DNA from: Rhizobium leguminosarum
GTDB lineage: Bacteria; Pseudomonadota; Alphaproteobacteria; Rhizobiales; Rhizobiaceae
DNA: 64,000 bases
Reading direction: 5' to 3'
NCBI RefSeq assembly: GCF_001679785.1
Contig: NZ_CP016286.1
Span: forward strand, 1,612,001 to 1,676,000
The notes under the pieces are model-generated. The model saw only the letters and a program-made list of their open reading frames with translations, was not told where the DNA came from and searched no databases. A program made the translations under genes and the position numbers. Below, piece after piece: positions 1 to 64,000 of the stretch (the first letter of the stretch is position 1; each line of letters starts with the position of its first letter).

Positions 1-66
1 AGCTGAAGGGGGCGCGGGCCGGCGAAGTGCTGGTGGAGGTCAAGGCGACGGGGGCTGCTGCCACCT
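1..66 (+). pseudogene. Remnant of class III alcohol dehydrogenase N-terminus (adhC-like)
   Basis: Read from base 3, the frame gives LKGARAGEVLVEVKATG, which matches the N-terminal segment of S-(hydroxymethyl)glutathione dehydrogenases (typically ...AGEVLVEVKATGICHTD...). The zinc-ligand motif CHTD that should follow is absent in this frame. A +1 shift reads GCCHLY, a decayed version, and then reaches a stop. The fragment runs straight into the acetyltransferase reading frame. It is therefore probably the truncated edge of an ancient deletion or fusion. The upstream part lies outside the window, so the extent is unknown. Confidence 0.5.
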
Positions 67-524
67 ATACGGTAGACCTCAGGAGTCTCGATGAACTTAC
101 CCCGCGGGAGCTCTACGACCTCTTGAGAATGCGCGTCGATGTCTTCGTCGTCGAGCAGAACTGCCCCTGCCCGGAACTTGACGGCAAGGATATCGATGCC
201 TTGCATCTGCGGCTGCTGGAAGGTGCCGAACTCCTGGGCACGGCGCGAATCCTGAAACCGTATGAGCCACAGGATCCGTCGAAGATCGGCCGCGTTGTCG
301 TCTCGCCCGAGCATCGCGGCAAGCGGCTGGGCGATGTACTGATGAGCGAGGCGATTGCCGCTTGCGAGCGGCTTTATCCGGAAAATCCCATTGCCTTGTC
401 GGCACAGGCCCATTTGCGCCGGTTCTACCAATCTTTCGGTTTCATCGCGGTGTCACAAGAATATCTGGAAGACGGCAGTCCCCATATCGATATGGTCCGC
501 CAGCAGGTCACGCAACCGGCATGA
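27..524 (+). CDS. ElaA-type GNAT family N-acetyltransferase
   Basis: The protein closely follows the ElaA pattern: LYDLLRMRVDVFVVEQNCP near residues 30-48, the acetyl-CoA pyrophosphate loop region RVVVSPEHRGKRLGDVLM, and AQAHLRRFYQSFGF near the C-terminus. ElaA proteins are about 150 residues; this frame gives 165 from a GTG at 27. No ATG, GTG or TTG lies between codon 3 and the family's usual start, so the N-terminus is formed by adhC-like sequence. Translation starts at GTG 27, GTG 33 or upstream of the window. The substrate is unknown. The ATG at 91, although preceded by AGGAG, is in another frame and stops after 11 codons. Confidence 0.85.
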   Translation: MLVEVKATGAAATYTVDLRSLDELTPRELYDLLRMRVDVFVVEQNCPCPELDGKDIDALHLRLLEGAELLGTARILKPYEPQDPSKIGRVVVSPEHRGKRLGDVLMSEAIAACERLYPENPIALSAQAHLRRFYQSFGFIAVSQEYLEDGSPHIDMVRQQVTQPA

Positions 525-534
525 GGAGATTGCC

Positions 535-1002
535 ATGATCTATGTCGACGCCGATGCCTGCCCGGTGAAACCGGAAGTCCTGAAGGTCGCGGAACGCCAC
601 GGCCTCGAAGTTACCTTCGTTGCCAATTCCGGCCTGCGCCCCTCGCGCGATCCGATGATCCACAACGTCATCGTCTCCAACGCCTTCGACGCCGCCGACA
701 ACTGGATCGCCGAACGCGCCGGCGCGGGCGATGTCGTCGTCACCGCCGATGTGCCGCTTGCCGTGCGCTGTGTCGCGACTGGCGCCTTCGTCAGCGGCCC
801 CACAGGGCGCGTCTTCGACGAGACCAATATCGGCATGGCGAGCGCCATGCGCGATCTCGGCGCGCATCTGCGTGAAACCGGCGAGAGCAAGGGCTACAAC
901 GCCGCCTTCAGCCCGAAGGACCGCTCACGCTTCCTCGAAACCTTCGATCGCCTCTGCCGCCGCGCCAAGTGCCTTGCCGCGGAGGCCGGCGGGCAGCCGT
1001 GA
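535..1002 (+). CDS. YaiI/YqxD family protein (UPF0178), putative PIN-like nuclease fold
   Basis: This 155-residue protein begins MIYVDADACPVK, the hallmark of the UPF0178 (YaiI/YqxD) family. Conserved blocks GDVVVTADVPLA and GPTGRVFDETNIG follow. The aspartates in DADAC and TADVPLA fit the metal-binding acidic residues of NYN/PIN-like folds, but no biochemical role is established for the family. The start is the ATG at 535 preceded by GAGGAGATTGCC, ten bases after the acetyltransferase stop, so the two genes are probably cotranscribed. Confidence 0.9.
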   Translation: MIYVDADACPVKPEVLKVAERHGLEVTFVANSGLRPSRDPMIHNVIVSNAFDAADNWIAERAGAGDVVVTADVPLAVRCVATGAFVSGPTGRVFDETNIGMASAMRDLGAHLRETGESKGYNAAFSPKDRSRFLETFDRLCRRAKCLAAEAGGQP

Positions 1003-1030
1003 TGCAGCAACTAAAGGTGCTACATCGTGC
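1003..1030 (-). repeat. Partial copy of a dispersed rhizobial-type repeat
   Basis: On the minus strand this reads as a variant of the ...CTGTAGCACTTT...CTGCAT tail also present at about 53362-53420 and 60140-60200. Only the tail half is recognisable here. It lies in the gap between the YaiI gene and the guanidine riboswitch. Function unknown. Confidence 0.4.
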
Positions 1031-1122
1031 GCGGCGCTGTAGGCCGCAAGAATCGGGTGGCATGGCAGCCATGCCGATTCCTACCTTGAAGTCGGCCGTT
1101 TCCTCACGCATATAGGCGTCAT

Positions 1123-1175
1123 CGCAGACGACTGCGGCATTCTCTGGGATGCAACTGTCGCGGGGACGGCCTCGC
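1123..1175 (+). promoter_or_regulatory. Guanidine-II (mini-ykkC) riboswitch
   Basis: Two short hairpins carry the diagnostic ACGR tetraloops. The first is CGCAG-ACGA-CTGCG at 1123-1136, a perfect five-pair stem. The second is CGGGG-ACGG-CCTCG at 1161-1174, a five-pair stem with one G-U, extendable by the pair 1160-1175. The linker is about 24 bases. The second hairpin ends eight bases before the AAGGAG ribosome binding site of a Gdx/SugE-type exporter, which is the classical context. In characterised examples guanidinium is bound by the two loops and frees the ribosome binding site; that mechanism is inferred here. Confidence 0.88.
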
Positions 1176-1195
1176 TCTTGAACAAGGAGAGTCGC

Positions 1196-1510
1196 ATGGC
1201 CTGGTTTCTGCTTTTTCTCGCCGGTCTTTTTGAATGTGGCTGGGCGATCGGCCTTAAATATACCGAGGGCTTCACACGGCCGATGCCGACGGCGCTGACC
1301 GTCATATCGATGGTGATCAGCATCGTGCTGCTCGGCCTGGCGGTGAAGCATCTGCCGATCGGCACCGCCTATGCGGTCTGGACCGGCATCGGCACGGTCG
1401 GCACCGTCTTTCTCGGCATCTGGCTGCTGGGCGATGAGGCAAGTGTCTCCCGCCTTGCCTGCATCACGCTGATCGTCGCCGGCATCGCCGGCCTCAAGCT
1501 TACCGCCTGA
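1196..1510 (+). CDS. gdx: Guanidinium exporter, small multidrug resistance family (Gdx/SugE type)
   Basis: This 104-residue protein has four predicted transmembrane helices. Glu13 in the first (LFLAGLFECGW) is the proton/substrate-coupling residue of small multidrug resistance transporters. The segments GLKYTEGFTRPMP and GTAYAVWTGIGTVGT follow the Gdx (formerly SugE) subtype rather than EmrE. Gdx proteins exchange guanidinium for protons as dual-topology dimers in the inner membrane. The ATG at 1196 follows AAGGAGAGTCGC. A TTG at 1178 is in frame but lies before the ribosome binding site. The guanidine-II riboswitch immediately upstream supports the substrate assignment. Confidence 0.93.
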   Translation: MAWFLLFLAGLFECGWAIGLKYTEGFTRPMPTALTVISMVISIVLLGLAVKHLPIGTAYAVWTGIGTVGTVFLGIWLLGDEASVSRLACITLIVAGIAGLKLTA

Positions 1511-1519
1511 TATGAGGTG

Positions 1520-1542
1520 GAGGGGCGTCGCCGACGCCCCTC
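1520..1542. terminator. Hairpin between convergent genes
   Basis: GAGGGGCGTC and GACGCCCCTC form a perfect ten-pair stem with a three-base loop, between the convergent gdx and DoxX genes. No clear T-tract follows on either strand, so it may act as a bidirectional or Rho-assisted terminator. Confidence 0.65.
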
Positions 1543-1552
1543 AGCTTATCGT

Positions 1553-1945
1553 TCAAACCGTCTTGCGGTTATCGACGGCAAAAGCGCCGGGACCGGCGAA
1601 GACCAGGTAGAGGAAAACGAAGCAGAACAGGATCGCTGCGTCGCCCTGGTTGACGGCCGGGAAGAAGCTGCTCGGGGCATGCGCCATGAAATAGGCGACC
1701 GCCATTTCGCCGGCCAGCAGGAAGGCGACCGGACGCGTCAGCAGGCCGACGAGAATGAGGATGCCGCCGATCAGCTCGATCAGGGCGGCGAACAGCATCA
1801 TCGGCGACAGCGAGCCTGACATTTGCGAAGCAGGGAAACCGAAAAGCTTCATCGTGCCGTGTTCGATGAACAGCAGCGCCGTGATGATTCTGAGAGCGGC
1901 CAGCCCATAGGGGCTATAGGCAGAAAGACGCTCGAAAGTTGACAT
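1553..1945 (-). CDS. DoxX family membrane protein
   Basis: This 130-residue protein has four predicted membrane helices. Features of the DoxX family are ALRIITALLFIEHGTMKLFGFP near the N-terminus and ELIGGILILVGLLTRPVAFLLAGEMAVAYF in the middle. DoxX proteins are inner-membrane proteins of mostly unknown function, sometimes linked to respiratory quinone or sulfur oxidation complexes; nothing nearby indicates a specific role. The ATG at 1945 has GGAGAGG upstream. The gene is transcribed alone and convergently with gdx. Confidence 0.9.
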   Translation of the reverse strand: MSTFERLSAYSPYGLAALRIITALLFIEHGTMKLFGFPASQMSGSLSPMMLFAALIELIGGILILVGLLTRPVAFLLAGEMAVAYFMAHAPSSFFPAVNQGDAAILFCFVFLYLVFAGPGAFAVDNRKTV

Positions 1946-2083
1946 TAAACCTCTCCTTTAACAATAAGAGCCGAGCGTTAGCTTGTCCTCGGCAAGGAAT
2001 GAACACACGGATCGCTGACGGCCGTTCACTTTTTCGACAGCGGCTAAACACTTGAGCGCACAGTTTTATTCATCGGCCGGCTA

Positions 2084-3616
<1,533 letters not shown>

Positions 3617-3666
3617 GCGATCTCCCTCGCCGCTGCGGGCGGCAATCCGGCGGTTAGAGCGTCGTG

Positions 3667-4125
3667 CTAATGAGCGCGCCCGCTGAGTGAGAAAACCGAG
3701 CGTATCCTTGCGGCGGCGTCCTCGGCCAGGATCTCGTCGGCAAGCTTGGGATCGGCAGCTATGCTGGTGACGTCGAAGGCGCTGACGGCGATGACCGAGC
3801 CGTCCTCGACAGAGGCCGCGTCTATGCTGATCTTGGCGACGTTGCGGTCCTTCTGGAAGCCGAGGCCCTTCTGGACGGAAACCACGCGGATCGTCAGCAC
3901 CACCCGCGGCAGCACGGTGTCGCGCACGGTGGCGTTGATCGCCGCGTTGACGCGGTCGTTGATACCGGAAAGCAGCTCGGCCGGCATGTTCGGACCGGAG
4001 AGAACGACGGCGCTGCGCACATCATAGACCGGCGCCGCCGGCTTGGTGGCCGAGAGGCTGCCGCAGGCCGTGAGCGCGACACAGACGAGTGTCGCCCGGC
4101 AAAAACACGACCTCAGCCAATTCAT
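3667..4125 (-). CDS. Putative lipoprotein, uncharacterised
   Basis: From the ATG at 4125 the protein is 152 residues. It has a basic start, a hydrophobic stretch and a lipobox (LTAC, then G) near residues 16-20, so it is probably a lipid-anchored envelope protein. The rest is a compact domain with no motif I recognise ([32 protein letters not shown]). An in-frame ATG at 4176 would put 17 residues before the signal peptide and is less likely. It lies just upstream of pccB on the same strand, with a 50-base gap. Confidence 0.7.
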
Positions 4126-4192
4126 TGCAAAATCCCGCACCACCCCGTTGGAGTCGCAGACTTCGTCATAATGCATTGGAAGGCAATATGTT

Positions 4193-4978
4193 TCAGGCGC
4201 TTAGGGCGAAAAAAACATCGGCTGCGGCTTTGAACTCGGCAAAGCGCTTGGCCCGCCGCTCCTCGGCTTCCTCGTCGCTGCCCCAATGCTCGATCGTCCA
4301 GTCCTCGTCGAGATGGGCAAGCGACCAGGCCTCCTCCACCGTTACCCGGCTCTCGGCGAAGGCCAGCGCCAGGATCGCCGAGCCCGTCAGCGTGGTGACT
4401 GTGTGGAGGGCGGCAAGCGCCATCGGGCTATCATATCTCGCGAGCGTGACGGCGAAGGCGGCGATCGCCTCGCGCGGCTGCTCATGAGGCATCACCCCTT
4501 CGACGAGGATGAAGCGGGCGCCGAGATCGGTCGCCGCCCAGTCGATCACGGGATCCCAGCGCTCGGCCTGGCGCTCGACCAGCAGTTCCGGCTCCTCGGC
4601 GCGGTAGCAGATGAGGTCGCTGGATGAAAAACGCAATATATCCTCGAAGATCGCCTGCGCGTTGGCGGCAACGCCGTCGAGTGCGGTGTTGACGAGCCGC
4701 GTTACCGGCATGCTCTGGGGATTGATCTCCTCGCCCTGCGCCTGCCATTCGGCGGCGACAAGCCGCGCCAGCGCCTCGGTCGGCACGGCGAGAACTTGGC
4801 GTGCCGGCGTGCGCACCATCTTGCCGTCGAGCGTGATCGCAAAATCACCCTCGTGCTCGGCAACGGAGACTTGGGTATAGAAGCGCTTCGGCAGCGGCTT
4901 CTTCATCTGGATCTGCGCGCGGCGGATGGGATCGGGATGGCTCAGGCTTTCGGAAAGGTCGTTCAGCAGATCGCGCAT
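4193..4978 (-). CDS. ATP12 family chaperone (F1-ATPase assembly)
   Basis: This 261-residue protein matches the ATP12 family: KRFYTQVSVAEHEGDFAITLDGKMVRTPARQVLAVPT at residues 31-67, then EWQAQGEEINPQSMPVTRLVNTALD, and an acidic C-terminal region with LDEDWTIEHWG. In mitochondria ATP12 binds the F1 alpha subunit during assembly, and alphaproteobacteria carry orthologues. The ATG at 4978 has a GAGGTGAG ribosome binding site and lies nine bases after the HAD phosphatase stop. This is therefore the third gene of the RluA-HAD-ATP12 operon, an order I regard as typical of rhizobia. Confidence 0.92.
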   Translation of the reverse strand: MRDLLNDLSESLSHPDPIRRAQIQMKKPLPKRFYTQVSVAEHEGDFAITLDGKMVRTPARQVLAVPTEALARLVAAEWQAQGEEINPQSMPVTRLVNTALDGVAANAQAIFEDILRFSSSDLICYRAEEPELLVERQAERWDPVIDWAATDLGARFILVEGVMPHEQPREAIAAFAVTLARYDSPMALAALHTVTTLTGSAILALAFAESRVTVEEAWSLAHLDEDWTIEHWGSDEEAEERRAKRFAEFKAAADVFFALSA

Positions 4979-4987
4979 GGGCTCACC

Positions 4988-5641
4988 TCAGGAAAAATGA
5001 CGCAATATCTCGTTCGGATGATAGACGATCGCATCAGCGCCGTTGGCGATCAGCTCATCCACGCTGGCATAGCCCCAGGCAACGCCGATCGCCTTGGCGC
5101 CGGCAGCCTTGGCCATCTGCATATCGTAAACTGCATCGCCGATGACAATGGTGTCGACAGCATTCATGCCTGTTTCATCGCAGCATTCGGTCACCATGGC
5201 CGGATGCGGCTTGGAGGGGCAATCGTCGGCGGTGCGCGCGACGATGAAATGCTTGTCGAAACCATGCGTCTCCATCACCAGCTTGAGCCCGCGCCTGGAT
5301 TTGCCCGTCACCGCGCCGAGCAGCAGGTCTTCTCGCCCAGTCAGTGCATCGATCATTTCGCGGATGCCGGGAAACAGCGGCTCCTTGTAATCGAGATCCT
5401 GACGCACGATCGAGAACAGCGATTTGTAATGCGCCGTCATATCGATGTCTTGCTGCTCGACATGCGGCCTGCCCTGCATGCGGGCGATCGCGATATCGAG
5501 GGACAGGCCGATAATGGCCTTGGTGTCTTCGAGTCGCGGTTCCAACTTGCCGAACTTGTCGAAGGTCCTGCGCATGGTTTCGTGGATCAGCGCAGCACTG
5601 TCGACCAGCGTGCCGTCGCAATCGAAAAGGGCAAGTTTCAT
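4988..5641 (-). CDS. HAD-IA family hydrolase (phosphoglycolate phosphatase-like)
   Basis: Motif I is MKLALFDCDGTLVDS at the N-terminus, with nucleophile Asp8 and acid Asp10. Motif II corresponds to LGAVTGKS, motif III to the lysine in CPSKPHPAMV, and motif IV to TIVIGDAVYDMQMAKAAG. The 217 residues include a helical cap at about 18-90, placing it in subfamily IA with Gph-like phosphatases; the substrate cannot be read from sequence. Its ATG overlaps the stop codon of the upstream pseudouridine synthase gene (ATGA), indicating translational coupling. Confidence 0.9.
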   Translation of the reverse strand: MKLALFDCDGTLVDSAALIHETMRRTFDKFGKLEPRLEDTKAIIGLSLDIAIARMQGRPHVEQQDIDMTAHYKSLFSIVRQDLDYKEPLFPGIREMIDALTGREDLLLGAVTGKSRRGLKLVMETHGFDKHFIVARTADDCPSKPHPAMVTECCDETGMNAVDTIVIGDAVYDMQMAKAAGAKAIGVAWGYASVDELIANGADAIVYHPNEILRHFS

Positions 5642-6630
5642 TCACTGTCCCTTTCAGCGCCGGCAAGGTCGAGACCGAGAAGGTTCCAGGTCTGCACCAT
5701 ATGCGCCGGCAGCGGCGCGCTGACACGCAGGCGGCCGCCGGAGGGGTGCGGAATGTCGATGTGACGGGCGTGCAGATGCAGCTTCTTCTGAACGCCGCCT
5801 GGAAAATCCCAATTCGGATCGTCGTCGAAATATTTCGGATCGCCGATGATCGGGTGGCCGATATGCAGGGCATGGACGCGCAACTGGTGGGTACGGCCGG
5901 TATAGGGCTCCATCTCCAGCCATGCGAGGTTCTGTGCCGCCGTCTCCAGCACCCGGTAGAAGGAAATCGCATGGTCGGCGCCGTCCTCGCCGTGCTTGGC
6001 GATGCGCATGCGGTCGCCGTCGACGGTCGGCTCCTTGACGAGCCAGGTCGAAATCTTGTCCTCGTGCTTGCGCGGCACGCCCTTGACCAGCGCCCAGTAG
6101 GTCTTTTTGGTGTCGCGCTCGCGGAAGGCCGCCGTCAGCTTCTGCGCCGCGCCGCGCGTGCGGGCGATGACGAGAACACCCGAGGTGTCGCGGTCGAGAC
6201 GGTGAACAAGCCGCGGCTTCTCGCCCTTCGGGCTAGTCCAGGCTTCGAGCATTTGGTCGATATGCCTGGCCACACCCGAGCCACCCTGCACCGCAAGACC
6301 AGGGGGCTTGTTGAGTACGATTACCTTTTCGTCCTCGTGCAGCACCATGCGCGACAAGAGTTGGAAATCCGTCGAATGTTTGAGATCCTTGCCGGCGATC
6401 GGTCCGGATTTCAACTTGGCATCGACATCCATCGGCGGCACGCGCACCGTCTGGCCGGGCTGCACGCGCGCATCCGATTTGACACGTCCACCGTCGACGC
6501 GCACCTGGCCGGAGCGCAAGAGCTTCTGCAGCGGACCGAAGCCGAGCCCGGGAAAGTGCACCTTGAACCAGCGATCGAGCCGCATGCCGGCTTCGTCGGG
6601 TTCAACCTTGATATGTTCTATGCCAGCCAT
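5638..6630 (-). CDS. RluA family pseudouridine synthase (RluC-like)
   Basis: This 330-residue protein has an N-terminal S4 RNA-binding domain (MRLDRWFKVHFPGLGFGPLQKLLRSGQVRVDGGRV) and a catalytic domain with the RluA motif HRLDRDTSG, whose aspartate is the catalytic residue. MEPYTGRTHQLRVHALHIGHPIIGD follows. The S4 domain and length suggest an RluC-type enzyme acting on 23S rRNA, but the target uridine is inferred. It is the first gene of the overlapping HAD-ATP12 group. No strong ribosome binding site is visible before the ATG at 6630. Confidence 0.92.
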   Translation of the reverse strand: MAGIEHIKVEPDEAGMRLDRWFKVHFPGLGFGPLQKLLRSGQVRVDGGRVKSDARVQPGQTVRVPPMDVDAKLKSGPIAGKDLKHSTDFQLLSRMVLHEDEKVIVLNKPPGLAVQGGSGVARHIDQMLEAWTSPKGEKPRLVHRLDRDTSGVLVIARTRGAAQKLTAAFRERDTKKTYWALVKGVPRKHEDKISTWLVKEPTVDGDRMRIAKHGEDGADHAISFYRVLETAAQNLAWLEMEPYTGRTHQLRVHALHIGHPIIGDPKYFDDDPNWDFPGGVQKKLHLHARHIDIPHPSGGRLRVSAPLPAHMVQTWNLLGLDLAGAERDSE

Positions 6631-6724
6631 AAAAAATCTTTCGGAAATTGCAGCGCAGGCCGAGCCGGCGTTCTTGCCGCAGCCTTTAGAGCATTTTCAA
6701 GCAAAACGGAAACCGGAAAAGAAA

Positions 6725-7102
6725 TCAGGCCAAAGCGCGCATGACGGCGAGCCCGGCGATGACGGCCGCCATCGAAAGCCCGACGCTCGCAGCGATGTAA
6801 ATACCGCCAGCGACGGCCTCGCCGCGCTCGAACAGCGAGATTGCATCCAGCGAGAAGGCCGAGAAGGTTGTGAAACCGCCGAGGAAACCGGTGATCAGCA
6901 GGAGGCGCAGCTCCACCGAGGCGTTGAACTTCCGCGCGATCAACTCGGCGAAGACGCCGATGACGAAACAGCCGACCACATTGACGGCGAGCGTGCCCCA
7001 GGGAAATGCCGGACCCATGAGTCTCAGCGCCCATTGGCCGACATAATATCTGAGAAGAGAACCGATGGCGCCGCCGACGGCGACGAGAAGAGCCTGGATC
7101 AT
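6725..7102 (-). CDS. crcB: Fluoride ion channel CrcB/Fluc
   Basis: This 125-residue, four-helix membrane protein has the CrcB hallmarks AVGGAIGSLLRYYVGQW, WGTLAVNVVGCFVIG and LITGFLGGFTTFSAFSLD. Fluc channels are dual-topology dimers that export fluoride. It lies upstream of the rluC-like gene on the same strand, with a 94-base gap containing an AGAGCATTTT rhizobial intergenic motif, so cotranscription is uncertain. I looked for a fluoride riboswitch upstream and did not find one. Confidence 0.94.
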   Translation of the reverse strand: MIQALLVAVGGAIGSLLRYYVGQWALRLMGPAFPWGTLAVNVVGCFVIGVFAELIARKFNASVELRLLLITGFLGGFTTFSAFSLDAISLFERGEAVAGGIYIAASVGLSMAAVIAGLAVMRALA

Positions 7103-7186
7103 CAGCCGGATTTATCGCAACTCCGCAGCGATTCCAATCGGGAAGGAATGAATTCTTACCATCCGGTAAAATGCCGATGATTTTTT

Positions 7187-7192
7187 TATAAT
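7187..7192 (+). promoter_or_regulatory. Candidate -10 element for the small ORF at 7224
   Basis: A perfect TATAAT lies at 7187-7192 behind a run of seven T, in otherwise GC-rich surroundings. A start site near 7199 would fit translation from the ATG at 7224. No convincing -35 was seen. Confidence 0.35.
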
Positions 7193-7223
7193 GGCGCCAA
7201 GGGCGTACCGATACGCTGACGGC

Positions 7224-7490
7224 ATGACCCAGCTCCTGTCCATATCGGCGAGCACCGCCGCCATTGCCTTCGACTCGCTCCGAATCCCGCAGCGTGTCGC
7301 GACGAGCACCGCCGCCCGCGATGCGCGCCGCGTTGCCGACCGGCAGTTGACGGCCGAAGGCACTCAGGAAATAGACGAGCCCTCCAGCATCATCCAGTCG
7401 ACCGAAGTGGCCCTCGACCTGATGGCCAAAGGCAACCGCCAGCCGCAGGCCGGCCTGAAACAGGCGCTGCGATCCTACGAAGACTTCTGA
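7224..7490 (+). CDS. Small uncharacterised protein, 88 aa
   Basis: From the ATG at 7224 (MTQLLSISASTAAIAFDSLRI) this gives 88 residues with no recognised domain. An in-frame ATG at 7191 would add 11 residues but overlaps the candidate -10 element. The start loosely resembles axial rod-type proteins (compare SISGVTSTALSGMRAQ at 15271), but the similarity is weak and I do not assign a function. Coding is supported by the strong terminator just downstream and by absence of a better ORF on the other strand. It is divergent from crcB. Confidence 0.6.
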   Translation: MTQLLSISASTAAIAFDSLRIPQRVATSTAARDARRVADRQLTAEGTQEIDEPSSIIQSTEVALDLMAKGNRQPQAGLKQALRSYEDF

Positions 7491-7510
7491 GGCCCATCAC
7501 CTTCCAAACG

Positions 7511-7545
7511 AAAGCCTGCGACTGCGGTTACAGTCGCAGGCTTTT
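7511..7545 (+). terminator. Rho-independent terminator
   Basis: AAAGCCTGCGACTG pairs with CAGTCGCAGGCTTT around a six-base loop (7525-7530), and the sequence continues TTTTCTGTTT. The A-tract/T-tract symmetry suggests it also serves the convergent copper gene. Confidence 0.92.
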
Positions 7546-7563
7546 CTGTTTAATCAGTCTACT

Positions 7564-8559
7564 TCATTTGCCTTGGGCGGACAGCACCCGCAGGACCAGA
7601 TCGACCTTGCCGGCCTTTTCGAAGGTCAGCGTCACCGGCACGGTATCGCCCTGCTTGAACGGCGACTTCACCTTCTGGAACATCAGATGCAGATGGCCGG
7701 GTTCGAGCTTGATCGTCTCGCCGGCGGCGATGGCGATACCGTCCTTCAGCTGGCGCATGCGCATGACGTTGTCCTTCGTCACCATCTCGTGGATCTGAAC
7801 CTCGCCAGCTGCGGGCGAACTGACGGACACCAGGCGATCATCCGCCTGGCCCTTATTCTTCACCGTGAAAAAGCCGCCGCCGACCGGCTGGCCGGGCAGC
7901 ATTGCCTTGGCGAATCCGCCGGAGATTTCGAGATCGCCGGCCTTGACCGTGTCGCCGACCGGTGCGGCAGCGCCCGACATAGCGGTCATGTCCATGCCGG
8001 CCATATCGTCATGATCGTGACCATGATCTTCGCCGGCAGCGACCTTCAACAGCGGCGCCGGGCTTTTCATCCCATGCGCGTCGCCGCCTTCCTTGGCCAC
8101 CTGATCCCAGGCCGCGACCGTGTCGCCGCATATCTGCGTCACCGGAAAAGCGAGCGAGGTGCCGGCTTCGACGCCTGATACCTTACCCTGGATGACGAAG
8201 GTGTCGTAGAAATCGTCGGAGAGATTGCCGTTCTTCCAGCGCACTTCGATCGCGCCCGTCTTCACCTTGTCGCCGTGATTGTCGTAGGTCTTCTGGTAGT
8301 CGCCCTTGATCACCTCGAGCTCCCAGCCGGCCTTCGGCTGCGGCTTGGCGAGGACGAAGCCTTCCGGCAGCTTGACCCGCACTTCCGTTGTCGCCTTGCC
8401 GTCGCAGCCATGCGGCACCTGCAGCGTAGCGAGAATGGTGCTCTCCTGCTTCGCCTCTCTGTCGAGAAAGGTCACATGCGCCTCGGCGCTGGCAAAGGCG
8501 GTCACGGAAAGAAGGGCGGCAAGCCCGAATGACACGCCAGATGTGTTGATAGTTTTCAT
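7564..8559 (-). CDS. Fused YcnI-type DUF1775 and PCuAC copper chaperone domains
   Basis: From the ATG at 8559, preceded by GAGGAGACATCCG, the protein has 331 residues. A signal peptide at about 1-26 ends AEA before HVTF. A YcnI/DUF1775 domain follows (about 27-180), with an N-terminal His expected after cleavage. A His/Met-rich linker (GEDHGHDHDDMAGMDM) leads to a PCuAC (DUF461) domain of about 120 residues containing IHEM, RMRQL and HLHLMFQ, the Cu(I)-binding His and Met set. PCuAC proteins deliver copper to the cytochrome oxidase CuA site; YcnI binds copper through its N-terminal His. The product is therefore probably a periplasmic copper chaperone. It is downstream of the DUF2946-like gene. 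Confidence 0.88.
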   Translation of the reverse strand: MKTINTSGVSFGLAALLSVTAFASAEAHVTFLDREAKQESTILATLQVPHGCDGKATTEVRVKLPEGFVLAKPQPKAGWELEVIKGDYQKTYDNHGDKVKTGAIEVRWKNGNLSDDFYDTFVIQGKVSGVEAGTSLAFPVTQICGDTVAAWDQVAKEGGDAHGMKSPAPLLKVAAGEDHGHDHDDMAGMDMTAMSGAAAPVGDTVKAGDLEISGGFAKAMLPGQPVGGGFFTVKNKGQADDRLVSVSSPAAGEVQIHEMVTKDNVMRMRQLKDGIAIAAGETIKLEPGHLHLMFQKVKSPFKQGDTVPVTLTFEKAGKVDLVLRVLSAQGK

Positions 8560-8632
8560 CGGATGTCTCCTCGCCGGCCGCGGACTTCTCTCAGGCGGAC
8601 CAGCATGCTGCATCATGGATTGCGAAGGCAGA

Positions 8633-9013
8633 TCAGGCGAAGATGGGAGGCGCGCGGGAATTCGCCCGGCTGACAGCGCTTGCGCCGGCAACGGCGGAGA
8701 TTTCGATCGGCACGTTGATCAGCGAGGCAAACTTGCGCTCGAGCCAGGAGGCCGCATCCGGCGTCGGCAGAATAGTGGAGGTCGACAACCGGCAGGCTTC
8801 GCAATTCGACTTGAAGACGACGGTCTTGCCGTCGGCGTCCTTCGCGGTGACGCAGAGCGAGGCGAAAGTGCCGTCGGGCAGCACATAGGCCGCAGCATCG
8901 TTGCCTTCGGAGGCGACAGCCAGCGGCGCCTGATGGGCGAGGCCGAGCAAAGCCAAGCTCAATGCGCAAAGCATGCGCAGGAAGAGCGTCGCTTTCAGTC
9001 CGGTCTGTCGCAT
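8633..9013 (-). CDS. DUF2946-like periplasmic protein, probably copper-linked
   Basis: From the ATG at 9013 (ribosome binding site AAGGGGAT) this gives 126 residues with a signal sequence or membrane anchor (LFLRMLCALSLALLGLAHQAPLAVA). The mature part has a CxxC pattern, SNCEACRLST, and an alanine-rich C-terminus. The size, the central CxxC and the position directly upstream of a YcnI-PCuAC gene fit the DUF2946 family often seen beside copper trafficking genes. No reaction is known. The 73-base gap to the next gene suggests an operon. Confidence 0.65.
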   Translation of the reverse strand: MRQTGLKATLFLRMLCALSLALLGLAHQAPLAVASEGNDAAAYVLPDGTFASLCVTAKDADGKTVVFKSNCEACRLSTSTILPTPDAASWLERKFASLINVPIEISAVAGASAVSRANSRAPPIFA

Positions 9014-9177
9014 GAAATCCCCTTCAACAGCATGTCGCGATAGCCGGTTTCCCCGCGAAATGCAAAAGCAGATTTGCCGCTGATCGGGCCTTCTCCGGGA
9101 TATGGCGACAAAAAATTGTCCGGTCGCGACATTTGGCCTTGCCAAGCGCTACACCCGCCGGATAATTGCGCCAACCT

Positions 9178-9350
9178 TGTTGGGAGAAGCCGGTGCTTTC
9201 GCCACCGGTGCCGAAGGAGCAACCGCCCCGGAAACTCTCAGGCAAAAGGACCAGCAAGGGGCAGACGGAACTCTGGAGAGAAGCGTTCTCGAAACGCTCG
9301 CCGAAGGGATAACAATCTCAGGCAAAGGGACAGAGGGGGCTCAGGAGAGA
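9178..9350 (+). ncRNA. Tandem glycine riboswitch (gcvT element)
   Basis: Two successive aptamers are visible. The first includes GCCGAAGGAGCAACC and AACTCTCAGGCAAAAGGACC (about 9212-9265). The second starts near CTCTGGAGAGAAGCG and includes GCCGAAGGGATAACA and ATCTCAGGCAAAGGGAC (to about 9345). These are the conserved glycine-binding core sequences. The position before gcvT is the canonical one; glycine binding normally turns the cleavage operon on. Confidence 0.95.
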
Positions 9351-9360
9351 AGTGCGCAGC

Positions 9361-9401
9361 CGCGCCTTCAGATTTGAGCCCGCGCCTTCGCGAGAAGGCG
9401 C
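9361..9401 (+). promoter_or_regulatory. Candidate expression platform of the glycine riboswitch
   Basis: CGCGCCTTC occurs twice, at 9361-9369 and 9381-9389, and GAAGGCGC follows at 9394-9401. The second copy and the complement form a perfect eight-pair hairpin with a GCGA tetraloop. The first copy could pair with the same strand instead. The hairpin lies seven bases before the GGAGG of gcvT, so alternative pairing could control ribosome access (inference). Confidence 0.45.
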
Positions 9402-9419
9402 AAACCCCGGAGGCGTCTT

Positions 9420-10556
9420 TTGGACGATACTGCTGCCCTGAAGAAAACCCCGCTGCATGCCCTGCATCTTTCGCTCGGCGCCCGCATGGTGCCGTTCGCC
9501 GGTTACGACATGCCGGTGCAATATCCCGCAGGCGTGATGAAGGAGCATCTTCATACCCGCGCCGAAGCCGGCCTCTTCGATGTCTCCCACATGGGCCAGG
9601 TCATCGTGAAGGCGAAGTCGGGCAGCTACGAGGATGCGGCGCTGGCGCTCGAAAGCCTGGTGCCGGTCGACATCCTCGGCCTTGCCGAAGGCCGCCAGCG
9701 CTACGGCTTCTTCACCGACGACACCGGCTGCATTCTCGACGACCTGATGATCGCCCATCTCGACGACCACCTCTTCGTCGTCGTCAACGCCGCCTGCAAG
9801 GAGGCCGATCTCGCCCATCTGCAGACCCATATCGGCGATCAGTGCGACATCACGCTTCTCGATCGCGCCCTGATCGCGCTGCAGGGGCCGCGTGCGGTTG
9901 CGGTTCTTGCCGAACTCTGGGCCGATGTCGCGGCGATGAAGTTCATGGATGTGCGCCACTGCCGCCTGCACGATGTTTCATGTCTGGTCTCGCGCTCCGG
10001 CTATAGCGGCGAAGACGGCTTCGAGATCTCGATCCCCGTCGACAAGGCCGTGGATGTCACCATGCGTCTGCTCGAACACCCGGACGTCCAGGCGATCGGC
10101 CTCGGCGCCCGCGATTCGCTGCGCCTCGAAGCCGGCCTCTGCCTCTACGGCAACGATATCGACACGACCACCTCGCCGGTCGAGGCGGCGCTGGAATGGG
10201 CCATGCAGAAGGCACGACGCGGCAACGGCGCGCGCGCCGGCGGTTTCCCGGGCTCCGGCCGCATCCTGTCCGAACTCGAAAACGGCGCCGTACGCCGCCG
10301 CGTCGGCCTGAAGCCGGAAGGCAAGGCGCCGGTGCGCGCCCATGCCAAGCTTTATGCCGATGCCGAGGGCAAGATCGAAATCGGCGAGGTCACTTCGGGC
10401 GGCTTCGGCCCCACCGTCGAAGGCCCCGTCGCCATGGGCTACGTACCGGTCTCCCATGCTGCGGCAGGCACGCTCGTCTATGCAGAGGTGCGTGGCAAAT
10501 ATCTGCCGACCACCGTCAGCGCCCTGCCCTTCGTTACACCGACCTACAAACGCTAA
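9420..10556 (+). CDS. gcvT: Glycine cleavage system T protein (aminomethyltransferase)
   Basis: This 378-residue protein starts at a TTG (9420) six bases after GGAGG; no ATG is nearby upstream in frame. It shows the GcvT pattern: [36 protein letters not shown] near the start, [11 protein letters not shown], then [19 protein letters not shown] and the C-terminal barrel [22 protein letters not shown]. It transfers the methylene group from lipoyl-GcvH to tetrahydrofolate with release of ammonia. It is first in the gcvTHP operon, with gcvH 23 bases downstream. Confidence 0.96.
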
Positions 10557-10579
10557 ACCTTTTCCAGAGAGGACGAATA

Positions 10580-10942
10580 ATGCTGAAATTTACCGAAGAA
10601 CACGAATGGCTGAAGATCGAAGGCGGCGTTGCGACGGTCGGCATCACCACTTATGCAGTCGATCAGCTCGGCGACCTGGTTTTCGTCGAACTGCCGGAAG
10701 TCGGCGCGACCTTCTCCAAGAACGGCAATGCCGCGACCGTTGAATCCGTCAAGGCTGCTTCCGACGTCTATTGTCCGCTGGATGGCGAGATCACCGAGGT
10801 CAATCCGGCCATCGTTGCAGATCCGTCGCTGGTCAATTCCGATCCTCAGGGCGCCGGCTGGTTCTTCAAGCTGAAGCTGGCAAACGCTGCGGACGCAGAT
10901 GGCCTGCTCGACGAGGCGGCCTACAAGGAGCTCACTGCGTAA
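10580..10942 (+). CDS. gcvH: Glycine cleavage system H protein (lipoyl carrier)
   Basis: This 120-residue protein starts [42 protein letters not shown]. The lipoyl attachment lysine is Lys58 in [10 protein letters not shown], the standard site. GcvH shuttles the aminomethyl group between GcvP, GcvT and lipoamide dehydrogenase. The ATG at 10580 follows AGAGAGGACGAATA. The stop codon TAA shares its last base with the gcvP ATG (TAATG), so translation is coupled. Confidence 0.97.
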
Positions 10943-13806
10943 TGACGACGCCGACAGAATTCCAGTTCACCGACTATCAGCCCTACGATTTCGCCAATCG
11001 CCGTCACATCGGCCCCTCGCCGGCCGAGATGAACGATATGCTGAAGGTGATCGGTTACAACAGCCTCGACAGCCTGATCGACGCAACGCTGCCGCCCTCG
11101 ATCCGCCAGAAGGAGCCGCTCGTCTGGGGCGCGCCGATGACCGAGCGCGAGGCACTCGACAAGCTGCGCGAGACCGCCAACAAGAACAAGGTGCTGGTCT
11201 CGCTGATCGGCCAAGGTTACTACGGCACCATCACGCCGCCGGTCATCCAGCGCAACATCCTGGAAAACCCGGCCTGGTACACCGCCTATACGCCCTACCA
11301 GCCGGAGATCAGCCAGGGCCGCCTGGAAGCGCTGCTGAACTACCAGACGATGATCTGCGACCTCACCGGCCTCGACGTTGCCAACGCCTCGCTGCTCGAC
11401 GAGGCAACCGCCGCCGCCGAAGGCATGGCGATCGCCGAGCGCGTCGCCAAGTCGAAGGCAAAGGCCTTCTTCGTCGATGCCGACTGCCATCCGCAGACCA
11501 TCGCCCTCATCCGCACCCGCGCCGAGCCGCTCGGCTGGAGCGTCATCGTCGGCAATCCCTTCACCGATCTCGATCCTGTGGACGTCTTTGGCGCGATCTT
11601 CCAGTATCCCGGCACGCACGGTCATGTGCATGATTTTACCGGCCTGATCTCCCGCCTGCACCAAACCGGCGCCATAGCGATCGTCGCCGCCGATATCCTG
11701 GCGTTGACGTTGCTGAAATCGCCCGGCGAAATGGGCGCCGATATTGCCGTCGGCTCCTCGCAGCGCTTCGGCGTCCCGGTCGGCTACGGCGGCCCGCATG
11801 CGGCTTACATGTCGGTCAAGGATGCCATCAAGCGCTCCATGCCCGGCCGCCTCGTCGGCGTCTCCGTCGATGCCCGCGGCAACCGCGCCTATCGCCTGTC
11901 GCTACAGACCCGCGAGCAGCATATCCGCCGCGAGAAGGCGACGTCGAACATCTGCACCGCCCAGGTGCTGCTTGCCGTCATGGCCTCGATGTACGCCGTC
12001 TTCCACGGCCCGAAGGGTATCAAGGCGATCGCCCAGCAGGTACACCAGAAAGCCGTGCTGATGGCCAAGGGCCTGGAAAAGCTTGGCTATAAGGTTGAGC
12101 CTGATGCTTTCTTCGACACGATCACCGTCGATGTCGGCCACATGCAGGGGCTCATCCTGCGTGCCGCCGTCGCCGAAGGCGTCAATCTGCGCAAGGTCGG
12201 CGAAACCAAAATCGGCATGAGCCTCGACGAACGCACCCGGCCGGCGACGCTCGAAGCCGTCTGGCGCGCCTTCGGCGGCAATTTCACCATTGCCGATTTC
12301 GAGCCTTCCTATCGCCTGCCGAAGGGCCTGCTCCGCACCAGCGATTACCTCACCCATCCGATCTTCCACATGAACCGCGCCGAAAGCGAGATGACGCGTT
12401 ACATCCGCCGGCTCTCCGACCGGGATCTGGCGCTCGACCGCTCGATGATCCCGCTCGGCTCCTGCACGATGAAACTCAACGCGACGGCGGAAATGCTGCC
12501 GATCACCTGGCCGGAATTTTCCGACATCCATCCCTTCGTGCCACCCGACCAGGCGCTCGGCTACCGCGAGATGATCGACGACCTGATCGAAAAGCTCTGC
12601 GCCGTCACCGGCTACGACGCCTTCTCCATGCAGCCGAATTCCGGTGCGCAGGGCGAATATGCCGGCCTGCTGACGATCCGCAACTTTCATATCGCGAATG
12701 GCGACGGTCATCGCGACGTCTGCCTGATCCCGACCTCGGCGCACGGTACCAATCCGGCTTCGGCCCAGATGGTCGGCATGAAGGTCGTCGTCGTCAAGGT
12801 GCGTGAAAACGGCGATATCGATCTCGACGATTTCCGCGCTAAGGCTGAGCAGCATGCGGCAAACCTCTCCTGCTGCATGATCACCTACCCTTCGACGCAC
12901 GGCGTCTTCGAGGAGACCGTCAAGGAAATCTGCGATCTGGTGCATGAGCATGGCGGCCAGGTCTATCTCGACGGCGCCAACATGAATGCCATGGTCGGCC
13001 TGTCTCGCCCCGGTGACATCGGCTCCGACGTTTCGCATCTCAACCTGCACAAGACCTTCTGCATTCCGCATGGCGGCGGCGGACCCGGCATGGGCCCGAT
13101 CGGCGTCAAGGCGCATCTGGCTCCCTATCTCCCCGGTCATCCCGAAACCGACGGCCGCTCGGGTGCGGTCTCGGCCGCCGCCTTCGGCTCCGCCTCGATC
13201 CTGCCGATCTCCTGGAGCTATTGCCTGATGATGGGCGGCGAAGGCCTGACGCAGGCGACCAAGGTGGCAATCCTCAACGCCAACTACATCGCCACCCGGC
13301 TGAAGGGCGCCTATGACGTGCTCTACAAGTCGCAGGCCGGCCGTGTCGCGCATGAATGCATCATCGACACCCGCCCGCTGGTCGACAGCTCCGGTGTCAC
13401 CGTCGACGACGTCGCCAAGCGCCTGATCGACTGCGGCTTCCATGCCCCGACCATGAGCTGGCCGGTCGCAGGCACGCTGATGATCGAGCCGACGGAAAGC
13501 GAGACCAAGGCCGAACTCGACCGCTTCTGCGAAGCGATGCTGGCGATCCGCGAGGAAGCCCGCGCCATCGAGGATGGCAGCATGGACAAGGTGAACAACC
13601 CGCTGAAGAACGCCCCGCACACGGTGGAAGATCTCGTCGGCGAGTGGGATCGCCCCTACTCACGCGAACAAGCCTGCTTCCCGCCCGGCGCCTTCCGCGT
13701 CGACAAATACTGGTCCCCGGTCAACCGCGTCGACAATGTCTACGGCGACCGCAACCTGATCTGCACCTGCCCGCCGGTGGAAAGCTACGCCGAAGCGGCG
13801 GAGTAA
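10942..13806 (+). CDS. gcvP: Glycine dehydrogenase (decarboxylating), GcvP
   Basis: This 954-residue single-chain P protein is about the length of E. coli GcvP, not the split alpha/beta type. The N-terminus carries [15 protein letters not shown]. The C-terminal half contains the glycine-rich [14 protein letters not shown] and the pyridoxal phosphate lysine in [17 protein letters not shown] (Lys704). It decarboxylates glycine and loads aminomethyl onto GcvH. The start is the ATG overlapping the gcvH stop; a longer frame upstream is only the gcvH region read in another frame. Confidence 0.97.
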
Positions 13807-13869
13807 TAAATTCTGAAATTCCCCTGACACGGGGGGGATCTTATGACGTATCTCGTCCTTTAGCGATTT

Positions 13870-13894
13870 CATCCTCGGCAATGTGCCGAGGATG
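13870..13894. repeat. Solitary REP-like palindrome related to the GIY-YIG cassette ends
   Basis: CATCCTCGGCA and TGCCGAGGATG form a perfect 11-pair stem with a three-base loop. Apart from the centre it matches the palindrome bounding the GIY-YIG gene at 20546-20962 in length and in both arms (CATCCTCGG...CCGAGGAT). It sits 64 bases after gcvP and lacks a T-tract, so termination is possible but not typical. Confidence 0.6.
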
Positions 13895-14071
13895 TGCCGC
13901 GCATCGGCGGGTTCGAAGCGGATGCTCGCACAATCGCGAGCCTCGCAATCCATTTCGAGGCATGGGTTCAAATTTAACCTTTCTTAGCAAGTCTCTGTTA
14001 GCAATTTGAAATGGGCGGGTTCCACTCATCATGGATGTTGCCGTCGATCTCTGTTTTGCGTGCGGGTTCCT

Positions 14072-15106
14072 ATGCGTCCATCGGCTGTGCCAGCAATTCT
14101 CCTCGCCACCCTGATCCTGTCGGGCTGCGCCGCAAGCTCCGGCGCCGAAGATGTGCTCACCCCCGTGCCGTCGACGGAAACGACGAATGCAATCACGAAA
14201 CCGAACGGCCCGATACCGGCTGCCGTCGTGGGCGATGCTGCTCCGCAGTCAAGCGCGCAGCAGCAAGCGCTGAGCTGGACCGGACCGGAGCCGCAGGCGC
14301 TCGTGCCCGCGGACGGGGCGGTCGGCATGCCCATGCCGACTGAACGGCCAGTCGCGATGCTCATGCCCGCCGAGCCGGGAGTTAATCCTGATGCCGGCCC
14401 GAAATCGTCGACGCGCTCGCGAGTTTACGGCCATCGCTTTCGCGATGCCAAGCCGATCAACTTCGGCAGGATTTCGCCAAGAAAGCTTGCCGTGCATGGC
14501 GTCGACGTCTCGCGCTGGCAAGGCGAGATCGACTGGGAGACCTTGAGAAAGCAAGGCGCGAACTTCGTCTACATAAAGGCGACCGACGGCGGCGATCACC
14601 TCGATCCGATGTTCAAGAAGAACTGGCGCCGCGCAAAGGAAGCCGGACTGAAACACGGCGCCTATCACTTCTTCTATTGGTGCCGAACTGCCGGCGAACA
14701 GGCCGATTGGTTCATCCGCAATGTGCCGAAGGAAGCCAACGCGCTCCCGCCCGTCATCGACGTCGAATGGAACGGTGAGTCGAGCTGCAAGCAAAGACTC
14801 TCCCGCAAGCGCGTCCTGGAGAAGATGCAGGTGTTCATGGATAAGGTGGAACGCCATTATGGCCAGCGCCCGATCATCTACACCGCGCCGGATTTCTATC
14901 GCGACAACCTGAAGGGCGAACTGCTCAATTATCCCTTCTGGTTGCGCTCGGTAGCCGCTCATCCCTCCAAGGTCTACCCCGGCCGCAAGTGGGTCTTTTG
15001 GCAGTATTCCGGCTCGGGCCTTTCCGAAGGCGTCGACGGCAAGATCGACCTGAACGTGTTCAACGGCAACGAGAGCGATTGGCATGACTGGGTGGCGTCG
15101 CGATAG
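14072..15106 (+). CDS. GH25 family lysozyme-like lipoprotein
   Basis: From the ATG at 14072 the protein has 344 residues. It begins with a lipoprotein signal (LLATLILSGC, lipid Cys near residue 18), then a low-complexity Pro/Ala/Thr-rich linker to about residue 120. A GH25 domain follows: HGVDVSRWQGEIDWETLRKQGANFVYIKATDG, GAYHFFYW, then the catalytic motif VIDVEW and QYSGSG near the end. GH25 enzymes are N-acetylmuramidases, so this probably cuts or remodels the cell's own peptidoglycan from the membrane. No strong ribosome binding site is visible. Confidence 0.9.
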   Translation: MRPSAVPAILLATLILSGCAASSGAEDVLTPVPSTETTNAITKPNGPIPAAVVGDAAPQSSAQQQALSWTGPEPQALVPADGAVGMPMPTERPVAMLMPAEPGVNPDAGPKSSTRSRVYGHRFRDAKPINFGRISPRKLAVHGVDVSRWQGEIDWETLRKQGANFVYIKATDGGDHLDPMFKKNWRRAKEAGLKHGAYHFFYWCRTAGEQADWFIRNVPKEANALPPVIDVEWNGESSCKQRLSRKRVLEKMQVFMDKVERHYGQRPIIYTAPDFYRDNLKGELLNYPFWLRSVAAHPSKVYPGRKWVFWQYSGSGLSEGVDGKIDLNVFNGNESDWHDWVASR

Positions 15107-15270
15107 CGAAGCTGGCCATGGCTCCGCGCCCCCGACCCCGTTCCGTGCCAATCGGGAACAAATGGATGCGAAGATGCGCGAACCTATAGGTCTTTGCTAA
15201 CGCAACGCCTTCAACATTCCCTAAGCCCTTGCATGTACAAGAATTTCATCCATTTCTGGGGAAACGGCTG

Positions 15271-15576
15271 ATGAGCATATCGGGTGTTACGAGCACTGCT
15301 CTTTCGGGAATGCGAGCGCAGACGACGCGGGTTAGCGCGATTGCCAACAACATTGCAAATAGCAGCACGCCGGCCTATGCCAGGCTGAACACCAGCCTCA
15401 CCTCCGTTGTGTCAGGCGGCGTCCAGGCCGTCATCAACCCGACCGCGTCAGATGTCGATCCGGCCACCGAACTGACCGACCTGATTGAAGCCGAACAGAG
15501 CTATAAGGCAAACGCCGTTGTCTTCGAGACTGGCGCCGACATGTGGGAAATGCTGATGAGCATCAAGCGCGATTGA
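15271..15576 (+). CDS. Miniature flagellar rod-type protein (FlgC-like ends)
   Basis: At 101 residues this is shorter than FlgB/FlgC (about 130-140). Residues 8-35 (STALSGMRAQTTRVSAIANNIANSSTPAYAR) match the N-terminal rod motif of flagellar axial proteins. Residues 68-100 (LTDLIEAEQSYKANAVVFETGADMWEMLMSIKR) match the C-terminal rod motif. Only a short middle segment separates them. It starts at the ATG at 15271 after TCTGGGGAAACGGCTG. No other flagellar gene is in the window, so it may be an orphan rod component or a protein with another task. Confidence 0.75.
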   Translation: MSISGVTSTALSGMRAQTTRVSAIANNIANSSTPAYARLNTSLTSVVSGGVQAVINPTASDVDPATELTDLIEAEQSYKANAVVFETGADMWEMLMSIKRD

Positions 15577-15658
15577 GCGCCCCTAAGTGACGTTATTGTT
15601 ATAAAATCGTCTCGAATCAAGCCTATGCCGATCCGCGCCATTGATGCGGGTTGATACC

Positions 15659-16285
15659 ATGCCGGAATATCAGGATTTCGTTTTCGTCACGGGAAGAGCT
15701 GAGCTCGATGCGGCACCACTGGTGCTGCTGCATGGCAGCGGCATGCATGAACGCAATCTCATCGGGCTTGCGGACAAGGTCGGGCCGGATCGTCCTTATC
15801 TGGCGCTCAGGGGTGCGGTCGAGTGGGAGGAAGGCTTTGCCTTCTTTCGTCGAAACCCGGACCGGACGCTCGATTACATCGATCTCTTCAACAAGACCCA
15901 TCACCTTGCTGATTTCCTGGCGAGGGCCTTGGAGAACGGTCTGCTGAGACGGCCACCTGTGCTGCTCGGCTTTTCGAATGGTGCGATCATTGCGGCTTCG
16001 GTCCTGCTGCATCGCCCGGAAACCGCAGCTGGCGCCATCCTGCTCAGACCGTTGTCACCCGCGCCGGCCGCCGATTTTCCCGACCTGAGAGGCCATCGCG
16101 TCTTGATACTCGCCGGCGAACGCGATGAGCGTCGCGCGCCTGAGGATGTTGTGCTGGTCAGGGATCAGATCGAAAAAAGTGGCGCCGGCATCACGACGCG
16201 TCTGCTCCCGGCGGGCCATGGCCTGGATGAGAACGAACCGGATTTTATCAAGAGTTGGCTGGCGGAAAATTTTCCGCCGGCCTGA
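15659..16285 (+). CDS. Alpha/beta hydrolase, carboxylesterase/phospholipase type
   Basis: This is a 208-residue single-domain hydrolase. The oxyanion segment is VLLHGSGMHERN, the nucleophile elbow is LLGFSNGA (serine in GFSNG), the acid is probably in LAGERDERR and the histidine is in PAGHGLD. The pattern resembles YpfH-type and bacterial phospholipase/carboxylesterases. The ATG at 15659 gives MPEYQDF; ATG 15644 and TTG 15641 are alternatives in frame, and none has a strong ribosome binding site. It is convergent with the sufA end of the suf operon. Confidence 0.88.
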   Translation: MPEYQDFVFVTGRAELDAAPLVLLHGSGMHERNLIGLADKVGPDRPYLALRGAVEWEEGFAFFRRNPDRTLDYIDLFNKTHHLADFLARALENGLLRRPPVLLGFSNGAIIAASVLLHRPETAAGAILLRPLSPAPAADFPDLRGHRVLILAGERDERRAPEDVVLVRDQIEKSGAGITTRLLPAGHGLDENEPDFIKSWLAENFPPA

Positions 16286-16291
16286 AGGGCG

Positions 16292-16684
16292 TCAGGAATG
16301 CGCCGGCTCGCTTTGGCGCTGGGCGGCAAGGGCCGCGAGATCGGCAGGCTTCAGCTCGACGGATTCGCCGCAGCCGCAGGCCGATGTCTGGTTCGGATTG
16401 GTGAAGGTGAAGCCGGAGCGGAGCGTCGTCGTCTCGAAGCCCATTTCGGTGCCGAGCAGGTAAAGAGCCGCGGATGGCTCGACCCAGACCTTTGCACCAT
16501 CGTGCTCAATCAGGTCGTCCTTGGCATTGGGCTCGCTCACCAGGTCGATGGTATATTCCATCCCGGCGCAGCCGCCCTTCTTGATGCCGACGCGCACGCC
16601 CTTGGCATCCGGTCCCGAGTTCTCGACGATCGCTTTGACGCGGGCCGCAGCACCGTCCGTCATGCTCATGATTGCAAAGCCCAT
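16292..16684 (-). CDS. sufA: A-type iron-sulfur carrier SufA/IscA
   Basis: From the ATG at 16684 (AAGGAG nine bases upstream) this gives 130 residues. The three cluster-binding cysteines of A-type carriers are present: KKGGCAGMEY and the pair in TSACGCGES. SufA receives Fe-S clusters from the SufBCD scaffold and passes them to apo-proteins. It is the last gene of the suf operon, 93 bases after the DUF59 gene. The C-terminus is extended by about 25 residues beyond the Cys motif (VELKPADLAALAAQRQSEPAHS). Confidence 0.94.
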   Translation of the reverse strand: MGFAIMSMTDGAAARVKAIVENSGPDAKGVRVGIKKGGCAGMEYTIDLVSEPNAKDDLIEHDGAKVWVEPSAALYLLGTEMGFETTTLRSGFTFTNPNQTSACGCGESVELKPADLAALAAQRQSEPAHS

Positions 16685-16777
16685 CGGCTCATTCTCCTTC
16701 CGCAACCGGGGTCAAGATCCGGTGCATCGTGATTCAAATGTAGTCGTCCGAGGTAAACGGATCAATACCGCGGGATA

Positions 16778-17158
16778 TCAATACCAGCCGACGGCGACCT
16801 GCGCCTCTTCGGACATGCGATCCGGCGTCCACGGCGGATCGAAGGTCATGGCAACCTCGACGCCCGACACGCCTTCGACGGCGCCGACGGCGTTTTCGAC
16901 CCAGCCGGGCATCTCGCCGGCCACCGGGCAGCCGGGTGCGGTCAGCGTCATCATGATCTTCACCATCCGGTCGTCCTCGATGTCGATCTTGTAGATCAGA
17001 CCGAGCTCGAAGATGTCGGCAGGAATTTCAGGATCGTAGACGGTCTTCAGCGCGCTGATAACGTCGTCGCTCAGCCGCGCCAGCTCATCGGCCGGAATGC
17101 TGGAATGCACGATGCCTTCGCGCACGTCGATCTTCTGTTCGCTTTCGTCCAGGCTCAT
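16778..17158 (-). CDS. sufT: SUF-associated DUF59 (MIP18-like) Fe-S assembly protein
   Basis: This 126-residue protein carries a DUF59 domain: DDVISALKTVYDPEIPADIFELGLIYKIDIED, then MMTLTAPGCPVAGEMPGWVENAV with the conserved Cys, and TFDPPWTPDRMSEEAQVAVGWY. Proteins of this type follow sufS in many SUF operons and act as maturation factors for Fe-S proteins. I prefer the ATG at 17158, which has GAGGAG eight bases upstream; a GTG at 17167 is within that ribosome binding region. It starts 12 bases after sufS. Confidence 0.9.
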   Translation of the reverse strand: MSLDESEQKIDVREGIVHSSIPADELARLSDDVISALKTVYDPEIPADIFELGLIYKIDIEDDRMVKIMMTLTAPGCPVAGEMPGWVENAVGAVEGVSGVEVAMTFDPPWTPDRMSEEAQVAVGWY

Positions 17159-17170
17159 CACGGACACTCC

Positions 17171-18412
17171 TCAAGCAAAAAACTTGCGCGCATATTCAAG
17201 CGCATCGGCGAGCGCATCGACCTCGGCGCGGGTATTGTACATGCCGAACGATGCACGGCATGTGGAGGTGACGCCGAAGCGTTTCAAGAGCGGCATGGCG
17301 CAATGCGTGCCGGCCCTGACCGCAACACCCTGCCGGTCGATCACCATCGAGACGTCATGGGCATGGATGCCGGCAAGCTCGAAAGAGAAGATGCTGCCCT
17401 TGTCTGGCGCCGTCCCGAAGACGCGTAGCGAGTTGACGGATTTCAGCCGCTCGACCGCATAGGCGGCAAGATCTGCCTCATGCCGGGCGATCGCCTCGCG
17501 GCCGATCTTCTCCATATAATCGAGCGCGTAACCCAGCCCGATCGCCTGGACGATCGGTGGTGTGCCGGCCTCGAAGCGATGCGGCGGATCATTATAGGTA
17601 ACCACGTCCTCGGCGACTTCGAAGATCATCTCGCCGCCACCCTGGAAGGGGCGCATCTCGAAAAGCCGTTCCTTCTTGCCATAGAGCACGCCGATGCCCG
17701 ACGGGCCGTAGAGCTTGTGGCCGGTCATGACGTACCAGTCGCAATCGATATCCTGCACATCAACAGGCAGATGCACGGCGCCCTGGCTGCCGTCGATCAG
17801 CACCGGGATGCCGCGTTCGTGCGCGATCCGGCAGACTTCCTTGACGGGAACGATCGTGCCGAGCGCATTCGACATATGGGTGATGGCGACGAGCTTGGTG
17901 CGCTCCGTCAGGCTTTTCTCGAAATCCTCGATATGGAAGGCGCCCTCGTCGTCGACGGGCACCCAGACGAGTTTGGCGCCCTGCCGCTCGCGGATGAAGT
18001 GCCAGGGCACGATATTGGAATGGTGCTCCATGATCGTCAGCACGATCTCGTCGCCTTCACCAATCTTCGGCATGCCCCAGCCATAGGCGACGGTGTTGAT
18101 CGCTTCTGTCGAATTCTTGGTGAAAACGATGTCGTTCACCGAAGGCGCGTTGAGAAAGCGGCGGACCTTCTCGCGCGCTGCCTCATAAGCGTCCGTCGCC
18201 GCATTCGAGAGATAGTGCAGGCCGCGATGCACATTGGCATATTCATGGGAATAGGCATGCGAGATGGCGTCGATCACCACCTGCGGCTTCTGCGCCGAGG
18301 CGCCGTTGTCGAGATAGACCAGCGGCTTGCCGTGCACCTTCTCCGCCAGGATCGGAAAATCCCGGCGAATGGCTTCGACGTCGTATTGCGTGGCCGGCAC
18401 TATCTTGTCCAT
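17171..18412 (-). CDS. sufS: Cysteine desulfurase SufS (group II)
   Basis: This 413-residue protein begins with the SufS pattern IRRDFPILAEKVHGKPLVYLDNGASAQKP. The pyridoxal phosphate lysine lies in WYVMTGHKLYGPSGIGVLYG and the catalytic cysteine in VRAGTHCAMPLLKRFG. SufS removes sulfur from cysteine as an enzyme persulfide for SufBCD. No SufE gene is visible here. It lies 12 bases after sufD. It is distinct from the group I NifS/IscS-like enzyme that opens the same operon. Confidence 0.96.
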   Translation of the reverse strand: MDKIVPATQYDVEAIRRDFPILAEKVHGKPLVYLDNGASAQKPQVVIDAISHAYSHEYANVHRGLHYLSNAATDAYEAAREKVRRFLNAPSVNDIVFTKNSTEAINTVAYGWGMPKIGEGDEIVLTIMEHHSNIVPWHFIRERQGAKLVWVPVDDEGAFHIEDFEKSLTERTKLVAITHMSNALGTIVPVKEVCRIAHERGIPVLIDGSQGAVHLPVDVQDIDCDWYVMTGHKLYGPSGIGVLYGKKERLFEMRPFQGGGEMIFEVAEDVVTYNDPPHRFEAGTPPIVQAIGLGYALDYMEKIGREAIARHEADLAAYAVERLKSVNSLRVFGTAPDKGSIFSFELAGIHAHDVSMVIDRQGVAVRAGTHCAMPLLKRFGVTSTCRASFGMYNTRAEVDALADALEYARKFFA

Positions 18413-18424
18413 TGGTATATCCGA

Positions 18425-19699
18425 TCAGGCGTGCTTTTCGAGCCAGGCCGAAATCACGCCTTCCAGCGCCTCGACCAGGGCCTCGTCTTCCAGTTCCTCG
18501 ACAATCTCGGCGACGAAGGCGTTGACGAGCATCGCCCGCGCCTTGTTCTCCGGAATACCCCGCGCCATCATGTAATAGAGATGGTTGGCGTCGATATCGG
18601 TCACCGTCGCGCCGTGGCCGCACTGGACATCATCGGCGAAGATCTCAAGCTCGGGCTTGACCGAGAATTCTGCGTCGTCGGACATCAGCAGCGTGTTGCA
18701 GGCCATCTTGGCATCGGTCTTCTGCGCATCGGGCGCCACTCGGATCATGCCCTGGAAGACGCCCTTGGCACGGTCGAAGACGACGTTGCGGATCACTTCG
18801 GTCGAGCCGGTATTCGGTACGTCGTGGCCGAGCACCATCGTCACGTCGGTATGGCTTTCTGCTCCGAGCAGGTTTATGCCGCGCAACGTCAGATCGGCGC
18901 CTTCGCCCGTCACCTTGATATGCAGCTCCTGCCGGACCAGCTTGCCGCCGGCATTGATGACGAAAAGCCGGAGCTTGGCGTCAGCGCCCAGATCGATGCG
19001 GATCTGCCCGAGATGCGTATCGTCAGCCCCCTGCTGCTGGAGGATGATCCAGGTCAGTTCGGCGCCTTCGCCAACCGTGATGTCGCTGACATGGGACACC
19101 AGCGCTGCATCGCCGGTCACCGTGCGGTGACGCTCGATGACGGTCGCCTTGACGCCGGCGCCGAAGGACACAGGCAAGCGCGTATGCGTCTGCCCACCGG
19201 CATGGATGAACTGGATTTCAAGGGGGTTTTCAAGCTCGGTATCGGCAGGCACGTCGACGACATAGCCATCGCGCACGAAGCTGCCATTGATGCGGCCGAC
19301 CGCGTCGTCAGAACCGAGTGCATCCAGGCCACCCGCGGCAGAGCCGTCAAGCAGACGTTCGGAATAGGCCGAAACGCCAAGACCGTCGACCGTAGCCTTC
19401 TGGTTGGAATGGCCTTGGATCACCGCCAGCACCGTGGCGTCATCAACGAGCGGCTCCAAAGCCTGCGAGCCGGCATCGCCCGCCTGCTGCGGGACAGTGC
19501 GCAGCAGGTTCTTGAGGTCGGTATAGTGCCAGGCCTCGATGCGGCGCGTCGGCAGGCCGGCTTTCTTCAGGTCGTCGAGAAGTCGGTCGCGCAGTGCCGT
19601 CACCGCGCCATTGCCCGGCAGCTCGCCGATCTGCTGGTTGAAAGCCTCGATCAGCGCCGTCTCGGCCGCAGTCAGGCGGCTCGTCGTCTGCATATTCAT
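18425..19699 (-). CDS. sufD: SUF scaffold subunit SufD
   Basis: From the ATG at 19699 (AAAGGA upstream) this gives 424 residues. It shows the SufD beta-helix core: DAALVSHVSDITVGEGAELTWI, LRLFVINAGGKLVRQELHIKVTGEGADLTLRGI, and the C-terminal VQCGHGATVTDIDANHLYYMMARGIPENKARAMLVNAFVAEI. SufD pairs with SufB on the SufC ATPase dimer to build Fe-S clusters. The longer in-frame extension to 19774 runs into sufC and is unlikely. It starts 25 bases after sufC. Confidence 0.95.
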   Translation of the reverse strand: MNMQTTSRLTAAETALIEAFNQQIGELPGNGAVTALRDRLLDDLKKAGLPTRRIEAWHYTDLKNLLRTVPQQAGDAGSQALEPLVDDATVLAVIQGHSNQKATVDGLGVSAYSERLLDGSAAGGLDALGSDDAVGRINGSFVRDGYVVDVPADTELENPLEIQFIHAGGQTHTRLPVSFGAGVKATVIERHRTVTGDAALVSHVSDITVGEGAELTWIILQQQGADDTHLGQIRIDLGADAKLRLFVINAGGKLVRQELHIKVTGEGADLTLRGINLLGAESHTDVTMVLGHDVPNTGSTEVIRNVVFDRAKGVFQGMIRVAPDAQKTDAKMACNTLLMSDDAEFSVKPELEIFADDVQCGHGATVTDIDANHLYYMMARGIPENKARAMLVNAFVAEIVEELEDEALVEALEGVISAWLEKHA

Positions 19700-19724
19700 G
19701 GACGTCGTCCTTTCCACCCGAAAC

Positions 19725-20480
19725 TCAGGCCGCCGTGCCGATGATGTCGGCATAGCCGTTGGCTTCCAGCTCATGCGCCAGCGTCTTGTCGCCCGACTTG
19801 ATCACCTGGCCCTTGTAGAGCACGTGGACGGTATCCGGCACGATATAGTCGAGCAGGCGCTGGTAGTGGGTGATGACCACGACCGCGCGGTCCGGCGAAC
19901 GCAGCGCGTTGACGCCGTCGGCGACAATCTTCAGCGCATCGATGTCCAGGCCGGAATCGGTTTCGTCAAGCACGCAGAGCTTCGGTTCGAGCAGCGCCAT
20001 CTGCAGGATCTCGGCCCGCTTCTTCTCGCCGCCGGAGAAGCCGACGTTCAGCGGCCGCTTCAGCATCTCGGTATTGATCTGCAGCTTGCCGGCGGCATCC
20101 TTGACGCGGCGCATGAAATCCGGCGTCGTCAGCTCGTCTTCGCCGCGCGCCTTGCGCTGCTCGTTCATCGCCACCTTCAGGAACTGCATGGTGGCGACGC
20201 CCGGAATTTCGACCGGGTACTGGAAGGCAAGGAAGATGCCCTTGGCGGCGCGCTCGGCCGGATCGAGCTCGAGAATGCTTTCGCCATTATAGAGAATGTC
20301 ACCCTCGGTGACTTCGTAGTCACTGCGGCCGGACAGCACATAGGAGAGCGTCGACTTGCCGGAGCCGTTCGGCCCCATGATCGCGGCAACTTCGCCGGCC
20401 TTCACCGTCAGGTTCAGGCCACGGATGATCTCGGTGCCGTCTTCGGCGATACGGGCATGAAGGTTCTTGATTTCTAGCAT
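19725..20480 (-). CDS. sufC: SUF ABC-type ATPase SufC
   Basis: This 251-residue ATPase has the Walker A GPNGSGKST, the signature region NVGFSGGEKKRAEILQMALLEPKLCVLDETDSGLDIDAL containing Walker B, and an H-loop VITHYQRLLDYI. It powers the SufBC2D scaffold. I chose the ATG at 20480 because AGGAAG lies six bases upstream and MLEIKNLHA is the family start; an in-frame ATG at 20498 lies before that ribosome binding site. Sixty-five bases separate its start from the left arm of the inverted repeat that bounds the GIY-YIG gene. Confidence 0.96.
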   Translation of the reverse strand: MLEIKNLHARIAEDGTEIIRGLNLTVKAGEVAAIMGPNGSGKSTLSYVLSGRSDYEVTEGDILYNGESILELDPAERAAKGIFLAFQYPVEIPGVATMQFLKVAMNEQRKARGEDELTTPDFMRRVKDAAGKLQINTEMLKRPLNVGFSGGEKKRAEILQMALLEPKLCVLDETDSGLDIDALKIVADGVNALRSPDRAVVVITHYQRLLDYIVPDTVHVLYKGQVIKSGDKTLAHELEANGYADIIGTAA

Positions 20481-20545
20481 TTCGTTCTTCCTGTTCATAA
20501 AGCGGATTCAAGTGCCGCCTGATAGACCGTTCGCACCGGTCTCGA

Positions 20546-20577
20546 TCCGTCATCCTCGGGCTTGTCCCGAGGATCTA
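20546..20577. repeat. Left arm of a perfect 32-bp inverted repeat (palindromic unit)
   Basis: This 32-base arm is the exact reverse complement of 20931-20962. It also contains its own hairpin: GATCCTCGGG-type sequence with its complement around a short centre. Together the arms bracket the GIY-YIG gene, between sufC and sufB. Confidence 0.92.
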
Positions 20578-20582
20578 AGCCG

Positions 20583-20909
20583 TCAATTGTAATCGCTCCA
20601 CTCCCGCGTATTCGGATGCGGTCGATAGACATTCTCGATTTCATCGATCCGCTCGTAGAGATCCATCCAGGTCGGATTGAGCTCCTCTACGAGCTTGATC
20701 TTCCATTCACGCATATAGCGCTTCAGAGATTTTTCCCGCTGGATCGCCAACACGATGTTCGGATGGTGCTCAAACCAGACGAGATTCTTTGCTCTGTATT
20801 TCTGCGTAAAACCCTTCTGGATTTCGTTGCGATGTTCCCAAATGCGTCCGTGCAAATCGCTCGTTACGCCTCGTGGTTTGTCGGACATCATGTAGACGAA
20901 ACCACTCAT
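20583..20909 (-). CDS. GIY-YIG family nuclease (YhbQ/UPF0213-like), second motif missing
   Basis: This 108-residue protein starts MSGFVYMMSDKP, corresponding to the GIY motif region (usually YVYIL). It continues RGVTSDLHGRIWEHRNE with the Arg/Glu region and GFTQKYRAKNLVWFE, all typical of small stand-alone GIY-YIG nucleases. The NGTLYIG-type segment that carries the second motif is absent: KP joins directly to RGVTSDL, as if about five residues were deleted. It is therefore probably catalytically impaired, though the frame is open. It sits inside a 32-bp inverted repeat between sufB and sufC on the operon strand. Confidence 0.85.
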   Translation of the reverse strand: MSGFVYMMSDKPRGVTSDLHGRIWEHRNEIQKGFTQKYRAKNLVWFEHHPNIVLAIQREKSLKRYMREWKIKLVEELNPTWMDLYERIDEIENVYRPHPNTREWSDYN

Positions 20910-20930
20910 CCCACTTTCCGGATACGTGCG

Positions 20931-20962
20931 TAGATCCTCGGGACAAGCCCGAGGATGACGGA
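20931..20962. repeat. Right arm of the 32-bp inverted repeat
   Basis: This is the exact reverse complement of 20546-20577, ending nine bases from the sufB stop codon. Its internal palindrome (ATCCTCGGG...CCCGAGGAT) would form a hairpin in the suf mRNA just after sufB. Confidence 0.92.
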
Positions 20963-20971
20963 AAACTGCGG

Positions 20972-22441
20972 CTAACCGACCGAGCCCTCGAGCGAGATGC
21001 TGATCAGCTTCTGCGCCTCGACGGCGAATTCCATCGGCAGCTCCTGCAGGACTTCCTTGACGAAGCCGTTGACGATCAGCGCGATCGCCGCTTCGGTCGG
21101 GATGCCGCGCTGCAGGCAGTAAAACAGCTGACCCTCGGAGATCTTCGAGGTTGTCGCCTCATGTTCGAACTGCGCCGTCGAATTCTTCGCCTCGATGTAA
21201 GGCACGGTATGGGCGCCGCACTTGTCGCCGATCAACAGCGAATCGCACTGGGTGAAGTTGCGCGCGTTCGACGCCTTGCGGTGAGCCGAAACCTGGCCAC
21301 GATAGGTGTTGTTCGAAACACCGGCGGCGATGCCCTTGGAAACGATGCGGCTCGACGTGTTCTTGCCGAGATGGATCATCTTGGTGCCACTGTCGATCTG
21401 CTGATGGCCGTTCGACACGGCGATCGAGTAGAACTCGCCGCGGCTGTCGTCGCCGCGCAGGATGCAGGATGGATATTTCCAGGTGATCGCCGAGCCGGTT
21501 TCGACCTGCGTCCACGAAATCTTCGAACGGTCGCCGCGGCAATCGCCGCGCTTGGTGACGAAGTTGTAGATGCCGCCCTTGCCGTTCTTGTCGCCAGGAT
21601 ACCAGTTCTGGACGGTGGAATATTTGATCTCGGCATCATCGAGCGCAACCAGCTCGACCACGGCGGCATGCAGCTGGTTTTCATCGCGCTGCGGCGCCGT
21701 GCAGCCTTCGAGATAGGAGACGTAGGCGCCCTCTTCCGCGATGATCAGCGTGCGCTCAAACTGGCCGGTGCCCTTCTCATTGATGCGGAAATAGGTGGAC
21801 AGCTCCATCGGGCAACGAACGCCTTTCGGCACGAAGACGAAGGAGCCATCGGTGAAGACCGCCGAATTGAGCGTCGCATAATAGTTGTCCGAGGTCGGCA
21901 CGACCGAGCCGAGATATTTCCGGACGAGATCGGGATATTCGCGGATGGCCTCCGAGATCGACATGAAGATCACGCCGGCCTTCTTCAGCTCTGCCTTGAA
22001 GGTGGTGACGACCGAGACGCTGTCGAAAACGGCGTCGACGGCGATCTTCGGCTTCTCGACGCCGGCAAGAATCTCCTGCTCACGCAGCGGAATGCCGAGC
22101 TTCTCATAGACCTTCAACAGCTCCGGATCGACCTCATCGAGCGACTTCGGACCCGGCGTGCTTTTCGGCGCAGCGTAATAATAGATGTCGTTGAAATCGA
22201 TCTTCGGATAATTGACTCGCGCCCAGGTCGGCTCTTCCAGCGTCAGCCAGCGCCGATAGGCCTCGAGACGCCATTCCAGCATCCATTCCGGCTCCTGCTT
22301 CTTGGCCGAAATAAAGCGGATGATATCCTCGGACAGGCCCTTCGGCGCCTTGTCCATCTCGATGACGGTCTCGAAACCGTATTTGTACTGATCCACATCG
22401 ATCAGGCGCACCTGGTCGATTGTTTCCTGCACGGCAGCCAT
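20972..22441 (-). CDS. sufB: SUF scaffold subunit SufB
   Basis: This 489-residue protein begins [36 protein letters not shown]. It has the SufB signatures [52 protein letters not shown], and [19 protein letters not shown] near the C-terminus. SufB is the scaffold on which clusters are assembled and accepts sulfur from SufS. The ATG at 22441 has GGAGA upstream; a longer frame to 22468 only adds non-family residues. It lies 93 bases after the NifS-like gene. Confidence 0.97.
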
Positions 22442-22534
22442 TTCATTCTCCAATCTCGCCGGATACAAGGTCCGGCAGCTTGTAGCGTTTGGGCAATTAT
22501 CTTGCCCCTTATGTAAGAGGCCAAAAGGGACTTT

Positions 22535-23752
22535 TCAGCCCGATTGGCAAGCAGAAATTTGCGTTTCCGCAAGTTTTGACACCGGGCAAGCCGCCTCCCC
22601 AGCCGACCTGCGCCGGTTGGCGATCTTTGCGAAAGCCGCAATCGCCCTGTCGATATCCTCTTCCGTCGTCGAAAAGCCGAGCGAGATGCGCAGAGCGCCG
22701 AGCTTGGCGTCACGTCCCATCGCCGTCAGCACATGGCTTTCGCCAAGGCGACCCGATGAGCAGGCCGAACCTGCGGAAAGTGCAACGCCTTCGAGATCGA
22801 AGGCGATCTGTCCAGTCTCGGCTTTCAGCCCCGGCAGGGTGAAGAAGATCGTATTGGTGACACGCTCGCCACCCTCGCCGTGGATCATCACATCGGCTGC
22901 CGCCTCACGCATGCCGGCCTCGAGCCGCTCGCGCAACGCGCCGATTGCCACATTGCGCGCCTCGAGTTCGTCGGCCGCCGCTTCAGCTGCCGCGCCGAAG
23001 CCGATTAGCGCCAGCGAATTCTGCGTCCCTGAGCGGTGACCCCGCTCCTGCCCGCCGCCCTGGATCAGCGGCCTGGGCATCAGCGCTTCGCCCTGCGCAA
23101 TGAGCGCGCCGGCACCCTTCGGCCCGCCGATCTTGTGCGAGGAAACGATCATGAAGTCCGCACCGATCCTGACGATATCGAGCGCGATGCGGCCGGCCGC
23201 CTGCACGGCGTCGACGACGAAGAGCCCACCATGGGCGTGGACGATCTTAGCCGCCGCCTCGACCGGCTGGACGATGCCCGTCTCGTTGTTGACGAGCATG
23301 ATAGCGACCATCGGCAGGCCGGCGGCCTTGTCATGCGCATCAAGCAGGCGGCCGAGCGTATCGAGATCGACGATGCCGGCTTCCGTCACCGGAATCTCCG
23401 TCATACTCTCCCTGGCGAAGCGGCCGCCTTCGCGCACAGCCGGGTGCTCGATCGCCGAAAAATAAAGATGGCCGAGCCGAAGCGGCGTGCGGCCCATGCG
23501 GAAATCCGGCGTCAGCACCAGATTGGCGGCTTCGGTCGCGCCGCTGGTAAAGACCACATTGCCGGCATCGGTGCCGGCAAGTGCTGCCACCTTGCGTCGT
23601 GCGCCTTCGATGGCGGCGCGCGCGGCGCGACCCTCTCCATGCACGCTGTTCGGATTGCCAAATACGTCGATGGCGCGCATGATCGCCGCGCGTGCTGCGG
23701 GGTGCAGCGGCGCTGTGGCATTCCAGTCGAGATAAAGGCGTGGCGGCGCCAT
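22535..23752 (-). CDS. Group I cysteine desulfurase (NifS/IscS-like), first gene of suf operon
   Basis: This 405-residue aminotransferase class V protein begins RLYLDWNATAPLHPAARAAI. It has GNPNSVHGEGRAARAAIEGAR, the pyridoxal phosphate lysine in VSSHKIGGPKGAGAL, and the catalytic cysteine loop SAGSACSSGRLGESHVL, which is the longer group I loop. It differs clearly from SufS in the same operon. It probably supplies sulfur to SufB or to tRNA thiolation. It is the promoter-proximal gene, downstream of the Irr/RirA-type operators. Confidence 0.93.
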   Translation of the reverse strand: MAPPRLYLDWNATAPLHPAARAAIMRAIDVFGNPNSVHGEGRAARAAIEGARRKVAALAGTDAGNVVFTSGATEAANLVLTPDFRMGRTPLRLGHLYFSAIEHPAVREGGRFARESMTEIPVTEAGIVDLDTLGRLLDAHDKAAGLPMVAIMLVNNETGIVQPVEAAAKIVHAHGGLFVVDAVQAAGRIALDIVRIGADFMIVSSHKIGGPKGAGALIAQGEALMPRPLIQGGGQERGHRSGTQNSLALIGFGAAAEAAADELEARNVAIGALRERLEAGMREAAADVMIHGEGGERVTNTIFFTLPGLKAETGQIAFDLEGVALSAGSACSSGRLGESHVLTAMGRDAKLGALRISLGFSTTEEDIDRAIAAFAKIANRRRSAGEAACPVSKLAETQISACQSG

Positions 23753-23867
23753 GATCTTCAGTCCTGCGCTTGACGAGCTTGCTTCAGCGGCCGCGGTTCA
23801 TTTTTCTTGAAATTTCCGCCGGGCTTGCCTTATGACACGTTCCACGATGCGTGGATCGCCATGCAAG

Positions 23868-23884
23868 TTTCGAATTGTTCTAAA
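23868..23884. promoter_or_regulatory. Irr-type ICE box (iron control element)
   Basis: TTTCGAATTGTTCTAAA matches the rhizobial Irr consensus TTTAGAA-N3-TTCTAAA at 13 of 14 defined positions. It lies about 116-132 bases upstream of the desulfurase ATG, just downstream of the predicted -10 on the suf strand. Irr control of suf operons is known in Rhizobiales; the site here is predicted by eye. Confidence 0.65.
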
Positions 23885-23888
23885 CTGC

Positions 23889-23917
23889 GTTTTAGAAAAG
23901 CTGACAACACTAGTCAA
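23889..23917 (-). promoter_or_regulatory. Predicted suf operon promoter
   Basis: On the minus strand TTGACT (23917-23912) and TAAAAC (23894-23889) are separated by exactly 17 bases, a good sigma-70 type pair. The leader to the desulfurase start would be about 130 bases. The promoter is overlapped by the RirA-type box and adjoined by the Irr-type box. Confidence 0.55.
23902..23916. promoter_or_regulatory. RirA-type iron-responsive operator (TGA-N9-TCA)
   Basis: TGACAACACTAGTCA fits the IRO pattern TGA-N9-TCA and is partly palindromic. It overlaps the -35 element and spacer of the predicted suf promoter, the expected place for a repressor. A wider inverted repeat, TGACAAC (23902-23908) with GTTGTCA (23923-23929), includes it. 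Confidence 0.55.
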
Positions 23918-23969
23918 GTCAGGTTGTCATCCAACGCAGCGCGAACGCGAAATAAAACCCGGAGTACCA

Positions 23970-24647
23970 ATGCCCGAAGTTATTTTCAACGGCCCAGCCG
24001 GCCGTCTTGAAGGCCGCTACCAGCCCTCCAAGGAAAAAAGCGCGCCCATCGCCCTGATTCTGCATCCGCATCCGCAGTTCGGCGGCACGATGAACAATCA
24101 GATCGTCTATCAGCTCTTCTACATGTTCCAGAAGCGCGGGTTCACGACGCTGCGCTTCAATTTCCGGGGCATCGGCCGCAGCCAGGGTGAATTCGACCAC
24201 GGCGCCGGCGAGCTCTCGGATGCCGCCTCGGCGCTCGACTGGGTGCAGAGCCTGCATCCTGATTCCAAGACCTGTTGGGTCGCCGGTTATTCCTTCGGCT
24301 CCTGGATCGGCATGCAGCTCCTGATGCGCCGACCGGAGATCGAAGGCTTCATGTCGATCGCGCCGCAGCCAAACACCTACGACTTTTCCTTCCTGGCACC
24401 CTGCCCGTCTTCCGGCCTCATCATCAACGGCGAAGCCGACAAGGTGGCCCCGGAAAAGGATGTCAACGGCCTGGTCGAGAAGCTGAAGACCCAGAAGGGC
24501 ATCCTCATCACCCATCGCACCGTTGCCAACGCCAACCACTTCTTCAACGGCCAGGTGGAAACGCTGATGGGCGAATGCGAGGACTATCTCGACCGTCGCC
24601 TCAACGGCGAACTGGTGCCGGAACCGGCCGCCAAGCGGATTCGCTGA
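23970..24647 (+). CDS. Alpha/beta hydrolase, dienelactone hydrolase/COG2945 type
   Basis: From the ATG at 23970 (GGAG upstream) this gives 225 residues. LEGRYQPSKEKSAPIALILHPHPQFGGTMNN carries the HPHP..GG oxyanion region, followed by TLRFNFRGIGRSQGEFD. The nucleophile serine is in VAGYSFGSWIGMQLL, and the triad is completed by Asp in INGEADKVAP and His in NANHFFNGQ. This pattern is that of the COG2945 small hydrolases; the substrate is unknown. It is divergent from the suf operon and shares the 217-base region with the iron boxes. Confidence 0.9.
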   Translation: MPEVIFNGPAGRLEGRYQPSKEKSAPIALILHPHPQFGGTMNNQIVYQLFYMFQKRGFTTLRFNFRGIGRSQGEFDHGAGELSDAASALDWVQSLHPDSKTCWVAGYSFGSWIGMQLLMRRPEIEGFMSIAPQPNTYDFSFLAPCPSSGLIINGEADKVAPEKDVNGLVEKLKTQKGILITHRTVANANHFFNGQVETLMGECEDYLDRRLNGELVPEPAAKRIR

Positions 24648-24790
24648 CACCACAAATCTCGGCCTCATCGAGGCCATGACGGTCCGCAACACAACCGGGC
24701 CGGCTGTCCCGGAACAGATCACCTACCGTGTTGCAATCCATGTTGCAGTGCGGTAGGGTCCTCGCGATCCTAACAAAAGCGAGGTCCGCA

Positions 24791-25966
24791 ATGACCAAGT
24801 CGTTCGGGGAAGTCCTGGATAAGTATAGGGGAATTGGTCCGGGGTTCGATTTTCTTCGAATAGGGCTCGCCTTTTCCATCGTATTGACCCATTCCTTTTT
24901 GTTAACCGACAACAATGACTTCATCAGGGGGTCAGTATTCTGGTTTACTGAATACGCTCTTGTTCCGATGTTCTTCGCTTTGAGCGGATTTCTGATCGCC
25001 GGCAGCGCCCAGCGCCTGAGCCTTCGGAATTTTCTGATCAACCGAGGCTTGCGCATCGTCCCGGCCCTCGCCGTCGATATCGTCGTTTGTTCGCTGATCA
25101 TCGGGCCGATCATTACGGTCGTTTACCACTCCGAATATTTTACCGATCAGCGGTTTTTCAAATACTTCCTGAATATCGTCGGCTGGATCCATTACGAGCT
25201 TCCGGGCGTCTTCCAGGATAATCCGAGCCAGCGCGTCAACGGCGCTCTCTGGACGGTTCCCTGGGAAATCTTCTGCTACATCATCATGTCGTTCCTGATG
25301 ATCACCGCCATCGTGAAGACGCGCTACAAGCTGCTGGCGGTGACGGTCGCCTACATCGTTATCGGCCTTATCGTGCAGAAGATGCCCTACCTGTTGCCGG
25401 GTTCGATCAAGCCGATCGCGCGCTTCCTGTTCATGAGCCGAGGCTCCCAGCTGATAACGGCCTTCATGATGGGCATTGTCGCCTTTCAGTTTAGGGCAGT
25501 CATTCCGCATTCCCGCTGGATATTCGGCGCTGCCTGCCTGGTCTGCATCGTCGCCATCCTCACCCTGGACAGCCGCGCGACGGAGTCGGTGCTCAACCGG
25601 CCCCTGGTCATCACCTCTCTTGTTTACATCACCGTCTTCGTCGGCCTGTCCGAGGTGCCCATCCCGGCCTTTTTCAGGAAAGGCGACTATTCCTACGGCG
25701 TCTATCTTTATCACGACCCGTTTTTGCAGATCTGGATCAGCTCGTTCCCGTCGGTTTTCCTCTATCCGAAATATGGTGCGCTGGCGCTCTATCTCGTCGG
25801 CCTGCCATCGGCTCTCGCCGTTGCGGTGCTGTCCTGGCATTTCATCGAGAAGCCGATCCTCGGCCTGCGCAAGAAATTCTCGTTCATCGCCCAGGTCAGG
25901 GGCGTCGAGGATGGCAATCAGGCTGGGCGCGAATCCCATGTCCGGCCGGTCGCCGTAAAGAGTTAG
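24791..25966 (+). CDS. Acyltransferase 3 family membrane protein (OafA/YrhL-like)
   Basis: This 391-residue protein has about ten hydrophobic segments. Near the start, FDFLRIGLAFSIVLTHSFLL holds the R..H pair conserved in acyltransferase 3 proteins, followed by FALSGFLIAGSAQRLSLRNFLINRGLRIVPAL. Such enzymes O-acylate envelope sugars such as lipopolysaccharide, exopolysaccharide or Nod factor, but no glycan genes are nearby. The ATG at 24791 has GCGAGG upstream. The 143 bases before it hold no recognised element. It converges with the broken GNAT gene, overlapping it by four bases. Confidence 0.92.
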   Translation: MTKSFGEVLDKYRGIGPGFDFLRIGLAFSIVLTHSFLLTDNNDFIRGSVFWFTEYALVPMFFALSGFLIAGSAQRLSLRNFLINRGLRIVPALAVDIVVCSLIIGPIITVVYHSEYFTDQRFFKYFLNIVGWIHYELPGVFQDNPSQRVNGALWTVPWEIFCYIIMSFLMITAIVKTRYKLLAVTVAYIVIGLIVQKMPYLLPGSIKPIARFLFMSRGSQLITAFMMGIVAFQFRAVIPHSRWIFGAACLVCIVAILTLDSRATESVLNRPLVITSLVYITVFVGLSEVPIPAFFRKGDYSYGVYLYHDPFLQIWISSFPSVFLYPKYGALALYLVGLPSALAVAVLSWHFIEKPILGLRKKFSFIAQVRGVEDGNQAGRESHVRPVAVKS

Positions 25967-26490
25967 AGCTTTGCCGGCCGCATATCGGCGGTCAGTTCGA
26001 AAGCCGTGTCCAGCACTCCATCGATCAGGATCGGCGCGCGTTCGCGCATGCCGATCTTTCTGAGGACACGCTGCGAGGCGATGTTTTCGGGATGCGTGAA
26101 GGCGATGAAGCCCGATGCAAGCTCCCTTTCGAAGAACCAGTCGGCCAATGCACTCGCCGCTTCGGTCGCCAGGCCCCTGCCCCAAGCCTCCTCGCGCAGG
26201 GAATAACCGAGTTCGAATTGCTCGTTCCTGAACTTCGAAATCCCCGCGCGGCCGACGAAGCTACCGTCCTCGGCGAGGAGCTTGTATTTGGTCGTGCCGT
26301 CGCGCGCCTGCTCCTCGAACCAGCCCCTCAGCCGCTGCTCGGCTTTCTCGAGGCTCCACGGCACGTTGCCGGACAGATATCAGGTCGTCGCCATCGTTGA
26401 ATGCAGCTGTTGCACCAGGATCGCATCGCCTTCGTCCCACATGACGAAGGTAAGCCGTGGCGTCTTCAGTATGACCATTTGCTCTGTCAT
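25963..26490 (-). pseudogene. RimJ/RimL-type GNAT acetyltransferase interrupted by a stop codon
   Basis: Reading from the ATG at 26490 gives [20 protein letters not shown]..., a normal GNAT N-terminus. A TGA at 26382-26380 interrupts it, and the same frame then continues YLSGNVPWSLEKAEQRLRGWFEEQ to the stop at 25963. The second part has the typical domain core FVGRAGISKF, ELGYSLREEAWGRGLATEAASAL and HPENIASQRVLRKIGM. A single CGA-to-TGA change would explain the break. The 5' ATG overlaps the anmK stop codon (ATGA), so the intact gene was coupled to anmK. A GTG at 26364 could still start the C-terminal part. Confidence 0.82.
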
Positions 26491-27605
26491 GGCGTTGCCA
26501 GCAACCCACCGCTGACGGGAGCCGCGACCCCTGTCGTGCCGGGAAATGTCAGCGGCAGCCCGTCCAGCGACCGGACGGCGAGATAGGCCCAAGCCTCGGC
26601 TTCCATCGCATCGCCGTCGAAGCCCGCCGCCTCGGCCGTCAACACCCTCGAGCCCAGCCTTTCGGCCATGACTGAGAACTCTGCCATGAGAGTGGCGTTC
26701 AGCCGCCCGCCGCCGCAGACGATATAGAGCGCTGGGGTCTCGGGGAGGAAACCGGCGGATTTGATGATCGAGGCGGCGGCGACATGCGCCAGCGTCCGGG
26801 CGCCGTCTTCAAGACCCGCCTCCTCCGGCCGAAGCGGCGCGAAGTCGCCGCGGTCCAGCGAGCGGCGAATATTGCCGCGGAAGAACGGGCTTTGCAGATA
26901 GCGTTCCGCCAGGCTGGCCACGACCTTTCCTCGCCCACCGATCTCGCCGCCGGGGTCATAGGTTTTGCCGGTCTGCATCTCCACCCACTGGTCGATCAGC
27001 GTATTGCCCGGACCGCTGTCGAACGCCGATATCCGGCCGTCCGTGGCGATAAAGGTGACATTGGAGATACCGCCGATATTGACGAAGCACACCGCCTGTC
27101 CCGCCTGCTGGAATTTTCCCGCAAGTGCCGCGTGATAGGCCGGCACCAGCGGCGCGCCCTGCCCGCCATGAACCATATCGTTGGCACGCATGTCGTAGAC
27201 CACCGCTATGCCGGTTCTCTTCGCCAGTTCCTCGCCGTCGCCGATCTGAATCGTCAATCCCTCGTCAGGGCGATGAAGCACCGTCTGGCCATGGAAGCCG
27301 AGGACATCGACGGCATCGGCCGCTAGGCCGAAACGCTCCATGAATGCCGTAACGGCAATTGCATGCCGCAACGTCAGTTCAAGCTCGATATCGCGAAGCT
27401 CAGTCGGTCGCTGGCTTCTCTCACTGAGTGGACGCGACAGTTCCAGCGCCCGTTTGAGCTGCCCGCGAAAATCCGCATCATAGGGCACGCCCATGAACGG
27501 CCCGCGCTCGATGAAGCCGCGGCCGTCGGTCCTGATCAACGCGACGTCGATTCCGTCCATCGACGTGCCGCTCATCAGCCCGATCGCGGTCCTGATGACA
27601 TTCAT
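26487..27605 (-). CDS. anmK: Anhydro-N-acetylmuramic acid kinase
   Basis: This 372-residue kinase begins [19 protein letters not shown], the phosphate-binding signature of AnmK. Further blocks are [41 protein letters not shown] and [11 protein letters not shown]. AnmK phosphorylates and opens 1,6-anhydroMurNAc during peptidoglycan recycling. The ATG at 27605 has GGGAGG upstream. It is divergent from tyrS, with 133 bases between. Its stop overlaps the start of the broken acetyltransferase gene. Confidence 0.96.
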
Positions 27606-27738
27606 GAGGCTTGCCTCCCATGCGATTCCCGGATGCACTTTTATAAAAACAGTGCTAAACGCGCCGCGACAGATCAACAACAACGAACTTGCGCCAAGCC
27701 CCCATAGGGTGCGGAGCAGACACCAAGAGACGAAACCT

Positions 27739-28995
27739 ATGTCCGAGTTCAAGTCCGATTTCCTCCGCACGCTGAAAGAGCGCGGCTTCATTCATCAGGT
27801 TTCCGATGAAAGCGGCCTCGATAACCTGTTCGCGAAGGAAACCGTGACGGCATATATCGGCTTCGATCCGACGGCGCCCAGCCTGCACGCCGGCTCGCTG
27901 ATCCAGATCATGATGCTGCACTGGATGCAGAAGACCGGTCATCGCGCCATCTCGCTGATGGGTGGCGGCACCGGTATGGTCGGCGACCCCTCCTTCAAGG
28001 AAGAGGCGCGCCAGCTCATGACCGTGGATACGATCGAAGGCAACATCGCCTCGATCAAGCGCGTCTTCTCCAATTACCTGAACTACGGCGACGGCCCTAA
28101 GGACGCGCTGATGATCAACAATGCCGAATGGCTGCGCTCGCTGAACTACCTCGAATTCCTGCGCGATGTCGGCAAGCACTTCTCGGTCAACCGCATGCTG
28201 TCCTTCGACAGCGTTAAGACGCGTCTCGACCGCGAACAGTCGTTGTCCTTCCTGGAATTCAACTACATGATCCTCCAGGCCTATGACTTCGTCGAGCTTA
28301 CCAAGCGCTACGATTGCCGACTGCAGATGGGTGGTTCGGACCAGTGGGGCAATATCGTCAACGGTATCGATCTCGGTCACCGCATGGGGACACCGCAGCT
28401 CTATGCGCTGACGTCACCGCTACTGACGACGTCGTCGGGCGCCAAGATGGGCAAGTCGGCGACCGGCGCTGTCTGGCTGAACGCCGACATGCTCTCGGCC
28501 TATGATTTCTGGCAGTATTGGCGCAACACCGAGGATGCCGACGTCTCGCGCTTCCTGAAGCTCTACACAACGCTGCCGATGGATGAAATCGCCCGTCTCT
28601 CCGCACTCGGCGGCTCGGAGATCAACGAGGTCAAGAAGATCCTTGCAACCGAGGTAACGGCGATCCTGCACGGCCGCCCGGCCGCCGAGCAGGCCGCTGA
28701 AACCGCGCGCAAAACCTTCGAGGAAGGCGGCCTCTCGGAGAACCTGCCCTCGGTCGATATCCCTGCCACCGAACTCGACGGCGGCATCGGCCTGCTGTCG
28801 CTGATCGTTCGTGCCGGCCTTGCCTCGTCGAACGGCGAAGCCCGCCGTCACGTCCAGGGTGGCGCAGTCCGCATCAACGACGAGGCGGTCAGCGACGAAC
28901 GCAAGATGATCGGCAGCGGCGAAATCACCGCCGACGGCGTCATCAAGCTTTCGCTCGGCAAGAAGAAACACATCCTGATCCGCCGCGCGGCGTAA
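27739..28995 (+). CDS. tyrS: Tyrosyl-tRNA synthetase
   Basis: This 418-residue class I synthetase carries the HIGH-type motif as [13 protein letters not shown] and the KMSKS-type motif as [10 protein letters not shown]. The tyrosine pocket region [25 protein letters not shown] lies between them, and a C-terminal S4 domain ([28 protein letters not shown]) follows. It charges tRNA-Tyr in the cytoplasm. The chosen start is ATG 27739 ([12 protein letters not shown]). A longer frame to 27493 is the complement of anmK. A terminator follows directly. Confidence 0.97.
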
Positions 28996-29017
28996 GGGCC
29001 TTCAATTCCGAATATCG

Positions 29018-29046
29018 AAGCCGGCGCCTGCGCCGGCTTTTCTTTA
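29018..29046 (+). terminator. Rho-independent terminator after tyrS
   Basis: AAGCCGGCGC and GCGCCGGCTT form a ten-pair stem, followed by TTCTTT. It also lies just beyond the 3' end of the convergent small gene at 29052. Confidence 0.9.
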
Positions 29047-29051
29047 CCTCA

Positions 29052-29357
29052 CTATTCGGGTCGGCGAGCAAGATCGTTCGGCTCCCCGCCGGTATTCTTC
29101 GTCATCTCGTCTGGTCTGTTAAGAAGATAGCCCGGCGGATCGACGCTTGAAGCCGGCTTCACCCGCGACCACCAGCTGATCGAGAAGATCGGCGGCGTCA
29201 TCATCGCGTCCAGAGGAACCATCAGGACGTGGTCCGAACGGATGACCGCCTCTTGCGATTTCAACCGCACGCTCTTTTCCGCAGAAAGCGACACGTCGGC
29301 TATCGTGACGGCCATCATGGCGGCAGATGCAAAAGAAACTGTCCGGACGCACTGCAT
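29052..29357 (-). CDS. Small putative exported protein, uncharacterised
   Basis: From the ATG at 29357, with a strong GGAGG six bases upstream, this gives 101 residues. The first 26 (MQCVRTVSFASAAMMAVTIADVSLSA) look like a signal peptide. The mature part, EKSVRLKSQEAVIRSDHVLMVPLDAMMTPPIFSISWWSRVK, has no motif I recognise. The longer frame to 29633 overlaps the GH13 gene and is not supported. Coding is inferred from the ribosome binding site and signal sequence only. Confidence 0.6.
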   Translation of the reverse strand: MQCVRTVSFASAAMMAVTIADVSLSAEKSVRLKSQEAVIRSDHVLMVPLDAMMTPPIFSISWWSRVKPASSVDPPGYLLNRPDEMTKNTGGEPNDLARRPE

Positions 29358-29598
29358 GGCATCCTCCGACACTGCACCGGCCGTTGCCTGCTGACCGGGA
29401 CAGTACAGTACATCAGATTTCCCTAAAATAGGCAAAGCGTCACTACCGAATTTGTCAGTCTGGGCTTCAATTCGGTTTTGTCGAGGAGGAGCCCACGCAC
29501 TTCTCCGCTGCAAAGCGCCACGACCCGCATAACGAATACTTTGTCGGAACCTTTTCCGCCCGCCGGGATTTGCGACCAGATTGGATTGGAGCCCCGGC

Positions 29599-31260
29599 AT
29601 GATCAACGACCTCTGGTATAAGAACGCTGTCATCTATTGCCTGTCCGTCGAGACCTTCATGGATGCGAACGGTGACGGCGTGGGTGATTTTCAGGGTCTG
29701 ATGCGGCGCCTCGATTATCTCTCCGGCCTCGGTGTGACGGCGGTCTGGCTCATGCCGTTTCAGGCGTCGCCCGGTCGCGATGACGGTTATGACGTCTCCG
29801 ATTATTACAATGTCGACCCGCGCTATGGCTCGCTCGGCGACTTCGTCGAATTCACCCACGGCGCCAAGCAGCGCGGTATCCGGGTGCTGATCGATCTGGT
29901 GATCAATCATACATCCAGGGACCATCCCTGGTTCCAGGACGCCAGGAGCGATCCGCGCTCGCGCTATCGCGACTGGTACGTCTGGTCGGAGAAAAAGCCT
30001 GATAATGCCGATCAGGGCATGGTCTTCCCGGGCGTCCAGAAGACGACCTGGACCTATGACGACAAGGCCAAAGCCTATTATTTTCACCGTTTTTACGATC
30101 ACCAGCCCGATCTCAATACGTCGAACCCCGAGGTGCAGGCGGAGATCCTCAAGATCATGGGCTTCTGGATCCAGCTCGGCGTCTCCGGATTCAGGATGGA
30201 TGCCGCCCCCTTCATCATCGCAACGAAAGGCGCCGACGTTACCAAGCCTGTCGAACAGTTCGATATGCTGAGGAAGTTTCGCGAATTCCTGCAGTGGCGC
30301 CTAGGCGATTCCATCATCCTGGCGGAGGCCAATATCCTGCCGAAGGACAATTTCGAATATTTCGGCGATGATGGCGACCGCATGCAGATGATGTTTAATT
30401 TCCAGGTCAATCAGGCGCTGTTTTATGCTTTCGCCAGCGCCGATACCCGGCCGCTCCAGAAGGCGATGGAGGCCACGAAACCGCGCCCGGCGACCGCGCA
30501 ATGGGGCCTCTTCCTCCGCAACCATGATGAACTGGATCTCGGGCGATTGACGGAAAACCAACGTGGCGCGGTATTTGCCGCCTTCGGGCCTGAAAAGGAC
30601 ATGCAGCTTTACGACAGGGGCATTCGTCGTCGCCTGGCGCCCATGCTCGGCGGCGACCACCGCAGGATCGAAATGGCCTACAGCCTGCTGTTTTCGCTGC
30701 CTGGAACGCCCGTCATCCGCTACGGCGACGAAATCGGCATGGGCGACGATCTAGGCATGCCCGAGCGCAATTGCGCCCGCACGCCGATGCAATGGTCGAC
30801 GGAACCGGAAGGCGGGTTCACCAAAAGTGAAAAGCCGATCTTGCCCGTTATCAAGGATGGTCCCTACGGTTTCCAGCATGTCAATGTTGCCGAACAGCGG
30901 CGCGATCCCAATTCTTTGCTGAACTGGACCGAGCGGATGATCCGGATGCGCAAGGAAGCCCCTGAGATCGGCTGGGGCGATTTTTCCGTGATCGACACCG
31001 GCGACGACGGCGTGCTGGCGCTTCGTTATGACTGGCGCGGCAATTCCGTATTGATCCTGCACAATCTGCATGCGCAGCCGGCGGAAGTGACTTTCGATCC
31101 TGACATCGGTGAAGACGGGCGACAATTGATCGATATCGCCGATGGTGCGAGCAGCAAGGCGGACGAAAAAGGATTTCATACCGTCATGCTCGATGCATAC
31201 GGCTATCGTTGGTATCGCGTCGGCGGCCTCGACTATCTCCTCAGGCGGACGGAGATTTAG
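29599..31260 (+). CDS. GH13 alpha-amylase family protein (trehalose synthase-like)
   Basis: This 553-residue protein begins WYKNAVIYCLSVETFMDANGDGVGDFQGLMRRLDYLSGLGVTAVWLMPF, the N-terminus shared by TreS-type GH13 enzymes. The catalytic residues are Asp201 in GFRMDAAP, Glu243 in ILAEAN and Asp310 in RNHDELD. A beta-rich C-terminal domain completes the family length, with no fused maltokinase. TreS interconverts maltose and trehalose; related family members hydrolyse alpha-glucans, so the exact reaction is uncertain. The ATG at 29599 follows TTGGAGCCCCGGC. The 241-base gap upstream shows no clear promoter or riboswitch. Confidence 0.88.
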   Translation: MINDLWYKNAVIYCLSVETFMDANGDGVGDFQGLMRRLDYLSGLGVTAVWLMPFQASPGRDDGYDVSDYYNVDPRYGSLGDFVEFTHGAKQRGIRVLIDLVINHTSRDHPWFQDARSDPRSRYRDWYVWSEKKPDNADQGMVFPGVQKTTWTYDDKAKAYYFHRFYDHQPDLNTSNPEVQAEILKIMGFWIQLGVSGFRMDAAPFIIATKGADVTKPVEQFDMLRKFREFLQWRLGDSIILAEANILPKDNFEYFGDDGDRMQMMFNFQVNQALFYAFASADTRPLQKAMEATKPRPATAQWGLFLRNHDELDLGRLTENQRGAVFAAFGPEKDMQLYDRGIRRRLAPMLGGDHRRIEMAYSLLFSLPGTPVIRYGDEIGMGDDLGMPERNCARTPMQWSTEPEGGFTKSEKPILPVIKDGPYGFQHVNVAEQRRDPNSLLNWTERMIRMRKEAPEIGWGDFSVIDTGDDGVLALRYDWRGNSVLILHNLHAQPAEVTFDPDIGEDGRQLIDIADGASSKADEKGFHTVMLDAYGYRWYRVGGLDYLLRRTEI

Positions 31261-31300
31261 GTACGTCTCGCCACGACCTCTGCCGTGACCGCTTCCCGCC

Positions 31301-34300
31301 TCACTGGAATTCGAAGATCTGCCGGAAGACGCCCGGCGCGATGATCGACAGCGGATTGATCTGCAGGTTCGGCTGGTCGAACTTGCCCGTCAGCTTGAAG
31401 GTAATGCCGATCAGGCCGCGGTCGCTGCCATTGCCGAGGATGACGCCGATCAGCGGCAGTTCGGCAAAAAGGCGGTTAAGGCCGTAGGCTGGCATGAAGG
31501 TGCCGGTCATGTCCATGTTGCCCTTGCGGTCGCGCACGATGCCCTGGAAGGTTGCGCCGATCTGGTCGCCGCGCAGCACGCCGTTCTCGATGCCGACCAT
31601 GCCATTGCGCGAGACGACGCGGGCAAAGCCGCGCTGGAAGCGCTGCGACGAAGTATCGATGTCGCGCTTGACCGCCTCGTTGAGGCTGCGCTGCTCATTT
31701 CCGACAGGCGTCGAGACGATCGATCGCAGGCGTTGTTCGTTGACGATCGCAAAGCGGCGCACGTCGAGCGAGCCGTCCCAGCCGCCCTCCGCCCCCAGCC
31801 GGATTGCCAGATTGAGCAACCCGCCCTGCATGTGCTGGTAGAGATCGGCGAAACGAGATACCGCGCCGGCGTCGCCGCTGGTGATGTTGATGACGCCGCC
31901 GTCCTTCATCTGGCTGACCACGGCCTCGCCGCTGTCGGTCACGGCGGAAAAATTGAGCGCCTGCAGCTTGTCGCCGCGCAGTGATATTTGCGCCTGGAAA
32001 TTGCCGACCTTCTCGTCGTTGAAGCCGATGACGTTTTTCAGCCTGGCGCGCACCGATACGCCGGTGTCGCCGGCATCCCCGGCATCCCCATCACCATCGC
32101 CGTCCGATCCCGATTTCAACCGCGCAATGACCGGCCGCGCATCGGCGCTGGCACCGGAGACCGAGACGTCGAAATTGCCCTTGCTGCGCTTCACCGACAG
32201 GGCGAAATCGTCGAGCGAGGAGAGCTTGACGCTGTCGAAATCGGCCGAGATCAGCCCGCCCTTGCCTATGTTCAGCGATCCGTTGGCGCCGAAACCGTCG
32301 CCCTTCAGCCGGAAGTTCTTGATCTGGGTATTGTCAGCCGGCCCGGACGTTTCGAATTCCGCCGTGGCAGCAATGCCGCTGCCCTTCGCCCAACCGATCC
32401 AGGGCAGTTCGAGCAGCGACTTGGTGAGATCGAGCTGGACGTCCTGCCGGTCGTCGTCGATTCGCGTCAGCACCATCTTCACGCTGCCGCCGACGATGCC
32501 CGAAAGGCCGGGTATCAGCTTGTTGCGCTGGTCCTCGGAAAGCGTCGCGGTGATCACCCGTTGTTTGGCCGCTGTGTCGGATGCCTCGACCGGTTCGGTA
32601 AGATCGATATCGGCCGGGACGCCGTCGATCTGGGCTTTGGCGTCAAGCGTGATTCGCTTCGGATTGCCGTTCAGGGTGCCGTCGAGATTGCTGATCATCC
32701 TGCCGGAAAACGGCTTGGCAAGATCGATATCGGTGAGCTTCATTGCCGCCGTCCATTCGGCCGGCGGCGGGTTTTGCGAGGAGAGCAGGCCGAAATGGGC
32801 CCTCACATTCGCCTCGATCCGGCCCTTGAGATCATCGGGCGTAAAGCCGGCGCGCTGCAGCACCCGGATCGGCCGGTAGGTCAGAAGCTCGCCGACGGCG
32901 TCCGCCGCTCCGGAGACCGCGAGATCGATATCGGCCATCAGCGGTTTATCGTAGGTGGCAGGCAGGATGAACGTCCCCTGCCCGAGACCGACCGACCGGC
33001 CGGAGGGGAAATAGGAGGTACCGCTCTTGATCGCGATCGTCGCAACCGGGCCGGTCAGGTCGAAATGTGCTGACGTGTCGCGGATCGGCGGAATGTCGCC
33101 GGCGACGTTCATCCGCGCCCCCGTGATGTCGAAGCCGATGCGGATCTGGTTGGCGTCCAGCTTCAATCCTTTTCCGCCGGCTGCCTCGTCCAGCCTGCCG
33201 AAGGGTATGAACACGGATATGGCGGCGTCCGTGACGGTGCCGCCGAAAAGATTGCCGTGCACCCAGGTGCGCACCTTGGGCGCCATCCAGAATGGCCAGA
33301 GCTGCTTGATCGCGATCGTCTGCAACTGCGCCGACTGGCCGGCAAAGCTGATCTCCGGCGATTTGTCGCCCAGTTTGACGTGCAGTGATCCGTAGAGCGC
33401 GCCGAGCGGGCTGGAAACGGTTATGTTGGGAAACTGGAATTCACGGCCGGCGACCATGTAGCGCCCGGTCGCCTGGATGTCGAAGGAGAGCGGCTCCTCG
33501 CCGGAGCCGCCAGGGGCTGCCGTGCCGCCGCTGACGAGCAGGTCGATGCCGAAGCCTTTGCCCGCCTGCGGGTCGAGCTTGTCGAGATCGATCAGCGCCC
33601 CATTGATGGGAAGCGCAGTCGCGCCGAACCGGGCGTTCGATCGGGCGATCTCGATCGTCTGCTTGGCGAAATCATAGATGAGATTGATTTGCCCGCCCGA
33701 CAGCTGCTGCGGATCGCCATCCGCATAGATCTGGCCGGGATCGATGTCGATCGTCGCCGCCAGCGCCGGCTGCACGCCATCGCGCGCTCTGGTGGCCGAC
33801 ACTGTCAGATCGGCAAAGGCGCTCAGCCCTTGCCGGATCATGCCCTGATCGTTGCGTTTCAGCGCGAAGGGCGTGAGGTCCGCATGCCTGAGTGTCGCCG
33901 CGACCTTGGATACGTGGCCGTCTTCCTTCTCGGCCAGCACGTCGAGCTCCGCCACTTCGCCGTTGAGCGCGACTTCGCCGGTCAATTGCAGCGAGGACGG
34001 ACCGGCATGGGCAAAGACCAGATTGTCGATGACGAGCGACAGCGGACCGTTGGCGGTATCGGCAAGCTTGATGTCGATGCCGGAGATGCGCACCGAATTG
34101 GTCGAGCCGCGCGTCACGATGCTGTCGAACATGTCGAACTGCGAGAAGATCTTCTCCATCGCCGCCGGCATGGCGTCGATGCGCAGATCGTCGAGCTTGA
34201 CGGCATTGCCGGAGGGCAGAAGCGCGGTATCGAGCGCGATATCCTCCGCTTCGATGTCCGCGACGGCGATGCGGCCGCGGAAAAGCTGCAGCGGATCGAG

Positions 34301-34708
34301 CCCCAGGCGCACCGAGCCCGTCGTCGACAGGTGCTGGCCGCTCTCCTGGTCGATCATGTTGACGTTGCGCGCTTCGAGCGCCAGCCGGAAATCCGAGGTG
34401 AAGCGGATGACGGTGGAACCGACCTCGGCGCGGTAGCGCGGTCCGGCCACGCCATTCAGCGCCGCCTGCGCCTGCTGCGACAGCGGCTTGTCGAACATGC
34501 CGCTCTCGACGGTGAAAACGATGGCAGCGAGAATAACGAGGATCAGTCCCAGAAATCCGCAGGTCAGCTTCGCCGTGCGGCGCATCGGCGAACGCGGCGG
34601 CGGGCAATGGACGATGATCGGATCCTCGGCCTGGGCGGACGGCAAGCGGTCCAGCGCAACGATATCCTTCTTGCGAAACGTGACCTTTTCGCCGCGGATG
34701 GCTGACAT
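31301..34708 (-). CDS. AsmA/YhdP-like large envelope protein
   Basis: This 1135-residue protein has a cytoplasmic start of about 45 residues, one membrane helix (KLTCGFLGLILVILAAIVFTVES, about 47-69), and then a long beta-rich periplasmic region. The C-terminal third has the AsmA-like pattern GNMDMTGTFMPAYGLNRLFAELPLIGVILGNGSDRGLIGITFKLTGKFDQPNLQINPLS. Proteins of this class (YhdP, TamB, AsmA) are thought to move phospholipids between envelope membranes. The ATG at 34708 is preferred over 34774. It is divergent from bcp. Confidence 0.88.
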   Translation of the reverse strand: MSAIRGEKVTFRKKDIVALDRLPSAQAEDPIIVHCPPPRSPMRRTAKLTCGFLGLILVILAAIVFTVESGMFDKPLSQQAQAALNGVAGPRYRAEVGSTVIRFTSDFRLALEARNVNMIDQESGQHLSTTGSVRLGLDPLQLFRGRIAVADIEAEDIALDTALLPSGNAVKLDDLRIDAMPAAMEKIFSQFDMFDSIVTRGSTNSVRISGIDIKLADTANGPLSLVIDNLVFAHAGPSSLQLTGEVALNGEVAELDVLAEKEDGHVSKVAATLRHADLTPFALKRNDQGMIRQGLSAFADLTVSATRARDGVQPALAATIDIDPGQIYADGDPQQLSGGQINLIYDFAKQTIEIARSNARFGATALPINGALIDLDKLDPQAGKGFGIDLLVSGGTAAPGGSGEEPLSFDIQATGRYMVAGREFQFPNITVSSPLGALYGSLHVKLGDKSPEISFAGQSAQLQTIAIKQLWPFWMAPKVRTWVHGNLFGGTVTDAAISVFIPFGRLDEAAGGKGLKLDANQIRIGFDITGARMNVAGDIPPIRDTSAHFDLTGPVATIAIKSGTSYFPSGRSVGLGQGTFILPATYDKPLMADIDLAVSGAADAVGELLTYRPIRVLQRAGFTPDDLKGRIEANVRAHFGLLSSQNPPPAEWTAAMKLTDIDLAKPFSGRMISNLDGTLNGNPKRITLDAKAQIDGVPADIDLTEPVEASDTAAKQRVITATLSEDQRNKLIPGLSGIVGGSVKMVLTRIDDDRQDVQLDLTKSLLELPWIGWAKGSGIAATAEFETSGPADNTQIKNFRLKGDGFGANGSLNIGKGGLISADFDSVKLSSLDDFALSVKRSKGNFDVSVSGASADARPVIARLKSGSDGDGDGDAGDAGDTGVSVRARLKNVIGFNDEKVGNFQAQISLRGDKLQALNFSAVTDSGEAVVSQMKDGGVINITSGDAGAVSRFADLYQHMQGGLLNLAIRLGAEGGWDGSLDVRRFAIVNEQRLRSIVSTPVGNEQRSLNEAVKRDIDTSSQRFQRGFARVVSRNGMVGIENGVLRGDQIGATFQGIVRDRKGNMDMTGTFMPAYGLNRLFAELPLIGVILGNGSDRGLIGITFKLTGKFDQPNLQINPLSIIAPGVFRQIFEFQ

Positions 34709-34755
34709 GCGCCCTCGGGCTCTCCCTTTACGTGAAGAAATGAACCCGGCCATGC

Positions 34756-34782
34756 TGGACGGGTATCCGTCCACTATATAAT
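34756..34782 (+). promoter_or_regulatory. Candidate bcp promoter with inverted repeat
   Basis: TATAAT at 34777-34782 lies 53 bases before the bcp ATG. Just upstream, TGGACGG (34756-34762) and CCGTCCA (34767-34773) form a seven-base inverted repeat with a four-base spacer. It lies where an operator could act; no regulator is assigned. Confidence 0.35.
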
Positions 34783-34834
34783 TCGGGGAGAGAAAGTGTC
34801 ACCACACAAACCCGGCAAAAGAAAGGTTTTCACA

Positions 34835-35308
34835 ATGGCGGTTCCAGGCATCGGCGTCACGGCCCCTGATTTCAACCTTCCCCGCGACGGCGGCGGCCGC
34901 GTTTCGCTGGCCGAATTCCACGGCAAGCCGCTCGTGTTGTTCTTCTATCCCAAGGACGACACCACAGGCTGCACCGCCGAATCGCTGGCTTTCACCGCGT
35001 TAGCAGCCGAGTTCGAAGCGGCGGGTGCTGCCGTCATCGGCATGTCGCCCGATTCGGCCGCCTGCCATGACAAGTTCATCAAGAAGCACCGTCTTTCGGT
35101 GGCGCTTGCCTCGGATGAGGAAAAGACGACGCTGCAGGCCTATGGCGTCTGGAAGGAAAAGAGCATGTACGGCCGCAACTTCATGGGTGTCGAACGCACC
35201 ACCTTCCTGATTCGCCAGGACGGGACGATCGCCACCATCTGGCAGAAGGTGAAGGTGCAGGGCCATGCCGAAACCGTGCTCGAGGCCGTGAGGAACCTGG
35301 CGGCGTGA
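34835..35308 (+). CDS. bcp: Thioredoxin-dependent peroxiredoxin (Bcp/PrxQ)
   Basis: This 157-residue peroxiredoxin begins APDFNLPRDGGGRVSLAEFHGKPLVLFFYPKDDTTGCTAESLAF. Cys46 in TGCTAES is the peroxidatic residue. The usual second Cys five residues later is absent, but Cys77 (DSAACHDKF) could resolve. It reduces hydrogen peroxide and organic peroxides using thioredoxin. The ATG at 34835 is preferred over 34796. Its stop overlaps the GTG start of the next gene, so the two are translationally coupled. Confidence 0.94.
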   Translation: MAVPGIGVTAPDFNLPRDGGGRVSLAEFHGKPLVLFFYPKDDTTGCTAESLAFTALAAEFEAAGAAVIGMSPDSAACHDKFIKKHRLSVALASDEEKTTLQAYGVWKEKSMYGRNFMGVERTTFLIRQDGTIATIWQKVKVQGHAETVLEAVRNLAA

Positions 35309-36132
35309 CCGGGAATCTCACGATAACCTCGCTGCGCGGCGGCGCCATCGATGCGATCTCTTCCGCCGACCTCGACCGCAAGACGGCGCTTGCGCAGGAA
35401 AGCGCCACCCGCTGGTTCGCCCGCCGGGTGTCGCTGCGCTCGCCGCTCGATGCAGCCCTGCCCGACAGGCCCGGCGGTCCCGACAAACCGGTGCTGACGC
35501 CGCCGACCCAGGTGGAGAAGCGCTCGCTGCATACGCTCAAAGGGCGGATCGCCCTGCTGCACGCCATCGCCCATATCGAGCTCAACGCCGTCGATCTGGC
35601 GCTCGATATCGTCGCGCGATTCGCGACCGAGCAGGTGCCGAATTCCTTTTTCGACGGCTGGATGCTGGTCGCCTTCGAGGAAGCGAAGCATTTCCGCATG
35701 GTGCGCGCCAGGCTCAACGATCTCGGCGCCGATTACGGCGATCTGCCCGCCCATGACGGGCTCTGGCAGGCCGCCCATTCGACGCGCAACGATCTGACGG
35801 CAAGGCTCGCCGTCGTGCCACTGATTCTGGAAGCCCGCGGCCTCGACGTCACCCCGTCGCTGCAGGCGAAGATGCGCCAGACCGGCGATCTCGAAAGTGC
35901 AGCGGTGCTCGACGTCATCTACAATGACGAGAAAGGCCATGTCGCCGTCGGCGCCAAATGGTTCCGCTTCCTCTGCGCCCGCGAGAAGCGCGATCCGGCA
36001 AAGGCCTTCCAGGAGCTGGTGCGGGCCAATTTCCGCGGACCGCTGAAGCCGCCCTTCAACGACCTTGCCCGCGCCGAGGCCGGGCTGACGCCGTCCTTCT
36101 ACCGATCGCTCGCATCGATCAGCCACGCTTGA
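35305..36132 (+). CDS. DUF455 ferritin-like domain protein
   Basis: This 275-residue, mainly helical protein carries two Glu/His pairs expected of a di-iron ferritin-like fold: HAIAHIELNAVDLALD and VAFEEAKHFRMV, then VIYNDEKGHVAVGAKWF. This pattern matches DUF455 (COG2833), sometimes annotated with the tRNA hydroxylase MiaE-like proteins, but the activity is unproven. It starts at GTG 35305 inside the bcp stop region (GTGA). Coupling to a peroxiredoxin suggests iron or oxidant handling (inference). Confidence 0.85.
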   Translation: MTGNLTITSLRGGAIDAISSADLDRKTALAQESATRWFARRVSLRSPLDAALPDRPGGPDKPVLTPPTQVEKRSLHTLKGRIALLHAIAHIELNAVDLALDIVARFATEQVPNSFFDGWMLVAFEEAKHFRMVRARLNDLGADYGDLPAHDGLWQAAHSTRNDLTARLAVVPLILEARGLDVTPSLQAKMRQTGDLESAAVLDVIYNDEKGHVAVGAKWFRFLCAREKRDPAKAFQELVRANFRGPLKPPFNDLARAEAGLTPSFYRSLASISHA

Positions 36133-36236
36133 AGTCACTGAAATTTATGACGCGACGGCGACAATGAAAGCATTCATTAACCATAACGGTGTCTAATTTC
36201 CGAAAGAGGCGTAGAGCATCAATCGGGAGAGCCTGC

Positions 36237-37556
36237 GTGAACAGCGGACATCAGCACCGGGTATTCGGCAGGCGGGCGCAGGAGCATATCCTCATCCTGG
36301 CAAGCGGCGACAAGGTCCGCCATATGACGGTCCGGCCATGGATGGCAGCACTTGCCTTCTGCTTCGTCGGCGTGTTCTCGATCGGCTACCTCCTGGCCAC
36401 GTCCTATCTCGTGCTGCGCGACGACCTGATCGGCGCCACCATGGCCCGCCAGGCCCGCATGCAGCACGATTATGAAGACCGCATCGCCGCCCTCCGCGCG
36501 CAGGTCGACCGCATCACCTCCCGCCAGCTTCTCGACCAGCAGGTGGTGGAAGACAAGGTCGACAAGCTGATGGAGCAGCAGATGGCGCTGACCTCGCGCC
36601 ATGGCAAGCTCGACAATCTGCTCGACCGGGCCGAGAGTTCCGGCCTGACGGAAAAGGACGGCGCCCCGCCTTCACCGTCTTCGCCCGTTCAGTCCTATGC
36701 ACCCGATGTCAAGGACAAGCGCGCTTCACTCACCGGGAGCGGCATCGAGGCGATCGAGAAACAGCTGGCGAGCGGCGCGCCCGCCGATGCGACGCCCGAC
36801 AATTCGACGCTTGCCTATGTGCCGGCCACCGACACGGTCGGCGACCGTGCCGACCGCATCTTCTCCAAGGTGACGCTGTCGCTAAAAGATGTCGAACAGG
36901 ACCAGCGCAGCCGTGTCGAACAGCTGACGAGCGATGCCGGCAATGCCGCCAACGCCATCGAGACCGTGCTGACCCGCTTCAAGATTCCGATGCCCGAGAC
37001 CGCTGCCAGGAAAGACGACGACGATGCCGTCGGTGGCCCCTATGTCGAGCCGGAAAGCAACGACGGCTTCAACAATTCGCTGGCAGCGCTCGACGGCGCG
37101 CTGACCCGGCTCGAAGCAGTGCGCAGTACCGCGGAATCCCTGCCCTTCCGCAATCCCGCTATCGGCAAGGACGTGACCAGCCCCTTCGGCAACCGCCGCG
37201 ACCCTTTCCTCGGCCGCCTCGCGCTCCATTCCGGCATCGATTTCCGCTTTTCGCCCGGCGAAAGGATCCGCCCGACGGCGCCCGGCAAGGTCATTTCGGC
37301 CGGCTGGACCGGTGGCTACGGCAACATGGTCGAGATCGATCACGGCAACGGCATCTCAACGCGCTACGGGCATATGTCGGAGATTCTGGTCAAAGTCGGC
37401 GACACGGTCGACCGCAACGACGTCATCGGCCTTGCCGGCAGTACCGGCCGCTCGACGGGCACGCACCTGCATTATGAAGTGCGCCAGGACGGCCATGCCG
37501 TCGATCCAGTCTATTTCATGAATGCCGGCCTTAAACTCGCCACCTATATCAAGTAA
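36237..37556 (+). CDS. M23 family metallopeptidase, membrane-anchored with coiled coil
   Basis: From GTG 36237, with GGAGAG upstream, this gives 439 residues. A helix at about 33-56 (WMAALAFCFVGVFSIGYLLATSYLVL) anchors it, followed by a coiled coil (about 70-135), a Pro/Ser linker and a C-terminal LytM domain. The zinc ligands are intact: HSGIDFR (HxxxD) and HLHYEVR (HxH). Intact ligands suggest active endopeptidase cleavage of peptidoglycan cross-links rather than an EnvC-like activator. In-frame ORF sequence before 36237 lacks a good start. Confidence 0.9.
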   Translation: MNSGHQHRVFGRRAQEHILILASGDKVRHMTVRPWMAALAFCFVGVFSIGYLLATSYLVLRDDLIGATMARQARMQHDYEDRIAALRAQVDRITSRQLLDQQVVEDKVDKLMEQQMALTSRHGKLDNLLDRAESSGLTEKDGAPPSPSSPVQSYAPDVKDKRASLTGSGIEAIEKQLASGAPADATPDNSTLAYVPATDTVGDRADRIFSKVTLSLKDVEQDQRSRVEQLTSDAGNAANAIETVLTRFKIPMPETAARKDDDDAVGGPYVEPESNDGFNNSLAALDGALTRLEAVRSTAESLPFRNPAIGKDVTSPFGNRRDPFLGRLALHSGIDFRFSPGERIRPTAPGKVISAGWTGGYGNMVEIDHGNGISTRYGHMSEILVKVGDTVDRNDVIGLAGSTGRSTGTHLHYEVRQDGHAVDPVYFMNAGLKLATYIK

Positions 37557-37694
37557 CTCCTGTCCGGTAACCAACGCTTCACTCTGCAATGGGTGCGGCG
37601 TCTCTATTTCTTGACTTGCCGGCCATTCGGGGCTATGTCGCGCTGCATTGCGGCATGCAATCCCGCCGACTCGTTCAGAGCTCGGCCGAACGGA

Positions 37695-39260
<1,566 letters not shown>

Positions 39261-39268
39261 GCATTACC

Positions 39269-39691
39269 ATGGGCAGGCCCGGCATTGATTTCCCGGGTCT
39301 CGGCGTCGGCCTGGTGATTCTGCGCGACGCCAGGATCCTTCTTTACAAACGTATGCGATCACCTGAAGCCGGCTATTGGAATATCGTCGGCGGCAAGGTC
39401 GATCACATGGAGCCGGCAGAGACTGCCGCGCGCCGTGAGGCCGAAGAGGAAACCGGCCTGACGATCGGCAGTATCGAACGGCTCGGCATGACCGAGCAGA
39501 TCATCGATGCTGACCGCCAACACTGGATCTCGATTCTCTATCTCGCTCGCGACGTCGAGGGCGAGCCTCAACTGACCGAACCGGACAAGCTCTCGGATTT
39601 CGGCTGGTTTCCACTGACGGAATTGCCCGCGCCACTGTCGGCCTTCACCAAGGCGGCGATAGCAGCCTTGTCGCCCGCTGAACGCGGCTAA
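39269..39691 (+). CDS. Nudix hydrolase
   Basis: This 140-residue protein carries the full Nudix box: GGKVDHMEPAETAARREAEEETGL at about residues 41-64, fitting GX5EX7REUXEEXGU. The substrate, some nucleoside diphosphate derivative, cannot be told; the short pattern resembles ADP-ribose/dGTP-type MutT relatives. It starts at ATG 39269, eight bases after the helicase stop, and so is probably in the same transcript. It converges exactly with the TfoX-domain gene. Confidence 0.93.
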   Translation: MGRPGIDFPGLGVGLVILRDARILLYKRMRSPEAGYWNIVGGKVDHMEPAETAARREAEEETGLTIGSIERLGMTEQIIDADRQHWISILYLARDVEGEPQLTEPDKLSDFGWFPLTELPAPLSAFTKAAIAALSPAERG

Positions 39692-40009
39692 CTATTCGGC
39701 GCGAAGCGACGCCTCATAGGCAAGCCTCACCCATTTCGCCATCAGATCGGGATCATCGTAAGCCTCGTCGGGGATCGACCAATAGGGCATTTTTACCGGC
39801 TTGCCCTTCTTTCCCTCATAGGTCCATTGCGTGGAGCCAGCGGCGGCAAACTCCGGGGCGCTCGTCTCGTCGGCCTTCAGCAGCATTTCGTCGCGCACTT
39901 CGAGCGCGATGATCCGTCCGAGATGATAGATGCCCTTTCCACCGAACATGCGCTTGATCGTGACTGGCCCGAGCCCCTGAAACATTTCCTCGATCCCGGC
40001 ATTGTCCAT
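39692..40009 (-). CDS. TfoX N-terminal domain protein
   Basis: This 105-residue protein consists of only the TfoX N-terminal domain: MDNAGIEEMFQGLGPVTIKRMFGGKGIYHLGRIIALEVRDEMLLKAD, then MPYWSIPDEAYDDPDLMAKWVRLAYEASL. In gammaproteobacteria TfoX promotes competence gene expression; stand-alone N-domain proteins like this have no proven role. The ATG at 40009 has AGCAGAG upstream. Its stop codon directly abuts that of the Nudix gene. Confidence 0.9.
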   Translation of the reverse strand: MDNAGIEEMFQGLGPVTIKRMFGGKGIYHLGRIIALEVRDEMLLKADETSAPEFAAAGSTQWTYEGKKGKPVKMPYWSIPDEAYDDPDLMAKWVRLAYEASLRAE

Positions 40010-40039
40010 TCTCTGCTTCCTCGAATACCGCAAGCCGGA

Positions 40040-40534
40040 TTACAGCGCGTGATAATCCCGGTTCATATAGATGAGCGCCGGGTGCTTTTCGCTGAAGCGG
40101 ACAGCCGCAACCTCGCCGAAGACGACATTGTGCGTCGGCATTTCCTTAATATCGATCACCCGGCAATCGAAGGCTGCGAGCGCATCGAAGAGAACCGGCG
40201 CGCCGGTGACGAGTGTGTCGAAACGGGCGCTGGCGAAGCGGTCGTCATTGGTAAGCGCGGTGCGCCCGGAGAAAGCGTCGGCAACGGCCTGGTGATGAGC
40301 GCCAAGCGTGTTGAGCACGAAGACGCCGCTGCGGAAGAAGATCTCGTTCTTCGGATTGGTGTTGTTGAGGCAGATCAGCACAGAGGCCGGATTGTCCGAG
40401 ACCGAGCAGGCTGCAGTGATGGTGACGCCGCGGCGCAGCTCGCCCATCGCCGTCGTCACGAGCTGCACATGGCCGGCATACCGGCTCATGGCATCGCGAT
40501 AAAGGCCGGGGTCGATATGCTGCCTGTTCAACAC
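40040..40534 (-). CDS. Flavin reductase-like FMN-binding protein
   Basis: The 164-residue product has the flavin reductase (HpaC-type) split-barrel pattern: YRDAMSRYAGHVQLVTTAMGELRRGVTITAACSVSDNPASVLICLNNTNPKNEIF, then GVFVLNTLGAHHQAVADAFSG, and MPTHNVVFGEVAAVRF near the end. Such proteins supply reduced flavin to monooxygenases; no partner is nearby. I place the start at GTG 40534, six bases after GGAG; TTG 40531 is equally possible. The longer frame to 40735 overlaps the divergent gene and is unlikely. Confidence 0.85.
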   Translation of the reverse strand: MLNRQHIDPGLYRDAMSRYAGHVQLVTTAMGELRRGVTITAACSVSDNPASVLICLNNTNPKNEIFFRSGVFVLNTLGAHHQAVADAFSGRTALTNDDRFASARFDTLVTGAPVLFDALAAFDCRVIDIKEMPTHNVVFGEVAAVRFSEKHPALIYMNRDYHAL

Positions 40535-40715
40535 CTGCTTCTCCGTGCGCGCGCCATATGCCTGGATTGTCTTGTCATCGCGCCAATATGGCGAGCATCG
40601 GTTACCTTTTCTACAATAGGACCGGTGAAAAGCGCTGCGTTGCGCTTGTTTTTCTTTGACGATCGCGGCCTTGCGGATAAAAGGGCATGGACGATGGCTA
40701 GGATTTCCGCCTTTC

Positions 40716-41798
40716 ATGATCAACCTGCGTGGCATAGCAGCTTTTCTGGCGCTGCTGGGAGCGGCGGCTGAAAGCCATGCGGCCGGCGTGACGATCGGTG
40801 TCGTCGCCCCTCAGAACGGCCCGCTCGCCCTCCTCGGCGCCCAGATTGCCGCCGGCGCCGGTTTCGAGATCCAGCAGTCCGGAAATACCCTCGTCGCCAT
40901 CAACGAGACCTGCGAGGAGAATAGTGGTGCCGCGGTCGCCGGAGCGCTTGTCAATGCCAAGGTGCAGGTCGCGGTCGGCTTTCTCTGCAGCGAAACGCTG
41001 GAAGGAGCGCTGCCGAAGCTGAAGGACGCCAATATTCCGGCGATCACCGTCTCCGTGCGCTCCCGCATCCTGATGGAGGATGCGCTGAAGAGCGGCTGGC
41101 CGCTTTTCCGCGCGGCGCCTGCCGACGGTGCGGAGGCGGCAAAGGTCATCGAGGTGATCCTGAAGGACTGGGCCGCCGATCCGATCGCCCTGATCGAGGA
41201 CGGCACCATCCATGGCCGCGAACTGACGGAAGCGGTGCGCAACGCGCTGGAGCAGAATGGCCTGAAGCCGGTCTTTACCGATACCTACCGGCCGGGACAG
41301 GAGCAGCAGATCGCCCTCGTCCGCCGCCTGAAACGAGCCGGCGCCACCAGGGTCTTCATCGGCGGCGACCGCAACGACATCGCCGTCATCGCCCGCGACG
41401 CCAAGGCCGAGAACATCCAGCTGTCCATCCTCGGCGGCGATGCCATGCGCGCCGCCAACCAGCCGCTGCCGCTCGCAGATGGCGTGCGCGCCGTCGCCCT
41501 GCCCGAATACGCCCTTCTGCCGGAAAGCGCAGCTACAGCCGATGCGCTGCGCGCCAAAGGCGTCGAGCCGGAAGGTTATGTCCTGCCGTCGCTGGCCGCG
41601 GCCCTCATTGCCGGCCAGGCGGGGCAAGCCGCAGCTGCGACGGGCAAGCCCCTCCAGGAAACGCTTCTCGGCACGACATTCCAGACGCCGGTCGGCGCTA
41701 TCGCCTTCACCGGTGCGCATGAACTTTCGCAAAACCCCTACCGCCTGCTCGAATGGCGGAGCAACGGCTTTTTTCCACCTGCCGCGCCGACGCAATGA
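40716..41798 (+). CDS. Periplasmic ABC substrate-binding protein (Leu/Ile/Val-binding type fold)
   Basis: From ATG 40716 (MINLRGIAAFLALLGAAAESHAAGV) there is a signal peptide of about 23 residues. It is followed by a two-lobed type I periplasmic binding protein: TIGVVAPQNGPLALLGAQIAAGAGFEI, ETCEENSGAAVAGALVNAKVQVAVGFLCSET and FIGGDRNDIAVIARDAK. The protein has 360 residues, within the family range. No permease or ATPase gene is adjacent, so the transporter or sensor it serves is unknown. Two cysteines (ETCEEN, FLCSET) may form a disulfide. The 181-base gap to the divergent flavin reductase gene holds its promoter region. Confidence 0.85.
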   Translation: MINLRGIAAFLALLGAAAESHAAGVTIGVVAPQNGPLALLGAQIAAGAGFEIQQSGNTLVAINETCEENSGAAVAGALVNAKVQVAVGFLCSETLEGALPKLKDANIPAITVSVRSRILMEDALKSGWPLFRAAPADGAEAAKVIEVILKDWAADPIALIEDGTIHGRELTEAVRNALEQNGLKPVFTDTYRPGQEQQIALVRRLKRAGATRVFIGGDRNDIAVIARDAKAENIQLSILGGDAMRAANQPLPLADGVRAVALPEYALLPESAATADALRAKGVEPEGYVLPSLAAALIAGQAGQAAAATGKPLQETLLGTTFQTPVGAIAFTGAHELSQNPYRLLEWRSNGFFPPAAPTQ

Positions 41799-41859
41799 GC
41801 GGCGTCAGCCTTGAATTCGGGCGCCGCGGACAGATGGACCCCATACGGAGTAAAATTTG

Positions 41860-42537
41860 ATGACGCTGCCCATTCGCATTGCCCCCTCGATCCTCGCAGC
41901 GGATTTCGCCAGGCTCGGCGAAGAGGTGCGCGACGTGACGGCTGCCGGCGCCGACTGGATCCATCTCGACGTGATGGACGGCCATTTCGTGCCGAACATT
42001 TCCTTCGGCCCCGATGTCATCAAGTCGCTGCGTTCCTACACATCAGCCACCTTCGACTGCCACCTGATGATCTCGCCGGTCGACGACTATCTCGAAGCCT
42101 TCGCCAAGGCCGGCTGCGACCGTATCACCGTCCATGCCGAAGCCGGGCCGCATCTGCACCGCTCGCTGCAGACCATCCGTAATCTCGGCAAGAAGGTCGG
42201 CGTGACGATCAATCCGGCGACACCGCTCAGCGCGATCGAGAACGTGCTCGACGATGTCGACCTCATCCTGATCATGTCGGTCAATCCCGGCTTCGGCGGA
42301 CAGAAATTCATTCCGGCGATGGCGAAGAAGATCGCGGCGGCAAAGTCACTGATCGGTGATCGACCGATCGAACTCGAGGTCGACGGCGGCGTCACGGTGG
42401 AAACGGCGCCTGATATCGCGCGCGCCGGCGGCAACGTCCTCGTCGCCGGCTCGGCAATTTTCAAGGGCGATACGGTCGAGGATTATCGCCGGACTGTCGC
42501 CGATCTGCGTCAGGCAGCCGAAGGGGCACGAGCATGA
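41860..42537 (+). CDS. rpe: Ribulose-phosphate 3-epimerase
   Basis: This 225-residue TIM-barrel protein begins [50 protein letters not shown]. It contains [30 protein letters not shown] and EVDGGV, which supply the metal ligands (His, Asp, His, Asp) of Rpe. It interconverts ribulose-5-P and xylulose-5-P in the pentose phosphate pathway. The ATG at 41860 follows GGAGTAAAATTTG. The stop overlaps the next gene's ATG (ATGA). Confidence 0.97.
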
Positions 42538-43259
42538 ACAAACGTATGATCATTGGTGGCATGCTTGCTGCCGCATTTGCCGGCCTACCCGGCCTGTCAT
42601 TTGCCGGCGATATCGCCAATATCCAGCCGATCGGCTTTTCCGCCGACGGCAAGGTCTTCGGATTTCAGGAGTTCGGCATCGAGGAGAGCGGCAACCTTCC
42701 CTACTCCAACACCTATTTCATCGATACCGAAGACGGCCACTATCTCGAGGGCACGCCTTTCCATACCGAGTTGACCGACAAGGACGCCAATCTCTCCAAG
42801 GCGCGGCGGCAGAACCTGACGGCAGCGCGCAGCCAGATGGACAAATACGATCTTCTGACCAATCCCGGCCTGATCGCCGCCTTCAATCCGCCGACCGAAC
42901 TTGGCTCGCCCTCGAAGACGCTTCGCTACACCACGCTTGCGACCGACGGTCCGCCGAAGGCGCCCTATACGCTCTCGCTCGGCGAGATGCCGGTGCCGAC
43001 GCCGAAGGATTGCGCTGCAGTCGACAAGCGGGTCATCGGCTTCAGCCTGCAGATGATCGAGAAGGAAGGCGCTCCGAACCGCCAGGCGGCGCGCCAGGCG
43101 ACCGCGGTTCCCGCAGAGCGCGCATGTTCCGTCGAATACCGGATCGGTGGCGCCGTGGTCTATCAGCCTGAAGGCGGAAACCAGGTTCACATCGCCCTCG
43201 TCCTGGCCTTCGATGCCGACAGGAACGGACGCTGGATCGCCGTTCCGGTTCATCCCTGA
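42534..43259 (+). CDS. DUF2259 family exported protein
   Basis: This 241-residue protein has a clear signal peptide ([21 protein letters not shown], cleavage near residue 24). [35 protein letters not shown] follows, the typical start of DUF2259 periplasmic proteins. The rest is rich in beta structure, including two Cys (PKDCAAVD and ERACSVE). No function is known. Its ATG overlaps the rpe stop by four bases, so expression is coupled to rpe. Confidence 0.85.
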
Positions 43260-43261
43260 GC

Positions 43262-43321
43262 ATGGATCGCCCGAGGACCGATCACCCGAGGACGGATCGC
43301 TCCAGGATGGATCGTCTAAGA
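43262..43321 (+). repeat. Four-copy 15-bp in-frame tandem repeat
   Basis: Four successive 15-base units start at 43262, 43277, 43292 and 43307, such as ATGGATCGCCCGAGG and ACCGATCACCCGAGG. In the reading frame they encode MDRPR, TDHPR, TDRSR and MDRLR at the N-terminus of the following protein. Confidence 0.85.
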
Positions 43322-43792
43322 GCTGCACGGCCGCCCTACCCCGATCTGGTCGGCGGCGCGTTGCTTTGGGGGATGCAGATGCTCGCCGCCGCCATGCTCG
43401 GCCTTTACCTGCGCAATGGCCTGCAGACGAGCCGCCTTGCCGAGATCGCCGCACTCTATTTCGCCGGCGGCCTGTTCGCCTGGCCGTTCGCCCTGCCGGT
43501 TGCCCGCTTCCTTGCCTATGGCAGGCCGCCGGAAGCACGTTTTGCCGCTTTTTTCGTGACGCTGACAACGGCCACGATCCTGATGACCGCCTTCCTCTTC
43601 GCCATGGAATACCGGATCTTCTATTCTCGCTGGCATGCGCCCTTCGGCAGTATCGTCTGGGCTTTCCAGTTCGTCTTCACCAGTATCAGCGCAGTCTATC
43701 AGTTCCTGGTGATCGGCCTGCGTCTCTTCCTGCCGCTCGGCCTCGTCTGTCTTGTCGCAAGCAGCTATCATCTTGCCAAACGCATGCGTTGA
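43262..43792 (+). CDS. Putative inner-membrane protein with repetitive basic N-terminus
   Basis: This 176-residue protein starts with a fourfold pentapeptide repeat (residues 1-20), followed by four hydrophobic segments at about 29-49, 58-80, 90-112 and 135-165. I recognise no family. An alternative ATG at 43307 would remove three of the four repeat units and leave a conventional membrane protein of 161 residues. It begins two bases after the DUF2259 stop, so it is probably the third gene of the rpe transcript. Four helices and no catalytic motif are visible. Confidence 0.7.
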   Translation: MDRPRTDHPRTDRSRMDRLRAARPPYPDLVGGALLWGMQMLAAAMLGLYLRNGLQTSRLAEIAALYFAGGLFAWPFALPVARFLAYGRPPEARFAAFFVTLTTATILMTAFLFAMEYRIFYSRWHAPFGSIVWAFQFVFTSISAVYQFLVIGLRLFLPLGLVCLVASSYHLAKRMR

Positions 43793-43865
43793 GATTGCCG
43801 CCCGTCTTTGCTACAGGGGCGCTAACCTTGATGAAGCAAACCTCTTGAAGTGAAGGCAGCCGCCC

Positions 43866-45173
43866 ATGATCCCGCGTTATTCCCGGCCCGAAATGGTCGC
43901 CATCTGGTCTCCCGAAACCAAGTTTCGCATCTGGTTCGAGATCGAGGCGCATGCCTGCGACGCGCTGGCCGAACTCGGCGTCATCCCGAAATCGGCGGCA
44001 AAGACGATCTGGGAAAAGGGCGGCGGCGCCGCCTTCGACGTCGACCGCATCGATGAGATCGAGGCCGTCACCAAGCACGACGTCATCGCCTTCCTCACCC
44101 ATCTCGCTGAGATCGTCGGCCCGGATGCGCGCTTCGTCCACCAGGGCATGACCTCGTCCGACGTGCTCGACACCTGCTTCAACGTCCAGCTGGTGCGCGC
44201 CACCGACATCCTGCTCGCTGATATCGACCGCCTGCTCGAAGCGCTGAAAAACCGCGCGTTCGAACACAAGGACACCGTCACCATCGGCCGTTCGCACGGC
44301 ATCCACGCCGAGCCCACCACCTTCGGCGTCAAGCTGGCGCTCGCCTATGCCGAATTCGAGCGCTGCCGCCAGCGCCTCGTCGCCGCCCGCGAGGAAGTCG
44401 CGACCTGCGCCATATCGGGGGCCGTCGGCACCTTCGCCAATATCGATCCGCGCGTCGAGGAACACGTCGCCGAGGCCCTCGGCCTGAAGGCCGAGCCGGT
44501 GTCGACGCAGGTCATCCCGCGTGACCGCCACGCCATGTATTTCGCCACGCTTGGCGTCGTCGCCTCGTCGATCGAGCGGCTGGCGACCGAGATCCGCCAC
44601 CTGCAGCGCACCGAGGTGCTGGAAGCCGAGGAATATTTCTCGCCCGGCCAGAAGGGCTCTTCGGCCATGCCGCATAAGCGCAACCCGGTTCTGACCGAAA
44701 ACCTGACCGGCCTTGCCCGCATGGTCCGCTCCTATGCCATGCCGGCAATGGAAAACGTCGCCCTCTGGCATGAACGCGATATTTCCCACTCCTCGGTCGA
44801 ACGCATGATCGGCCCGGATGCCACGGTGACACTCGATTTCGCCCTGTCGCGGCTTGCCGGCGTCATCGAAAAGCTGCTGGTTTACCCTGAGAACATGGAA
44901 AAGAATCTCAACAAATTCCGCGGCCTCGTCCATTCGCAGCGTGTCCTGCTGGCACTGACCCAGGCCGGCACTTCCCGCGAAGATGCCTACCGCCTCGTCC
45001 AGCGCAACGCCATGAAGGTCTGGGAACAGGGCAAGGATTTTCTGGAAGAGCTGCTTGCAGACGCCGAAGTCCGCGCCGCATTGTCGGAAGAGGACATCCG
45101 CGAAAAATTCGACCTCGGCTATCATACCAAGCATGTCGATACGATCTTCCGGCGCGTGTTTGGGGCGGCGTGA
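43866..45173 (+). CDS. purB: Adenylosuccinate lyase
   Basis: This 435-residue enzyme begins MIPRYSRPEMVAIWSPETKFRIWFEIEAHACDALAELGVIP. It contains FVHQGMTSSDVLDTCFNVQL and the fumarase/aspartase superfamily signature GSSAMPHKRNPVLTE. It acts twice in purine synthesis, cleaving SAICAR to AICAR and adenylosuccinate to AMP. ATG 43866 is used; AAGGCAGCCGCCC precedes it. A strong terminator follows. purB is separated from purC by 5.4 kb of unrelated genes. Confidence 0.97.
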   Translation: MIPRYSRPEMVAIWSPETKFRIWFEIEAHACDALAELGVIPKSAAKTIWEKGGGAAFDVDRIDEIEAVTKHDVIAFLTHLAEIVGPDARFVHQGMTSSDVLDTCFNVQLVRATDILLADIDRLLEALKNRAFEHKDTVTIGRSHGIHAEPTTFGVKLALAYAEFERCRQRLVAAREEVATCAISGAVGTFANIDPRVEEHVAEALGLKAEPVSTQVIPRDRHAMYFATLGVVASSIERLATEIRHLQRTEVLEAEEYFSPGQKGSSAMPHKRNPVLTENLTGLARMVRSYAMPAMENVALWHERDISHSSVERMIGPDATVTLDFALSRLAGVIEKLLVYPENMEKNLNKFRGLVHSQRVLLALTQAGTSREDAYRLVQRNAMKVWEQGKDFLEELLADAEVRAALSEEDIREKFDLGYHTKHVDTIFRRVFGAA

Positions 45174-45197
45174 GCGGACCTGCAATCGACGATACAG

Positions 45198-45224
45198 CGG
45201 CGCCCTTGCAGGCGCCGTTTTTCT
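45198..45224 (+). terminator. Rho-independent terminator after purB
   Basis: CGGCGCC (45198-45204) and GGCGCCG (45211-45217) form the stem around a six-base loop, followed by TTTTTCTG. Confidence 0.93.
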
Positions 45225-45252
45225 GCCGGCATACTTCTCCGTCGAGAATCTA

Positions 45253-45651
45253 TCAGACGGCTTCTTTCCTTAGTCGCAGCCTGATCATAACTGGAAAGTA
45301 GATGCATGCGACAAGGACAGAAGGCACAGAAATAATTAGGAAAAAAGCTAACAAGGTCAGCCTCTGAATACTTCCACCTGACAACAACAAGAAAGCCGCC
45401 ACAATCAGCAACAAAATTACTATAAAAATGATTGATGACCAAAGAAATGGCCGTGAATTTATTTCAATGTATTTAACGCGATAAAAAATAAACAATACAA
45501 AAACGATTGGCAGCGAAACAATAAACTTTGGAATAAACGCGATAAATCCGATATCTTCGAAGAAAAATGGCAAATGACCTAATGTCATTCCTATGAAATA
45601 AGCCTGAAAGAACAGCTCGACCTGCGGCTCTCTAAGAAGGGAGTCGTTCAT
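45253..45651 (-). CDS. Small AT-rich membrane protein, uncharacterised
   Basis: This 132-residue protein has four hydrophobic segments (about 12-35, 38-56, 66-88 and 98-124) and no known motif. The gene and its upstream 60 bases are strikingly AT-rich, with runs such as AAAAAATAAACAATAC, against a GC-rich surrounding. This suggests recent acquisition or relaxed selection. The ATG at 45651 has no strong ribosome binding site (GGGGAAAATGAAC region: GGGGA four bases upstream). It lies convergent to purB. Confidence 0.6.
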   Translation of the reverse strand: MNDSLLREPQVELFFQAYFIGMTLGHLPFFFEDIGFIAFIPKFIVSLPIVFVLFIFYRVKYIEINSRPFLWSSIIFIVILLLIVAAFLLLSGGSIQRLTLLAFFLIISVPSVLVACIYFPVMIRLRLRKEAV

Positions 45652-45710
45652 TTTCCCCTGCCGAGTTGGATTTAATGAACTGAATATAAGTGCCGATTGT
45701 ATTTCATAGT

Positions 45711-46199
45711 TTAGCTTTTCTCAAGCGGCCGTTGTTTCTGCTTCGGCGCTTTGGCGGCAACAGAGCGTTTCCGCGCCTCCGCCTTTTTCGACGGCGCCGC
45801 ATTTGCCGCTTCGGTTGACTCCGATACCCTGCAAGCCTCCGTCTCACCCCTGCCCTTGGCGGCCTTGGCGACCAGCTGGTTGAGGCGCTTCAGCTCCTCC
45901 TCGTCGAGATTTTCGATGCCGATGAAACGGTTCTCGGCATGGCTGGTCAGGATGATTTCGTTGAGCTTGGCCTGGATCGCCCGCGTGTCGCGCGTCTGGG
46001 CGTTCTGCAGCACGAAGACCATCAGGAAGGTGATGATCGTCGTGCCGGTATTGATGATTAGCTGCCATGTTTCGGAATAGTCGAAGAAGGGGCCGAGCGA
46101 GGCCCAAATGACGACAACCGTCAGCGCCAGGATGAAGGCGGCGGGCTTGCCCGCCCATTCCGATGTCTTGGTTGCGAAGCGGGCAAACAGATGCTTCAT
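45711..46199 (-). CDS. Low-affinity iron permease family membrane protein
   Basis: From ATG 46199 (AGAGGTGACG upstream) this gives 162 residues with two membrane helices: AAFILALTVVVIWASLGPFF and TWQLIINTGTTIITFLMVFVLQNAQTRD. The NTGTTIITFLMVFVLQNxQ motif, followed by AIQAKLNEII and a charged tail, is characteristic of the small bacterial relatives of yeast Fet4. Despite the name, transport has not been shown for the bacterial family. The C-terminal 40 residues are Lys/Ala-rich. Confidence 0.88.
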   Translation of the reverse strand: MKHLFARFATKTSEWAGKPAAFILALTVVVIWASLGPFFDYSETWQLIINTGTTIITFLMVFVLQNAQTRDTRAIQAKLNEIILTSHAENRFIGIENLDEEELKRLNQLVAKAAKGRGETEACRVSESTEAANAAPSKKAEARKRSVAAKAPKQKQRPLEKS

Positions 46200-46229
46200 C
46201 GTCACCTCTGGAATCCTCCCTCGACGCCT

Positions 46230-46262
46230 CCGGAGCATGATGTCGACGACATCATGCTCCGG
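46230..46262. repeat. 33-bp perfect palindrome
   Basis: CCGGAGCATGATGTCG and its exact complement are separated by a single base, giving a 16-pair cruciform or hairpin. The GAGCATGATGTCG...GACATCATGCTC motif resembles the termini of rhizobial intergenic mosaic elements. It lies 31 bases upstream of the iron permease-like gene. Confidence 0.85.
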
Positions 46263-46288
46263 TTAAACAAACTCCGAGGCAGGTTCGA

Positions 46289-46363
46289 GGTTCCCAGGGA
46301 TCTTAGATTCCCCAGGGATCCCAGATTCCCCAAGGGATCCGATATTCCCCTCGGGGTCCGGAA
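46289..46363. repeat. Four-copy tandem repeat of about 19 bp
   Basis: Units begin at 46289, 46308, 46326 and 46345 and share TTCCCCAGGGATC-type cores followed by AGA/ATA. The last copy is most diverged. The tract ends 22 bases before the stop of the DUF2189 gene, in its 3' region. Confidence 0.75.
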
Positions 46364-46385
46364 TTGCCCGCAGGCGAGGCCGTGG

Positions 46386-47198
46386 TTATGCTGTGACTTC
46401 CCCTTCCCTCCCAATCAGCTTGCGATAGAGATGCCAGGTCGCATGGCCGAGGATCGGGATGACCAGCGCAAGCCCGGCAAAGACCGGGATCGTGCCGATG
46501 AGGAGCAGCGCGGCGACGATCAGGCCCCAGAGCAGCACCGGCACCGGATTGAGAATCGTCGCGCGGATCGACGCCGTGACGGCGGCCACCGCCCCGACAT
46601 CGCGGTCGAGCAGCAGCGGAAAGGTGATGACGGTGATCGCCAGCACGACGAGCGCAAAGACGAAGCCGATGAGATTGCCCCAGAGGATCAGCTGCATGCC
46701 CTCCGACGTGCTGAAGACCTGGCGGAAGAAATCCCCCATGCTGCGCGGAAAGACCTCGCCGAGCAGGTTGCTGTAGAGTGTCTGCGCCGTCACCAGCCAG
46801 ACGATGAAGAGGCCGCAGAGCATCAAGCCGACCGCGACGATCGACGGCAGTGCCGGCGAATGGCGCACGTCGAGCGCATGCGTCCAGGACGCGTCGAGGC
46901 CGGCCTCGCGCCGGCGGCTGATCTCGTAAAGGCCGATCGCCGCGATCGGGCCGATCAGCACGAAACCTGCCATCAGCGGGAAGACCATCGGCAAAAGATT
47001 GGCGCCTGAGGTCCACAGCGTCAGGAAGACGCCGGCGATCGGGTACATCAGGCACAGGAACACATAGTGGGACGGTTTCTCCATGAAATCATCGTATCCG
47101 CGCTTCAGCGCGTCGAAGACGTCGGCGATACCGATGCGATTGACGACGGGCCGCGCTAAGCTTTCGCTTGCACCCGTCATGACGTGAAATGCCGCCAT
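46386..47198 (-). CDS. DUF2189 domain integral membrane protein
   Basis: This 270-residue protein begins with about 40 cytoplasmic residues (RIGIADVFDALKRGYDDFMEKPSHYVFLCLMYPIAGVFLT), the start typical of DUF2189. Six hydrophobic helices follow: two between about 46 and 92, then near 115-140, 165-185, 185-205 and 220-250. It is sometimes annotated as a cytochrome c oxidase subunit I-like protein, but heme ligands are not visible. The ATG at 47198 is preceded by GGAGGAGAAAGCC. Function unknown. Confidence 0.88.
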   Translation of the reverse strand: MAAFHVMTGASESLARPVVNRIGIADVFDALKRGYDDFMEKPSHYVFLCLMYPIAGVFLTLWTSGANLLPMVFPLMAGFVLIGPIAAIGLYEISRRREAGLDASWTHALDVRHSPALPSIVAVGLMLCGLFIVWLVTAQTLYSNLLGEVFPRSMGDFFRQVFSTSEGMQLILWGNLIGFVFALVVLAITVITFPLLLDRDVGAVAAVTASIRATILNPVPVLLWGLIVAALLLIGTIPVFAGLALVIPILGHATWHLYRKLIGREGEVTA

Positions 47199-47376
47199 GG
47201 CTTTCTCCTCCTCAGCCGAGACTTGATCGGCGGCGGAAAGCATATCGGCGGGCAAGCCGATACGAATTCCGCAACCGGCACTGGAGGAATATAGCAACTT
47301 TCAGGGCCCGTGTCGCTCCCTCCCTTGACATCCCCCTCTTGACATCTTGGACCAGCTTTCTCACATCGGCGGCATC

Positions 47377-47934
47377 ATGAAAGCCTCAGACGCAGATATC
47401 CTCATCATCCCCGGTTACACCAATTCCGGCCCGAGCCACTGGCAGAGCCGCTGGGAGGCAAAGCTCAGCACGGCGCGGCGCGTTGAACAAGCCGAATGGA
47501 CGAAGCCGGTCCGCGAGGACTGGATCGCCCGCATCGCCGAGGAGGTGAACGCCTCGACCCGCCCGGTCCTTCTCGTCGCCCATTCGCTGGGCGTCCCCTC
47601 GGTGATCCATGCCATCCCGCATTTCCGCAACCGGGTGGCGGGCGCTTTCCTCGTCGCCCCGCCCGATGTCGCCAATCCCGACATTCGACCGAAGCACCTG
47701 ATGACCTTCGGCCCCTATCCACGCGATCCGCTGCCCTTCCCGTCGATCACCGTGGCCAGCCGCAACGATCCGTTCGGCAGCTACGAGCATGCCGATGATG
47801 TCGCCAGCAGCTGGGGCTCCTTCCTCGTCGATGCAGGCGAAGCCGGCCACATCAATGCCGATTCCGGTCATGGCCCCTGGCCCGAAGGCACCATGGTCTT
47901 TGCCCAGTTCCTCGGCCGGCTCTCCGCTGATTGA
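47377..47934 (+). CDS. RBBP9/YdeN family serine hydrolase
   Basis: This 185-residue protein follows the RBBP9/YdeN pattern: ADILIIPGYTNSGPSHWQSRWEAKL, then EWTKPVREDWIARI, and the nucleophile serine in LLVAHSLGVPSVI. The acid is probably Asp in ASRNDPFGSYEHA, and His lies in EAGHINADSGHGPWPEG. The substrate is unknown. The start at ATG 47377 is preferred by family length. It is divergent from the DUF2189 gene and has no clear ribosome binding site. Confidence 0.9.
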   Translation: MKASDADILIIPGYTNSGPSHWQSRWEAKLSTARRVEQAEWTKPVREDWIARIAEEVNASTRPVLLVAHSLGVPSVIHAIPHFRNRVAGAFLVAPPDVANPDIRPKHLMTFGPYPRDPLPFPSITVASRNDPFGSYEHADDVASSWGSFLVDAGEAGHINADSGHGPWPEGTMVFAQFLGRLSAD

Positions 47935-48026
47935 GGAAAACCCGCATTCTCGCTTGTTGAGCAAGTGCTTTCTAAGTCTTTCTTAATGGAATGACAGCAG
48001 ACTGCGCCGAGGTGAGATAAGCGAGA

Positions 48027-50324
48027 ATGCCCGTGAAGAAAGCCCGTACAGAGGCCGGTGATCCGCATGGCGATGCCGCAGCGGTTGAGGCAGGCATCGG
48101 CAATGGGCCAACCGACGATTCCGACCTCACCGAGCGGGAGAGCCGCTGGAATTATGCGCTGGTCGGCTCTGGTCTCGGCGTATGGGATCACAACTACCGT
48201 CTCGACCGGAAATATTACTCGCCGACGTGGAAAACCATCCGCGGCATGGCGCCCGACGAGGAAGCCGACGGCGATTACGAGGCCTGGCTGCAGCTCGTTC
48301 ATCCCGACGATCGTGATTTCGTCGTCCATGCAATCGACCGGCAGAACGCCGGCGATCCAAATTACCAGGTCTTCGAATATCGCGAGCGCCACAAGGACGG
48401 CCACTGGGTCTGGATCGAGTGTCGCGGCGCATGCGTCGAATGGGACGAGAACGGCGTGCCGACGCGCATCATCGGCACGGATACGGATATCACCGCCCGC
48501 AAGGAAGCCGAGGAGACGCTGTCGCGTTTGTCGCGCCGGCTCGATCTGGCGCTGGAGATTTCCCGCATCGGCGTCTTCGAGGCCGATATCGAGCATGATA
48601 GCGTCGAATGGGACGACCGCCTCATTGCCATCTACGGGCTGCAGGGCGCCTCACGCCAGATCGCCAGCGACGCCTGGGCGAAAAGCCTGCATCCCGACGA
48701 CCGCGAACGCGTGCTTGGCTTGTCCGACCGTAGCGTCGAAAGTGGAAGCGATTTCCAGCAGGAATACCGCATCATCCGCGGCGACGGCGCCGAACGCGTC
48801 ATCCGCGCCCGCTCGGCCTTCTTCATCGACGGCAACGGCCACCGCAAGCTGATCGGCGCCAACTGGGACGTCACCGAGGAAGTCGCGCTGCGCAACGAAC
48901 TGCGGCGCGCCAAGGATCTGGCCGAGGCGCGCAACCGCGAGCTCGAAGCCGCCAAGGAGAGCATCGAGCACCTGGCGCTGCACGATTACCTCACCGGCCT
49001 GCCGAATCGCCGCTATCTCGACAAGATGCTGGACGACCGCTCGGCGGAATGCCGGGCCAAGGGCCTGGCCCTGGCGATCCTGCATATCGATCTCGACCGC
49101 TTCAAGCAGATCAACGACACGCTCGGCCACCGGGCCGGCGACGCCATGCTGCAGCATGCCGCAAGCGTGCTGAGAACGTCCGTCCGCGCCGTCGATTTCG
49201 TCGCCCGCATCGGCGGCGACGAATTCGTCATCCTCTGCATCGTCGATCCCGCATCGAAGAAGATCGCCAGCCTTGCCGAACGTGTCATCCGCGAATTGCG
49301 CAAACCCGTCAGATATGAGGGGCACGATTGCCGTTTTGGCGCCAGCGTCGGCATCGCCATCGATAGCGGACCGAAGCTCGACGCCAAGCAGATGCTGCTC
49401 GACGCCGATATCGCCCTTTATCGTGCCAAGGGCCTGGGCCGCAACCGCTTCGAGTTCTTCTCGGCCTCTGCCCGCCGCGACATCATCTCCGCGAAGCACC
49501 TTGCCGACGAGATCCTGATCGGCCTCGAACGCAATGAATTCGTGCCCTTCTATCAGCTGCAGTTCGATGCCCGCACGCTCGATGTCGCAGGCGTCGAAAC
49601 GCTTGCACGCTGGCAGCACCCGGTGCACGGGCTGCTGACCCCCGACCGCTTCCTCGACATTGCAGAGGACCTCGACGTCGTCTCGACCATCGACGCCCTG
49701 ATCCTGGAGCGCGCCATTGCCGACCGGAAGGTATGGCTGAAGGACGGGCTGCCGATCCCGAAGATATCGGTCAACGTCTCCGCCAGGCGGCTCGCCGATC
49801 CCGATCTCGGCAAGAAGCTCCGCGCCTTGAAGATCGAGCCCGGCACCTTCTCCTTCGAGCTGCTGGAATCGATCTCGCTCGACGATTGCGACGAGGCGGT
49901 GGCCGCCAACCTGAAAAAGCTGCGCAAGCTCGGCATCGACATCCAGATCGACGACTTCGGCACCGGCCATGCCTCGATCGTCAGCCTGTTGCGCCTGAGC
50001 CCGAAGACGCTGAAGATCGACCGCGAGTTGATCCGCATGCTGCCGCAATCGGCCGAGCAGCGCAAACTCGTCGGCTCGATCATCGATATCGGCCGCTCGC
50101 TGAACATCCTCGTCATCGCCGAGGGCGTCGAAACGGCGGAGCATATCCGCATTCTCGAAGAACTCGACTGTGACACGCTGCAGGGCTACGCGCTCGCCCG
50201 GCCGATGCCGGCCATGCAGATCCCCTCCTTCATCCGCTCCGGAAACTGGCGGCACGGGCAAATCGCCGCTCGCGCCTTGCAGGCGCAGCTTCGCCGCGCG
50301 CTGCCAAGCAGAGCCGCCAAATAA
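48027..50324 (+). CDS. PAS-PAS-GGDEF-EAL cyclic-di-GMP protein
   Basis: This 765-residue cytoplasmic protein has no membrane segment. Two PAS/PAC domains lie at about 38-158 and 163-290, each ending in a typical PAC tail (RIIGTDTDITARKEAEE and KLIGANWDVTEEVALRNE). A GGDEF domain with an intact GGDEF at 396-400 has an inhibitory I-site RAVD at 387-390. An EAL domain follows (about 490-745) in which EAL reads ETL (524-526). The other catalytic residues appear present: SFELLES, IDDFGTG, LKIDREL and AEGVET. Both c-di-GMP synthesis and breakdown are possible; the PAS inputs are unknown. Confidence 0.93.
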   Translation: MPVKKARTEAGDPHGDAAAVEAGIGNGPTDDSDLTERESRWNYALVGSGLGVWDHNYRLDRKYYSPTWKTIRGMAPDEEADGDYEAWLQLVHPDDRDFVVHAIDRQNAGDPNYQVFEYRERHKDGHWVWIECRGACVEWDENGVPTRIIGTDTDITARKEAEETLSRLSRRLDLALEISRIGVFEADIEHDSVEWDDRLIAIYGLQGASRQIASDAWAKSLHPDDRERVLGLSDRSVESGSDFQQEYRIIRGDGAERVIRARSAFFIDGNGHRKLIGANWDVTEEVALRNELRRAKDLAEARNRELEAAKESIEHLALHDYLTGLPNRRYLDKMLDDRSAECRAKGLALAILHIDLDRFKQINDTLGHRAGDAMLQHAASVLRTSVRAVDFVARIGGDEFVILCIVDPASKKIASLAERVIRELRKPVRYEGHDCRFGASVGIAIDSGPKLDAKQMLLDADIALYRAKGLGRNRFEFFSASARRDIISAKHLADEILIGLERNEFVPFYQLQFDARTLDVAGVETLARWQHPVHGLLTPDRFLDIAEDLDVVSTIDALILERAIADRKVWLKDGLPIPKISVNVSARRLADPDLGKKLRALKIEPGTFSFELLESISLDDCDEAVAANLKKLRKLGIDIQIDDFGTGHASIVSLLRLSPKTLKIDRELIRMLPQSAEQRKLVGSIIDIGRSLNILVIAEGVETAEHIRILEELDCDTLQGYALARPMPAMQIPSFIRSGNWRHGQIAARALQAQLRRALPSRAAK

Positions 50325-50433
50325 AAACCTGCATAAACGGCTCGCCATTTCGCCTTCATTCCACCGTAGAGGAAAAGGCGCTAAACTCCTCTTGCGAATT
50401 CATTCGATTCTCTTGGCGGTATTCCGTAAAATT

Positions 50434-50510
50434 GGAATCCAAGGCCGCGAAATTCGGAAACCGGGGCCACAGAATCTTGAAACCGGGGCCACAGAATCGT
50501 CAAACCGGGG
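50434..50510. repeat. 22-bp tandem repeat, about 3.5 copies
   Basis: The units GGAATCCAAGGCCGCGAAAT, GGAAACCGGGGCCACAGAAT and TGAAACCGGGGCCACAGAAT start at about 50434, 50456 and 50478. A half unit CAAACCGGGG ends at 50510. The two central copies are nearly identical. The tract occupies the middle of the 294-base gap before purC. Confidence 0.85.
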
Positions 50511-50618
50511 AAGGAGCGACAGGCGGATTGTGAAACCCTCTCTTTTCCTTTAAGGGGACGCCACGAGATCGATCCACTCGCGCTATCCCAAGAGCGCCAA
50601 CAATAGAGAATGACCACG

Positions 50619-51383
50619 ATGAACCGTCGCCGCCGTATCTACGAGGGCAAGGCAAAGATTCTGTATGAGGGGCCGGAACCGGGCACTTTGATCCAGTTCT
50701 TCAAGGACGATGCCACTGCCTTCAACAAGAAGAAACACGAAGTCATCGATGGCAAGGGCGTACTCAACAACCGCATCTGCGAATATATCTTCAGCCACCT
50801 GAACAAGATCGGCATCCCTACTCATTTCATCCGCCGGCTCAACATGCGCGAGCAGTTGATCAAGGAAGTAGAGATGATCCCGCTGGAGATCGTCGTGCGC
50901 AATGTCGCGGCCGGTTCTCTCGCCAAGCGCCTCGGCATCGACGAAGGCGTCGTGCTGCCGCGCTCGATCATCGAATTCTATTACAAGTCCGACGCGCTCG
51001 ACGATCCGATGGTCTCCGAAGAGCACATCACCGCCTTCGGCTGGGCAAATCCCGCCGAACTCGATGACATCATGGCGCTTGCCATCCGCGTCAACGACTT
51101 CATGACCGGCCTCTTCCTCGGCGTCGGCATCCAGCTCGTCGATTTCAAGATCGAATGCGGCCGTCTCTTCGAAGGCGATATGATGCGCATCATCCTCGCC
51201 GACGAAATCTCGCCGGACAGCTGCCGGCTCTGGGATATCGAAACCCACGAGAAGATGGACAAGGACCGCTTCCGCCGCGACCTCGGCGGGTTGCTCGAAG
51301 CCTATTCCGAAGTCGCGCGCCGTCTCGGCATCATCAATGAAAACGAGCCTGTGCGCGGCACAGGCCCGGTTCTCGTCAAGTAA
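50619..51383 (+). CDS. purC: SAICAR synthetase (phosphoribosylaminoimidazole-succinocarboxamide synthase)
   Basis: This 254-residue enzyme begins [36 protein letters not shown]. It continues with [37 protein letters not shown] and DFKIECGR, then [14 protein letters not shown], all standard PurC blocks. It joins aspartate to CAIR. An in-frame ATG at 50610 is possible, but 50619 gives the usual length. It heads the purC-purS-kptA-purQ cluster. purS starts 15 bases downstream. Confidence 0.96.
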
Positions 51384-51398
51384 GGCAGGAAAGACAAA

Positions 51399-51641
51399 GT
51401 GATCAAGGCTCGTGTCACCGTCACGCTGAAAAACGGCGTTCTCGATCCGCAGGGCAAGGCTATCGAGGGTGCGCTCAGTGCCCTTGGCTTCTCGGGCGTC
51501 GGCCATGTAAGACAGGGCAAGGTCTTCGACCTGGAGCTTGATGGCACCGACAAGGGCAAGGCTGAGGCCGACCTCAAGGCCATGTGCGAAAAACTGCTCG
51601 CCAATACGGTGATCGAGAACTACGCAATCGCGATCGACTGA
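51399..51641 (+). CDS. purS: FGAM synthetase subunit PurS
   Basis: This 80-residue protein, MIKARVTVTLKNGVLDPQGKAIEGALSALGFSGVGHVRQGKVFDLEL, is a typical PurS. It bridges PurL and PurQ in the three-subunit formylglycinamidine synthetase. Translation starts at GTG 51399 after AGGAAAGACAAA. Its partners PurQ (52237) and small PurL (56000) are both in the window, consistent with the split enzyme. Confidence 0.96.
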   Translation: MIKARVTVTLKNGVLDPQGKAIEGALSALGFSGVGHVRQGKVFDLELDGTDKGKAEADLKAMCEKLLANTVIENYAIAID

Positions 51642-51685
51642 TGATCACAGACCCGTCGTCCGGCGGACTTTGAGGATTTGGCGTC

Positions 51686-52240
51686 ATGATGAAAGCAAAG
51701 CTGGAGACGGAAGTCTCGAAATATATGAGCTATGTTTTGCGTCATGCGCCTGATGCTGCTGGCCTGACGCTTGATAGCGAGGGTTGGGTGTCGTTCGATG
51801 AGCTCGAAAAAGCGTTGGCGTCGAAATACGACGTTTCCCGCGCTGATATTATCGAGATCGTCGAAAACAATCCAAAGAAGCGCTTCACGCTTACCGATAA
51901 CAGAATTCGCGCAAACCAAGGTCATAGCGTCGACGTCGATCTCGCATTGAACCAGGTCGAACCGCCCGCCGCTCTTTTTCACGGCACGTCTCTGACGAAC
52001 TGGGAGTCGATCGAGCGCGAAGGTTTGCAGAAGATGCAGCGGCACTACGTTCATCTGTCGGCGGATGTCGAAACGGCGAAAATTGTCGCAGCGCGCCGCA
52101 AGGGTGAACATCTCATCCTGCGCGTGGACGCGGCCCGCATGTTTTCAGAGGGTCATTCTTTCTTTGTCTCCGACAATGGAGTATGGCTCGCCGAAAGCGT
52201 TCCAGTTCAATATCTTTCGCGAAACGCAGGGACCCCATGA
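51686..52240 (+). CDS. kptA: RNA 2'-phosphotransferase (KptA/Tpt1)
   Basis: This 184-residue protein has an N-terminal winged helix ([36 protein letters not shown]) and a C-terminal ADP-ribosyltransferase-like domain with [18 protein letters not shown] and [12 protein letters not shown]. These contain the conserved Arg-His-Arg-Arg set region of Tpt1. The enzyme removes an internal 2'-phosphate from RNA using NAD+. It sits between purS and purQ, with its stop overlapping the purQ ATG (ATGA). Base use (for example TATATGAGCTATGTTTTGCG) is less GC-rich than its neighbours, suggesting insertion by transfer. ATG 51689 is an alternative start. Confidence 0.93.
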
Positions 52241-52908
52241 AATCAGCCGTCGTTCAACTTCCGGGCCTCAACCGCGACCGCGACATGATCGCCGCCTTGA
52301 CCAAGATCTCCGGCCAGCCACCGGTGACGATCTGGCAGACGGAAACCGAGATCCCCGATGTCGACCTGATCGTCATCCCCGGCGGTTTTTCTTATGGCGA
52401 TTATCTGCGCTGCGGCGCGATCGCAGCCCGCATGCCGGTCATGCAGGCAATCATCGACAAGGCTTCAAAGGGCGTGAAGGTCCTCGGCGTCTGCAACGGC
52501 TTCCAGATCCTCGTCGAGGCCGGCCTGCTGCCCGGCGCGCTGATGCGCAATTCCTCGCTGAAATTCGTCTGCCGCGAGATCAAACTCGAAGTCGTCAAGG
52601 CCGAGACGGATTTCACCCGCGCCTATGCGCAAGGACAGGTCATTCGCTGCCCGGTCGCCCATCATGACGGCAATTATTTCGCCGATGATGCGACGCTGGC
52701 TGCGATCGAAGGCAATGGCCAGGTGGTGTTCCGTTATGCCGAAGGCACCAATCCGAACGGCTCGATCAATGATATCGCCGCCGTCATGAACGAAAAGGGC
52801 AATGTGCTCGGCATGATGCCGCATCCCGAGAACCTGATCGAGGCCGCCCATGGCGGTTCGGACGGCCGCGGCCTCTTCGCCTCGGCGCTCGACGTCATCG
52901 CCGCCTGA
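52237..52908 (+). CDS. purQ: FGAM synthetase glutaminase subunit PurQ
   Basis: This 223-residue class I glutamine amidotransferase begins [21 protein letters not shown]. The catalytic Cys86 is in [11 protein letters not shown], and the His/Glu pair is in [11 protein letters not shown] near the C-terminus. It provides ammonia to PurL. ATG 52237 overlaps the kptA stop codon by four bases, so its translation now depends on kptA. No ribosome binding site of its own is evident beyond CAGGGACCCC. Confidence 0.96.
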
Positions 52909-52952
52909 ACCTCGACACACGAAAATCCTTCTGTTCGGATCTGGAGCAATCG

Positions 52953-53348
52953 ATGCGCCCTCGCCTCTCCGTCGCACACGCCGCCCTGTTGACCGCTCTC
53001 GCAGCCATGGTCGCAGCTTGCCAGACGCCGGCGCCGACCGGCCCGAACCGCGCCGCACTGCCGACGATGGAACGCGTGGCGCTTGGCGCCAATGCCTGCT
53101 GGTTCAAATCGGGCGATCCGGCCTTTGCAGCCTACAAGCTCGCGCCGGAGCTCAATTCTTTCACCGGCCGTCCGCGCATCCTGCTCGTCCATAAGGGCAG
53201 CCCTGAAAGCCGGCCGCTGCTCGTCGTGCAGGCTGAGGGAAGCCCGTCCCGCCTGCAGGCCTTCGGTCCGATGATGCAGGAACCCGTCGCCGGCCGCATC
53301 ACCGCCGACGTCAATCGCTGGTCCGGCGGCAACAAGGCCTGCAGTTGA
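52953..53348 (+). CDS. Putative lipoprotein, uncharacterised
   Basis: This 131-residue protein has a signal sequence ending in a lipobox, MVAAC (lipid Cys at about residue 23), after AALLTALAA. The mature domain contains ERVALGANACWFKSGDPAFAAYKLAPELNSFTGRPRILLV and ends with Cys, so one disulfide is possible. I recognise no family beyond small rhizobial lipoproteins. It begins at ATG 52953 after GGAGCAATCG, 44 bases downstream of purQ. Confidence 0.75.
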   Translation: MRPRLSVAHAALLTALAAMVAACQTPAPTGPNRAALPTMERVALGANACWFKSGDPAFAAYKLAPELNSFTGRPRILLVHKGSPESRPLLVVQAEGSPSRLQAFGPMMQEPVAGRITADVNRWSGGNKACS

Positions 53349-53361
53349 TCGCGGCGATGAC

Positions 53362-53420
53362 AGCGCCACGCGTCTTTTCAGACGCGCGAAGACCGCTGTA
53401 ACTCTTTGAGTTCTGCATAA
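53362..53420 (+). repeat. Dispersed rhizobial-type repeat, copy 1
   Basis: The segment contains CGCGTCTTTTCAGACGCGCG (itself a hairpin), then GAAGACCGCTGTAACTCTTTG and TTCTGCATAATC. It aligns along its length with 60147-60200 at roughly 70 percent identity by eye. The palindromic head could also terminate transcription. Confidence 0.6.
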
Positions 53421-53717
53421 TCAGTCCCAGAAAAACGACTTGCCGACTTCGCGCGCGGCATCGGACTGCGACACACCGATATCCTTGAGCTCGGTCGCCG
53501 TCAGGCCTCTCAGCGCGCGCCGGCCTTCCCGCTTTTGATGCCAGAGAAGAATGGCGGCCCAGATTCGCTCCAAATGCGTCGTCACCTCGGCGGGCGCGTC
53601 TGGGAGGATGATTTGTCTCCTGTCATCACAAGAGACAATCGGTACAATCGGCATTTTGATCTCAGGCAAGGCAGACATTCCAGGAATCCTCTCGGTTTGC
53701 CGTTGGAATTGACTCAT
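53421..53717 (-). CDS. DUF1127 domain small protein
   Basis: The C-terminal half (ERIWAAILLWHQKREGRRALRGLTATELKDIGVSQSDAAREVGKSFFWD) is a DUF1127 domain of about 48 residues, common in alphaproteobacteria. Short Arg-rich members affect phosphate or RNA-linked regulation in some species. The start is ATG 53717 (98 residues) or ATG 53678 (85 residues, weak upstream site); I give the longer. It is divergent from the MocR gene, with 42 bases between, so the two share a control region. Confidence 0.82.
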   Translation of the reverse strand: MSQFQRQTERIPGMSALPEIKMPIVPIVSCDDRRQIILPDAPAEVTTHLERIWAAILLWHQKREGRRALRGLTATELKDIGVSQSDAAREVGKSFFWD

Positions 53718-53721
53718 ACGC

Positions 53722-53750
53722 TTGACCGATACAATGTGCCAATATATACA
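53722..53750 (+). promoter_or_regulatory. Predicted promoter of the MocR gene
   Basis: TTGACC (53722-53727) and TATACA (53745-53750) are separated by exactly 17 bases. The expected start site, about 53757-53758, is two or three bases before the ATG at 53760, so the mRNA may be leaderless. Confidence 0.55.
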
Positions 53751-53751
53751 A

Positions 53752-53766
53752 TTGTCACCATGACAA
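53752..53766. promoter_or_regulatory. Inverted repeat over the MocR start codon (candidate operator)
   Basis: TTGTCA-CCA-TGACAA spans the predicted transcription start and the ATG. MocR-type regulators often repress their own genes; a site here would do so by blocking initiation (inference). Confidence 0.45.
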
Positions 53767-55178
53767 ATTGGCTTCCCGATATTTCCCGCGGCTCTGGGCC
53801 GGTCTATCTCCGGCTTGCCGACAGCATCGAATCCGCCATATCAAGCGGCGCCCTGCCCGCCGGCAGCAAATTGCCGCCGCAACGCAACCTTGCCTACGAC
53901 ATCGGCGTGACGATCGGCACGATCGGCCGCGCCTATGCGCTGGTACATGAGCGCGGCCTGGTCGCCGGCGAAGTGGGGCGCGGCACCTATGTGCTGAACC
54001 GTTCCGAAACGCCGCCCGGCGAACAGATCGATCCGCTGACCGTGTCACTCGGCGGCACCCGCATCCAGGATGCGCCAGCCAACAAAATCCGCTTCGATAC
54101 GACAGCCGCTCCCGATCTCGGCCAGGGCAAGATCATCGCTGGCATCCTCGCCGAGATCGGCGAGCAGCATCTTGCCGAAATCTCCTCCTATTCCCGGAGT
54201 TTTCCGCGCAACTGGTTCGAGGCCGGCCGCCTGTGGCTTGCCCGCAGCGGCTGGACGCCGGAGGTCGAAAACATCGTGCCGACGCTCGGCGCCCATGCAG
54301 CGGCGATTGCTGTCATCGCCGCCGTCTCGGCGCCGGGGGACAAAATCGTCTTCGAGGATCTCACCTATACCCAGGTCAGCCGCAGCGCCCGCCTTCTCGG
54401 CCGCCGCACGCTGACGGTCGATTCCGATAAACTGGGCGTAATTCCAGAGGATTTCGAGCGGCTCTGTCAGCAGCAGCATCCGAAGATCGCCTTCCTGATG
54501 CCGACCGTCCACAATCCGACGTTGGCGATCATGCCCTATGAGCGGCGCGCGGCAATCGCCGCAATCGCCAGGAAACACGGGGTCTGGCTGATCGAAGACG
54601 ACCTCTACGGCGGCATGGCCGACGACGATACGCCACTGCTCGCCTCGATCGCGCCCGATCGCACCTTCCTCGTCAATGGCCTGTCGAAATCGGTCGCCGC
54701 CGGCGTGCGCGGCGGCTGGGTCGCCTGCCCGCCGCATTTTGCCCAGCGCATCAAGGTGACGCACAGGATGATCACCGGCGGCCTGCCCTTCATCCTGGCG
54801 GAGACCTGCGCGCGCCTCGTCGAAGGCGGCATGGCGCACGAGATCCGCAAGGCAAGTGTCGAGGAACTCTCCCGGCGCGTCCGGCTCGCCCGCGAGCAGT
54901 TGCAGGGCTTCGATTTCGAATCGCATCCGCACGCGCCCTTCCTCTGGCTGAAACTGCCGGAACCCTGGATGTCGGGCACCTTCAAGAATGCCGCCTTCCG
55001 CGACGGCGTGCTCGTCGACGACGAGGACGAGTTCAAGTCGGCGCGCGGAGAGCGACCTTATCATCGCGTTCGCATCGGTTTTTCCTCGCCGAAGACGGGG
55101 CAGGAACTGATCTCAGGCCTGATGATCCTGCGCCGGCTGCTGGAAAACGGCGGATCCGCCTATGACGGCGAAATATGA
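53760..55178 (+). CDS. MocR/PdxR-type GntR regulator with aminotransferase domain
   Basis: This 472-residue protein has a GntR winged helix (about 10-80: PVYLRLADSIESAISSGALPAGSKLPPQRNLAYDIGVTIGTIGRAYALVHERGLVAGEVGRGTYV) and a fold-type I aminotransferase domain (about 120-470). The latter contains VPTLGAHAAAIAVIAAV, LMPTVHNPTLAIMP and the pyridoxal phosphate lysine in LVNGLSKSVAAGVRGGW. MocR proteins sense an amino acid or vitamin B6 derivative and usually control a divergent gene, which here would be the DUF1127 gene. The ATG at 53760 lacks a ribosome binding site and lies at the predicted transcript start. Confidence 0.92.
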   Translation: MTNWLPDISRGSGPVYLRLADSIESAISSGALPAGSKLPPQRNLAYDIGVTIGTIGRAYALVHERGLVAGEVGRGTYVLNRSETPPGEQIDPLTVSLGGTRIQDAPANKIRFDTTAAPDLGQGKIIAGILAEIGEQHLAEISSYSRSFPRNWFEAGRLWLARSGWTPEVENIVPTLGAHAAAIAVIAAVSAPGDKIVFEDLTYTQVSRSARLLGRRTLTVDSDKLGVIPEDFERLCQQQHPKIAFLMPTVHNPTLAIMPYERRAAIAAIARKHGVWLIEDDLYGGMADDDTPLLASIAPDRTFLVNGLSKSVAAGVRGGWVACPPHFAQRIKVTHRMITGGLPFILAETCARLVEGGMAHEIRKASVEELSRRVRLAREQLQGFDFESHPHAPFLWLKLPEPWMSGTFKNAAFRDGVLVDDEDEFKSARGERPYHRVRIGFSSPKTGQELISGLMILRRLLENGGSAYDGEI

Positions 55179-55341
55179 CCTGTTGCAAATACACGTCATA
55201 ATTCGGAAAAAACGCCGGAGCCTATTCGGAGCGCTTCACCGACTCAACCTCCATGTTACCTCTTTGTTGTTCCCGTCTGACGCGAATCAAAGAACAGCAA
55301 ATGAGGGCCGACTTCGGAAAGATCGCGTTGCGTTTTTTGGT

Positions 55342-55878
55342 ATGGCATCATTAGCAGCGGCAGCCACCATCTCGGTTGTGAGCTCGGCAACTGCCGGCGA
55401 GCAGATATTCGATGAACTGCGGTTCGGCGCTTCGGCCTCGGTGCAATCGGGCCACTCCAGGGAAGACGGCGTCTTTCCCGAAATTACCGCTCTCTTCGAT
55501 CCCTTCGGCTACGATACGGCGGTCGGCTGGCAGCAACAATTGCTGCATCCCCGCGTCCATCTCGGCACCTCGATCGGCACGTCGGGCGAAGCCACCCAGT
55601 TCTTCACCGGTTTCACCTGGACGGTCGATTTCAACGAAAGGCTCTTTGCCGAAGCCGGCTTCGGCGGCGTCATCCATACCGGCGATCTCGAGGGCGACGA
55701 TGACGGCCCGGAACTCGGCTGTCGCGTCCTCTTCCACGAATATCTGGGTGCCGGCTATCGTTTCAACGCCCACTGGAACGTCATGGCTCAGATCGCCCAC
55801 TCCTCGCACGCCAATCTCTGCGACGGGCCGAACGACGGCATGACGCGCGCCGGTCTGCAGATCGGCTACAAGTTCTGA
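55342..55878 (+). CDS. PagL-like lipid A deacylase family outer membrane protein
   Basis: From ATG 55342 this gives 178 residues. It opens with a signal-like stretch (MASLAAAATISVVSSATAGEQ) and then a beta-barrel-like domain: FDELRFGASASVQSG, VHLGTSIGTSGEATQFFTGFTWTVDF and GCRVLFHEYLGAGYRFNAHWNVMAQIAHSSHANL. The HSS in the last segment fits the catalytic His/Ser spacing of PagL (HxS), and the Glu in FHEYLG or a later acid may complete it. PagL removes a 3-O acyl chain from lipid A. The signal lacks its basic start: an upstream ATG at 55301 is one base out of frame across a run of six T. Confidence 0.78.
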   Translation: MASLAAAATISVVSSATAGEQIFDELRFGASASVQSGHSREDGVFPEITALFDPFGYDTAVGWQQQLLHPRVHLGTSIGTSGEATQFFTGFTWTVDFNERLFAEAGFGGVIHTGDLEGDDDGPELGCRVLFHEYLGAGYRFNAHWNVMAQIAHSSHANLCDGPNDGMTRAGLQIGYKF

Positions 55879-55905
55879 GTGGTTGCCGCCTTTGCGAAGA
55901 AAGCC

Positions 55906-55936
55906 TGCCCGCCCTCTGTTGACGGCGGGCATTTTC
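55906..55936 (+). terminator. Rho-independent terminator after the PagL-like gene
   Basis: TGCCCGCC (55906-55913) and GGCGGGCA (55924-55931) form an eight-pair stem followed by TTTTCCTG. Confidence 0.88.
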
Positions 55937-55960
55937 CTGTCGCGCATTGCCGCTACATAA

Positions 55961-58231
<2,271 letters not shown>

Positions 58232-58250
58232 TGCGCAAGGAGTAACGATC

Positions 58251-58484
58251 ATGGCCATGAAACCCGGCGATATCGAAGACATGATCAAGGCTGGGATTCC
58301 CGGTGCCAAGGTGACGATCCGCGATCTGGCGGGCGACGGCGATCACTACGCCGCCGAAGTCGTCGCCGAAGCCTTCCGCGGCAAGAGCCGTGTGCAGCAG
58401 CACCAGATGGTCTACGAGGCGCTGAAGGGCAATATGGGCGGCATACTGCACGCGCTGGCGCTGCAGACCTCCGCGCCGGAATAG
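58251..58484 (+). CDS. bolA: BolA family protein
   Basis: This 77-residue protein has the BolA/IbaG pattern: DIEDMIKAGIPGAKVTIRDLAGDGDHYAAEVVAEAFRGKSRVQQHQMVYEALKGNMGGILHALALQT. The conserved His in DHYAAEVV and RVQQHQMVY are the residues that share an Fe-S cluster with CGFS glutaredoxins. Its ATG has AAGGAG upstream and lies 19 bases after purL. The partner-type glutaredoxin gene grxD lies 1.9 kb downstream. Confidence 0.94.
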   Translation: MAMKPGDIEDMIKAGIPGAKVTIRDLAGDGDHYAAEVVAEAFRGKSRVQQHQMVYEALKGNMGGILHALALQTSAPE

Positions 58485-58507
58485 AGCCCGACGCAATCCC
58501 GATGACG

Positions 58508-58539
58508 ATGCCCGGCCCTCAGCCGGGCATTCTCTTTTT
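58508..58539. terminator. Bidirectional terminator
   Basis: ATGCCCGGC (58508-58516) and GCCGGGCAT (58522-58530) pair around a five-base loop, followed by TCTCTTTTT on the plus strand. It serves bolA and overlaps the end of the convergent gene. Confidence 0.88.
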
Positions 58540-59700
58540 GTCGGGATCGGCAAAGACCGAGGCCGGCATCGGCCCGGATGTCAAAAGCGTGAAATCGAAG
58601 GGCGCCTGCAGATCAGGCCCAAGCACATATTGCCGGTGGACGCGCAGCTGGTCCTTGCGGATCTTGCGGTAGTGCTCGCGCGTCAGCATCTGCTTGACGC
58701 GGATCAGGATCATCTTTGCCTGAGGCGCATCCGCATGGCCGGAGACGGCAACGACCGGCACCTTGTAGAAATTGATCGAATCCGTCAGGCACTGCACGTC
58801 GAGCCAGGAAATATCGGGACAGCGGGCGATCAGCCCGACGCGGGCGCGAAGCAGCGTTGCCGATGACATGAGCGCACATTGCAGAATAGCGCTGCCGAGT
58901 GTGGCAAACACCACACGCTTGCCCTTGAAGATCTCCGGCTCCCTTTCCAGCAAAATGCCGATGACATGGGCGGCGACGCTCGATCCCATGCTGTGCGAAG
59001 AGATCACATATTCGTCCGCCTCTTCGTCAAGCGCCTTGCGCACGGTAGCGGCCCGGTCTTCCAGCCAGTCGTTGAAATCTGACCGGTCCATGCGGCCGAG
59101 CGCCACGGCCATTTTCCAATCGGCAAAGAGATGCAGTGTATGGAAACGTTCGGAAAACGGCAGGAAGGCGAAGATGAAGAAACAAAACGCCAGCGGTCCG
59201 CTCCACAGCACATGCCACGGCGAAAAGCCGAGACCATAGGGCACGATGGCGATCTGCGCCGTCAGCACGATCGCCAGCGCCGTCAGCAGGAACGGGAACA
59301 GAAAGAACAGGCCGAAGCGCCAGGCATGGCGGAAATACCCCCGCATGCCGCCTTCGAACATGATCTCTGCGCAGCTTCGGAAGCCCGCAATGATCTGGCT
59401 CAGCGTGTTGCCGGCACGCAGCTTGCGCACCAGTATATCGTGATCGACCACATGGATGTGGCTCTTCGTCTGCCAGCCGGGGGAACCGGTCCCTGCCTCG
59501 GGCGCCGCTACCCTCTCAGCCGTCCTGACCTCGAAACTGATCAGATCGCTCCGCTCGTCCGCTGCCCCCGTCTCAACCGAATAGCCCCAGACGGCAGCAC
59601 TCTGCCTGGCCGAACGCTCGTAGCGCCCCCTGTGGGCAATGCCGTCCAGCGGCTCGAAGCCCGGGAAATGCAGGACGACCCGCTTCTCGATCAGTTTCAT
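58519..59700 (-). CDS. Membrane protein with serine-hydrolase-like motif, uncharacterised
   Basis: This 393-residue protein has a soluble N-terminus of about 145 residues (KLIEKRVVLHFPGFEPLDGIAHRGRYERSARQ), two membrane helices (GLFFLFPFLLTALAIVLTAQIAI and VLWSGPLAFCFFIFAFLPF, about 150-210) and a C-terminal domain. The latter includes EYVISSHSMGSSVAAHVIGILL, a GxSxG-like nucleophile elbow (SHSMG). The opening VVLHFPGFEPLD also looks like an oxyanion strand, so an alpha/beta hydrolase split by a membrane hairpin is plausible. The ATG at 59700 has GGAAGAGCGA upstream. The family is not certain. Confidence 0.75.
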   Translation of the reverse strand: MKLIEKRVVLHFPGFEPLDGIAHRGRYERSARQSAAVWGYSVETGAADERSDLISFEVRTAERVAAPEAGTGSPGWQTKSHIHVVDHDILVRKLRAGNTLSQIIAGFRSCAEIMFEGGMRGYFRHAWRFGLFFLFPFLLTALAIVLTAQIAIVPYGLGFSPWHVLWSGPLAFCFFIFAFLPFSERFHTLHLFADWKMAVALGRMDRSDFNDWLEDRAATVRKALDEEADEYVISSHSMGSSVAAHVIGILLEREPEIFKGKRVVFATLGSAILQCALMSSATLLRARVGLIARCPDISWLDVQCLTDSINFYKVPVVAVSGHADAPQAKMILIRVKQMLTREHYRKIRKDQLRVHRQYVLGPDLQAPFDFTLLTSGPMPASVFADPDKKRMPG

Positions 59701-59863
59701 TCGCTCTTCCGGCCGGGCGATTGGCCGGCATGTTGCTGCGATCCGGCCGCTGCGCCACTGATATGGGCAAAAAGCAGCCATGGTCTCGAAGCCGTCTTGC
59801 TAACCGAACTCTTCCGGAATTCAATAGCAGCCATGTCGTTTCCATCACGAACGGAGGGGTTTT

Positions 59864-60103
59864 GTGGTCGACCTAGTCAAAGAATTGATATCAGGCGTCG
59901 TCGACAGCGTGCTGAAGGAGATCCTGAAGAAAACCACCGGCCGCGTCACGACGAAGCGCAGGGAGCGTAAGACACGCCCCGCCGCAACGACGGCGGCTGC
60001 GCGCAAGGCGGCCGCGGCCAAGCCCAAGCCCGCCCGCAAACAGGTCAGCAAGCGCCGCACCGCCGCTGGCCGCAGCCGTCAGCGCGTAGCTAAGCCCCGA
60101 TGA
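59864..60103 (+). CDS. Small Lys/Ala/Arg-rich basic protein (histone H1-like tail)
   Basis: This 79-residue protein starts at GTG 59864, seven bases after the strong site GGAGGGG. Residues 1-27 (MVDLVKELISGVVDSVLKEILKKTTG) form an amphipathic helix. The remaining 50 residues are almost only K, R, A, T and P, including AAARKAAAAKPKPARKQVSKRR, like histone H1 or bacterial AlgP/HctB tails. DNA or RNA binding is likely from charge alone. No known domain was recognised. It lies alone between the membrane hydrolase gene and a repeat-bearing gap. Confidence 0.72.
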   Translation: MVDLVKELISGVVDSVLKEILKKTTGRVTTKRRERKTRPAATTAAARKAAAAKPKPARKQVSKRRTAAGRSRQRVAKPR

Positions 60104-60200
60104 AAATGTGAGCGGTTTTCGGACGAATTCTGCCCCGCTGCAGGGCCGCGGGTCTTTTGAGGACGCGCAAAGGACGCTGTCGCACTTTGATGTGCAGTAG
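60104..60200 (+). repeat. Rhizobial intergenic repeat cluster (RIME-like fragment and dispersed repeat copy 2)
   Basis: AAAATGTGAGCGGTTTTCGG at 60104-60123 resembles the core of rhizobial intergenic mosaic elements. It is followed by GGGTCTTTTGAGGACGCGC, then AAAGGACGCTGTCGCACTTTG and GTGCAGTAG, the same order as 53371-53420. The gap of 242 bases up to grxD holds no other gene. Confidence 0.55.
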
Positions 60201-60345
60201 CGCGACGGCAACAACCCCTTCAACGGCCTGCCCCAATTGGTATTTTTTTGGCTCGGGCGGCTGGAATTCCTGCTGTCGCATGCTATCTAAAGGCAACGAT
60301 TGAAACGGTGGGCCTTTAACCCGCCTGTTGAAAGGATTAGGTCCC

Positions 60346-60681
60346 ATGAGCGGCATTCACGAATTCATCGGCAACGAAATCAAGACCAACGACGTCGTCC
60401 TCTTCATGAAGGGCACGCCGCAGTTTCCGCAGTGCGGTTTCTCCGGGCAGGTCGTGCAAATTCTTGATTACATCGGTGTTGACTACAAGAGCGTCAACGT
60501 GCTCGCCGATTCGGAAATCCGCCAGGGCATCAAGGAATATTCCAACTGGCCGACAATCCCGCAGCTTTACATAAAGGGCGAGTTCGTCGGCGGCTGTGAC
60601 ATCGTCCGGGAAATGTTCCAGGCTGGTGAGCTGCAGCAGCATCTCCAGGAAAATGGCATCACCGTTCGCGGCGCCGCCTGA
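60346..60681 (+). CDS. grxD: Monothiol CGFS glutaredoxin
   Basis: This 111-residue protein begins [45 protein letters not shown]. The active-site motif is CGFS (Cys30), and the glutathione-binding [18 protein letters not shown] follows. Monothiol glutaredoxins bind a bridging [2Fe-2S] cluster with glutathione and BolA. The ATG at 60346 has AAAGGATTAGG upstream; an in-frame start at 60328 is less likely. bolA is nearby at 58251, supporting a shared function in Fe-S delivery. Confidence 0.96.
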
Positions 60682-60726
60682 CCGGTCACCGGACGTCCGC
60701 CCGGTTTCCAAATCTGTTTCTTGAGT

Positions 60727-60755
60727 TCGAGGCGCTGCGGCCAGCAGCGCCTCGA
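60727..60755. terminator. Strong hairpin between grxD and the first MFS gene
   Basis: TCGAGGCGCTGC and GCAGCGCCTCGA form a perfect 12-pair stem with a five-base loop. The following CCTGTTTATG is only weakly T-rich, so it may be a terminator or an attenuating structure. Confidence 0.65.
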
Positions 60756-60776
60756 CCTGTTTATGGGAATTTCATT

Positions 60777-62024
60777 GTGACAGATTCATCACAAGCCGTG
60801 TCCGCGGGCCGCCTGCCCATGGGCAAGCGAGAATTCATCGCGCTTGCCGCATTCCTGATGGCCATCAACTCGCTGGCAATCGACATCATGCTTCCGGCCT
60901 TGCAGCAGATCGGCGCGAGCCTCGGCGTCGAGAGCGAGAACCACCGGCAATTCGTCGTCTCCTCCTATCTGCTCGGCTTCGGCTGCGCCCAGCTTTTCTA
61001 CGGACCGCTTTCCGATCGCTTCGGCCGCCGCACGCCGCTGTTGTTCGGCCTCGTCGTCTATATCGTTTCGGCCATCGGCATCGTCTTCGTTCCCTCCTTC
61101 GCCGGCCTGCTGGTGCTGCGCTTCGTCCAGGGCATCGGCTCGGCGGCCACCCGCGTCATCACCATCTCCATCGTCCGCGATATCTATGGCGGACGGCAGA
61201 TGGCCGAAGTCATGTCACTGATCATGATGGTCTTCATGATCGTGCCGGTGATTGCGCCCGGCACCGGCCAGGTCGTCATGTTCTTCGGCAACTGGCACCT
61301 GATCTTCCTCTTCATCGCCACCATGGCGACTGCTATTGCCGTCTGGGCCTATCTGCGCCTGCCGGAAACCCTCCATCCCGCCAATGTCAGGCCCTTCACC
61401 GCCCGCTCGATCTTCGGCGCCTTCAAGCTGGTGCTGACCAATCGCGTCGCACTCTGCTACACCATTGCCAGCACCTTCATCTTCGGCGCGCTGTTCGGTT
61501 TCATCAATTCGGCCCAGCAAGTCTATGTCGGCATTTACGATCTCGGCGTCTATTTCCCCTTCGCCTTTGCCGGCGTGGCGATCTTCATGTCACTATCGTC
61601 CTTCTTCAATTCGCGCTTCGTCGGCAAGCTCGGCATGCGCCGCCTGTCGCATGGCTCGCTCATCGGCTTCATCGCCATCAATACCATCTGGCTGATCGTC
61701 CAGATGGCCAGCACCGAGCCGATGCCCTTCGCTCTGTTCATCTCTTTCTTCGGCCTTTCCATGTTCCAGTTCGGCTGGATCGGCTCGAACTTTAATTCAC
61801 TCGCCATGGAGCCGCTCGGCCACGTCGCCGGCACCGCCTCCTCGGTCCTCGGCTTCATGAGCACGGTCGGCGGCGCCATCATCGGCGCCGGCATCGGCCA
61901 GGCCTTCGACGGCACTGCGCTGCCGATGGTCGCCGGTTATTTCACCGTGTCGATCATCGGGCTCGTCTTCGTGCTGATCGCCGAGAAGGGCCGCCTCTTC
62001 CAATCGCAGAACCCAGCCGTCTGA
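60777..62024 (+). CDS. Bcr/CflA family multidrug efflux MFS transporter (copy 1)
   Basis: This 415-residue protein has about 12 membrane helices. It shows the DHA1/Bcr-CflA pattern: helix 1 MAINSLAIDIMLPALQQIGASLGVE, the loop 2-3 motif GPLSDRFGRRTPLLFGLVVYIVSA and the helix 4-5 segment IVRDIYGGRQMAEVMSLIMMVFMIVPVIAPGTG. Drugs such as bicyclomycin or chloramphenicol are family substrates; the one here is unknown. It starts at GTG 60777. A second, related copy follows 35 bases downstream. Confidence 0.93.
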   Translation: MTDSSQAVSAGRLPMGKREFIALAAFLMAINSLAIDIMLPALQQIGASLGVESENHRQFVVSSYLLGFGCAQLFYGPLSDRFGRRTPLLFGLVVYIVSAIGIVFVPSFAGLLVLRFVQGIGSAATRVITISIVRDIYGGRQMAEVMSLIMMVFMIVPVIAPGTGQVVMFFGNWHLIFLFIATMATAIAVWAYLRLPETLHPANVRPFTARSIFGAFKLVLTNRVALCYTIASTFIFGALFGFINSAQQVYVGIYDLGVYFPFAFAGVAIFMSLSSFFNSRFVGKLGMRRLSHGSLIGFIAINTIWLIVQMASTEPMPFALFISFFGLSMFQFGWIGSNFNSLAMEPLGHVAGTASSVLGFMSTVGGAIIGAGIGQAFDGTALPMVAGYFTVSIIGLVFVLIAEKGRLFQSQNPAV

Positions 62025-62059
62025 ACGGCAGGCCCCATTTACATCCGGGATTTCACCAC

Positions 62060-63340
62060 ATGACGCCGCCGCATAAACCGCACCAGGAAAACCAGGGCTC
62101 CCGCCGCATCGGCATGGGTTTTGGCGAATTCGTCGTTACCATCGCCATCATGACCGCCAGCGTTGCTATGGCGATCGACAGCATGCTGCCGGCATTGCCC
62201 AATATCGGCCATTCCCTCGGCGTCACCAATACCAACGACGCGCAGTTGATCATCGGCGTGTTCTTCTTAGGATTCGGCGTCTCGCAGATCTTCTTCGGCA
62301 GCCTTTCGGATACGTTCGGCCGCCGCAACATCCTGCTCGGCGGCTTGGCCTGCTATATTGTCGGAATGTTTGCCGCCGCAGCGACCGGCAGCTTCGAAAT
62401 GCTGCTCGTCATGCGTTTTGTCCAGGGTATCGGCGGTGCGGCCGTGCGTATCACCACCATGGCCATGGTGCGCGACTGCTTCGGTGGCCGCGAAATGGCC
62501 CGTGTCATGTCCTATGTGATGATCGTCTTCATGATCGTGCCGATCGTTGCCCCATCCGTCGGCCAGCTCATCATCCTCTATGCCAACTGGCACTGGATCT
62601 TCATCCTGCTCGGCATCATCGCTACCGTCCTGTTCGTCTGGGCTCTCCTGCGGCTGAAGGAATCGCTGCCGCCGGAAGAGCGGCTGCCACTGTCGGTCGG
62701 CTCCGTCGTGGATGGCTTCAAGACCGTGCTCACCAACCGCATCACCTGCGGCTACATGATCGGCCTCACCATGTTCACCGGCGTCATCAGCGCCTATGTG
62801 ATCTCGGTGCAACAGGTCTTCGGCGAGGTCTATGGCCTTGGCGACTGGTTGCCGATCGCCTTTGCGGCCACCGCCGGCGGCATCGCCGTCGCCAATTTCG
62901 CCAACGGCTTCTTCGTGCGCAAATTCGGCATGCGCCGCATCTCGCACGCTGCCCTGCTGATCTTCACGGCGCTGTCGGCTGCCGGCTTTTTCTATTCGCT
63001 GGCCGGCAAGCCGGATTTCGCCGTCGCCTACGGCATCTTCACCATCGTGCTGATGATGTTTGCCGTGATCGCCACCAATTTCACCGCCATCAGCCTCGAA
63101 CCGATGGGCAATCTCGCCGGCACGGCGACCGCCATCACCGGCTTCGTTTCGACGACCGCCGGCGCCATTCTCGGCGGCCTGGTCGGCCAGATGTTCAACG
63201 GCACGGTGCAGCCGCTCTTCGGCGGCTTTGCGCTCTTCGGCGCGGTGACCATCGCAGCCACCCTCTGGGCCGAAAACGGCAAGCTTTTCACCCACCCCGG
63301 CGACAGCCCGCAGCTCGATCCGGGTGCTGCTCACTTCTGA
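62060..63340 (+). CDS. Bcr/CflA family multidrug efflux MFS transporter (copy 2)
   Basis: This 426-residue transporter is clearly paralogous to the preceding one: MAIDSMLPALPNIGHSLGVT, GSLSDTFGRRNILLGGLACYIVG and MVRDCFGGREMARVMSYVMIVFMIVPIVAPSVGQ align with its blocks. The short intergenic distance suggests a single transcript and a past tandem duplication. The start is ATG 62060; there is no strong ribosome binding site (ATCCGGGATTTCACC). After its stop, 104 bases lead to the next gene. Confidence 0.93.
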   Translation: MTPPHKPHQENQGSRRIGMGFGEFVVTIAIMTASVAMAIDSMLPALPNIGHSLGVTNTNDAQLIIGVFFLGFGVSQIFFGSLSDTFGRRNILLGGLACYIVGMFAAAATGSFEMLLVMRFVQGIGGAAVRITTMAMVRDCFGGREMARVMSYVMIVFMIVPIVAPSVGQLIILYANWHWIFILLGIIATVLFVWALLRLKESLPPEERLPLSVGSVVDGFKTVLTNRITCGYMIGLTMFTGVISAYVISVQQVFGEVYGLGDWLPIAFAATAGGIAVANFANGFFVRKFGMRRISHAALLIFTALSAAGFFYSLAGKPDFAVAYGIFTIVLMMFAVIATNFTAISLEPMGNLAGTATAITGFVSTTAGAILGGLVGQMFNGTVQPLFGGFALFGAVTIAATLWAENGKLFTHPGDSPQLDPGAAHF

Positions 63341-63444
63341 AATGGGAAATCTGCCGGAACGGTTGATCCCCGGCGGCATTGCATTAGATGGCAAACTCGG
63401 CACGTTCCTAAATCTGGATGCCCCCTGGAAGAAGGAGCCTGGTT

Positions 63445-64000
63445 TTGGATGCAGAATATCAACGTCTCCCCCCGCCATTGCAGGGTGAGATATTTCAAGT
63501 CAAACCAGATACCGGCACTGGCGTTGTGGTACTCGGCGGCTCCAGTGGCCGGGTCGATGTGGCCCGCGCCAGGTTGTTTGCGAGCCAGGCGGCAACGGTC
63601 ATAGCGCTTCGCTGGTTCGGCGGCGAAGGCCAGGTGCCAGGCATTTGCGAAGTGCCGCTGGAAACTTTTTTCTCTGCCACGGACTACTTGATCGAACTCG
63701 GTTGTAAACGCATCGTCCTGGTGGGAACATCGAAAGGCGCCGAAGCTGCGCTGCTCACAGCGGTATACGATCCGCGCATCAACGCGGTCGTGGCAATAAG
63801 CCCTTCTTCAGTCGTCTGGGGAAATATTGGTCCAGGGCTTGATGGCATCAGCTGGCCCGAGCGCTCGTCGTGGACATTGCGAGGTACACCGCTTCCTTTT
63901 GTTTCGTCAGACCCAGAATGGGTGCGGGAATACAGAGACGAGCTGGTCGCCTATCGGGGCCTGTTCGAACGATGCCTTCAAGTGCACGAGTCAGAGATCG
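63445..64000 (+). CDS. BAAT/acyl-CoA thioester hydrolase-type alpha/beta hydrolase, 3' end cut by window
   Basis: The frame runs open to the window edge, giving at least 185 residues. It begins LDAEYQRLPPPLQGEIFQVK and has VVVLGGSSGRVDVARARLFASQAATVIALRWFGGEGQVPG. The nucleophile elbow is VLVGTSKGAEAALLTA, followed by VAISPSSVVWGNIG. These blocks match the C-terminal catalytic domain of bile acid-CoA:amino acid N-acyltransferase/acyl-CoA thioesterases. The start is TTG 63445, with AAGGAG seven bases upstream; an in-frame ATG at 63418 precedes that site. The acid and histidine lie beyond the window. Confidence 0.85.
   Translation, partial: MDAEYQRLPPPLQGEIFQVKPDTGTGVVVLGGSSGRVDVARARLFASQAATVIALRWFGGEGQVPGICEVPLETFFSATDYLIELGCKRIVLVGTSKGAEAALLTAVYDPRINAVVAISPSSVVWGNIGPGLDGISWPERSSWTLRGTPLPFVSSDPEWVREYRDELVAYRGLFERCLQVHESEI

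Follow-up and report, generated by a model that had tools for sequence, protein, structure and literature searches.

The window analysed here, a stretch of 64 kb (64,000 nucleotides) of the Rhizobium leguminosarum genome, carries between sufB and sufC a compact unit of 417 bp (both arms included) in which one small gene is enclosed by two inverted hairpins (Table 1). An earlier sequence-only reading of this DNA had described the arms as exact reverse complements, each arm as a hairpin in its own right, and the lone gene between them as a small GIY-YIG nuclease gene situated between sufB and sufC. All of this was borne out: a repeat finder reported inverted arms of 35 nt that are 97% complementary and 347 nt apart, with the outer 32 nt being exact reverse complements; both arms contain a perfect 9-bp stem closed by a 5-nt CTTGT loop; and the gene matched the Pfam family PF01541 (GIY-YIG) with a score of 29.4 bits (cut-off 22.6). 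Terminal inverted repeats, a feature of insertion sequences and MITEs, bound the unit.

Table 1. The repeat-bounded unit and its flanking genes (positions are those of the window).
Feature	Position	Strand	Description
Left arm, CGTC-tagged REP	20546..20577	+	TCCGTC, 9-bp stem ATCCTCGGG, CTTGT loop, tail CTA; tag outward
sufC	19725..20498	-	downstream flank of the insertion; ABC_tran by Pfam
GIY-YIG nuclease gene	20583..20909	-	108 aa; sole gene between the arms
Right arm	20931..20962	-	exact reverse complement of the left arm; outward tag GACGGA at 20957-20962
sufB	20972..22468	-	upstream flank of the insertion; SUFBD_core by Pfam

A scan of the full 64 kb for tagged hairpins returned two elements, namely the two arms, and no others. 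The pattern ATCCTCGGGNNNNNCCCGAGGAT, allowing up to three mismatches, was found three times in the window compared to 0.08 expected per shuffled window; the third match (13871-13893) has two mismatches and no CGTC tag. Two further strong hairpins of the window, at 13870-13894 and 46230-46262 (arms of 11 and 15 bp, respectively), are untagged. Across the whole genome, CCTCGGGNNNNNCCCGAGG with up to two mismatches occurs at 80 places versus 30 for the reversed control, and the full stem at 15 places. The full-stem hairpin with the CTTGT loop is confined in this genome to the two arms of the unit. A 48-base pattern modelled on rhizobial repeats gave no match.

The arms are CGTC-tagged REPs. As described in the consulted parts of Di Nocera et al. 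2013 (PMC3733652), such a repeat consists of a CGTC (or TGTC, CCTC) tag, a stem of 8-9 bp starting with AT, a loop of 4-5 nt and a short tail, mostly CCA; the elements form predominantly head-to-head dimers and are found mainly in Alphaproteobacteria, the carriers including S. meliloti, A. tumefaciens and A. lipoferum. Neisseria dRS3 (CGTC-1) and RPE-4/RPE-6 of Rickettsia conorii are repeats of the same type. Both window arms conform to the tag, stem and loop definition (CGTC.ATCCTCGGG(cttgt)CCCGAGGAT), their tail being CTA, with CCA present in many family members elsewhere. According to the same parts of PMC3733652, transposase genes show no association with CGTC repeats, whose mobilizer was left open, the closing explanations being that there is apparently no dedicated transposase, owing either to an early extinction of the enzyme or to the borrowing of transposases. 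The unit reported here differs from that description by the presence of a nuclease gene, not a transposase gene, inside the REP pair; a term search of PMC3733652 gave no occurrence of GIY. Records of A. lipoferum, S. meliloti and Neisseria, all named as carriers in that paper, contain the nuclease together with hairpins.

Pfam analysis of 37 homologues of the nuclease identified the GIY-YIG domain in all 37, T5orf172 in nine and nothing else; in the window gene it found GIY-YIG alone, and an HUH (IS200/IS605-type) transposase was detected by Pfam in neither. The Tyr and Gly of the YIG motif as well as an Arg, a His, a Glu and an Asn are invariant in 30 family sequences (the window copy excepted), and the catalytic residues are invariant or nearly so across the family, the invariant residues being presumably those with catalytic roles. 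An intact orthologue was modelled (mean pLDDT 86); the folds nearest to the model were UPF0213 (1zg2) and then Slx1, with weak E-values, and sequence profiles point to UPF0213 and UvrC as the solved relatives.

The window protein (108 aa) is shorter than its closest listed homologues (113 aa). Compared to the 113-aa orthologues, five residues are missing (the junction being near position 20867), among them the Tyr and Gly that are invariant in YIG, so that the window copy is probably inactive. Intact orthologues are present in relatives, and the copy of one relative is frame-shifted. The dN/dS ratio among 15 intact sufB-sufC orthologues is 0.08, as calculated for 15 of 25 loci (of the 18 with the start motif, three were short) over 80 of 105 pairs with dS between 0 and 1.2. 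A survey of 148 genomes of the genus found 27 orthologues (that of the window included), every one of them located between sufB and sufC and with at least one hairpin, so that the insertion is old and inherited in place within the genus. It follows that the window lineage is without sign of recent movement, and the evidence for mobility comes from related cassettes.

The association of the nuclease with tagged hairpins was assessed in 385 alphaproteobacterial genomes, using as a query the nuclease of L002, another REP-neighboured gene of the same genome. A match was obtained in 123 of the 385 genomes. From 149 fetched loci with 152 genes we retained, after removal of the twice-fetched L198 and L200, a set of 150 genes from 91 genomes and 56 families (which counts the split gene L193 twice and includes one GIY-YIG gene of another type, the second in L084). 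The control ORFs, taken from the same loci, were at least 150 aa long, longer than the nuclease and more than 600 bp away from its gene. Under a broad rule, a tagged hairpin is present within 150 bp of 100 out of 150 nuclease genes compared to 14 out of 467 control ORFs (Fisher 6e-61), and under a strict rule the numbers are 77 out of 150 and 15 out of 467 (Fisher 2e-40). The density of broad-rule hairpins is 7.8 per kb within 50 bp of the gene versus 0.03 per kb at a distance of 2-5 kb; a rule for untagged hairpins (arms of at least 9) gave the same peak over a higher background. At 50 of the 150 genes the broad rule detected no hairpin within 150 bp, and inspection by eye of the 71 genes having no strict-rule hairpin within 300 bp showed variants at many of them and no hairpin at many others. 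A different GIY-YIG subfamily of this genome (type L001) has a tagged hairpin within 150 bp in none of the 16 loci examined outside this genome, the one strict-rule match in the loci of this type being located inside the gene.

Comparison also revealed an outward geometry. Hairpins flank 56 genes on either side within 200 bp. In 38 of these, the nearest tags both point outward, and in 29 the nearest stem on the left is identical to that on the right, compared to 1.2% of between-locus pairs. Both the difference from control ORFs of the same loci and this paired, outward arrangement stand against regarding the palindromes as mere terminators or hairpins stabilizing the mRNA of a small gene, or as chance neighbours in REP-rich genomes, an explanation that the association tests contradict and to which we give practically no credence.

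A similar association extends far beyond Alphaproteobacteria. A set of named loci (the best 80 of 587, one genome per species, ranked by likeness to the Neisseria gene and hence a non-random sample) has a tagged hairpin within 150 bp in 63 of 80 cases by the broad and in 62 of 80 by the strict rule, with 36 having it on both sides. The named loci with a hairpin include representatives of Beta-, Gamma- and Deltaproteobacteria, Planctomycetes, Nitrospiraceae, Chloroflexi, Omnitrophota, Moraniibacteriota and Kerfeldbacteria; among the remaining 17, related palindromes (e.g. CGTCATTGCGAG..CAATCC) were seen by eye in several. In Neisseria gonorrhoeae, the nuclease gene lies within an array of dRS3-type hairpins. 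A sample taken across phyla contained the nuclease family in 86 of 299 genomes (the weak-scoring end may hold other GIY-YIG proteins), and the usable new loci, 22 of 30 after subtraction of five already counted or from this genome and three at contig ends, had a hairpin in 15 (broad rule) or 16 (strict rule) cases. As for the repeats themselves, the nuclease was detected in 47 of 74 genomes with at least one CTTGW-loop REP and in 76 of 311 other genomes. No nuclease of this family was detected in 10 of the 31 genomes with at least 10 CTTGW-loop REPs, which suggests that the repeats persist without it or that another enzyme serves them.

On a Planktothrix plasmid (L331, 1989-2273), a family member is located between a gene for an MmeI-type enzyme and drmA of the DISARM defence system, with TGTCATTCTGAG-type repeats on the flanks as seen by eye. 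Palindromes of the TGTCATCCCGAGGAACGAGGGATC type precede a family member in Spirosoma (Bacteroidota; L336, 1983-2276), suggesting that the repeat superfamily is wider than the strict CGTC rule. In Photobacterium (L330), spaced CGTC hairpins of alternating orientation are found 450-2200 bases downstream of the start of the nuclease gene.

The type of hairpin goes together with the type of nuclease. We analysed 45 further nuclease genes of the genus in 13 flank contexts (which may be over-merged) from 44 loci (L002, three more loci and 40 further entries, mostly top-ranked); all but one of the 45 genes (L259) have a hairpin within 450 bp. The nucleases were assigned to clades I-III, named by their first residues, and the stems sorted into the TTCCTG/TCCCTG type versus other. 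TTCCTG stems accompany clade II in 6 out of 6 contexts (27 out of 27 hairpins) and are absent from clades I and III (0 out of 7 contexts, 0 out of 92 hairpins), the latter having their own stems of the CTCGG or CCAGG type, so that the nuclease clade predicts the stem type in 13 out of 13 Rhizobium contexts. Both pairings recur in one record of Sinorhizobium meliloti. On a larger scale, we considered the loop class of 103 labelled genes, two of which were too short to align. On the tree of the remaining 101 alphaproteobacterial nucleases, loop class requires 20 changes compared to a mean of 29.9 after shuffling, with none of 300 shuffles reaching 20 or fewer. Genes of the same host family share a loop class in 60% of cases versus 53% for others, and the nearest nuclease from another host family shares it in 65 of 101 cases versus 54 expected, indicating that specificity at a distance is loose. 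Overall, the pairing of clade and repeat holds closely between near relatives and loosens with distance.

Cassettes of the same clade occupying different contexts were compared to delineate the ends of the unit. Their identity outside the stem is 36-44% at positions -40 to -11 and 28-45% at -10 to -8, rising to 81-95% at -7 to -1 and to 84-100% in the stem and loop; further inward it amounts to 43-91% in an ungapped comparison. The likeness between contexts therefore stops just outside the outward CGTC tags. For example, two cassettes of genome G456 are 97.6% identical and their left flanks differ from the tag outward, while on the right side the likeness extends for about 40 bases beyond the tag. 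A C at position -13 outside the stem is common to the contexts (96-100% in all four clade I/II sets), is in many cases joined by another C at -12 or -11, and is separated from the tag by variable bases; it is possible that it represents a target motif or the true end of the element.

The sufB-sufC gap provides a view of the cassette as present or absent. Among 24 such gaps of the genus, six contain hairpins and nuclease, and one has an intact and a degenerate hairpin with remnants resembling the cassette start, and looks like a deletion derivative. The remaining 17 have neither hairpin nor nuclease, 11 of them being short (~60-75 bp) and six longer with other sequence. The nuclease without hairpins was seen in none of the 24. 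The other sequence in the six longer gaps (L022, L025, L026, L028, L030 and L042) apparently comprises small genes of at least two kinds, and the gap looks like a general insertion spot. Of 241 loci checked, four others have a similar nuclease gene in the sufB-sufC gap (L063, L081, L136 and L333, the last from Azospirillum lipoferum), with no hairpin detected at that of L081. These four belong to lineages far from that of the window and to separate branches of the nuclease tree. A single ancestral gene for all sufB-sufC nucleases was ruled out: the location needs five changes on the nuclease tree (a count made post hoc, after the finding was seen), which shows that these nucleases arrived separately.

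A search for empty sites was performed with the left flanks of two cassettes against the 148 genomes of the genus, and the first of the two resulting sets of loci was analysed. At this site, the second one considered besides sufB-sufC and one of the two in G456, the 19 relatives include one with the nuclease, two with a hairpin and no nuclease (four if imperfect hairpins are included) and three with a bare 11-32 bp between the flanking genes. No clean pair of empty and filled sites with a target duplication was seen at the sites compared, the cassette-less sites differing around the insertion. Two aligned plasmid records, from searches around two other cassettes, differ by one hairpin pair, the surrounding segment being also replaced. 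Three PLSDB "plasmid" records (NZ_CP119140.1, NZ_CP119142.1 and CP090106.1) have lengths of ~2.2 and 3.7 Mb that suggest chromosomes.

These distributions bear on the possibility that the nuclease gene is a homing-type parasite which targets the REP dimer and is copied into it by break repair using REP homology, the REPs themselves being spread by other means. GIY-YIG enzymes are classical homing endonucleases, as stated in the consulted part of PMC3161791, and the gene is indeed located inside a REP pair. Homing would also produce a likeness ending at the REPs and a pairing of clade and subtype, and it predicts gene-less hairpins such as those at the second site, which count on its side and do not speak for movement of the whole unit. 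On the other hand, hairpins and gene come and go jointly at sufB-sufC, where the gene was never found alone, and a bare gap is present in three relatives at the second site. The lack of gene-alone sites and the bare gaps both favour movement of the whole unit, and we consider homing into pre-existing repeats a close rival, though an unlikely one.

SbcCD and Slx1 act on branched DNA, and the nuclease could likewise serve the host by resolving REP hairpins or cruciforms once these are extruded, residing beside its substrate without any role in mobility. The presence of Slx1 among the nearest folds and the purifying selection on the intact orthologues (dN/dS 0.08) are in line with such a housekeeping function. 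It is, however, at variance with the patchy presence of the gene (123 of 385 genomes), with its many contexts, with the likeness ending at the tags, with the repeated arrival at sufB-sufC and with the existence of decayed copies; besides, such a gene need not have its substrate on both sides. Taken together, these observations make a housekeeping role very unlikely.

Movement of the whole unit thus remains the preferred explanation. GIY-YIG enzymes are hydrolytic and are not known to join DNA, hence insertion would need host functions. The simplest mechanism, as suggested by the analysis, would be a structure- and tag-dependent cutting of extruded hairpins followed by host copying. An intact nuclease would recognize the tag, stem and loop of its cognate hairpin, either extruded as a cruciform or in single-stranded DNA of the lagging strand, and would cut at the foot of the hairpin next to the CGTC tag; host repair or replication would then copy the unit, with the tags as its ends, to a new place. 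Hairpin pairs deprived of their gene might be mobilized in trans, giving rise to the abundant CGTC REP dimers. The comparative data show the association, the outward arrangement with its shared stems, the pairing of clade and subtype, the likeness ending at the tags, the cassette-less sites and the separate arrivals at sufB-sufC; hairpin recognition, cleavage, the mode of copying and mobilization in trans are inferred. A precedent for the cutting step is provided by the GIY-YIG enzymes of the SLX1 lineage and ANKLE1, which, according to the consulted parts of PMC9071465 and PMC10287932, cut branched or cruciform DNA.

The sequence-only reading had proposed a small mobile GIY-YIG cassette and suggested checking whether hairpins cluster at GIY-YIG genes, whether relatives have cassette-less sites between sufB and sufC, and whether nuclease phylogeny matches the repeat subtype. 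The clustering (100/150 against 14/467 controls, and 63/80 in the separate named set), the short empty gaps (11 of 24 in the genus) and the match of clade and subtype (13/13 Rhizobium contexts; 20 changes against 29.9 after shuffling) all support the proposal, with the evidence for mobility coming from related cassettes. We therefore regard the 417-bp unit as likely to be a copy, long resident and decayed, of a mobile cassette composed of two outward-tagged CGTC hairpins around a single-domain GIY-YIG nuclease gene, in which the nuclease would act on the hairpins and mobilize both itself and gene-less hairpin pairs.

One of the closest known systems is the REPtron (RAYT, or TnpA-REP, with GTAG REPs), which likewise has one gene beside palindromes dispersed in the genome and an enzyme type that goes with the repeat type. 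The palindromes flank the gene in both cases, but the tag here is CGTC and not GTAG, and the enzyme is a GIY-YIG nuclease as opposed to the HUH tyrosine transposase of the REPtron. GIY-YIG enzymes of the I-TevI and I-BmoI type are homing endonucleases, and the cassette shares with them the nuclease superfamily and the logic of a self-spreading gene. In contrast to them, no intron or second DNA-binding domain was found in the cassette, its ends are palindromic and its sites many and unrelated; the nuclease gene was not carried by an intron or intein but was intergenic in the annotated contexts examined and at sufB-sufC. Single-domain GIY-YIG proteins of the UPF0213/YhbQ type are the nearest solved relatives by both profile and fold (1zg2), whereas the L001-type control subfamily, which we take to be YhbQ-like, is without tagged hairpins within 150 bp at all 16 loci. 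Slx1 and ANKLE1 have the catalytic fold in common with the cassette nuclease, and their cutting of branched DNA offers a plausible mode of action on extruded hairpins; they differ in being eukaryotic repair enzymes that are not mobile, Slx1 acting mostly with a partner protein. Overall, the components are known, and the combination of a hydrolytic nuclease with palindromes bounding its own gene fits none of the element classes tested here.

Literature searches gave no earlier report of this combination within their scope. No link of GIY-YIG proteins to CGTC REPs or dRS3 appeared in the titles and beginnings of abstracts among the open-access matches listed, and no open-access paper was found with both GIY-YIG and 'repetitive extragenic palindromic'. 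A term check of the main text of RepRanger (PMC12306157) returned none for nuclease or transposase.

Short repeats of the CGTC REP type occur widely in bacterial genomes. On balance, we lean towards the broader view that a GIY-YIG nuclease with two outward CGTC hairpins constitutes a class of mobile elements and the source of CGTC-type repeats across Bacteria, among them the Neisseria dRS3 repeats and the Rhizobiaceae dimers; the nuclease would then be to CGTC REPs what RAYT is to GTAG REPs, the partner that had been missing, in an arrangement that arose independently with an unrelated enzyme. The cassette class is widespread and may well explain the spread of CGTC REPs, a question open since 2013 (PMC3733652). 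A nuclease encoded within the repeat pair that matches its subtype and apparently moves with it would answer the question of the missing mobilizer raised there. The finding supplies both the proteins and the oligonucleotides for testing the mobilization of CGTC REPs.
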